A stretch of 37,145 nucleotides of DNA, from the NCBI GenBank assembly GCA_002862135.1, contig PKCI01000078.1, forward strand, positions 1-37,145. The letters run 5' to 3'. Made by a program: the position numbers and the translations under genes. The notes under the pieces are model-generated. The model worked only from the letters and a program-made list of their open reading frames with translations, had not been told where the DNA came from and ran no database searches. The DNA comes from Verrucomicrobiota bacterium (lineage in GTDB: Bacteria; Verrucomicrobiota; Verrucomicrobiia; Verrucomicrobiales; DEV007). Shown here one piece after another: positions 1 to 37,145 of the stretch (positions are counted from its first letter, which is position 1; the number at the start of each line of letters is the position of its first letter).

Positions 1-1695
1 CAGCTCGTAGAGAAAGACATCCCGTTGCTGCAATCGGTTATGGATGAAGAATTTCAGGCGCTGCTGTTGAAGGGCAGACGCAATTACCTGTGCCCGAACC
101 GTCTTCAGAACGCGATGTCGGGTGGTGGGGAGATGTTCACATCATCTGAACTGGAGGAACTCAAGGCGATTTGGGAGTGGGCCAGGTCTACCGAGGACGG
201 CACCTTGAGTGATCTCGATTTCATACCCTCGGGGCGGGTTTGGTCGCAGGTCTGTAGTGAAGCCCACGCGTGCACCGTCAAGCGCTGCGGATTTTCCGGA
301 GCCTGTTTTTATCAGGAGGCCCGCAAGCAGGTCGCTGATGCGGATGTCGTAGTGGTGAATCATACCCTGTTCTTTACCCTGTTGAATAGTCAGGCCGATT
401 TCACCGAATCTGACGAGGGATTTCTCTTCGCCAACGACTTTCTTATTTTTGATGAGGCTCACACTCTGGAACAGGTGGCTGCGAAGCAGCTCGGCCTCTC
501 GATTTCGCAGGTTGGAATGAAGTTTGATCTGCATCGCCTTTACAACCCGAAGAACCGGAAAGGGCTCTTCCAGCTGACTGGTGACAGCCAGGGACGGCGC
601 CAGACGATGAAGTTGCTCGACGATATCGACGAGTTCTTTGAAGAAGTCGAAGACCTCTGCGAGTGGGGCGAGTGGGGAAGGGAGTTTCGAATTCGTAATC
701 CCGAATTTGTTGAGGACACGCTCGGAGCCGGGCTCATCGAAGTGGGGCGCCGTGCCCGTGCGGTTGCGGATCTTGCCGATGATACCACCCGCAATGAGCT
801 TGCGGAACTGGCTCGTCGTCTTGCCGACTGTCGTGCCGGCCTCGCTACGTTCCTCGACCAGGGTGATGAAGGTTCGGTCTACTGGGTGGAAAAGAGCGAA
901 CGGGATTCCATCAGCCTGAATGCGGCGCCCATCGATGTGGCCGAACTGCTGCGCCCTGTTTTCTTCGAGCGAGACCGACCCTGTGTCTTCACTAGTGCCA
1001 CACTGGGCATCGGTGATCGCGACCTCGGCTATTTCCGGAACCGCGTCGGTGCTCAGGAGGTCGAAGCCATTCAGATCGGGAGTCCCTTCGATTACACTGA
1101 GCAGATGAAGATTCACCTTGTCAAGGACATGCCCATGCCGAATGCGCCGGGCTACGACGAGGCACTGATCGAGTGGATTGGCCGCTTCGTGCAGATGTCA
1201 GGCGGGCGGGCTTTTGTGCTCTTCACCAGTTACAAGCTGCTCCAGAAGGTGGCCGGTGAGATGGAGGAGTTCTTTGATGATCACAAGATCGAGTTGCTGG
1301 TGCAGGGGAAAGGCAAGTCGCGAGGCCAGCTCATTGAGTCCTTCAAGAGCGACGAGACCAGTGTGCTCTTTGGCACTGACAGCTTCTGGACGGGCGTCGA
1401 CGTGCCCGGCAAGGCACTGACAAACGTCATCATCACTCGACTGCCTTTCGCGGTTCCCGATCATCCACTGACCCAGGCGAGGCTCGAGCAGATCGAGGAG
1501 CGCGGGGGGAATTCCTTCATGGAATACAGCGTGCCCGAAGCAATTTTGAAGCTCCGTCAGGGCGTGGGGCGACTCATCAGAAGTTGCGAGGACGAGGGAC
1601 GAGTGGTTCTGCTCGATGCCCGCATTCTCAATAAGCGCTACGGGAAAGCATTTCTTGCGGCGATGCCGGAGGCTCCGGTCCTAATTGAAGATTAG
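1..1695 (+). CDS. DinG/XPD-family ATP-dependent DNA helicase, 5' end cut by the window
   Basis: The frame is open from base 1, so the N-terminus, including the Walker A motif, lies outside the window; 564 residues remain. Numbering from base 1, four cysteines at 31, 91, 96 and 102 have the spacing of the iron-sulfur cluster domain of DinG/XPD helicases. A DEAH box (FDEAH) begins near residue 150, and motif VI (QGVGRLIR, 520-527) lies near the end. These enzymes unwind DNA 5' to 3' using ATP and act in repair and in removing R-loops or structured DNA. The first visible ATG (base 25) is internal, because the codons before it already match the family (KDIPLLQ). The family call is secure. Whether it is the DinG or YoaA type cannot be decided without the missing part. 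Confidence 0.93.
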   Translation, partial: QLVEKDIPLLQSVMDEEFQALLLKGRRNYLCPNRLQNAMSGGGEMFTSSELEELKAIWEWARSTEDGTLSDLDFIPSGRVWSQVCSEAHACTVKRCGFSGACFYQEARKQVADADVVVVNHTLFFTLLNSQADFTESDEGFLFANDFLIFDEAHTLEQVAAKQLGLSISQVGMKFDLHRLYNPKNRKGLFQLTGDSQGRRQTMKLLDDIDEFFEEVEDLCEWGEWGREFRIRNPEFVEDTLGAGLIEVGRRARAVADLADDTTRNELAELARRLADCRAGLATFLDQGDEGSVYWVEKSERDSISLNAAPIDVAELLRPVFFERDRPCVFTSATLGIGDRDLGYFRNRVGAQEVEAIQIGSPFDYTEQMKIHLVKDMPMPNAPGYDEALIEWIGRFVQMSGGRAFVLFTSYKLLQKVAGEMEEFFDDHKIELLVQGKGKSRGQLIESFKSDETSVLFGTDSFWTGVDVPGKALTNVIITRLPFAVPDHPLTQARLEQIEERGGNSFMEYSVPEAILKLRQGVGRLIRSCEDEGRVVLLDARILNKRYGKAFLAAMPEAPVLIED

Positions 1696-1756
1696 GCCTC
1701 GGATCGCCCCTTCTTTCACTGGAGAAAGCGCCGAGTTGTGCTAAATACCCCGATTT

Positions 1757-2722
1757 ATGTCCACTGTCTCACAACGTGTTCAGGCCGAGAGACCCTGTAG
1801 TATCACTGGTTCGTCTAGCGCTGAAATCGTAGCTAACAAAGCGCGCGAGGGTCACGATCTGCGTAATGTGATGAATCTGGAGAGTGGCCTCATCTATGTA
1901 GATCCGCTGCCGATCGAGGATTTGTCGAAGTTCTACAAGGAGGACTACCGCAAATCCTATAAGGACGTTTTCGTTCCCAAAAAAAAGCACATTTATCGTG
2001 CCGGGAACGTGGCCACGGCACGCCTTGATCACTCCAGGGGCCAGATCAAGGCAGGCATTCGCAGTCTCGATATCGGTGCCGGAGGAGGGGAATGGGTTTA
2101 CCTGATGAAGCGTCTGGGTAATGATGCCTATGGGATCGAGCCAAACCGGGGCTACGGCTCCTTTGCACGAGACAACTACGATGTGGAGGTTTTCCTGGGT
2201 ATGTATCAGGAGGCCGAGTTTGAGAAGGAGTCCTTTGATCTCGTCACGCTGTTCCAGGTGCTGGAACACCTTGCAGATCCCGTCGAGGACATCCGTAGCA
2301 TGAGCGAATTTCTTAAGCCGGACGGGCTTTTCGTAATCGAGGTGCCGGACATTCTTTTTCCGGGGATGCGGATTGATCACAAGTGGCATGACGGCCACCT
2401 CTACGGCTTTGACTGGTTGACACTCGAAGCTGTGGCTGCCAAAGCCGGCTTGAAGAAGCTCTCTCTCGACGTCAATCCGGGTAACCTCTACGGAGTTTTC
2501 CAGAAAGTAGAGGCGGAGGTCGCAGTTCCAAACCTCGAAGGCCACTTCGAAGAGGCGAAGAAGCGGCTCTTCGGAGGACGGGACAGCTACTGGTCGCTGC
2601 CCGATACATACCTCAAGGTGCCGAAGCGCTTGGTTTATCGCACCAGCGAGTATTTAATTGCCAAAAAGTTAGATCAGCCGCGGACGATTCTAGATTCAAT
2701 CTACGACAAAGTTGCCAACTGA
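1757..2722 (+). CDS. Class I SAM-dependent methyltransferase
   Basis: This 321-residue protein has a Rossmann-type methyltransferase core. Motif I is LDIGAGGGE (104-112), an acidic residue ending strand 2 is seen in GIEP, and FQVLEHLADP followed by FLKPDGLFVIEVPD supplies the post-I/II/III motifs typical of Methyltransf_23/12 proteins. The N-terminal 90 residues carry a region (YVDPLPIEDLSKFY, then KEDYRKSY) resembling the leader found in sugar or cell-surface methyltransferases. The two-CxxC zinc site common there is not present; one Cys remains near residue 14. The substrate is unknown. It starts 61 bp after the helicase gene on the same strand, and its ATG at 1757 is the first in frame. 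The methyltransferase fold is clear; any link to surface glycans is only inference. Confidence 0.85.
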   Translation: MSTVSQRVQAERPCSITGSSSAEIVANKAREGHDLRNVMNLESGLIYVDPLPIEDLSKFYKEDYRKSYKDVFVPKKKHIYRAGNVATARLDHSRGQIKAGIRSLDIGAGGGEWVYLMKRLGNDAYGIEPNRGYGSFARDNYDVEVFLGMYQEAEFEKESFDLVTLFQVLEHLADPVEDIRSMSEFLKPDGLFVIEVPDILFPGMRIDHKWHDGHLYGFDWLTLEAVAAKAGLKKLSLDVNPGNLYGVFQKVEAEVAVPNLEGHFEEAKKRLFGGRDSYWSLPDTYLKVPKRLVYRTSEYLIAKKLDQPRTILDSIYDKVAN

Positions 2723-2809
2723 ACTCCATTGGTAAATCGGCACAGGATTTGCTCAAAGTAGGAGTGGTTTTCTTGGTTGGCGTAGGTAAGGTGCGGCGAA
2801 ATCCGGGGA

Positions 2810-4570
2810 ATGGTGGGAACCCGATACAACACGAATCGCAGACTAGCCGGGGTTCTCGTCCCGATCTTTTCCATTCGTGGCGAAAATGATCTTGGCATCG
2901 GCGACGTCGCCAGCCTAAAGGAATTCGTCAATTTTGCTTCTGAAGTTGGTTTTGGCTTTGTCCAGTTGCTCCCCATTAACGAAACCGGTCCGGATAACAG
3001 CCCGTATAACGCCATCAGCTCTGTAGCGATTGAGCCGATGACACTCGATTGCACCCCAAAGGGTCTCAAGGACCTTCCGGAGGCGACGGCTTCCGAAATT
3101 CTGAGCAAATATGACATCGAAACCCTCAACGCCGGCAATGTTCAATATGAATCGGTGCGCAAGCTCAAGCACGAGCTTCTCCAAAAAGCCTATGAGGGCT
3201 TTCTTGAGAATGTCTACGGCCGGGTGGATAGCCGAGCTGACGATTTTGAAGCTTTCTATGAGAAGGAGGCCGCATGGCTTAATGACTACTGCGTTTTCCG
3301 ACTGTTGATGGAGCGGGAGGGAGGCAGCCAGGTTTGGCAGAACTGGCCTGAAGATTTGCGCTCGAAGGAGAGGGCGATTGAGATTTTGGCCGAAGAAGAG
3401 ATGGTGTCAGGGTCTAATGAATTAGATAAAAAACTACGCTATTACGCTTATGTTCAGTGGGTTGCTAAGAGTCAATGGAAAGAAACTGCTGATTACGCCG
3501 CCTCCAAAGACATTTCCCTAATGGGCGACATTCCGATCGGGGTGAGCCTCTACAGTGTCGATGTCTGGGCCAATATGGAGATCTTTGATCTCGATTGGTA
3601 TGGCGGCGCACCGCCCGAGAAACTCTTCAAGGATGACGAATTTGTTCAGAAGTGGGGGCAGAACTGGGGGATCCCGCTCTATCGCTGGGATGTGCTCAAG
3701 GAGCGTCACTACGACTGGTGGCGCCAGCGGATTGGCAAAGCGACCGAAATTTTTGGAATGTTTCGGGTCGATCATGCCCTCGGCTTTTATCGAATTTACG
3801 CGTTCCCCTGGAATCCGGTTCGAAATGAAGAGTTTCTGCCGTTGACCAAGGTCGAGGCGGAGGAGCTTTGTGACGGGAATCTTCCCGGCTTCAAGCCGCG
3901 ACCTGATGATTCTGACGAAGATAAAGCAGCCAATCGGGCTGAAGGGGAGGTTTATCTCTCCATGATCAAAAAGTCCGCCGGCACTGCCGAAATGATCGCT
4001 GAAGATCTCGGTATGGTGCCGGATTATGTGCGCCCCTCGCTCGAAAACCTGGGTATTGCGGGAATGAAAGTCCCGCAGTGGGAGTTTACCGACGGGCATG
4101 TGACGTCAGGGCTCCAGTATCCGAGTTGCTCCTTTGCCACCTACGCAACGCATGACCACTCCCCATTGCCGGCCCAGTGGAAGGCAATGCATAAACAACT
4201 GTGCGAGGCAGAAGTTGAGAGCCCTGAATGGTGGGAGGCCAAAAAATTTCTCGAAACGCTCTGCCATTTCGCCGGAGTTGAACTCGAAGATGGGTATCGC
4301 ATCCCCGAATTCAGCTCCCATATTTGGCATAAACTGATGCGTGAGCTTTGTTTCTCCAACTCCGACCGTGTCGCTTTCATGATTTCCGACCTGCTCGAGG
4401 ACGACAATCGCATCAATGTCCCCGGTGTGATGGACGGCACGAACTGGTCATACCGTGTTCCCGCTTCATCCAAGGATTTAGGCGTTGGACTCGACTTTCG
4501 GGACCTCCGGGAAGATATAAAAAACGTGTTGAATGAGTCCAGCCGCTCGCGAAGGGTGGACATTTTCTAA
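2810..4570 (+). CDS. malQ: 4-alpha-glucanotransferase (amylomaltase, GH77)
   Basis: The enzyme disproportionates maltodextrins by moving alpha-1,4-glucan segments between chains, in cytoplasmic glycogen and maltose metabolism. The 586-residue protein opens with the family signature ([19 protein letters not shown], then [15 protein letters not shown]). The GH77 catalytic residues can be read: nucleophile Asp321 in FRVDHALGF, acid/base Glu398 in AEDLG, and the third carboxylate Asp449 in THDHS. Length is a little above the usual 500-550 residues because of an inserted stretch near residues 100-170. ATG at 2810 places the family N-terminus correctly. It is 87 bp after the methyltransferase and 89 bp before mdh, so co-transcription is possible but not shown. 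No glycogen synthase or phosphorylase lies beside it here. Confidence 0.95.
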
Positions 4571-4659
4571 TTTGGACGAACCTGCCACGGCTAAAAGGCC
4601 GAGTTTCTGCGTCACTTTCTCTTTCGTTATCTATAGCACCACTTAATCCTCCAGAACAG

Positions 4660-5643
4660 ATGAGTCAGCCCATTCGAGTTGCAGTGACCGGTGCCGCCGG
4701 TCAAATCGGTTATTCACTTCTCTTCCGTATTGCCAGCGGGGCCATGTTTGGCCCTGACCAGAAGGTCGCCCTGAACCTGATCGAGATCGAGCCGGCCATG
4801 AAAGCCCTTGAAGGGGTGGTGATGGAACTCGATGACTGCGCTTTCCCACTATTGAGCGGTATCGAGGCGACTTCCAGCCTAGACGAGGGCTTCACAGACG
4901 TGAACTGGGCTCTGCTAGTGGGCAGCGTGCCGCGTAAGGCGGGCATGGAGCGCGGTGATCTGCTGGGCATCAACGGCAAGATTTTCACCGGCCAGGGCCA
5001 GGCCATTGCCAGTAACGCTGCGTCCGACGTTCGCACGCTTGTGGTGGGCAATCCCTGTAACACCAACTGCCTGATTGCCATGAACGCCGGCTCTGAAGTT
5101 CCGGCGGAGCGCTGGTTTGCCATGACCCGTCTCGATGAGAACCGTGCCAAGACGCAATTGGCCCAGAAAGCCGGCGTTCACGTGAGCGAAGTGTCCAACA
5201 TGTGCATCTGGGGCAACCATTCTGCAACCCAGTATCCCGATTTCACCAATGCCGAGATCGGCGGAACTCCGGTGACCGACGTCATTTCCGACGAAGCTTG
5301 GCTCAAAGGTGAATTCATATCTACGGTCCAGAAGCGTGGCGCTGCCGTCATTGAGGCCCGCGGGCTTTCCTCCGCTGCATCGGCCGCAAACGGCGTTGTC
5401 GACACCGTCAAGAGCCTCGTCGCACCCACTCCGGAAGGGGACTGGACCAGCGTCTGTGTCTGCTCCGACGGTTCCTACGGCGTGGATGAAGGCCTGATTT
5501 CTTCATTCCCGATCCGTAGCGACGGTGAGAAGTGGGAAATCGTTCAGGATGTGCCGGTTAATGAGTTCAGTCGCGAAAAGATTGACGTAACGGTACAGGA
5601 ATTGCGTGAGGAACGTAACGCAGTAGCAGATTTACTACCCTGA
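4660..5643 (+). CDS. mdh: Malate dehydrogenase (NAD-dependent)
   Basis: It interconverts malate and oxaloacetate in the TCA cycle. The 327-residue protein has the NAD-binding loop TGAAGQIG at residues 10-17, the mobile-loop arginines in [21 protein letters not shown], and the catalytic His in [11 protein letters not shown]. This is the cytosolic-type MDH (about 327 residues) rather than the LDH-like type of about 310. ATG at 4660 gives the canonical N-terminus. The gene ends 260 bp before the likely start of the megasynthase, and that gap carries its own promoter-like elements, so mdh is probably not part of the biosynthetic unit. Confidence 0.97.
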
Positions 5644-5674
5644 GATTGTTGAAATTGTGGAAAAAGTTATCATT

Positions 5675-5714
5675 AATTCCTGTCAAACCTTTCGAATTCC
5701 TATCAAACCTTTCG
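5675..5714 (+). repeat. Tandem 20-bp direct repeat upstream of the megasynthase
   Basis: Two head-to-tail copies of aattcctgtcaaacctttcg lie at 5675-5694 and 5695-5714, differing by one base (g/a at 5682/5702). The period of 20 bp is about two helical turns, so equivalent bases face the same side of the DNA. The pair ends 10 bp before a promoter-like -35 box at 5725, a usual place for an activator site. The repeat is seen directly; the regulatory role is inference. Confidence 0.7.
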
Positions 5715-5724
5715 GCTTACCCTG

Positions 5725-5752
5725 TTGACGTCGCGGTGGTTCAGGCTTAAAT
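5725..5752 (+). promoter_or_regulatory. Putative sigma-70-type promoter of the megasynthase gene
   Basis: TTGACG (5725-5730), a 16-bp spacer and TTAAAT (5747-5752) match the housekeeping consensus at 5/6 and 4/6 positions. It would give a leader of roughly 140 nt before ATG 5904. The leader contains an AT-rich stretch (5801-5825) with two copies of TTGTTAA 16 bp apart. No start site has been mapped, so this is a prediction. Confidence 0.45.
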
Positions 5753-5903
5753 CAGCCACCCCTTTCTGCCTGTGAAAATCATCCACGTTAACGGGGCCCA
5801 TTTTGTTAAATTTTTAAATTGTTAAGCGTCCTTCGCCGTGAGACGGGTGTTACTAAAAACCACCCCTGCACACGGCAATTTTACACCGACCGCAATAAAA
5901 AAC

Positions 5904-8900
5904 ATGTCCGATAGCCAAACTGCGCAGCGAGAGCCTCTGGCCATCATTGGAATCGGTTGCCGCCTCCCGGGTGGTGTCACCGGTCCCGAGTCATTTTGGA
6001 ATCTAATGATGGAGGGCCGCTCCGGGATTGTTCCTGTGCCCGCCGACCGCTGGAATCGTGATCGGTGGTATCACGAAAATGTGGATATCCCGAGCAAGAT
6101 GATCACCAAGTGGGGTGGGTTCATTCACGATCACGATCAATTCGATGCTCAATTTTTCGGGATCTCGCCCCGGGAAGCATTGCGCATGGACCCTCAACAA
6201 CGCTGGTTGCTGGAAACCTCCTGGGAATCTCTTGAGGATGCAGGTATCTCACCTGAAAGTCTGAAGGGTAGCGAGACTGCGGTTTACGTGGGAATCGCTT
6301 CGAACGATTACGCGAATGTTGCCCAGAGTGACCCCAAGAACGTTGACGTTCACACCAACTCTGGTTCGACACTCTCGATTGCTTCGAATCGGATTGCGTA
6401 TCTTTTCGACCTTAAAGGGCCTGCTGTATCTGTCGATACGGCTTGTTCTTCAGCGCTCGTGGCTATTAATCTCGCTTGTGAGAGCGTCTGGTCAGGCCAA
6501 TCGACCATGGCTCTAGCTGGTGGTGTCAACGCTCTTTTGACGCCCGATGCCTCCATCGGGTTCTCAAAGGCAACAATGCTGTCTCCTTCCGGCCAATGCT
6601 TTGCTTTTGACGATCGCGCCAATGGCTATGTCCGTGGCGAGGGTGCCGGCATGTTTGTGATCAAGCCGCTTTCTCAGGCGAGGAAGGATGGTGATCGCAT
6701 TTACTGCACTATCCGAGCTGCAGTCATCAATCAGGACGGCAACACGTCTTCGATGACCGTCCCAGGTATCGACACCCAGGCCGAGATGCTGCGCATCGCC
6801 TACGGCCAAGCCGGTCTTGAACCCAAGCGAGTTCGCTACATGGAGGCTCATGGAACCGGCACGCCGGTGGGTGACCCCATCGAGACGACAGCGCTTGGGC
6901 AAATTCTCTCGCAGGGGCGCGACGAAGGCGATTACTGCCTGCTCGGTTCTGTAAAGACCAATGTTGGCCACCTTGAATCAGGATCCGGTGTTGCCGGACT
7001 CGCCAAGGCGGCTCTTGTCCTGCACCACGATACGGTGCCGGCAAACCTCAATTTCGAGAACCCGAATCCCGACATTCCTTTCGAGGAGTTCAAGTTCAAA
7101 GTCGCGACTGAAAACCAGCCACTGCCGCACCTTGACGGTCATCTTCCGGTGGTTGGCGTGAACAGCTTTGGTTTTGGAGGAACTAACTCTCATATCGTGC
7201 TCGAAGCCGTCCCTGCCGAAGACAAGGTCGAGGCTGGTGCTGCAATCGAACTGAAAGGTGGCACGAAGGCTGAGCGCCCAATGTTGCTACCAGTCTCCGG
7301 ACGCGGCGATGACGCGCTGCGCGATACTGTCGTGCGCTGGCGACGTTTCCTCCGCTCAACTGATACGGACATTGCAAACATATCTGCTGCGGCCGGCTCC
7401 AAGCGTGAACACCACGACAACCGTCTCGCGTTCATCGGCGACGACAAGGACGCACTCATCCATGAGATGACTGAGTGGCTGGCAACCGGTGAGGGCGAGA
7501 GCGCGATCCCAGGTAAGCCGGCAGGGGAAGCTCACGATCCGGTTTTCGTGTTTACTGGGCAAGGGGCCCAGTGGTGGGCCATGGGCCAGGATTTGCTCAA
7601 GCGTGAGCCCGTCTTCCGCGACGTGCTCGAAGAGATCGATTCACATCTCAGTCCTCTGGCTGGCTGGTCTCTCATCGAGGAGATGACCCGCACCGAAGAA
7701 GATTCTCAAATCAACCGCACCAACATCGCACAGCCGGCGATCTTCGGCCTTCAAGTGGCGCTCGCTGAGCTTTGGAAGTCTTGGGGTATCGAACCAGCCA
7801 AGGTCGTTGGTCACTCCGTGGGTGAAGTCGCTGCTGCCTACGTGGCCGGCGCCTACACGATGGAAGATGCGGTGAAGGTCATTTATCACCGGTCCCGCCT
7901 CCAGGATCAGACGGGAGGCAACGGCCGCATGGTGGCTGTTGGTATTTCTCAGGCCGAAGCCAAGAAGGCGATCGCCGGTAAGGAAGATCAGGTTCAGGTC
8001 GCCGTGGTGAACAGCCCTGGACTCTTGACGCTGGCAGGGGACACGGAGCCGCTTGAAGAGGTGGTTGCTGAGCTGGAAGAAGCCGGCAAGTTCGTGCGTT
8101 GGTTGCGTATCGATTACGCGTTCCACACGCATCAGATGGAGCCGATCAAGGATGAGCTTTTGAAGGTCCTCAAGGACATCGAGCCTCAGCCGACCAAGGT
8201 GCCATACATTTCAACCGTGACCGGCGGTGTCCTCGACGGCACCAAGTTGGACGGAGACTACTGGTGGCAGAACGTTCGCGAAGCGGTGCTTTTCGCACCT
8301 GCGATTTCCGGCCTGATTCGTTCCGGTGAAGATACCTTTATCGAACTCGGACCGCACCCGGCTCTCCAGAATCCGATCATGGAGTGTCTCTCAGATCAGA
8401 ACCGCAAAGGCTTCTATTTCTCCAGCCTGCGCCGTAAGACCGACGAGTCCGTCGAAATGATTTCCAATCTCGCCCGGATGCAGAATCACGGGTTCGAGAT
8501 CGACTGGGAGGCCGTTGCCCAGGCATCCGCTGCCGGCGTGCGCCTGCCCACCTACGCTTGGCAGCACGAGACTTTCTGGCTCGAGTCCAAGCAGAATGAA
8601 TACCTTCGTTGCGCTCCGCTTGAGCACCCGCTGCTTGGCCTTGAGCAGGAAGCTCCGCGTCCGACTTGGCGCTTTGATCTCGACCCGCGCTACTTCACGT
8701 GGCTCGACGATCACCGCTTTTGGGATAGTGTGATTTTCCCGGCTTCCGGTTATGGTGAAATAGGCATTGCGATTGCTCGCAAGCTTTTCCCTGACGAGAA
8801 TTACGTCGTCGAGGACCTCGAGATGAAGAAAGCGCTCTTCGTTTCCGAGGACAAAGTTCCCACTGTTGAGGTGGTTTTCGATCCTGACACACGCATTTTC

Positions 8901-11900
8901 CGCATCTTCAGTGCCACGGGTGATAAGAATGAATGGGAGCTCAACTCACAAGGTGTGCTTCGCAAGCAGCCCGAGCCGTGCCGTGGCCTTTTCGACATCG
9001 AAGAGATAAAAAAAGATCTGCCGGAGCACTTTACCCACCGGGAATACTACGACGATTATGAAGAGGCTGGTTACCAGTTCCGTCCGCTCTTCCAGCACCT
9101 CCGGAATGTCTGGCGGAAGGATGGTGAGTCGCTTGCTGAGATCGTCGCTCCTGAGGGGCTTTTTGATACGATTCCGGACCATCACTTCCACCCGGCAGTG
9201 CTCGACGCCTGCTTCCACCCGGTGAAGGGCGGCCAGGTGATTCCTGAGGGGGCTAACGCACTGGACTATTTCTACCTGCCGGCAGCGATTCGCAGTATTC
9301 GCCTCCACGTTGAGCGCCCGCCTCTCCGACTCTGGGGCCATGCCAAGGTGAACTCCGACAACGATCGCGAATATATCATTGCCGACATTGATGTGTATGA
9401 TGACGCCGGTAACCTCGTTGCCGAAATCTATGGATTTCGTGCTGACCGCGTTGAGCAGAGCAACCGTGACGAGCTTGAAAAGTGTGTTTACCAGGCTGAG
9501 TGGGAACTTGCTCGCCTGCCCGGAACGCGCGAAGGTGGCAGCGCCAACTTGCCGGCACCGGCTGAGCTGGTTGAAGCCGCCAACTCCAATCTTCCGGAGC
9601 TTTACGCACAGCGCGGACTCGCTGACCACTACGAGAAGTTTCTTCCGGCCCTCGACGAGGTGTCACGTCAGTTTATCATCAATGCCTATTACGAACTCGG
9701 ATGGGATCCGAAGGTGGGGGACGAGATCACGATTCCTGGATTGACGAGAGAGCTGTCTATTGCTGACCAGCACGTCAAGCTGGTCTTTGGACAACTTCTG
9801 TCATTATGTGAGGGTGGATTCCTCAAACAGAAAGATGGTGAAACGTGGGAGGTGCTCGAAGTGCCCAGTAGTGAGGAAGCCCTGCCATGGGTTGATAAGT
9901 TGATTGAAACACTGCCTCACTTCGCCTCAGAGGCCGAATTGCAGCGCCTTACCGGCCCCAATCTGGCCGGTGTGCTCAGCGGTGAAACCGATCCGCTGGA
10001 AGTTCTTTTCCCGGGAGGATCTTCCCGCATCATGGAGCGTTTCTATCGCGAGGGAGCTGACTTCCCGGTAATAAACATTCAGATCAAAGATGCGCTCGCC
10101 AAAGCGGTCGAAAATCTGCCCGAGCGTCGCACAATCCGGGTTCTCGAGGTTGGTGCTGGAACGGGTTCGCTCACCCGTGAAATTCTGCAGGTGTTCCCGC
10201 CCGAGCGCACGCAATACGTCTTTACTGATAACGGACCGCTCTTTCTCCAGTCTGCCGAAGATCGCTTCTCTGAAGAATTTCCATTTGTCGAATACAAAAT
10301 GTTCGACTGTGAGAAGTCTCCGGAAGCCCAGGGGATTGATCCGCATCACTTTGACATCATCTTGGCGTCGAACGTGATTCACGCGACCGAGGACCTCAAG
10401 ACCACGCTCAACAATCTGCGCGGTGCCCTGACGGAAGACGGTCTGCTCATGTTCCTTGAGGTGACCTGGCGCCGCGCCGCCCTCGATAACGTGTTTGGCC
10501 TTCTGCCCGGTTGGTGGCGTTTCACTGACACTGACCTTCGTAAGGATTCCGCTCTGCTCTCCCGCGAAAAGTGGGAGGAGCTCCTGACCGATCTTCAATT
10601 CCGTGATGTTGCCAGCTTCATTAGTTCCGAGAATCCGGATCAAAACCAGCAGGCCTGCTTGATTGGTCGCGCCCCTGATCCCGTCGCACTTCCCGTTGAG
10701 GGAGTCGAGGCGGCTGAAGATGCCACTGCCGACAGTGAAGAGGCTGAGGCTCCCGTCAAGGCGGTCGTTCTCGTCACTGAGGACCAATCCGGTCTTGGTA
10801 AGCAGCTTGCTTCCGCGCTCGAGACCGAAGCCATCGAGACGGTCCTCGCTGGCTCGACTCTGGAAAATCTCAGTGACAAGGTGGAGAATCTGACCGGCGA
10901 AGGGCGGGTCATCAAGCACATCATTCAAACGCTTTGCCTGGATCATCCAAAATCGGATGGACTCAGCCTCGAGCAGCTCAATGCCGCTCAGGATTCCGGG
11001 GTGCGTTTTGCCCACGGCCTTTTCCAGTTCATCACGAACCGTGAATGGGACGAGCGGCCGCAAATTACTTTCCTGACTCGCGGCACGATGCCGGTGAAGC
11101 GTGGAGAGGCTCTTCCGGGTCTCGCCTCGGCGCCGTTGACCGGTCTTCTCCGCGTGGCCAATAATGAGCACGCTGAATTCACCTGGGGCCAGATCGATCT
11201 GGATCCCAAGGCGAACGAGTTCGAGTTGGAGGACCTCACTGCTGAGTTCCTGCACTCCAATCACGAGCACGAACTTGCTTTCCGCGGAAACGGTCGCTAC
11301 GCCCGCCGTGTCCACCGCGTGAAACCGGAGGCTTTGCCGGGCCGGACTCGCAACGCTGTCCAGGAGGATGGGTCGGTTTTGCCGTATCGCCTCCAGATCG
11401 ACAAGCCTGGTATCCTGACAAACCTTTCTCTCAACGAGACCTCGCGCCGCGAGCCTGAAGCCGACGAGATCGAGATTCAGATCAAGGCAGGCGGCATCAA
11501 CTTCCGCGACGTGATGAAGGCACTCGGTATCTACCCGGGCAATCCAGTCGACCTGAAGTGGTTCGGTGATGACTTCTCTGGAACTGTGGTCAGTGTTGGT
11601 TCTAAGGTGACCGACCTGAAGCCGGGCGACAATGTCGTGGGCATGGCGCCATATTGCTTCCGCAGCTACGTCACCGTAAACCGCAGCATGGTCTTCCGTA
11701 AGCCGGATAGCATGAGCCACGTTGAAGCGGCGACGCTTCCGACAGTGTTCCTGACATCGCACTACGCGATCAACGAGCTAGCCCGAATGGAGAAGGGTGA
11801 GAGCATTCTTATTCATGCCGGAACCGGTGGTGTGGGTCAGGCCGCGATCCAGATTGCGAAGCACCTCGGTCTGACGGTATTCTCTACCGCAGGCACCCCT

Positions 11901-14900
11901 GAGAAGCGTCAGCTTCTTAAAGACATGGGTGTTGACCACGTACTCGATTCCCGGACGCTCGAGTTTGCGGATGAAATTATGCGCATCACAGATGGCGAAG
12001 GGGTGGACGCTGTCCTCAACTCGCTCGCCGGTGACTTCATTCCGAAGAATTTTAGCGTGCTGAAGACCTTTGGGCGCTACATGGAGATCGGTAAGGTCGA
12101 TGTCTACGGCAACTCCAAGATTGGTCTTGAGCCGTTGCGCAACAACATCAGCTTCTTCGTGATCGATCTGGCTCAGCACCTGCAGAGCAAGCCGGCCTAC
12201 GTGGCAAGCATGTTCTCTGATCTGGAGAAGATGTTCTACGAAGAGATTTACGAACCGCTGCCGAACGAAGTGTTTCCTGTCACCGAGGTGGTTGAAGCCT
12301 TCCGTTTCATGGCTGCCGGTAAGCATATCGGTAAAAACGTGCTCGACTTTGATGTGCCCGAGATCGAGATCGGTTACCCAACTGAGGAAGGGCATCGTTT
12401 CCGTCCTGACGGCACTTACCTGATCACAGGTGGTGCCGGTGGTTTCGGCCTCGAGCTTGCTCAGTGGATGGCTGATAACGGAGCCCGCCACTTTGTGCTC
12501 ATGAGCCGTTCCGGTCCGAAGGATGATGCGATTGAGAAAATCGAGGAAATGCGCGCCGGGGGAGTCGAAATCATGGATGCCCGTGGTGATGTGACGAGCC
12601 GCGCCGACATCGATAAGGCCATCGCTGAAGTCCAGAAGGGCAAGGCCCCGCTTATCGGTGTGATTCACGGAGCGATGGTGCTCGATGATGAATTCATCAA
12701 CGAACTCGACACCGAGCGCTTCGATCGCGTGCTCCTTCCTAAGATGCTTGGTGCCTGGAACCTCCACGAAGCGACCTTGGATCTTCCGCTCGAACTTTTT
12801 GTCTGTTTCTCCTCGTTCTCCGCCTTTATCGGAGCGGTGAAGCAGTCCAACTACAACGCCGGTAACGTGTTTCTTGATCAGATTGCGCACTACCGCCGCT
12901 CCCTTGGTCTCCCGGCTCTGACATTCAACTGGGGTGCTCTCGAGGGTGCCGGTTTCGTGGCCCGAAACGAGAAGACCAAGGAATACCTCGAAATGGTGGG
13001 ACTTGGTTCTACCGACATGGACGAGACTCTGTATCTCTTTAGCCTCGGTATTCCGACCGACGCGTATCAGCTCGGTTGTGCCCGATGTGACTGGCAAGCA
13101 CTGGCTCGCTTCAGCCCTTCAGTGGGTGGTTCTGATATGTTCCTGCCTGTGGTGCCGCGCACCAGCAGTGGTGGTGGCGACTCCATGGCTGCCCGGATTC
13201 TCGAGGCCGCTCCGGAGAAGCGTTCCGGGATGGTTGAGGATTTGATCGCCGCCCAGGTGGCAGCTGTGCTCGGCACGGATGCGATGCGGATCGACAAGGA
13301 TACGCCGCTGACTAACCTTGGTCTCGATTCGCTTATGGCGATAGAGCTCGTGAACCGTATCGAGGAGAAGCTCGGTATGTCCATGCCAATGGGCTCGGTG
13401 CTCAACGGCCCGAGCATTATTGACCTGTCAGTGCCGGTGCTTGAGAAGCTTCTCGAATCCGGAGGTGGAATTGCTGGTGACAGCGGTGCTGGCGCAGCTG
13501 GTGACCTGGTCGAGTTCGAAGCTACCGGTGAAATGCCGGAAGTCTTCCCGCTCTCCGAAGGTCAGAAGGCCCTGTGGTTCCTACACCGACTTGCGCCGGA
13601 GTCATCCGCCTACAACTTGGTCTTCTCAGGTAAGTTCCGTCCGCTCCTTGACATCGAGGCGATGAAGACGGCTTTCGCTTTGCTCTTCGAGCGTCACCCG
13701 CTCATCGACGTCACCTTCACCATGAAGGACGGCGAGCCCATGCAGGTGGTCCAGAAAGGACGCACCATCGATTTTCGCGAGCATGACTGCACCGCGATGG
13801 ACGTCGAGCAGCTCAAGGCGACTATCAGCGAACATGCAGATCGTCCGTTCAACCTGGAGCGTGGCCCGGTCATCCGTCTAGAGCTTTTCCGCACAGCGGA
13901 CGAAGCTCACGTGGCTCTGCTCAGCATGCATCACATGATCTCCGACGCCTGGTCGGTGGCTGTGATCATCCAGGATCTCATTGAGTACTACTTCTCGACG
14001 AAGGCAGGCCGGACCCCGCAGGTTGAGTCTCTCGACGCAACCTATGCTGACTTTGTGAATTGGGAGAAAGCTCACCTCGAGAGCGACGCCGGTGAGCGCA
14101 TGTTCGACTTCTGGAAAGAGCACCTTGCCGGTGCTCCTTCCGCGATCGATCTCCCAACCGACCGACCGCGTCCTGCCGTTCAGACTTTTAACGGTGCCAC
14201 CTATGGATTTCAGCTTGATGAGGAGTTGACTGAATCGGTGGATCAACTTGCGAAAGACAACAGCGTGACTCTCTTCACGACCCTCCTCTCCGGTTATGAT
14301 GTGCTGATGCACCGATACTGTGACCAGGATGATATCGTCGTGGGTGTACCGCTTGCCGGACGAAATCAGTCCGAACTTCAGAGCACTGTGGGTTACTACA
14401 TAAACCCGGTTCCGATGCGCAGCACCGTGGAGGAAAATCCGTCCATCTCCGAATACCTTCAGGCTAACAGCGAGCGCGTGAATGGAGCGCTGGAAAATCA
14501 GCAATACCCGCTCGCCCGCATGGTCGACCGCCTCAACGTGGTGCGTGACCCGGGCCGTTCGCCTCTCTTTCAGGTGAGTTTCACCATGGAGAAGGTGCCG
14601 GGTATTGACGACGAAGGTATTGCCGTGTTCCTGATCGGACAGGGTGGACACACCTTCAACGTGGGCGACCTCACCATGGAGACGATTGATCTGACGACCC
14701 GCCAGGCGCAGTTCGAAATTACCCTGACGCTGGAAGAAGCCGGTGGTCAGCTCTTCGGGTGCTGGCAGTATAATCGTGATCTCTTTGACGAGGAGACGAT
14801 CAAGGAACTCTGTGGTCTCTATGAGCAGGTGCTTCGCGAGATGACGGAAAACCCGGATCAGAAAGTTTCCGAACTGAATCTCCTGCCATCCGGTGACGAG

Positions 14901-17900
14901 AAAAAACTGCTTCTCGATTTCAACGAAACCAAGGCTGATTACGAAGTCGACGCACTGCTGCACGAGTTGATCGAGACTGTCTCTGCAGTGAAGGACGAGG
15001 ATACGGCGGTGATCTTCGGTGATACTCACGTGACCTATGGCGAACTCAATCGTCTCGCCAACGGAGTCGCCCGCGATCTTTCAGCTGCCAGAGTTTCAGC
15101 AGGGGATAATGTTGGTGTTCTTGCCGACCGTTCTCCGAAGATGATCGCTGCATTGCTCGGCGTTTTGAAGACCGGCGCGACTTACATCCCGCTCGATCCT
15201 GAGTTCCCGGCGCAACGTCTTGAGATGATGCTGGAAGATGCAGCGCCGAAGGCTTTGATCGCCTCGGCTCGTCTCGGCAGTTCTCTGCCAACCGGGGATT
15301 GGAAGGTGATCGATCTCGACTCGGTCGAAGCGACTTCGAAAGCGCCGGAGACTCCCAGTATTGACTCTGAGTCTCTTGCCTACATCATTTACACCTCCGG
15401 TTCGACCGGAACGCCTAAGGGTGTGGAGATCCCACACCGTGCTGCGGTGAACTTCCTCCGCTCGATGAAGGACAAGCCAGGCCTCACGGCTGAAGATCGT
15501 CTCCTCGCGGTGACGACACTCTCCTTCGACATTTCTCTCCTCGAGATGTTCCTGCCTCTCCTGGCCGGCGCCAAGGTGGTGATCGCGAGCGGTGATGATG
15601 TGAAGGACGGTCGTCGCCTCGCCAACCTTATCAACGAAGAGGACATCTCGGTGATGCAGGCCACTCCGGCGACCTGGCAGATGCTGCTCGACAGCGGCTG
15701 GGAAGGTAACAGTGGGCTTCGCATTTTCTGCGGTGGTGAAGCACTCAACCGCACTCTGGCGAATACCTTGGTCAACTCAGCTGATGAGCTGTGGAACCTC
15801 TACGGTCCGACCGAGACGACCGTTTGGTCTACGGTCGAGAAAATCGAAGAAGGTGAAGCGGCCATCTCGATTGGTCAGCCGATTGCCAACACTCAAATTT
15901 ACATCCTCGATGACAATCACAAGCCTGTGCCGCAAGGTTTCACTGGTGAACTCTGGATCGGTGGTGACGGCCTCGCCAGCGGTTACCGCAACCGTGAGGA
16001 ATTGACTGCCGAAGCCTTCCGAGAAATTGAGCTGGCCGGTCTCGGGACTCAGCGCATCTATCGCACTGGAGACCTGGCTCGCTGGAATCGTGATGGCAAG
16101 CTTGAGTGTCTTGGGCGTGTCGACTTTCAGGTGAAGCTGCGTGGAGTGCGCATCGAGCTCGGTGATATCGAGACGCAGCTTGAAGCCATTAGTGGGATTA
16201 AGCACGCTGTCGTAACGAAGCGTGGAGATCTCCCGACCGGAGAAGGTCTTGTCGCCTACTACATACCGGAAGCCGAGGGTCTTGAGGCCACCGCTATTCG
16301 GAGTGAGCTTGTCAGGAATCTGCCGGCCAGCTATATCCCTGCTTATTTCTCGGCGCTGGATGAATTCCCGCTGACGCCGAACAAGAAGATCGACCGCAAG
16401 CAATTGCCGATGCCGAAGACTGGCGCCGCCAGCGAGGGCGAACGTGTTCGCCCTCGTAATTCGATTGAGGAGAAGCTCTGGGAAGTGTTCAGCCGTAACT
16501 TCGATTCTGAAGATATTGGTGTGACTGATAACTTCTTCGAAATGGGGGGTGACTCTCTGCTCGCTCTCCGGATCTTGGTTGATGTCACAGAAGCCTTCAA
16601 GCAGGATGTCGGTGTCGACACCTTCCTGACGCACCCGACGATTGAGCAATTGGCCCACTACCTCGGGAGTGAACCTGTCGCGGCGACAGAAGTGGAAAAG
16701 GAGACTGGACTCGATATTGACTTCTCCGACTTGGCTCACATCAGCGTTGAAGAAGCTTCCGACGAGTTGCGTGATCTGGATGCCGTAGCATTAACCTACA
16801 TCCCTGAGGCGCTGGCCAGTATGTCAGGACTGGCACGCGACGAAATTTCCGAGCGCCTTTTTGGAGGTAGGCCGCGTCTCAGTAATCGATACGAGCTCTC
16901 AGAAGGCAACATTGGTGTTGTGATGCTGCCTTACTTCGAATCTGATTTTCACAAGAATCCGGAGTCTGTGAAGGCAGCAACTCTCGCAGCCCTCGAGATG
17001 GCTGGAGAGGCTGGGGCGAAAAATGTGTCGCTGACAGGAGTGATTCCGTCTACGACTGATCACGGGCGTGACATCGAGAAATGGATGGAAGGCAAAGATG
17101 GGCTTCCGTCAATCACGACGGGTGATGCGACGCGTTCCGCGACGATCGTGAAGTCGGTGGAAGGTGTTCTGGCTGAGGCTTGCCGCGAACTCTCCGACGA
17201 AACGGTTTCGGTGGTAGGGCTCGGATCAATCGGGTTCGGCACGCTTCGCCTCATGCTTGACGTGATGGCCCATCCTAAGCACCTCATCCTCTGTGATCCG
17301 TATCAGACGGATGATCAAATGAGTCGCATACGTGATCGTGTTCGCGATGCAGGATACCAGGGACAAGTGGATATCGTGAAGAATGGTGGGGCTCTCCCAC
17401 CTGAGGTTTACGAAGCTTCCATGGTGGTTGCGTCGACCAACCTCCCGGGTGTTCTAGATATCAGCATGCTCAAGCCTGGAGCACTGATAGTTGACTACAG
17501 CTTCCCACCGGTCTTCCGCCTAGATGAGGCCATCAAACGTTTTACCTCGGAGCGCGACATCCTTTTCACTACCGGTGGAGAGCTTATGATGCCTGATGTG
17601 GTCTCTGAAACTATTTACCTGCCCGAAGAACTTGAGGACCTTGATGATGCTGTTCAGGCAAGCTTCATGAAGTTCCTTGCGAGCCGCGACAAGCGAGAGA
17701 TCACCGGCTGTGTTCTTGTCAGTCTGTTGACTGGCGCGGAAGGCGTTGAGCCGACTCTTGGGCCGTTGGAGAATGAAGATGCCCTGGCACACTATGAGCA
17801 CCTTGATAAGCTCGGAGTGAAGCCAGCAAGGCTCCAGATGGGCGGATTCTTCCTGCCGGAGGAGGGAATTACCTTTTTCCGTGACCGCCGAAGTGGAACA

Positions 17901-17915
17901 TCGACAACGTCGTGA
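5904..17915 (+). CDS. Hybrid highly reducing PKS-NRPS with an acyl-ACP-reductase-like terminal domain
   Basis: One 4003-residue polypeptide carries a complete assembly line (numbering from ATG 5904). KS is at about 10-430 (Cys181 in DTACSS, His316, His356). AT is at 545-850 (Ser638 in GHSVGE; YAFH at 738-741). DH is at 905-1190 (His937, Asp1101; the usual HxxxG reads HRFWD). A C-methyltransferase lies at about 1260-1570 (VLEVGAGTG from 1413). A KR structural half follows at 1600-1815, then ER at 1830-2150 (AGTGGVG near 1975). KR is at 2165-2400 (TGGAGGFG; Ser2304, Tyr2317; LDD motif of B-type KRs). ACP is at 2435-2515 (Ser2476), C at 2545-2985 (HHMISD, His2677) and A at 3015-3500. PCP is at 3505-3580 (Ser3551). 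The terminal NAD(P)-binding domain is at about 3668-4003 (GLGSIG 3772-3777; Cys3936). The PKS half should act iteratively, since there is a single module. A GTG at 5838 would add 22 residues, but ATG 5904 places the KS start normally. No docking regions are visible. Composition does not look unlike its neighbours by eye. The product is unknown; an N-acyl amino aldehyde is inference. Confidence 0.95.
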   Translation: MSDSQTAQREPLAIIGIGCRLPGGVTGPESFWNLMMEGRSGIVPVPADRWNRDRWYHENVDIPSKMITKWGGFIHDHDQFDAQFFGISPREALRMDPQQRWLLETSWESLEDAGISPESLKGSETAVYVGIASNDYANVAQSDPKNVDVHTNSGSTLSIASNRIAYLFDLKGPAVSVDTACSSALVAINLACESVWSGQSTMALAGGVNALLTPDASIGFSKATMLSPSGQCFAFDDRANGYVRGEGAGMFVIKPLSQARKDGDRIYCTIRAAVINQDGNTSSMTVPGIDTQAEMLRIAYGQAGLEPKRVRYMEAHGTGTPVGDPIETTALGQILSQGRDEGDYCLLGSVKTNVGHLESGSGVAGLAKAALVLHHDTVPANLNFENPNPDIPFEEFKFKVATENQPLPHLDGHLPVVGVNSFGFGGTNSHIVLEAVPAEDKVEAGAAIELKGGTKAERPMLLPVSGRGDDALRDTVVRWRRFLRSTDTDIANISAAAGSKREHHDNRLAFIGDDKDALIHEMTEWLATGEGESAIPGKPAGEAHDPVFVFTGQGAQWWAMGQDLLKREPVFRDVLEEIDSHLSPLAGWSLIEEMTRTEEDSQINRTNIAQPAIFGLQVALAELWKSWGIEPAKVVGHSVGEVAAAYVAGAYTMEDAVKVIYHRSRLQDQTGGNGRMVAVGISQAEAKKAIAGKEDQVQVAVVNSPGLLTLAGDTEPLEEVVAELEEAGKFVRWLRIDYAFHTHQMEPIKDELLKVLKDIEPQPTKVPYISTVTGGVLDGTKLDGDYWWQNVREAVLFAPAISGLIRSGEDTFIELGPHPALQNPIMECLSDQNRKGFYFSSLRRKTDESVEMISNLARMQNHGFEIDWEAVAQASAAGVRLPTYAWQHETFWLESKQNEYLRCAPLEHPLLGLEQEAPRPTWRFDLDPRYFTWLDDHRFWDSVIFPASGYGEIGIAIARKLFPDENYVVEDLEMKKALFVSEDKVPTVEVVFDPDTRIFRIFSATGDKNEWELNSQGVLRKQPEPCRGLFDIEEIKKDLPEHFTHREYYDDYEEAGYQFRPLFQHLRNVWRKDGESLAEIVAPEGLFDTIPDHHFHPAVLDACFHPVKGGQVIPEGANALDYFYLPAAIRSIRLHVERPPLRLWGHAKVNSDNDREYIIADIDVYDDAGNLVAEIYGFRADRVEQSNRDELEKCVYQAEWELARLPGTREGGSANLPAPAELVEAANSNLPELYAQRGLADHYEKFLPALDEVSRQFIINAYYELGWDPKVGDEITIPGLTRELSIADQHVKLVFGQLLSLCEGGFLKQKDGETWEVLEVPSSEEALPWVDKLIETLPHFASEAELQRLTGPNLAGVLSGETDPLEVLFPGGSSRIMERFYREGADFPVINIQIKDALAKAVENLPERRTIRVLEVGAGTGSLTREILQVFPPERTQYVFTDNGPLFLQSAEDRFSEEFPFVEYKMFDCEKSPEAQGIDPHHFDIILASNVIHATEDLKTTLNNLRGALTEDGLLMFLEVTWRRAALDNVFGLLPGWWRFTDTDLRKDSALLSREKWEELLTDLQFRDVASFISSENPDQNQQACLIGRAPDPVALPVEGVEAAEDATADSEEAEAPVKAVVLVTEDQSGLGKQLASALETEAIETVLAGSTLENLSDKVENLTGEGRVIKHIIQTLCLDHPKSDGLSLEQLNAAQDSGVRFAHGLFQFITNREWDERPQITFLTRGTMPVKRGEALPGLASAPLTGLLRVANNEHAEFTWGQIDLDPKANEFELEDLTAEFLHSNHEHELAFRGNGRYARRVHRVKPEALPGRTRNAVQEDGSVLPYRLQIDKPGILTNLSLNETSRREPEADEIEIQIKAGGINFRDVMKALGIYPGNPVDLKWFGDDFSGTVVSVGSKVTDLKPGDNVVGMAPYCFRSYVTVNRSMVFRKPDSMSHVEAATLPTVFLTSHYAINELARMEKGESILIHAGTGGVGQAAIQIAKHLGLTVFSTAGTPEKRQLLKDMGVDHVLDSRTLEFADEIMRITDGEGVDAVLNSLAGDFIPKNFSVLKTFGRYMEIGKVDVYGNSKIGLEPLRNNISFFVIDLAQHLQSKPAYVASMFSDLEKMFYEEIYEPLPNEVFPVTEVVEAFRFMAAGKHIGKNVLDFDVPEIEIGYPTEEGHRFRPDGTYLITGGAGGFGLELAQWMADNGARHFVLMSRSGPKDDAIEKIEEMRAGGVEIMDARGDVTSRADIDKAIAEVQKGKAPLIGVIHGAMVLDDEFINELDTERFDRVLLPKMLGAWNLHEATLDLPLELFVCFSSFSAFIGAVKQSNYNAGNVFLDQIAHYRRSLGLPALTFNWGALEGAGFVARNEKTKEYLEMVGLGSTDMDETLYLFSLGIPTDAYQLGCARCDWQALARFSPSVGGSDMFLPVVPRTSSGGGDSMAARILEAAPEKRSGMVEDLIAAQVAAVLGTDAMRIDKDTPLTNLGLDSLMAIELVNRIEEKLGMSMPMGSVLNGPSIIDLSVPVLEKLLESGGGIAGDSGAGAAGDLVEFEATGEMPEVFPLSEGQKALWFLHRLAPESSAYNLVFSGKFRPLLDIEAMKTAFALLFERHPLIDVTFTMKDGEPMQVVQKGRTIDFREHDCTAMDVEQLKATISEHADRPFNLERGPVIRLELFRTADEAHVALLSMHHMISDAWSVAVIIQDLIEYYFSTKAGRTPQVESLDATYADFVNWEKAHLESDAGERMFDFWKEHLAGAPSAIDLPTDRPRPAVQTFNGATYGFQLDEELTESVDQLAKDNSVTLFTTLLSGYDVLMHRYCDQDDIVVGVPLAGRNQSELQSTVGYYINPVPMRSTVEENPSISEYLQANSERVNGALENQQYPLARMVDRLNVVRDPGRSPLFQVSFTMEKVPGIDDEGIAVFLIGQGGHTFNVGDLTMETIDLTTRQAQFEITLTLEEAGGQLFGCWQYNRDLFDEETIKELCGLYEQVLREMTENPDQKVSELNLLPSGDEKKLLLDFNETKADYEVDALLHELIETVSAVKDEDTAVIFGDTHVTYGELNRLANGVARDLSAARVSAGDNVGVLADRSPKMIAALLGVLKTGATYIPLDPEFPAQRLEMMLEDAAPKALIASARLGSSLPTGDWKVIDLDSVEATSKAPETPSIDSESLAYIIYTSGSTGTPKGVEIPHRAAVNFLRSMKDKPGLTAEDRLLAVTTLSFDISLLEMFLPLLAGAKVVIASGDDVKDGRRLANLINEEDISVMQATPATWQMLLDSGWEGNSGLRIFCGGEALNRTLANTLVNSADELWNLYGPTETTVWSTVEKIEEGEAAISIGQPIANTQIYILDDNHKPVPQGFTGELWIGGDGLASGYRNREELTAEAFREIELAGLGTQRIYRTGDLARWNRDGKLECLGRVDFQVKLRGVRIELGDIETQLEAISGIKHAVVTKRGDLPTGEGLVAYYIPEAEGLEATAIRSELVRNLPASYIPAYFSALDEFPLTPNKKIDRKQLPMPKTGAASEGERVRPRNSIEEKLWEVFSRNFDSEDIGVTDNFFEMGGDSLLALRILVDVTEAFKQDVGVDTFLTHPTIEQLAHYLGSEPVAATEVEKETGLDIDFSDLAHISVEEASDELRDLDAVALTYIPEALASMSGLARDEISERLFGGRPRLSNRYELSEGNIGVVMLPYFESDFHKNPESVKAATLAALEMAGEAGAKNVSLTGVIPSTTDHGRDIEKWMEGKDGLPSITTGDATRSATIVKSVEGVLAEACRELSDETVSVVGLGSIGFGTLRLMLDVMAHPKHLILCDPYQTDDQMSRIRDRVRDAGYQGQVDIVKNGGALPPEVYEASMVVASTNLPGVLDISMLKPGALIVDYSFPPVFRLDEAIKRFTSERDILFTTGGELMMPDVVSETIYLPEELEDLDDAVQASFMKFLASRDKREITGCVLVSLLTGAEGVEPTLGPLENEDALAHYEHLDKLGVKPARLQMGGFFLPEEGITFFRDRRSGTSTTS

Positions 17916-18008
17916 TTTGATTCTAAAGGTAAAAGGGCCGCGAAAATCAAGGTCTTCTTACTAACAAATTGAACGGCTCTTTCGTTTATCCTTCGCTATT
18001 AATGAAGT

Positions 18009-20219
18009 ATGAGACTATTCGCCGCGGCTATCGCGACGGGGTTGGTGCTTTTGTTTACCGCCAACTCGGTCGCTTACCCCTTGACGCTTGAGCAGAGAAA
18101 GCGGTTCAAGCGCTATCTGCCGGGCACTTTTCCTAAGCTCGAAGCGCAGGAGCCCGTTCACTTCGTTGTTCTGGGAGATAGTGTCACTGGTGGCTACACC
18201 CCGTTGGAAGGCGCCTGGGAGCAGAACAATCCTGTTTTCAGCTACGTTGGGGGATTCATTGATCTAATTGCCCGCGAGTTTTTCTACACGGGCGGGGCAA
18301 GGCTTTTGAATCCTCCCGCAGGAGGCAGCCAGACTTCCGAGGACTTCCTCGGGAGGAGTATCACTTTTGAAAATCTGGCCGTTCTGACCGGAACGTCGAT
18401 GACTGGCCTTCGGCGGACTTCGACCGATGCCTTCCTGCATCAGCCTGACTTGGTGATTATTCAATACGGGATCTACGATGCCTTGAATCGACTCTCGTTG
18501 GATACCTACAAGCGTGCTATCCAAGAGACTATCGATGCCGGGCGGAAAAAGAATGCCGATATCATCGTGATCGGCCCTGGACTGGCAAACTACGGAGGGG
18601 GATCAATGGAGTTTGGCCTCACTCGTCCGTATTCCATGGCGGCAAAAGAAGTCGCTTTCGCGAATGGAGTGTTGTTCATGGATTCCGGGCAGCATCTTTC
18701 AAGATTTGGCGGTGGCGTGTTACCTGATACTCATCCAGATGCCGCGATGGAGATCGTGGGAGATCGCATGAAGGATATTTTCCGTTTTGGACCGGAGTGG
18801 AAAAAAGTCGAGCGGATTCACACTGGTCCGCGTGCTAATGAATATCTGGCCCACTGTTTGTTCCAGGAGTTGAAGAATGGTCCTCGTCTGACCAAATTCT
18901 CATACGCTGGCACCGCGGCTTTCAACAGGGAGGGCGGGGTGGACGTGAAGTTAGTGATTCGCAATCTTACCGAGGATTCCCAGGAAGGATGCATCGGTGC
19001 TCTTAACGTCGGTCCCGGGCTTCACCCGATGCAGGCGACTCAGCGTTTCCGGATTCCCGCGGATGCGACGACCCAGCTTGGGTTCACCTACGCGCGTCCG
19101 TTTGCTGGAAAGGCGAGGGACGGTTCAGACATTCTTTTCCCGTTGCAGCCTTCAGATGAGTTCTGCCGCTTTTCTTTTGTGCTGGAAGATACGATCGGTT
19201 CGGAACTGATTGACCTGCCGGTCAGGGTGGGGCCGGTTACTGCTGTATGGAAGTCTCGACAGTTTCTCAACGTGACCGATCGGATTCGAATCGAATGGGA
19301 TCTTGTAAACGGGACTGACAAATCTTCATCAGGGACTTTTCAAGTAGGGCTGGGAGACAAGGTAGGCCAACCGACAACTTTCTCCGTTTCTCCACTTGGC
19401 GTGAAGAGTGTATTTTCGCTCTTTGAATTCTCGTCCGATTTCGGTAATACTCCGTTCCAGCGTGATGTCTGGATTCAAACAGACGTGAATGACCGTATCG
19501 TTCGGTTCAATCGTGAGCTGGAAGCCACCCGCGACCTTGTCCTCGGTGAGAACCGATCTATGAAGCGCTGGTCGCAATATGCTAATGCACCTCCTGCCGG
19601 GGAAAACCGGGCGCAGCGCCGCCGTGAAGGTGATGTGTCCTACCGGTTCGATGCTGATGAGGACGCCCTCTACCTGACGGTCGTCGTTAATGGAGTCGCC
19701 ATCCCGGATCTTGGTGATGCGGCCGCCGTTCGCACCAAGGTCTTTCTCGATGCCAGACCCGTTAACGAAGTGCTTTCATTCGGAGCGGTTGAACCGGTTG
19801 AGATCTACACAAAGGGGACTGAAGGCCCCGGGAGCTCTCCTGATCTTCCGATTGGATGCTTTGGCAGCGGTTACAATCTTCGTCTGAGCCCCAAAGGGGT
19901 CACATCAGCCCTGGTCTTTGGAGAAGGTGGTGAGAAATCAGTCGTAATGCGGATTCCCCGCAGTTACCTCCATCGTCATGAGTGGGAGCTGGAATCTATT
20001 GACAGCATGTTGGGATTTCGAGTCGAATTGACCATTGCCGAGCCCGCAGCTGACGGGACAGTCACATTCCCTGAAACCAACACTTTCGTCTCACACAGTC
20101 CGACCTGGGCGTTTGAGAATCAGGCAGTCTATGGATTCAATTCTAAAGATGCGAGGTCGCTCAGCGTTCTGAGATTGTCCCGCCAGCCGGTGCAAAGCTG
20201 GTCAGTGAGAATTTACTGA
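18009..20219 (+). CDS. Exported SGNH-hydrolase-like protein with C-terminal beta-rich region
   Basis: This 736-residue protein has an N-terminal signal peptide (hydrophobic residues about 4-22, AYP after it). An SGNH/GDSL-type hydrolase domain follows, to about residue 260. Block I is LGDSVTGG with nucleophile Ser58, block II is NLAVLTGTS, and block V is DTHPD with Asp240 and His242. Block III, usually GxND, reads GIYD (154-157), so the oxyanion-hole Asn is absent. The remaining 470 residues look like beta-sandwich modules. The last 200 (RFDADEDALYLTVVV, FLDAR) resemble CBM9/DOMON-like carbohydrate-binding domains, but this is a weak call. Likely role: extracytoplasmic esterase or deacetylase on a glycan or ester. 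It begins 93 bp after the megasynthase on the same strand, with no strong terminator between, so a functional link is possible but unproven. Confidence 0.8.
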   Translation: MRLFAAAIATGLVLLFTANSVAYPLTLEQRKRFKRYLPGTFPKLEAQEPVHFVVLGDSVTGGYTPLEGAWEQNNPVFSYVGGFIDLIAREFFYTGGARLLNPPAGGSQTSEDFLGRSITFENLAVLTGTSMTGLRRTSTDAFLHQPDLVIIQYGIYDALNRLSLDTYKRAIQETIDAGRKKNADIIVIGPGLANYGGGSMEFGLTRPYSMAAKEVAFANGVLFMDSGQHLSRFGGGVLPDTHPDAAMEIVGDRMKDIFRFGPEWKKVERIHTGPRANEYLAHCLFQELKNGPRLTKFSYAGTAAFNREGGVDVKLVIRNLTEDSQEGCIGALNVGPGLHPMQATQRFRIPADATTQLGFTYARPFAGKARDGSDILFPLQPSDEFCRFSFVLEDTIGSELIDLPVRVGPVTAVWKSRQFLNVTDRIRIEWDLVNGTDKSSSGTFQVGLGDKVGQPTTFSVSPLGVKSVFSLFEFSSDFGNTPFQRDVWIQTDVNDRIVRFNRELEATRDLVLGENRSMKRWSQYANAPPAGENRAQRRREGDVSYRFDADEDALYLTVVVNGVAIPDLGDAAAVRTKVFLDARPVNEVLSFGAVEPVEIYTKGTEGPGSSPDLPIGCFGSGYNLRLSPKGVTSALVFGEGGEKSVVMRIPRSYLHRHEWELESIDSMLGFRVELTIAEPAADGTVTFPETNTFVSHSPTWAFENQAVYGFNSKDARSLSVLRLSRQPVQSWSVRIY

Positions 20220-20242
20220 TTTGAGCCGGGCGGGTTCCGGGT

Positions 20243-20959
20243 TCAGGAACGTTTTGAAGCGGCTTCAATCTCCCGGTGATTCAAGACCTGGAAGTCTCCG
20301 GTTGAGAGAATCGGCATGGTTAATTTTCCGATACGCACTCGCTCAAGGCGTTTTACCTTGTAGTTAAGCTTGGAAAACATACGCCTTATCTGGCGGTTAT
20401 ACCCCTGGGTGAGAACCACCCGCAATCTTCGGCGGGAATCGAAACTGATGGATTCGGCCTTTGCGAGTCCTTCGGAGAGATGAATACCTTCGAGGAGGCG
20501 CTCGGTTTTCTCGCCGTCGAAGGGTCGGTCCAACTGGACCTCGTACTCCTTTTCCACGTGAAAGCGGGGATGGGTGAGTTTTTCAGTCAATTCTCCGGAG
20601 CTTGTCAGCAGAAGTAGACCGCAGCTGTCGAGGTCAAGCCGCCCTATGTAGTTGAGGCTGGAGAATTTCCTCGGAAGCAGTTCGTAGATCGTCTTTCGGC
20701 CCTGCGGGTCGTTTCGGGTGCAGAGATAACCCTTGGGCTTGTTCAACACAATCGTAAAGTCATTCTGGCTACGGAGCAATTTGCCGTCAAACCTTACGTG
20801 ATCGTTCGGACCTACACGGACACTGAGATCAAGAGTGATCTCGCCGTTGATTTCGACTCTGCCTTCGCGAATAAATGTTTCGCAGCCACGGCGTGACCCG
20901 ATCCCGCAAGAAGCGAGAAACTTATTCAGACGAACGTCTTTGCCCGCCGTGGACCCCAT
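20243..20959 (-). CDS. RsuA/RluB/RluE/RluF-family pseudouridine synthase
   Basis: The protein isomerises specific uridines in ribosomal RNA. In 238 residues it has an N-terminal S4 RNA-binding domain (about 8-55: RLNKFLASCGIGSRRGCE, then VEINGE), the family signature NKPKGYLCT, and the catalytic loop GRLDLDSCGLLLLT with Asp109. YNRQIRRM near the C-terminus is the conserved motif of this family. The S4 domain and these motifs fit RluB-like 23S enzymes or RsuA; which one cannot be told from sequence reading alone. It is convergent with the SGNH gene (23-bp gap). It lies 43 bp downstream of the small basic protein on the same strand, so the two may be co-transcribed. Confidence 0.93.
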   Translation of the reverse strand: MGSTAGKDVRLNKFLASCGIGSRRGCETFIREGRVEINGEITLDLSVRVGPNDHVRFDGKLLRSQNDFTIVLNKPKGYLCTRNDPQGRKTIYELLPRKFSSLNYIGRLDLDSCGLLLLTSSGELTEKLTHPRFHVEKEYEVQLDRPFDGEKTERLLEGIHLSEGLAKAESISFDSRRRLRVVLTQGYNRQIRRMFSKLNYKVKRLERVRIGKLTMPILSTGDFQVLNHREIEAASKRS

Positions 20960-21002
20960 AGGGAACCCTTAGGAAAGGGGTGAAAACCTCTAAGTGAAAG
21001 AA

Positions 21003-21158
21003 TTAAGCCTCAGGCTTCGTCTTTTTGAGACCGATCGGGCTGGTCCCTTCTTCCCACTCACCGCGCTTCTGGAGCAGCTTAACACGCTCGAAGCGCTTGA
21101 GGACGCTGCGCTTAGACCCTACGCTGCTGGACTTTTTGAGACTCGCGTGCTGTGACAT
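21003..21158 (-). CDS. Small basic protein of the Chlamydiae/Verrucomicrobia family
   Basis: A 51-residue, lysine/arginine-rich protein is read on the minus strand from ATG at 21158 to TAA at 21003. It begins MSQHASLKK and continues with SVLKRFERVKLLQKRGEWEE and then SPIGLKK. The family shared by Chlamydiae and Verrucomicrobia has the same pattern: a basic start, a vLtRaERi-like helix, GrWeEG and a short xGLPK-type ending. Its function is not established; a ribosome-associated role has been suggested from size and charge. The gene sits between the DUF2314 gene and the pseudouridine synthase, all on the minus strand. It is the best lineage marker in the window. The frame and match are clear; the function is unknown. 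Confidence 0.85.
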   Translation of the reverse strand: MSQHASLKKSSSVGSKRSVLKRFERVKLLQKRGEWEEGTSPIGLKKTKPEA

Positions 21159-21259
21159 GACTGTATTCTGATGGTTCTGAGTGAGGCGCGGAACTTAGAC
21201 CAATTTTTCCGCGATGCAAGCAGTAACTGTGACTGATGTTTCGCGGTGTTAAAAGGAAT

Positions 21260-22384
21260 CTACTCGTCGTCACCCTCCGCGAGGACATCGAGAGTGAATC
21301 CGCCGATATGCTCTCCGTCTTCATCCTGAAAGATCCAGTCATTGAGCTTGTCGAGTTCCAGGGTCACACTGGTGCCCCGATGGACATCCAGAAGTTCATG
21401 GGGATCGTTCATCAGGACACCACTGAATGACCTGCGGGAAGCTTCGGTCACGGAAAGCCACATGTATTCGCACTTTGCTCCTTCCCGGAACTCAGCTTTC
21501 ACAATGAAGCGATCGGTGCCGGCCGAGCTGCTTTTTTTGAAGGCTGAGAGGAATTCCTGCCAGCGATTGCGGGCTTCCTTGACTGCATCAGCCATTTTCG
21601 GGTTGGAGTCCGATATCTCGATGATTGGCTCAAAGGTAGGTTCGTGGAACAGATCAAGCGGCTTGGGGCCGGCGAGGACCTCCATCAGGGAGAGATCAAA
21701 CTCGTTGCAGCGTTGGATCTCGGGACAGTAGATGGCGAGACAGTCCGGTCCCGCCAGGGTGGCGAGAATCTGTCCGATCACCCGGTAGGCGGCCTGAGTG
21801 GACTCCGGATCCGACGGCTCATCCATGAGGTCCACCGATACCCAGGCGCGATGTTGCTCGACAGCTGTGCGCAGGCGTTTATCGCGGATCGACCGTCGGG
21901 CGAATTCCTTGGGATTAGAAATATAGGGGCGACCGGAGACGAGGACAGTAAAGATCCCCTGGGGAACCCGCACCATGAAGTGGGTGATGTCGTCGTCGAG
22001 TTCATTGGGATCGCTAGGGGGGGTAAACTGGATCACAAAATGTTCGGAGTCCGGACTGTCTGGATCAAAGTTAATACGCAGAGCTGTGGAAACGCAGCGG
22101 CGGATCGATGACTCGTCAGCATCGCGGGTTTCAGAGAGGAAGTAGACCAGGGAAATGAGGTTTTCCGGAGGTTCGTCCACCGGCGTGGAATCTTTACCAG
22201 GCTGTCGATGCGGAGGGTCCGTTTGAAACATCAGCCATCGTGACATATCCCAGCCGAACCAAATTACAGTGAGCACTAGCGCAACCACGCCGACCCACGT
22301 TAATCCGCTGACGAAGAGACGAACAAGTAGCGCCACGAGGATGGCCGCGGAAAGGATAGGGAACTGTTTCAGCTTTTGTAGCAT
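21260..22384 (-). CDS. Membrane-anchored DUF2314-domain protein
   Basis: This 374-residue protein has two closely spaced N-terminal hydrophobic segments (about 9-27 and 29-46), then a soluble region. Residues about 70-235 are an uncharacterised domain. Residues about 285-368 match the DUF2314 pattern: FIVKAEFREGAKCEYMWL, a GVLMNDP turn, DVHRGTSVTLEL, DWIFQDEDGEHIGG. The function of DUF2314 (as in E. coli YegJ) is unknown. No catalytic motif is evident and the C-terminus is acidic. The gene begins just inside the 3' end of the decayed gene upstream and runs in the same direction as the small basic protein 101 bp downstream. I can describe the architecture but not the role. Confidence 0.75.
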   Translation of the reverse strand: MLQKLKQFPILSAAILVALLVRLFVSGLTWVGVVALVLTVIWFGWDMSRWLMFQTDPPHRQPGKDSTPVDEPPENLISLVYFLSETRDADESSIRRCVSTALRINFDPDSPDSEHFVIQFTPPSDPNELDDDITHFMVRVPQGIFTVLVSGRPYISNPKEFARRSIRDKRLRTAVEQHRAWVSVDLMDEPSDPESTQAAYRVIGQILATLAGPDCLAIYCPEIQRCNEFDLSLMEVLAGPKPLDLFHEPTFEPIIEISDSNPKMADAVKEARNRWQEFLSAFKKSSSAGTDRFIVKAEFREGAKCEYMWLSVTEASRRSFSGVLMNDPHELLDVHRGTSVTLELDKLNDWIFQDEDGEHIGGFTLDVLAEGDDE

Positions 22385-23150
22385 GGGTGAGCGGATAGGG
22401 CGGGACTAGCGCTGGGTGACAGCCCTGTGGACCGGATGTTTCTGCTTTTCATGTTTATGCCCCAAGGGCTGCCGGTAGGAGGCAGGGTCAACTTAGCCGC
22501 GCGCCCATTGTCACCGATAGCCAAACCCTCAACAACATGCCTCAAAAAGGTGCTCCCCGCACTGAACTTATTAAGTTGGCAATTCGGCGGCCCCTCGCGT
22601 TCGAATCCCAGTTTTGATATTTCGTTCGTAGGCACCAGCGAGATTTGATAAAGGTCAATAACGGTGCTGGTTGCCGTGTGGGTTAGAATTGTTCCTTGGC
22701 ACGGAATCCATTCTTTCTCCGCAACCAGATAGAGTTGCTCCTGGGTAGTTTTTCGTTTCTGGGCGGCTTTGAAATTCTCGGCCTCAAGCAGGAGCTGCTT
22801 TCGCAATTTTTTTGCACAGCCTGATCACGCTGGTAGGCATCCAATGCCTCGATCGGGTCGAAATTATACTGGGCCTCGATCGACGGATTTCAATCAAAGA
22901 GGGAAACGCGAGCCAAACCACAGTGGTACTTAATGAGGAACCCGTCCGTCTCAACACGTGAAACGCAGCAATTGTGCAATACGTCACCTTTGCGAGTCTC
23001 CAGCGTGTCAATTACTGGTTTCGCCGACCCGGATTGCTTTTCATCAGCCGCGGAAATCAAAGGCCATGCGAATACAACGATCACAAGACAGGTTGCGATT
23101 GAATAGGAATTCGGAATGGAATCCGAATAATCGTGCCAGTATTGCTTCAA
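22369..23150 (-). pseudogene. Decayed secreted-protein gene (in-frame stop plus frameshift)
   Basis: From ATG at 23150 the minus strand encodes a signal-peptide-like start (TCLVIVVFAWPLISA). A domain follows (TLETRKGDVLHNCCVSRVETDGF, then ARVSLFD) of the type often seen in verrucomicrobial secreted proteins, where TxDGKxYxxVxVxRVEPDG is followed by a YGYDPxKAxxYxxxQ helix. A TGA at 22890-22892 interrupts it. The same frame then continues NPSIEAQYNFDPIEALDAYQRDQ, exactly the expected next segment. At a run of seven A residues (minus strand, near 22808) the frame shifts and the helix resumes as RKQLLLEAENFKAAQKR. The last part (EWIPCQGTIL onward) runs to about 22369, overlapping the next gene by 16 nt; that 3' limit is uncertain. 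With two independent lesions I call it a pseudogene. A sequencing error could explain the A-tract shift but hardly the TGA. Confidence 0.65.
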
Positions 23151-23210
23151 CTGCGCAACTTTTCTTGAGGTGACGAGTTATATCGGCTAACAAGCTAAAA
23201 TATTTCCGTT

Positions 23211-23918
23211 ATGAGACGCTTATTGAAACCACTAATTGTTTGCATCGCCCTGTTTGGTTGGTTCGTCGCAGGTAGCAGTTCGGCAGAGCCCGGGGCTGAT
23301 GCTGAAGCGGGGCGAAAGGAAATGTGGGATTCTTTGAGTGATAGGGAAAAAGAGAAGCTCCGGACTGTGCTGCGCGAGGTTTGGTCCGACCCCGCAGTTA
23401 TTAGTGCGAGGGACGAAGTGAAAAGCGCCGCTGAGGCCTATCAGAAGGCGATTCGTGAGGCGGTGTCTCAGGCCGATCCAAGCATGGCTGAGTTGATGGC
23501 TAAGGCGAAAAAGAGCAGCGAAGGCCACATCCATGACCGGATTGGTGGTCCGCCGTCTGGGAGGAGTGGAATGTTTCGCCGAGCCGGGGATTACCCGATG
23601 AGTCCTCCCGGATTCTCAGAAAAACTCTCTCCGGAAGAGCAGCAGAAGTTTCGTAAAGCAGAGGAAGCAGCCAAAGAGACCCCCGAGGTGAGTGAGGCCC
23701 AGGCGGCGTTGAAGGCACTGAAGAAGCAGGATGAGGAAATGCGCAGAAAGCGTCTGGAAGCCCATCGCCAGATGAGGCAGGCCCTTCTCATTGAAATGGT
23801 CAAAAAGGATCCGAGTGTGAAAGAATTGCAGGAACGGCTGAATCTTAGTTCCCCTGTGCGGGGAGGTAAAGGTGAGACCCCTGAGAACGGAAAGAGACTC
23901 AAGGGGATCGGAAAGTGA
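23211..23918 (+). CDS. Secreted, charged helical protein with an internal repeat (hypothetical)
   Basis: I do not recognise a named family. The 235-residue product has a signal peptide (hydrophobic 6-24, cleavage likely after SSSA). The mature protein is very rich in Lys, Glu, Arg and Ala and is predicted helical or coiled-coil. Two stretches look duplicated: residues 42-96 (LSDREKEKL... ending DPSMAEL) and 139-207 (LSPEEQQKF... ending DPSVKEL). They are separated by a Gly/Pro-rich linker (112-137). It is divergent from the decayed gene at 22369-23150 across a 60-bp gap and precedes the rsmH region. A periplasmic scaffold or chaperone-like role is possible but unsupported. Confidence 0.7.
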   Translation: MRRLLKPLIVCIALFGWFVAGSSSAEPGADAEAGRKEMWDSLSDREKEKLRTVLREVWSDPAVISARDEVKSAAEAYQKAIREAVSQADPSMAELMAKAKKSSEGHIHDRIGGPPSGRSGMFRRAGDYPMSPPGFSEKLSPEEQQKFRKAEEAAKETPEVSEAQAALKALKKQDEEMRRKRLEAHRQMRQALLIEMVKKDPSVKELQERLNLSSPVRGGKGETPENGKRLKGIGK

Positions 23919-24148
23919 CCCCAGGGGGGCGCCAAGACACACAAAGGGAACGACCAGTCCGGGGGCGAAGTGCAGGGGTGGTCACTTCGTTCGGTTACCA
24001 GGGTGGGGTGCCATCTTTTCCCCGTGGGGGGGGCGGGGGTGCTGGTGTTTAACCAGTAGAAGTTGAGGGCAGGGATTGTCGGTATACCGGATCGAGCCGA
24101 GGGTAACGATTGGAGCCCTAATTATTTAGGAAAATTTAACATTTCGGC
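23919..24148. other. Gene-free stretch with a hairpin, G-rich run and a 10-bp palindrome
   Basis: No convincing coding region is seen. CGAAGTG (23966-23972) and CACTTCG (23983-23989) form a perfect 7-bp stem with a 10-nt loop, but no T run follows, so it is not a typical intrinsic terminator. At 24001-24039 are G runs of 3, 4, 8 and 5. CGGTATACCG at 24080-24089 is a perfect palindrome. The base composition shifts from G-rich to AT-rich after about 24115, where the promoter region of the division operon begins. Confidence 0.6.
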
Positions 24149-24178
24149 TTGCTTAAAAATGCTTAGAGATAGTATAAT
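24149..24178 (+). promoter_or_regulatory. Putative promoter of the division/cell-wall operon
   Basis: TTGCTT (24149-24154), an 18-bp spacer and a perfect TATAAT (24173-24178) lie in an AT-rich stretch about 245 bp upstream of the chosen rsmH start. The promoter faces the rsmH-ftsW genes, and no other coding sequence lies between. The -10 match is exact; the -35 match is partial. The start point (about 24185) is inferred. Confidence 0.55.
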
Positions 24179-24180
24179 AA

Positions 24181-24198
24181 TCCCATCATATTCCCATC
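24181..24198 (+). promoter_or_regulatory. Direct TCCCATC repeats overlapping the predicted start of transcription
   Basis: TCCCATC occurs at 24181-24187 and again at 24192-24198, a period of 11 bp, just after the -10 box. On the other strand each reads GATGGGA, which contains the TGGG core of MraZ boxes described for division operons. The usual MraZ pattern has three or more copies at about 10-bp spacing; only two are visible here. Two ATGGAT copies follow at 24203 and 24212. Operator function is inference. Confidence 0.35.
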
Positions 24199-24421
24199 TT
24201 TTATGGATATTATGGATTCGCTGGTAATCTTCTAAAGGATTCAAGTAATAAAGTAATTCTGGGCCTTTAAATCGATGATCATTCCCATTAAACCCTGGTT
24301 GGACCGAGCTAATGGCGCGGCGGTCAAGAAGGGCGGCCTGGTTCTAGCAGCGGATGCAGATTTTTTTCGTTCCACGATGCGGGGAGGGGCGGGACTGAAG
24401 CAATCGGAGGAAGTGAATCGA

Positions 24422-25345
24422 ATGGAGTTTTATCATCAGCCGATCATGGGCAAAGAAGTTCTGGCAGCGATGGCGCCGCTGGAGGGGAAGCAAGTCTTTG
24501 ATGGGACGCTCGGAGGCGGCGGGCACACTGAGTTATTTCTTCAACATGGGACTCACGTTGTGGGTTGCGATCAGGATGCGGAAGCTTTGGGATATGCCGA
24601 GCGCCGCTTGTCTCAATACGAGGATCGGTTTCTTCCAGTTCTCGGCAACTTCGCTGATATGGATGAGATCTTGCATGCGGTGGGAATCGACCAAGTTGAT
24701 GGAGTGTTAATGGATCTTGGCGTTTCTTCTCATCAGTTGGATGAGCCCTCACGTGGCTTCTCATTTCGTGAGGATGGGCCGCTCGATATGCGTATGGATG
24801 TTCGAACTGAGTTTTCCGCTCGCGAGCTGGTTAACGAGTGGTCTGAGGAGGATATGATTCATATTTTTCGCGAGTATGGTGAAGAGAAACGAGCGGTGCG
24901 TGCTGCGAAGGAGATTGTAAAAGCTCGCCAGGCTGCCCCAATTGAAACGACCTTGCAGCTAGCTGAGGTTGTTGAGAAAGCTGTCCCGCGAATCAGTGGA
25001 AAGCACCCCGCAACCCGAGTATTTCAGGCTATTCGAATTGCTGTGAATCGCGAGATGGAAGTGCTTGCGACCGCGCTTGATAAGTCGATTCAGATTCTCA
25101 GCGGGGGAGGGGTTCTTGCGGTCATAACTTTTCACTCGCTTGAGGACCGAATGGTCAAGTGGTTCATGCGCCGTCACAGCACTCCGGTTCTCGATCGTCC
25201 GGAATGGCCGGAGCCTCGCGAGAATTCGGATTATTGCCTGGCGCTTCCTTCGCGGAGGGCAATTGCACCAAGCGAGGCAGAGATAAAAGCCAATCCGAGA
25301 GCTAGGAGTGCCAAGCTTCGGGTGGCTGTGAAGTTGGAGGATTAA
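24422..25345 (+). CDS. rsmH: 16S rRNA (cytosine1402-N4)-methyltransferase RsmH (MraW)
   Basis: RsmH methylates N4 of C1402 in the ribosomal P site and is usually the first or second gene of division clusters. The protein opens EFYHQPIMGKEVL and has the SAM-binding motif FDGTLGGGGHTE, LMDLGVSSHQLD, RGFSFREDGPLDMRM and the C-terminal ITFHSLEDRMVK motif. All are diagnostic. I chose ATG 24422 (307 residues, normal length) because it directly precedes the family start and has GGAGGA at 24406-24411 upstream. An in-frame ATG at 24275 would add a 49-residue extension that does not look like the family. The stop overlaps the ftsL start by one base (TAATG), pointing to translational coupling. Confidence 0.95.
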   Translation: MEFYHQPIMGKEVLAAMAPLEGKQVFDGTLGGGGHTELFLQHGTHVVGCDQDAEALGYAERRLSQYEDRFLPVLGNFADMDEILHAVGIDQVDGVLMDLGVSSHQLDEPSRGFSFREDGPLDMRMDVRTEFSARELVNEWSEEDMIHIFREYGEEKRAVRAAKEIVKARQAAPIETTLQLAEVVEKAVPRISGKHPATRVFQAIRIAVNREMEVLATALDKSIQILSGGGVLAVITFHSLEDRMVKWFMRRHSTPVLDRPEWPEPRENSDYCLALPSRRAIAPSEAEIKANPRARSAKLRVAVKLED

Positions 25346-25686
25346 TGGAGAAGAGAAATCGATACAGAAACGGGGTTCGCCCTATCACGATTTGCCGCCT
25401 CGCTGTGGCCGGTCTCCTGCTTCTCGCAACAGGTGCAGGATTTGTGCTTGTCAGGAATGAGCACGTGATTCGTGGGTATCAGATTCGCAGCCTGGAAGAC
25501 GAAGTGTTCGAGTTGGATCAGGAAATTGAAATGTGGGAACTCCGCATTGCAGGTGTGAAAGGGCGAAAGGAGTTGTCGCGGCGTCTTCGCTGGGTTCAGA
25601 GCGATCTGAGTGAAATCGAAATGTCTCGTGTGATTGAGATTGAGGCACCTGAGGAAGGCTCCGACGTGGTCGTGAACCTGGACTAA
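25345..25686 (+). CDS. ftsL: FtsL-like cell division protein
   Basis: A short bitopic membrane protein of 113 residues: a basic N-terminus, one transmembrane helix (about 15-36), then a heptad-rich segment (about 45-75, IRSLEDEVFELDQEIEMWELRI in pieces) fit for a coiled coil. FtsL forms a complex with FtsB and FtsQ that activates the septal synthase FtsW-FtsI. Sequence conservation in FtsL is low. The call rests on size, topology and position between rsmH and ftsI, the classic location. It overlaps rsmH by one base and ends 10 bp before ftsI. Confidence 0.75.
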   Translation: MEKRNRYRNGVRPITICRLAVAGLLLLATGAGFVLVRNEHVIRGYQIRSLEDEVFELDQEIEMWELRIAGVKGRKELSRRLRWVQSDLSEIEMSRVIEIEAPEEGSDVVVNLD

Positions 25687-25696
25687 CAGAATTTTA

Positions 25697-27577
25697 ATGA
25701 TTGGGAACCTCAAGAGACGCTTGACTGTTGCCTGTGTTGCCCTGGTGATGCTTCTCTCTGCCCTCAGTGGACGCCTGATTTACATCGAGTTGTTCCGCGC
25801 TGAGGATTTGAGCCTGCTTGCACGTAAACGCTACGAGTATAAAGAGTTTTTGCCCGGGCAGCGTGGTCGCATATATGACAGTTCGGGTGAATTATTGGCA
25901 AGGAATCAGACTGTTTACTCGCTGGTTGTTGATTGTTTCCACCTCAAGGACCAGGGGTTTGCTTGCGCGGGTGTCGCTGCTAAAGAGGGGCTGAAAGCTC
26001 ACGAGGTTCGCAAGCAATACCATCCCGACGAGATCCTGGCTCGCTATCGCGAACATGTTGCTGAATCGCTTTCCATGCCACTGCGGATGCCGGTGCAGGA
26101 GTTGGGTCGAAAGCTGCGTGAAAAGACGGTAGGTGAAATCGTTCTCGCGAAAGGAATTGAAGATGACTTCTCACGTCAACTCACAGAGGTGATTCGGGAA
26201 AAGTCGCTGCGAGGTCTTTATCTTCGGAAAGCCGAGCGTCGCTATTATCCGAGTCCGCTCTCATTGACGCAGGTGATTGGCTATGTTGACCAGGATGGTA
26301 TTGGGGTTTCAGGCGTGGAGAAGACCCTCAATGAAGTGCTGACCGGAAAACCTGGGTATCGTTTCTGTGAGCGTGATCGAAAGAGTCGTGAAATTCACGC
26401 CTATCGCGGTCAACAGGTGGATCCAGTGCCGGGCAAGGATGTCTACCTTACAATCAGTATGGCTTTGCAGGAAGTGGTTGAGCGCGAGATGGATGCCGTG
26501 ATTGACAGGTACCGCCCCGAGAAGGCCACTGCTATTTTTATGAACCCGAAGACAGGACAGGTGCTGGCGATGTCTAATCGGCCCCACTACGATCTCAGCA
26601 CTCGGGAAGGCATTCGCGGAATGATGCCCGTGCGTCGAAACATCGCGGTTACTGACCTTTACCAGCCTGGGTCTACCTTCAAGGTTGTCGGCTACGGCGC
26701 TGCGTTTGATTGTGGTCTGGCAACACCAATGACCGAAGTGGATTGCGAGATGGGTGCCTATGACCTTGATGGTTTTGTTCTGAAAGATCATCACCCCTTC
26801 GGCATCCTGACAGCGCAAGTGGCTTTCGCAAAGTCATCTAATATTGGAGCGTATAAGGTGGCTCGCCCTCTTAACCGTTCGGGCTTTCACTCCTATGCCC
26901 AGAAGTTTGGATTCGGTAGCAAGACCGGCATTGAACTCAATGCCGAGCAGTCCGGTTGGATGAGCGAGGTCGAGAGTTGGTCTAAGCCATCCTTCTCGAG
27001 TCGCACGATGGGTTATGAGGTGAGTGTCACACCGATGCAGATGGTGATGGCGTGCAGTGTCATCGCCAATGGCGGAGTCTATCAGCCACCGACAATTATT
27101 GAGAGTGTTCGCGAAGGAGCAACCCATGATGTGCAGATTTTGAAAGGTGACATGAAAGCTGCCCGTAGGGTTCTGAGTGCCAAGGCTGCTGCCCAGGTGC
27201 GCCAGTGTATGATGGAAACGCTTACTGAAATTGGAACGGGCGCCAAGGCTAAACTCCCGGGCTACTCGATGGGAGGTAAGACCGGTACTGCTCGAAAATA
27301 CATCGAAAATGTTGGCTATGTTTCAGGACGTTACACGGCCTCCTTTATGGGGTTTTTGCCAGCCGATGATCCTAAGATCGTCGGGCTGGTGATCGTTGAT
27401 GATCCGAGTTTTACCAATGGTCCGGCCTACGGGGGAAGCGTCGCTGGACCTGTGTTCAAGTCGATAGCGGCTGATGCTGTAAAGATTTTCGGGATCGAGC
27501 CGGATCTTCCGGAAGAAATTGAAGAGGAACGTGAAGCTTCACTTGCGAATTTCAGTGGATTGGAGAGTGAGGGGTGA
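25697..27577 (+). CDS. ftsI: Septal peptidoglycan transpeptidase FtsI (PBP3), class B
   Basis: It crosslinks peptidoglycan at the division septum together with FtsW. The 626-residue protein has one N-terminal transmembrane helix (about 9-29), the dimerisation/pedestal region beginning RGRIYDSSGELLA, and a transpeptidase domain with all three active-site motifs. These are S326TFK in YQPGSTFKV, S380SN, and K528TG in GGKTGTARK. No PASTA domain is visible, unlike some Gram-positive homologues. Start ATG 25697 sits 10 bp after ftsL. Its stop overlaps a possible GTG start of murE, so the genes are tightly coupled. Confidence 0.95.
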   Translation: MIGNLKRRLTVACVALVMLLSALSGRLIYIELFRAEDLSLLARKRYEYKEFLPGQRGRIYDSSGELLARNQTVYSLVVDCFHLKDQGFACAGVAAKEGLKAHEVRKQYHPDEILARYREHVAESLSMPLRMPVQELGRKLREKTVGEIVLAKGIEDDFSRQLTEVIREKSLRGLYLRKAERRYYPSPLSLTQVIGYVDQDGIGVSGVEKTLNEVLTGKPGYRFCERDRKSREIHAYRGQQVDPVPGKDVYLTISMALQEVVEREMDAVIDRYRPEKATAIFMNPKTGQVLAMSNRPHYDLSTREGIRGMMPVRRNIAVTDLYQPGSTFKVVGYGAAFDCGLATPMTEVDCEMGAYDLDGFVLKDHHPFGILTAQVAFAKSSNIGAYKVARPLNRSGFHSYAQKFGFGSKTGIELNAEQSGWMSEVESWSKPSFSSRTMGYEVSVTPMQMVMACSVIANGGVYQPPTIIESVREGATHDVQILKGDMKAARRVLSAKAAAQVRQCMMETLTEIGTGAKAKLPGYSMGGKTGTARKYIENVGYVSGRYTASFMGFLPADDPKIVGLVIVDDPSFTNGPAYGGSVAGPVFKSIAADAVKIFGIEPDLPEEIEEEREASLANFSGLESEG

Positions 27578-27582
27578 ATGGC

Positions 27583-29070
27583 ATGAAGCTGTCTGAAGTT
27601 ATAGATTCTATTCACGTCAAATCGGTTTCCGGGTCGCTGGACGTGGAAGTGTCGGGCATTTTTTACGACTCGCGCCAAGTTATAGAGGGTGGGGTGTTTT
27701 GCGCTCTCATAGGAGAAGGCGCAGACGGTAATGAATACATTGATGCCGCGATCGAGAACGGGGCAGTCGCAATCATTTCCGGTAAATCGCATCCCGGTGA
27801 GTTTCAGAGAACGTGGGTCCGCGTTGCGGACCCACGACTGGCGATGGGGATTGCGTCTGCCAATCTGGAGGACAACCCGAGTCGGAAGATTCCCGTGGTT
27901 GGTGTGACCGGAACTAACGGTAAGACAACCACAACCTATTTGATTCATCACCTGTTCAAGTCAGTGCTGCATCGTGCTGGCCTTATTGGTACAATTAACT
28001 ACGTCATCGGTGATGAAGTGAAGGATGCGCCGCATACGACTCCGGAGTCGCCGGATGTGCAACGGTTGCTCCGTGAAATGGTGGACTCTGATTGCCGAGG
28101 TGTCGCCATGGAGGTCTCGTCGCACGGGATTGTTCAAAAGCGGATCGCGGGTGTATCCTTCGACGTCGGTGTGTTCACCAATCTAACCCAGGATCACCTC
28201 GATTTCCACGGTGGGATGCAGAGCTATTTTGAGGCGAAAGCCGCCTTGTTTTCCGGAATGGAAAGCGATGCCGAAAAAGAGGGGATTGCGATCATTAACG
28301 TGGACGACTCTTACGGCGATCGGCTCAAGAAGATGCAGTTTGAGCACCTCAAGGTTTATACCTACGGGCGCTCCGCAAATGCCGATTTCCAGGCTTCGAA
28401 TATTCGCAGCGATTTCAACGGAACCGAGTTTAAGCTTTCGTTTGGCGAACGCAGCTTCCTCGTCCGGATCCCGCTGATCGGTGCTTTTAATGTCTCTAAC
28501 ACCGTTGCCGCGATCGCTTCGGCCTATTCGGTTGGTTTGAATCTTCGTGAAACGGTTGCGAAAATGGTCGATGCTCCCCAGGTTCCGGGACGTCTTGAAG
28601 CAGTGGGTGATCGCCAGATTAACTACCGGGTCTTCGTAGACTATGCTCACACGCCGGATGCTCTCAGCAATGTGCTCGAAACTCTCAGGGCTCTTGGGCC
28701 AAACCGAATTATCACAGTGTTTGGCTGTGGTGGTGACCGTGACGTGCTCAAACGGGCACCCATGGCTAAAGCCGCTGAGGAGGCAAGTGACTTCTGCATC
28801 CTGACATCAGACAATCCGCGAACCGAAGAACCTCAGCAGATCCTTGATGACGCCGAAAAGGGTTTCTCCGGAAGTGGCTACGAGGTAATTGAGGATCGTC
28901 GCCTAGCTATTAAGCGCGCTATTCGTCTCGCAGACGAACGGGATATCGTTCTAATTGCGGGGAAAGGCCATGAGGATTACCAGGAAATCCACGGTGTTCG
29001 CCACAGCTTTGATGACCGCATGATGGCGGTTGGTTTTATTCGTGAAAAAGCAGAAGGGGGCAAGGAATGA
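27583..29070 (+). CDS. murE: UDP-MurNAc-L-Ala-D-Glu--meso-diaminopimelate ligase MurE
   Basis: MurE adds the third amino acid of the stem peptide using ATP. The protein (495 residues from ATG 27583) has the N-terminal UMAG-binding domain (SGIFYDSRQV), the P-loop VTGTNGKTTTT with Lys114, TTPESPDVQ, EVSSHG, and the DNPR motif at 410-413. DNPR marks meso-diaminopimelate specificity, so the wall should be of the DAP type. I prefer ATG 27583 because GAGGGG lies 8 nt upstream; GTG 27574, overlapping the ftsI stop, would add three residues. The C-terminus overlaps murF by 4 bp (ATGA). Confidence 0.96.
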   Translation: MKLSEVIDSIHVKSVSGSLDVEVSGIFYDSRQVIEGGVFCALIGEGADGNEYIDAAIENGAVAIISGKSHPGEFQRTWVRVADPRLAMGIASANLEDNPSRKIPVVGVTGTNGKTTTTYLIHHLFKSVLHRAGLIGTINYVIGDEVKDAPHTTPESPDVQRLLREMVDSDCRGVAMEVSSHGIVQKRIAGVSFDVGVFTNLTQDHLDFHGGMQSYFEAKAALFSGMESDAEKEGIAIINVDDSYGDRLKKMQFEHLKVYTYGRSANADFQASNIRSDFNGTEFKLSFGERSFLVRIPLIGAFNVSNTVAAIASAYSVGLNLRETVAKMVDAPQVPGRLEAVGDRQINYRVFVDYAHTPDALSNVLETLRALGPNRIITVFGCGGDRDVLKRAPMAKAAEEASDFCILTSDNPRTEEPQQILDDAEKGFSGSGYEVIEDRRLAIKRAIRLADERDIVLIAGKGHEDYQEIHGVRHSFDDRMMAVGFIREKAEGGKE

Positions 29071-30434
29071 TGCAGGTCACCCTCGATCGATTGGCCCGCT
29101 GGAGCGACGGGGAACTTCTCCAGGGCGTGCCTTCAAATACGGTGTGTGCTCTGACCACTGATTCCCGCAAGGTGGAGGCCGGCCACGTTTTTCTCGCACT
29201 TAAGGGAGAACGGTTTAATGCGCATGACTTTATTGGCTCCGTCAGCGAGGCAGGTGCCGGCGCGCTGGTCGTCAGTGAACTGACGGCAGACACTGAGACT
29301 TATTCTGGTGGTATTGTCAGAGTAAAAGATCCGCTGCGGTCACTTCAGAAGCTGGCGTTTCATCATCGTCGCAATAGTGAGGGGCTGTTCGTAGTCGGAG
29401 TGACAGGAAGTAACGGAAAGACTTCGACTAAAGACTTTCTCAGCGCAGTGCTTTCAGCAGGCGGCGGCAAGGTGAACCGGACCGCCGGTAATCTGAACAA
29501 CCATATTGGACTTCCTCTCACCATTCTTTCCGGCGACGGGAGCGAGAAATTCGGCGTCTGGGAGATGGGTATGAATCACCCCGGGGAAATCGAGGTGCTG
29601 GCTGAGATCGCTGCTCCGAATGCCGCAGTTATCACCCATATCGGGCGGGCTCATATTGAGCACATGAAGACTCGCGAAGCCATTGCGGAGGAAAAATCAG
29701 AACTGGCCATGGCGGTGCCAGCCAATGGTTTCTGTGCCATGCCGGTCGGAGACGATTTCTACAGCTACGTCAGTGATCGTGTCTTTTGCGAAATGGTCCC
29801 CGTTGGGATCGATGCCGGCGACGTCAGGGCAGAAAACGTCACAGCGATCGATGGAGGGGCGATGAAGTTTGTTCTTCGCTCTGAAATGACAGAGGCCCCT
29901 GAGGTGGTGCTTCCGGTCAAAGGATTGCACATGATCAGTAATGCCCTTCTTGCTGCCGCAGTGGGTCTTCGTCAGGGGATTTCTCCGGATGAAGTCGCAG
30001 AGAAGCTAAGCAATGTCGAATTGAGCGGTGGGCGCCTCCAGGAAAGAACCGCAGGCGGATTTCGTTTTCTTGATGACAGCTACAACGCCAACCCTGATTC
30101 AATGCAGGCGGCTCTCGAGACGCTTAAAGGTTCCGAGGTTGAGGGGCGTCGTGTGGCCGTCCTCGGTTTCATGGGTGAACTCGGTGATTTCGAGAGAGAA
30201 GAGCATTTGAAACTCGGCGAGACCGTTGTCGCGAACGGCATGGACGCACTTATTACTGTAGGTGAACGGGCAGCGCTCATTAGTGAGGGCGCCGCTGACC
30301 TCGAAGAGAATCATCATTTTTCCGATCACGAGGCGGCCACGGAGTTCCTAAACAACTTTCTCAGCGCCGATGATCTCACCCTTGTTAAAGGAAGCCGGGC
30401 GGCAGCTATGGAAAGGGTGATCAACAATCTTTAA
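29067..30434 (+). CDS. murF: UDP-MurNAc-tripeptide--D-alanyl-D-alanine ligase MurF
   Basis: MurF completes the cytoplasmic pentapeptide precursor by adding D-Ala-D-Ala. In 455 residues it shows an N-terminal substrate domain (ALTTDSRKVEAGHVFLALKGE), the ATP loop VTGSNGKTSTK with Lys118, the motif NRTAGNLNNHIGLP that is characteristic of MurF, and DDSYNANPDSM. The start ATG at 29067 overlaps the murE stop in an ATGA arrangement. mraY follows 15 bp later. No ddl gene is present nearby, so D-Ala-D-Ala must be made by a gene elsewhere. Confidence 0.96.
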   Translation: MMQVTLDRLARWSDGELLQGVPSNTVCALTTDSRKVEAGHVFLALKGERFNAHDFIGSVSEAGAGALVVSELTADTETYSGGIVRVKDPLRSLQKLAFHHRRNSEGLFVVGVTGSNGKTSTKDFLSAVLSAGGGKVNRTAGNLNNHIGLPLTILSGDGSEKFGVWEMGMNHPGEIEVLAEIAAPNAAVITHIGRAHIEHMKTREAIAEEKSELAMAVPANGFCAMPVGDDFYSYVSDRVFCEMVPVGIDAGDVRAENVTAIDGGAMKFVLRSEMTEAPEVVLPVKGLHMISNALLAAAVGLRQGISPDEVAEKLSNVELSGGRLQERTAGGFRFLDDSYNANPDSMQAALETLKGSEVEGRRVAVLGFMGELGDFEREEHLKLGETVVANGMDALITVGERAALISEGAADLEENHHFSDHEAATEFLNNFLSADDLTLVKGSRAAAMERVINNL

Positions 30435-30449
30435 TCGCAACGACCACTC

Positions 30450-31562
30450 ATGTTGTATTTTCTTCATCTACTGAAAGATTCATCTGAATGGCTGGATCCA
30501 CTCAATGTTTTCCAGTATCAGACGTTTCGCGCGGCCGGAGCGTGTCTGACTGCTTTTCTGCTGACGGTGCTTTTCGGAAACAAGGTCATCCTTAAACTGG
30601 TCTCGCTCAAAGTTGGGCAGCCGATCAGAACGAGGGAAGAGGTTAACGAACTCGCCGAATTGCACGGTGGTAAGGCAGGGACGCCTACAATGGGCGGCGT
30701 GTTGATCGTTGGCGCGGTGCTAATCTCAGCTTTGCTTTGGGCTCGCCCTACTAATCCGTTTGTTCACGCTTTGATCTTTGTCACGCTAGGTACTGGCGTT
30801 CTTGGATTCGTCGATGACCTCCTCAAGGTTAGTAAGAAGAATTCGGTTGGGGTTCGCGGAAAAGTGAAACTCATCGTGCAATGCGTGGTTTCGTTTATTG
30901 CGGTTGGCTATCTCTACGCACACTCTGATACTGCCGATTACATTGCGCAGCTTTATCTGCCTTCGATCAAAGCTCCAGTCATTGAGGATATGGGGATCTT
31001 TACCTTCGTTCTTCTTCCTATTGTGATTGTCGGTTGTTCGAATGCAGTGAACCTGACGGATGGACTGGATGGGCTTGCCGCGGGATGTACGGTTACCACT
31101 GCGATGGCATACGCCATTCTCAGCTATGTCGCAGGCCATCAGATCATCGGAGAAGACTATCTTGGGGTTCCTTTCAATCGCTATGCTGGCGAAGTTTCCA
31201 TTTTCTGCACTGCTCTAGTTGGGGCTGGCCTAGGGTTTCTCTGGTTCAATTGCTATCCGGCCAAGGTTTTCATGGGGGACACCGGTTCACTCGCAATTGG
31301 GGGAATGCTTGGAACCATTGCCATCTGCTGCAAGCAGGAATTACTCCTCATCATTGTTGGCTTCGTTTTTGTGATGGAGGCGGTCTCCGTGATTCTTCAG
31401 GTGGCCAGCTTCAAACTGACAGGTAAGCGCATTTTTAAGATGTCTCCGATTCACCACCACTTCGAGTTGATGGGCTGGGCGGAGAGTAAGGTAATTAACC
31501 GATTTTGGATCATTTCCATCATTTCGGCCATGGTCGGGTTAATGACATTGAAGCTTCGGTAA
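30450..31562 (+). CDS. mraY: Phospho-MurNAc-pentapeptide transferase MraY
   Basis: This integral membrane enzyme transfers phospho-MurNAc-pentapeptide to undecaprenyl phosphate, giving lipid I. The 370-residue protein has about ten hydrophobic segments and the family motifs. They are GGKAGTPTMGG, the Asp pair in FVDDLLKVSKKNSVG, NAVNLTDGLDGLAAG, FMGDTGSLAIGG and HHHFELMGW. ATG 30450 places the first helix correctly. Its stop codon is immediately followed by the murD ATG without a gap. Confidence 0.97.
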   Translation: MLYFLHLLKDSSEWLDPLNVFQYQTFRAAGACLTAFLLTVLFGNKVILKLVSLKVGQPIRTREEVNELAELHGGKAGTPTMGGVLIVGAVLISALLWARPTNPFVHALIFVTLGTGVLGFVDDLLKVSKKNSVGVRGKVKLIVQCVVSFIAVGYLYAHSDTADYIAQLYLPSIKAPVIEDMGIFTFVLLPIVIVGCSNAVNLTDGLDGLAAGCTVTTAMAYAILSYVAGHQIIGEDYLGVPFNRYAGEVSIFCTALVGAGLGFLWFNCYPAKVFMGDTGSLAIGGMLGTIAICCKQELLLIIVGFVFVMEAVSVILQVASFKLTGKRIFKMSPIHHHFELMGWAESKVINRFWIISIISAMVGLMTLKLR

Positions 31563-32888
31563 ATGGAACTAACGGGTAAGAAAGTGGCTGTGTTAGGTGC
31601 AGGCGGTAGCGGGTTCGCTGCTGCTGCACTGGCGATCAGTCATGGGGCCACGGTTGCCGTGTACGACAGCGGTGATGAGTCGAGGCTAGCCTCTGCCGTT
31701 GACCGCTTTGCCGGGATAGGTGTGGTTCTGACCTGTGGCGAGGAAGCGTTGTCCCCGGGGCGAAAATTTGACGTGACCGTCATTAGTCCGGGAATTGATG
31801 AACGCTGGCCGATTGCTCAAGCGTTCATTGAGGTTTCCGATGAGTTTATTGGTGAGATTGAGTTGGCCGATCGCCTGAATGATATTCCAGTGATTGCAGT
31901 TACCGGGACCAACGGGAAAACAACAACGACCAGCTTGATCACAGATATGATCAACGGTGGAGGGAAACACGCGGTTGCAGCGGGCAACATCGGTCGTCCT
32001 TACAGTGATGTTGTTCTCTCTGGTCAGTCCTTTGACTGGATTGTTCTCGAGGTGAGCTCCTTTCAATTGGAAACGATCCGTAGCTTCAGTCCTGAGGTTG
32101 CAGTTTGGATGAATTTTGCGCCTGATCATCTTGATCGCTACGAAAGCCTCGAGGATTACCGCCAGGCAAAGCTGCGAATCTTTAAGAACGCAGGAGAGGG
32201 AAAGTTGGCGGTCTGCAAACTTGAGGATAATGTCGGGGGCGCCTGGGAGCGTAAGACTTTTTCCGCCTTCGCCGAAGGGGGAGACTTTCGATACAAGGGC
32301 GGCTTGATTCACCATGATGCTACTAGCCGGTCCTTCGATTTTTCCAAAGCTGATCTCCAGGGGAAACATAACGCCGAAAATGTGATGGCTGCCCTGGCTG
32401 TCGCCGATCGCATTGGCCTTGAGTGGGGAGCGGTCGCGAAGGCTGTCTTGAGCTTCGAGGCTCCGGCTCACCGTTGTGAGAAGGTGGGTGAAATTGATGG
32501 AGTACTTTTTCTAAATGATTCCAAGTCCACCAATCTACACTCTCTCGAGAGTGCTCTAGCGGGACACGAGAACCCAATTGTCCTGATAGCCGGAGGGAAG
32601 CAGAAAGGGCTGAATTTTGATCAACTGACTGAACTGATTCGCGAAAAGGTAAAGTCGGTTATCTGCATCGGAGAGATTGCTGACGACATTTCGAAGTTTT
32701 GGAGCCCGGTCGTCCAATGCCAAGTGGCAAGTAATCTGAACGAAGCAGCCCGATTGGCAGTTGGTGAGGCCGAACGCGGTGATATTGTCCTCTTTTCTCC
32801 AGGGACCTCGAGTTACGACATGTTTTCTGGGTATGAAGCCAGAGGCGAGGCGTTCAAGAGCGCGGTGAATAATCTTCACGGTCTCTAA
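31563..32888 (+). CDS. murD: UDP-MurNAc-L-alanine--D-glutamate ligase MurD
   Basis: MurD adds D-glutamate to UDP-MurNAc-L-Ala in the cytoplasm. The 441-residue protein has an N-terminal dinucleotide-like fold (KVAVLGAGGSGFAAA), SPGID, the P-loop VTGTNGKTTTT with Lys119, GNIG, EVSSFQLE, NFAPDHLDRY, NDSKSTN and the C-terminal SPGTSSYDMF. All are MurD hallmarks. It starts at the base after the mraY stop. murC, which normally supplies its substrate and often lies downstream, is not in this window. Confidence 0.96.
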   Translation: MELTGKKVAVLGAGGSGFAAAALAISHGATVAVYDSGDESRLASAVDRFAGIGVVLTCGEEALSPGRKFDVTVISPGIDERWPIAQAFIEVSDEFIGEIELADRLNDIPVIAVTGTNGKTTTTSLITDMINGGGKHAVAAGNIGRPYSDVVLSGQSFDWIVLEVSSFQLETIRSFSPEVAVWMNFAPDHLDRYESLEDYRQAKLRIFKNAGEGKLAVCKLEDNVGGAWERKTFSAFAEGGDFRYKGGLIHHDATSRSFDFSKADLQGKHNAENVMAALAVADRIGLEWGAVAKAVLSFEAPAHRCEKVGEIDGVLFLNDSKSTNLHSLESALAGHENPIVLIAGGKQKGLNFDQLTELIREKVKSVICIGEIADDISKFWSPVVQCQVASNLNEAARLAVGEAERGDIVLFSPGTSSYDMFSGYEARGEAFKSAVNNLHGL

Positions 32889-32914
32889 TCAATTAATAAC
32901 AAACAACAAAAATA

Positions 32915-33676
32915 ATGAGCAACAAAAGAAGAAATCGAAGAACAGCGAAGGGAGCCCGCCACAGCGCCCTTGGTCGTGCACGGGCGCAAACCAAGCTCTC
33001 GGCAAATGTAACTGAAGAGCAGGACTGGTACCTCGACACACCTGACGTGCGTCTGAGTCGGATCTTCAGTATTGTGCTAATCCTTCATGCGATCGCAATC
33101 GGAGGTATGATGGCTTTCAAGATGGTTGATAAGGCGTCCGCTGAAACCGGCATTACAATAAGTTCGGCGCGCGAGACTTTCGGTGATGCGGTGCAGGAAA
33201 AGCGCGCTCCGGCCGCTTTGGTTCCGAGCGACAGGCAGAATCGTGTCGAGAACGTGGCTCGTATCGCTCCTCCGACACCTCTTCGTCAGGACCCTAACAA
33301 AAAATTTCAGTACAAAGTCGAGGCGGGGGACACACTCCCTGAAATTGCGAGGTCCCTCAATGTCAGTGCTGATGCTCTTCGTAAGGAGAATTCCATTATT
33401 TCTGACAATGAGCTTTATCCCGGCCGATGGCTCAACATTTCGCAGAAGGAAGCGGTAGCCTTAGCAACTCCAGTTGAAGCTCCGGCTCAGCCTCAGGTAG
33501 ACCGACCAGCTGCTCCGGCTCGTCCGACCACATACACCGTAAAGTCAGGTGATACGGCGTGGGCTATTTCCCGCCAGCTCGGGGTGTCTTTCAACGAACT
33601 CATGCAGTTGAACGGTATCGATAGCCCCGAGACTCTCCAGATCAATCAAGTGCTCCGCGTCCCTGCGGGAAACTAA
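32915..33676 (+). CDS. Membrane-anchored protein with two LysM domains
   Basis: This 253-residue protein has a basic cytoplasmic N-terminus (about 45 residues), one transmembrane helix (about 48-68, RIFSIVLILHAIAIGGMMAF) and a Pro-rich spacer. Two LysM peptidoglycan-binding modules follow: about 133-176 (YKVEAGDTLPEIA... NELYPGRWLNI) and 207-251 (YTVKSGDTAWAIS... QINQVLRVP). No catalytic domain follows, so it probably binds the wall rather than cutting it. It is set 26 bp after murD and 51 bp before ftsW, in the position of a division or wall-synthesis partner. The helix and LysM calls are firm; a septal role is inference from context. Confidence 0.88.
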   Translation: MSNKRRNRRTAKGARHSALGRARAQTKLSANVTEEQDWYLDTPDVRLSRIFSIVLILHAIAIGGMMAFKMVDKASAETGITISSARETFGDAVQEKRAPAALVPSDRQNRVENVARIAPPTPLRQDPNKKFQYKVEAGDTLPEIARSLNVSADALRKENSIISDNELYPGRWLNISQKEAVALATPVEAPAQPQVDRPAAPARPTTYTVKSGDTAWAISRQLGVSFNELMQLNGIDSPETLQINQVLRVPAGN

Positions 33677-33727
33677 GCCGGCTCTTTGGTATTGGATTTC
33701 CGTGCCCACTTAAAACTTTCCACTCAC

Positions 33728-34876
33728 ATGCATCGCAAGAGTCTGATCCTTCTGCTTTCCTCAGTTTCCTTTCTGGTGATCGTTGGCCTCGTTATGCTCA
33801 TCAGTACCTGTGTTTTCAATGCCAATGCTAACGCCGCAGACGGCTATCGTGAGGCAAAGAAACAGGGTTTCTGGTTGTTTCTGGGAATTGGTGTGTGTGT
33901 GGGGGCTGCCTTGACGGATTACCGTTTCTGGAAAAAGCGGAACTGGATGCTATACGCGGGAGTGGTATTGCTCCTCGTTCTCTGTTTTGTCCCCGGAGTG
34001 GGACGTGAAATTAACGGGGAATCCCGTTGGATAGAAATCGGAGCCCTGCGCCTTCAGCCTTCTGAATTCGCAAAGATTTCGGTGATTGTCTTTCTGGCCT
34101 ATTGGTTTTCCCGTCATCCAGATGGTGGAAATCATTTCATCCGTGGATTCGGTGCACCGCTGGCTTTTGTGGCTCTTCCTCTATTCTTGATTCTATTCGA
34201 AGTCGATATCGGCACCACTGCGGTGCTTTCTGCGACGACGTTACTCATACTTTACGTCGCAGGGTCGAACTGGAAATACCTGACTGGTCTCTGTCTCGCA
34301 GGAGTCGTCGCCTTTATTGGAATGATGCGCTATGCCCCCAACCGGGTTGAGCGGATTATGGCGTTTCTTGATCTGGAAGAGCATCAGAACGAGGCCGGTT
34401 ACCAGCAGTGGTTGTCGCTGATGGCGATCGGCTCTGGAGGCATGACGGGGAGAGGTGTCGGTGAAGGTCGTCTTAAGATGATGTACATGCCATTTGCTCA
34501 TACTGACTTTATCTTTCCAATGATTGGGGAAGAGATGGGAATGGTTTGCACCATTCTGGTGGTGCTGGCTTTTATCTTTCTGGTGTTCTCCGGATTTATC
34601 ATTGGAGCTCATGCGCCCGACCGTTTTGGAACCCTTCTTGCGACTGGCTTGGTGGGCTATATTGGAGTTCAGGCATTCGTGAATATCGGAGTCACAACGG
34701 CGATCCTTCCAAACACAGGCCTTACTTTGCCTTTTGTCAGCTACGGTGGTTCTTCGCTTTTGATTGGTTTTGTCGCTGTGGGCATCCTCATTAATATCTA
34801 TCGCCAAGGAGTCGTTGAAAAAGGCGATGACAAAGATTGGGTGATTCGTCGCAAACGGATTACACCGCGCGCCTGA
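33728..34876 (+). CDS. ftsW: FtsW, SEDS-family septal peptidoglycan glycosyltransferase
   Basis: FtsW polymerises lipid II into glycan strands at the septum, with FtsI. The 382-residue protein has about ten transmembrane helices and SEDS motifs: NGESRWIEIGALRLQPSEFAK, GRGVGEGRLK, FIFPMIGEEMG and LPFVSYGGSSLL. I chose ATG 33728, giving MHRKSLILLL directly before the first helix. A TTG at 33686 would add 14 residues that do not look conserved. It is the last gene of the cluster in this window; murG and murC, which usually follow, are replaced by a tRNA gene on the other strand. Confidence 0.93.
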   Translation: MHRKSLILLLSSVSFLVIVGLVMLISTCVFNANANAADGYREAKKQGFWLFLGIGVCVGAALTDYRFWKKRNWMLYAGVVLLLVLCFVPGVGREINGESRWIEIGALRLQPSEFAKISVIVFLAYWFSRHPDGGNHFIRGFGAPLAFVALPLFLILFEVDIGTTAVLSATTLLILYVAGSNWKYLTGLCLAGVVAFIGMMRYAPNRVERIMAFLDLEEHQNEAGYQQWLSLMAIGSGGMTGRGVGEGRLKMMYMPFAHTDFIFPMIGEEMGMVCTILVVLAFIFLVFSGFIIGAHAPDRFGTLLATGLVGYIGVQAFVNIGVTTAILPNTGLTLPFVSYGGSSLLIGFVAVGILINIYRQGVVEKGDDKDWVIRRKRITPRA

Positions 34877-34995
34877 CCCTTGGGTAGAATCCACTTCAGC
34901 GCCGGCACGGCAAATGCGAAAGGGGGATGCGCGTGTCTCCTGAATCGCCCTTTGAGGCTCGTTCCGAGGGGGAACTGGATAAAGGGGGAAAGGAG

Positions 34996-35068
34996 TGGAC
35001 GGACAGGGACTCGAACCCTGGACCAATTGGTTAAAAGCCAACTGCTCTACCAACTGAGCTATCCGTCC
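34996..35068 (-). tRNA. tRNA-Lys (anticodon UUU)
   Basis: Read on the minus strand, the 73-nt gene folds as a full cloverleaf. It has a 7-bp acceptor (GGACGGA/TCCGTCC), a D-arm GCTC-AGTTGGTA-GAGC, and an anticodon stem GTTGG/CCAAT with loop CTTTTAA (anticodon TTT). The T-arm is CAGGG-TTCGAGT-CCCTG and the discriminator base is A. The 3' CCA is not encoded (the next bases are CTCC), so it must be added after transcription. It lies 59 bp downstream of the HAD hydrolase gene on the same strand. Confidence 0.97.
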
Positions 35069-35127
35069 ACATAGGGAGTCACCGGTGGTCAGCCAGGACG
35101 GGCGCGTAAGGTAATGCGCAAGTCTGA

Positions 35128-35814
35128 TCACGCAAGCGAAAGTTCCCTCAATAGTTCACCGAGTGAGTTTTCCCCAGCTCCAATGCGAAAAAGCGAGAAT
35201 CCAGCGAGTTCAGCCCCTTCCCAATCGCATTGAGGGTCATCTCCGACGTGGAGTATCGAATTGGGTGGCAGGTCGAGAACTTTGGCAGCCTCATTGAAGA
35301 TCCTTTGATCGGGCTTGGATGCACCGATTTCGCAAGAGAGCACGGTATGTTCGAAGAAATCGAGTAACTCGAGGTCTCGAAGGATCCTGCGGAGGCGCCC
35401 GTCAAAATTGGAAAGTATTATGATGCGGTAACGCTGGCTGACGCGGGCGAGGACTTTACGAGCAGCAGGGTCGGCAATCCAGGTTCCCGGGGACTCGAAG
35501 TGATCGTAGAGGTCTTCGAAGAAGGTGTCGAATGCGCTGCCTGCAGGGATTTGCGCGTCTGCTTCGTCAAAGACCTTGCGGACGATTCGATTCCACCACG
35601 ACTTTTCATTCGGATCGTCGATGCGGGACTCGGGTGAGAATGGGGCAGGGGTGCGTTCCCAGACGGCTCGGAAAGCCCGGTTGAGATCGTCAGGAGAGCA
35701 TAAAATTCCGTGCCGATCCGCCACCCGGGAGTAGGAACATCCGACCGGTTCGGCGAGGTGGATGAGAGTCCCCGCTGCATCGAAACTGACGGCCCTGATT
35801 GATTCATTTAACAT
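35128..35814 (-). CDS. HAD-superfamily hydrolase, HDHD3/REG-2-like
   Basis: This 228-residue protein has the four HAD motifs. Motif I is SFDAAGTL with nucleophile Asp12, motif II is IILSNFD, motif III is the Lys in GASKPD, and motif IV is HVGDDPQCD. A helical cap of C1 type fills residues about 18-110. The usual second Asp of motif I (DxD) is Ala14. The REG-2/HDHD3-like subfamily also departs from DxD at this place, so the protein may still hydrolyse small phosphoesters, but this should lower confidence in ordinary phosphatase activity. The substrate is unknown. It is divergent from nusA with a 159-bp gap. Confidence 0.85.
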   Translation of the reverse strand: MLNESIRAVSFDAAGTLIHLAEPVGCSYSRVADRHGILCSPDDLNRAFRAVWERTPAPFSPESRIDDPNEKSWWNRIVRKVFDEADAQIPAGSAFDTFFEDLYDHFESPGTWIADPAARKVLARVSQRYRIIILSNFDGRLRRILRDLELLDFFEHTVLSCEIGASKPDQRIFNEAAKVLDLPPNSILHVGDDPQCDWEGAELAGFSLFRIGAGENSLGELLRELSLA

Positions 35815-35920
35815 TGCTTGATTTGTCTGGATTTACGCCTTGCCTATCCCTGGGTAACCGCCTATGGTTCCCACCCTACAGTCTTGAGAAGTTGGCCTGG
35901 ATACTGGCTAAATGGATTAG

Positions 35921-35943
35921 GTGGGCTCGTCCCGCTTTTTTTT
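35921..35943 (+). terminator. Intrinsic-terminator-like hairpin in the nusA leader
   Basis: GTGGG (35921-35925) and CCCGC (35931-35935) can pair across a 5-nt loop, with one G-U wobble. Two further weak pairs extend the stem outward, and eight T residues follow at 35936-35943. The element points toward nusA and ends 30 bp before its ATG, while the nearest upstream gene is on the opposite strand. It therefore has no upstream gene to terminate and looks like a leader attenuator. A weak promoter candidate is TTGAGA at 35884 with CTAAAT at 35908. Confidence 0.45.
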
Positions 35944-35973
35944 GTCTCAACACCGAAGGATCAGCTCGAAAAA

Positions 35974-37145
35974 ATGACAAACGAATTGCTAGCACTTTTC
36001 GAATATTACGAGAACGAAAAAGGTATCAAACGTGAGACGATGGTCGAAGCGCTTGAGACAGCCCTTTTGTCTGCTTCACGTAAGAGTATCGGCCCAGCAC
36101 GTGAAATGCGGATTCATATTGACCCGGACAATGGAGACATCCGTGCCTTCGCGACCCTCGTCGTCTGCGACCGCGTTGAGAACCCCTACGACGAGATCGA
36201 CATTTTCACGGCCCGCCGTCTAAATCGAGACATCAACGTCGACGACGATCTTGAGGTTGATATTACGCCCGCGAACTTTGGCCGTATCGCTGCACAAACT
36301 GCCAAGCAGACCATGATGCAGCGGCTCCGTCAGGCTGAAAAGGAGATGATTTACGACGAATTCAAGGACCGTGCAGGCGACATCGTCAGCGGAACTGTTC
36401 GTCGATTTGAGCGTGGCGATGTATTCATCGACCTTGGCAAGTTTGAAGGTGTTATGCACCAGCGTGAGCGTGTTTCAACTGAGGAATACAACGTTGGTGA
36501 CCGTATCCGGGCTTATGTTGTGGCTGTGGAAAACGGACCCCGCGGGCCCGAGATTATTCTTTCCCGCAGCCATCCGAACTTTGTCCGACGCCTCTTCGAA
36601 TCCGAGGTGAGTGAAATTGCGGACAGGACTGTTGAAATTCGCTCTCTAGCACGAGAGGCCGGCTATCGCACAAAAGTGGCCGTTTACAGCGCCGACGAAA
36701 AAGTGGATCCGGTTGGCGCGTGCGTCGGCCTTCGCGGGGCCCGCGTCAAAAACATCGTTCGGGAACTGAACAACGAGAAAGTCGATATCATTCGATGGAG
36801 TGATGATATTCACGCCTTTGTCAGCGAGGCACTAAAGCCGGCTGAGATCAAATCAATCACTCTCGACGAAGAGAACAAATCAGTTCTCGTGTGCGTCGAT
36901 GAAGAGGAACTCTCCAAGGCAATTGGTCGCCGTGGCCAGAATGCACGACTCACTGCTCGACTCGTTGGATGGGAGGTGCAGGTCCAAAAAGATGAGTCAG
37001 CTCATGAAGCTTTCGAAGCCCAAGTAGCTCAGGCAGCTTCCGTCATTTCCAATGCCGCTGATATAGGGGAGGAGACGGCTACCGCTCTCGTTCGCGGTGG
37101 TCTTATGTCTCTTGAGATGATTGCCAACGATGTCGACGAAGTTGA
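35974..37145 (+). CDS. nusA: Transcription termination/antitermination factor NusA, 3' end cut by the window
   Basis: NusA binds RNA polymerase and nascent RNA and modulates pausing, termination and antitermination. The frame is open from ATG 35974 to the window edge (390 codons). It shows the N-terminal polymerase-binding domain (LLALFEYYENEKGIKRE, about 1-125), an S1 domain (about 135-200, GTVRRFERGDVFIDLGKFEG in pieces), and KH1 (about 225-285, VGLRGARVKNIV). KH2 follows, with AIGRRGQNARL at 316-326, and then the start of a C-terminal helical region (about 355 on). No Shine-Dalgarno sequence is evident. rimP, the common upstream neighbour, is not adjacent here. Confidence 0.95.
   Translation, partial: MTNELLALFEYYENEKGIKRETMVEALETALLSASRKSIGPAREMRIHIDPDNGDIRAFATLVVCDRVENPYDEIDIFTARRLNRDINVDDDLEVDITPANFGRIAAQTAKQTMMQRLRQAEKEMIYDEFKDRAGDIVSGTVRRFERGDVFIDLGKFEGVMHQRERVSTEEYNVGDRIRAYVVAVENGPRGPEIILSRSHPNFVRRLFESEVSEIADRTVEIRSLAREAGYRTKVAVYSADEKVDPVGACVGLRGARVKNIVRELNNEKVDIIRWSDDIHAFVSEALKPAEIKSITLDEENKSVLVCVDEEELSKAIGRRGQNARLTARLVGWEVQVQKDESAHEAFEAQVAQAASVISNAADIGEETATALVRGGLMSLEMIANDVDEV

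Follow-up and report, generated by a model that had tools for sequence, protein, structure and literature searches.

How a finished chain leaves a PKS-NRPS megasynthase that has no thioesterase is the question raised by the window, by which we mean the entire stretch of 37,145 nucleotides analyzed (contig PKCI01000078.1 of a Verrucomicrobiota bacterium). An intact open reading frame on the forward strand (5838-17915) encodes the megasynthase, and translation from the GTG codon at 5838 gives 4025 residues. We favor the ATG at 5904 as the start, based on the N-termini of homologs, which lie near the second methionine, and on the local sequence. Residue numbers are given in GTG numbering (Table 1), from which 22 is subtracted to obtain the ATG numbering used in a first-pass annotation of this DNA. 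The domain order of the window protein (Pfam) is KS-AT-DH-MT-ER-KR-ACP-C-A-PCP, after which stands a domain with the acyl-ACP reductase (AAR) fold. A search of the window's own genome for the 4'-phosphopantetheinyl transferase family gave two matches that exceed the curated cut-off.

The closest PDB relative of the PKS half is mycocerosic acid synthase, an iterative enzyme, which fits a PKS half that is probably iterative and fully reducing. The DH motif HxxxGxxxxP (window 8712-8741) reads HRFWDSVIFP, with Asp in place of Gly and the adjoining Trp kept across the clade; DH activity in the window protein is uncertain. The A-domain code DILQ[F/L]GLVWK was found in 32 of 33 aligned proteins, the exception being a separate NRPS of locus L041 (see below). 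Our reading of the window A domain as one that would load glycine is based on its closeness to the known glycine code DILQLGLIWK.

Table 1. Positions in the window of the megasynthase, its domains and the motifs of its terminal domain.
Feature	Position	Strand	Remarks
PKS-NRPS megasynthase	5904-17915	+	4003 aa counted from ATG 5904
KS	5931-7187	+	PF00109/PF02801; active-site Cys203, His338, His378 conserved
AT	7542-8396	+	PF00698; GHSVGE, YAFH motif
DH	8625-9464	+	PF21089/PF14765; His959, Asp1123
C-methyltransferase	10086-10610	+	PF08242/PF13489
ER	11460-12344	+	PF08240/PF00107/PF13602
KR	12411-12944	+	PF08659
ACP	13218-13430	+	PF00550 (2 stretches)/PF23297; Ser2498
C domain	13542-14912	+	PF00668; HHMISDA
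A domain	14985-16388	+	PF00501/PF13193; code DILQFGLVWK, read as glycine
PCP	16503-16664	+	PF00550; Ser3573
AAR-fold / TAD-like terminal release domain (putative role)	16728-17912	+	Sequence, profile and fold matches; last ~395 residues
TTGDATR motif	17115-17135	+	TTGH in carmabin, Pantoea, L041, S. fungicidicus
GLGSIG dinucleotide loop	17217-17234	+	Asp3820 (domain D210) ends next strand
DYSFPP	17493-17510	+	DDSxPH in other TAD-like lineages
TTGG	17568-17579	+	SEGG in carmabin
Cys3958 (Cys3936 in ATG numbering)	17709-17711	+	Invariant; equals carmabin TAD Cys2238
His3985 (domain H375)	17790-17792	+	Invariant in TAD-like domains, except Strep_NBC (Tyr)

Fold and relatives of the terminal domain

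No Pfam family was matched above threshold in the 415 residues after the PCP (3611-4025), where the only weak match was to 2-Hacid_dh_C (E 0.17), and Pfam detected no thioesterase of the alpha/beta-hydrolase type either after the last PCP or elsewhere in the megasynthase. An NRPS thioester reductase of the SDR type, a class marked by TGxxGxxG and YxxxK, was ruled out, as residues 3611-4025 have no NAD_binding_4/SDR match. The first-pass annotation, which had taken the domain to be neither a TE nor an SDR-type reductase, was therefore correct in this respect, and the fold search described below agrees. Its start at 16750 was close enough to the beginning of the domain proper, and the sequence blocks it had quoted were all in place (in ATG numbering, TTGDAT 3738-3743, GLGSIG 3772-3777, GALIVDYSFPP, GG 3891-3892, and Cys3936).

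Thirty-four homologs could be aligned over the whole domain, with 49 invariant columns that include the Cys, the nucleotide loop and His375, a likeness well beyond chance. A PDB search with the single sequence matched 9E4S and 9E4X (E 1.6e-68, residues 34-407), and a profile of the 34 homologs matched the carmabin TAD chains at E 2.2e-116 over 400 positions, the same profile matching PigE (4PPM) at 2e-4 and AAR (6JZU, 6JZQ, 6JZZ) at 4e-3. An AlphaFold2 model of the domain (21 homologs; mean pLDDT 79, pTM 0.81) had as its best structural matches five PDB entries that bear the title "TAD from Carmabin Biosynthetic Pathway" (9E4S, 9E4U, 9E4X, 9E50, and 9E56, released in 2025; Z 48, TM 0.81-0.86, 34-35% identity), among which there are NAD and NADH complexes. 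AAR ranked second (Z 27, 16-19% identity; Foldseek E 5e-14), and ordinary dehydrogenases third (Z about 13 or less). In the PDB the carmabin protein is named "Amino acid adenylation domain protein" (residues about 1905-2308), and TAD presumably stands for terminal amidation domain. Within the AAR fold, the terminal domain of the window thus falls in the TAD-like branch: it has similarity over the whole domain, the fold, the C-terminal place after a PCP and an equivalent of Cys2238. The structure prediction and profile search suggested in the first-pass annotation consequently confirmed the AAR fold that it had recognized by eye, and they identified the carmabin TAD, rather than cyanobacterial AAR, as the closest family.

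Membership of the cyanobacterial AAR family itself (TIGR04058) was rejected despite the shared fold, as the cut-off of 449.7 bits was not reached; just three of the 34 members matched this model with an E-value no higher than 0.01 (lowest E 3.5e-4). The domain shares the fold, the TTG block and the Rossmann loop with cyanobacterial AAR (PDB 6JZQ/6JZU/6JZY/6JZZ), which is, however, a free-standing enzyme. A TIGR04058 search for free-standing AAR in the window's own genome found none. Also rejected was a thioester reductase of the PigE/PtTamH type (30.6 bits, the cut-off being 850; PigE model E 1e-7; no transaminase domain). PigE and PtTamH resemble the window protein in having an AAR-like domain in a fusion and a carrier-bound acyl substrate (PMC9594044), but the fusion partner is a transaminase rather than an NRPS and the sequence similarity is weak.

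The view of the first-pass annotation that such a fusion was undescribed did not hold. PigE and PtTamH were already known as fusions of an AAR-like thioester reductase with another enzyme (PMC9594044), the carmabin TAD is itself a C-terminal AAR-fold domain of an NRPS, and vatiamide and hectoramide synthetases have counterparts after a PCP (PMC10949194). In VatR and HcaD, which we liken to the window protein on the basis of their published description, the domain stands after the last PCP, where a TE would otherwise be, and is annotated as terminal amidation; the C-terminal domain of HcaD is 83.5% identical to its VatR counterpart, and this type of domain is linked to the primary amides of the dragonamides, carmabin A and vatiamides E and F (PMC10949194). 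Relative to carmabin, the window protein has in common the NRPS part, Cys2238 and a Rossmann loop with an Asp for NAD(H), and it differs in being a single PKS-NRPS chain with a glycine code, a sulfotransferase partner and an origin in the phylum Verrucomicrobiota.

TAD-like domains also occur at the C-terminus of a 3925-residue NRPS/PKS encoded on a Streptomyces fungicidicus plasmid (WP_121549379; 28% identical) and as a free-standing protein in an NRPS/PKS cluster of Pantoea stewartii (WP_347449507; 35% identical), the latter indicating that the C-terminal place after a PCP is not universal for such domains. The Pantoea cluster, on plasmid pCN101 (L064:10558-21110), comprises KS-AT-ACP, luciferase-like monooxygenase and NRPS genes. 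A distant AAR/TAD-like protein (Strep_NBC) is encoded near acyl carrier protein and ketosynthase genes on a plasmid of Streptomyces sp. NBC_00470 (L066:14980-19184). A carmabin-type TAD was found in a different verrucomicrobial family (L041 [G082:C32], also L069); that of L041 forms the C-terminus of a frame of about 4760 residues, behind which lies another NRPS gene.

The cysteine and the active-site signature

The first-pass annotation had singled out Cys3936 (Cys3958) as lying where AAR has its acyl-accepting residue (C294; PMC9594044), and this candidate for catalysis aligns exactly with Cys2238 of the carmabin TAD. In a HMMER alignment, Cys3958 faces a Cys at residue 334 of the 9E4X construct, and position 334 corresponds to residue 2238 because the last residue of 9E4X_A, 2302, is construct position 398 in the same alignment. 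The title of PDB entry 9E56 records a disulfide between Cys2238 and dephospho-CoA. That Cys3958 is invariant and lies opposite a residue bound to dephospho-CoA supports a role for it as acceptor of the chain that the phosphopantetheine arm delivers. Asp3820 would fit NAD(H) as the cofactor.

We compared the active-site signature with that of the carmabin TAD (the sole representative of the cyanobacterial TADs), the free-standing Pantoea protein, the S. fungicidicus domain, L041 and the distant Strep_NBC. The first four lineages all have TTGH and DDSxPHCF (DDSGPHCF in carmabin), and [ST]EGG is common to carmabin, Pantoea and L041; Strep_NBC, a distant free-standing homolog, has TTGH and DDSQPYCW. 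The window domain instead has TTGDATR, DYSFPPVF and TTGG. It is one of 24 verrucomicrobial PKS-NRPS domains that form a single clade (support 100/98), all of which have TTG[D/N/E]xTR and DY[S/A]FP with T[T/S/N]GG, so that His153, Asp277, His281, and Cys282 (domain numbering) of the four other lineages are replaced in every one. The AAR signature, TTGN and DGGYP, is also unlike that of the window domain. L041 retains the carmabin type although it comes from another verrucomicrobial family, and the change in signature thus marks an enzyme clade and not the phylum. We provisionally define an "amidating subgroup" by TTGH together with DDSxPHCF, which is our own observation and has no published definition; as none of the 24 domains has this combination, we classify them as a variant clade and not as amidating TADs. 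What is new here is this verrucomicrobial TAD-like clade with a replaced active-site signature.

AAR-fold release domains are few, and in the literature we found their chemistry, amide versus aldehyde, is unsettled. A large, well-sampled clade with a natural active-site swap relative to the solved carmabin domain makes the residues that decide the outcome testable.

Distribution and the sulfotransferase partner

The terminal domain was found in 43 of 95 relatives, mostly of the same genus but also in many other genera of the family, and wherever contigs allow it ends a frame of about 4000 residues. Nearly all members of this uncultured Verrucomicrobiales genus keep the megasynthase. A phylum-wide sample of 388 genomes contained no carrier besides the window's own genome.

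Sulfotransferase homologs (E 1e-40 or better) were present in 41 of the 43 relatives with the megasynthase and in three of the 52 without it, a statistic that ignores shared ancestry; within the other genera of the family the counts were 13/13 with and 1/12 without. Support that does not depend on these ancestry-inflated counts comes from the operon-like linkage of the two genes, as a Sulfotransfer_3 gene lies about 4 to 22 bp downstream of the megasynthase in three genera (L042, L045, and L047) and a divergent sulfotransferase gene adjoins it in L046. The window's own genome has two sulfotransferases, both unlinked to the megasynthase. The better homolog (G000:C11, L067:3769-6278) is directly preceded, with no gap, by a gene of glycosyltransferase family 21, and this pair is kept in four close relatives (G004, G011, G021, and G032). 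Sulfation of the product is likely, and we regard its glycosylation as a lead. The locus thereby points to a product that is probably sulfated and lipopeptide-like, and that could be made by nearly all of the genus and many members of the family.

The second sulfotransferase homolog (G000:C9, L068:384-3604) adjoins genes for a bacteriorhodopsin-like protein and a Blh-type beta-carotene 15,15'-dioxygenase. In L042 and L045 an SDR gene lies upstream of the megasynthase, with an enolase-family (mandelate racemase) neighbor. Within the same genus, an SGNH/GDSL hydrolase-like protein (window 18009-20219) is a conserved downstream neighbor of the megasynthase, but we do not count it as part of the system because it occurs in family members both with and without the megasynthase.

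Proposed release of the chain and its possible outcomes

We consider it very likely that the terminal domain is of the TAD-like class and releases the chain by way of its cysteine, a confidence that does not extend to the outcome. The enzyme would be a single-protein PKS joined to one NRPS module predicted to load glycine, with the terminal domain acting in chain release. The N-acyl-glycyl chain would pass from the phosphopantetheine arm of the PCP to Cys3958, beside bound NAD(H), and would leave it as something other than a free acid. Thioester transfer to the Cys, use of NAD(H), the glycine and the outcome are all steps that we infer. Given the altered active site and the association with a sulfotransferase, the product is probably new.

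As to the outcome, we lean slightly toward reduction over formation of a primary amide, holding reduction as a tentative first choice with somewhat less than even chances. The domain would act as an aldehyde-forming reductase in the manner of AAR and PtTamH, with hydride from NADH reducing the Cys-bound thioester to an N-acyl-glycinal, and further reduction to the alcohol would provide a hydroxyl open to sulfation by the partner sulfotransferase and perhaps, in some genomes, to glycosylation. Consistent with this are the AAR fold and the precedent of PtTamH, whose AAR-like domain forms an aldehyde from a carrier-bound acyl thioester in an NADH-dependent reaction (PMC9594044). The partner sulfotransferase requires a nucleophile such as OH, and the family 21 glycosyltransferase gene directly before the better sulfotransferase homolog also fits. 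The aldehyde release pictured in the first-pass annotation nevertheless cannot be assumed from the fold, which is insufficient by itself, as the nearest relatives are tied to primary amides rather than aldehydes; the window signature departs from that of AAR, and sulfation or glycosylation might take place at another position of the chain or be unconnected.

Amidation ranks close behind. Ammonia would attack the N-acyl-glycyl thioester, bound to the Cys or to the PCP, to give an N-acyl-glycinamide, and the sulfotransferase would act on a hydroxyl of the polyketide. The carmabin TAD is the closest relative with a known product context, and the hectoramide paper describes the counterpart behind its final PCP as a terminal amidation enzyme, although the same paper states that the mechanism and enzymology of this type of domain have not been studied (PMC10949194). 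The replacement of four active-site residues throughout the verrucomicrobial clade argues against amidation, as the carmabin chemistry may not carry over.

A more far-reaching form of the reductive reading, which we consider unlikely but worth stating, is that the clade switched from amidation to reduction and makes an N-acyl-aminoethanol-type lipid with a glycine-derived, ceramide-like head, sulfated and in some cases glycosylated, that would be a constitutive, lineage-wide product and not an optional secondary metabolite.

Cyclizing, non-redox release of a tetramic acid by a Dieckmann reaction, as in fungal PKS-NRPS with inactive reductase domains, seems improbable to us. The overall domain order equals that of the fungal hybrids, and the fungal PKS-NRPS psoA was among the PKS relatives in the PDB search. 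The release domains of fungal PKS-NRPS hybrids are, however, SDR-type, and the window domain is not; its invariant Cys and conserved nucleotide loop favor NAD(H) thioester chemistry, and with a full reducing set in the PKS half a beta-keto group need not remain. That the domain is an inactive or regulatory dehydrogenase-like tail with no role in release is the least credible reading: no characterized member is known from this phylum, but the megasynthase has neither a TE nor an alternative release domain, and the Cys, the nucleotide loop and His375 are among the columns that stay invariant across the homologs.
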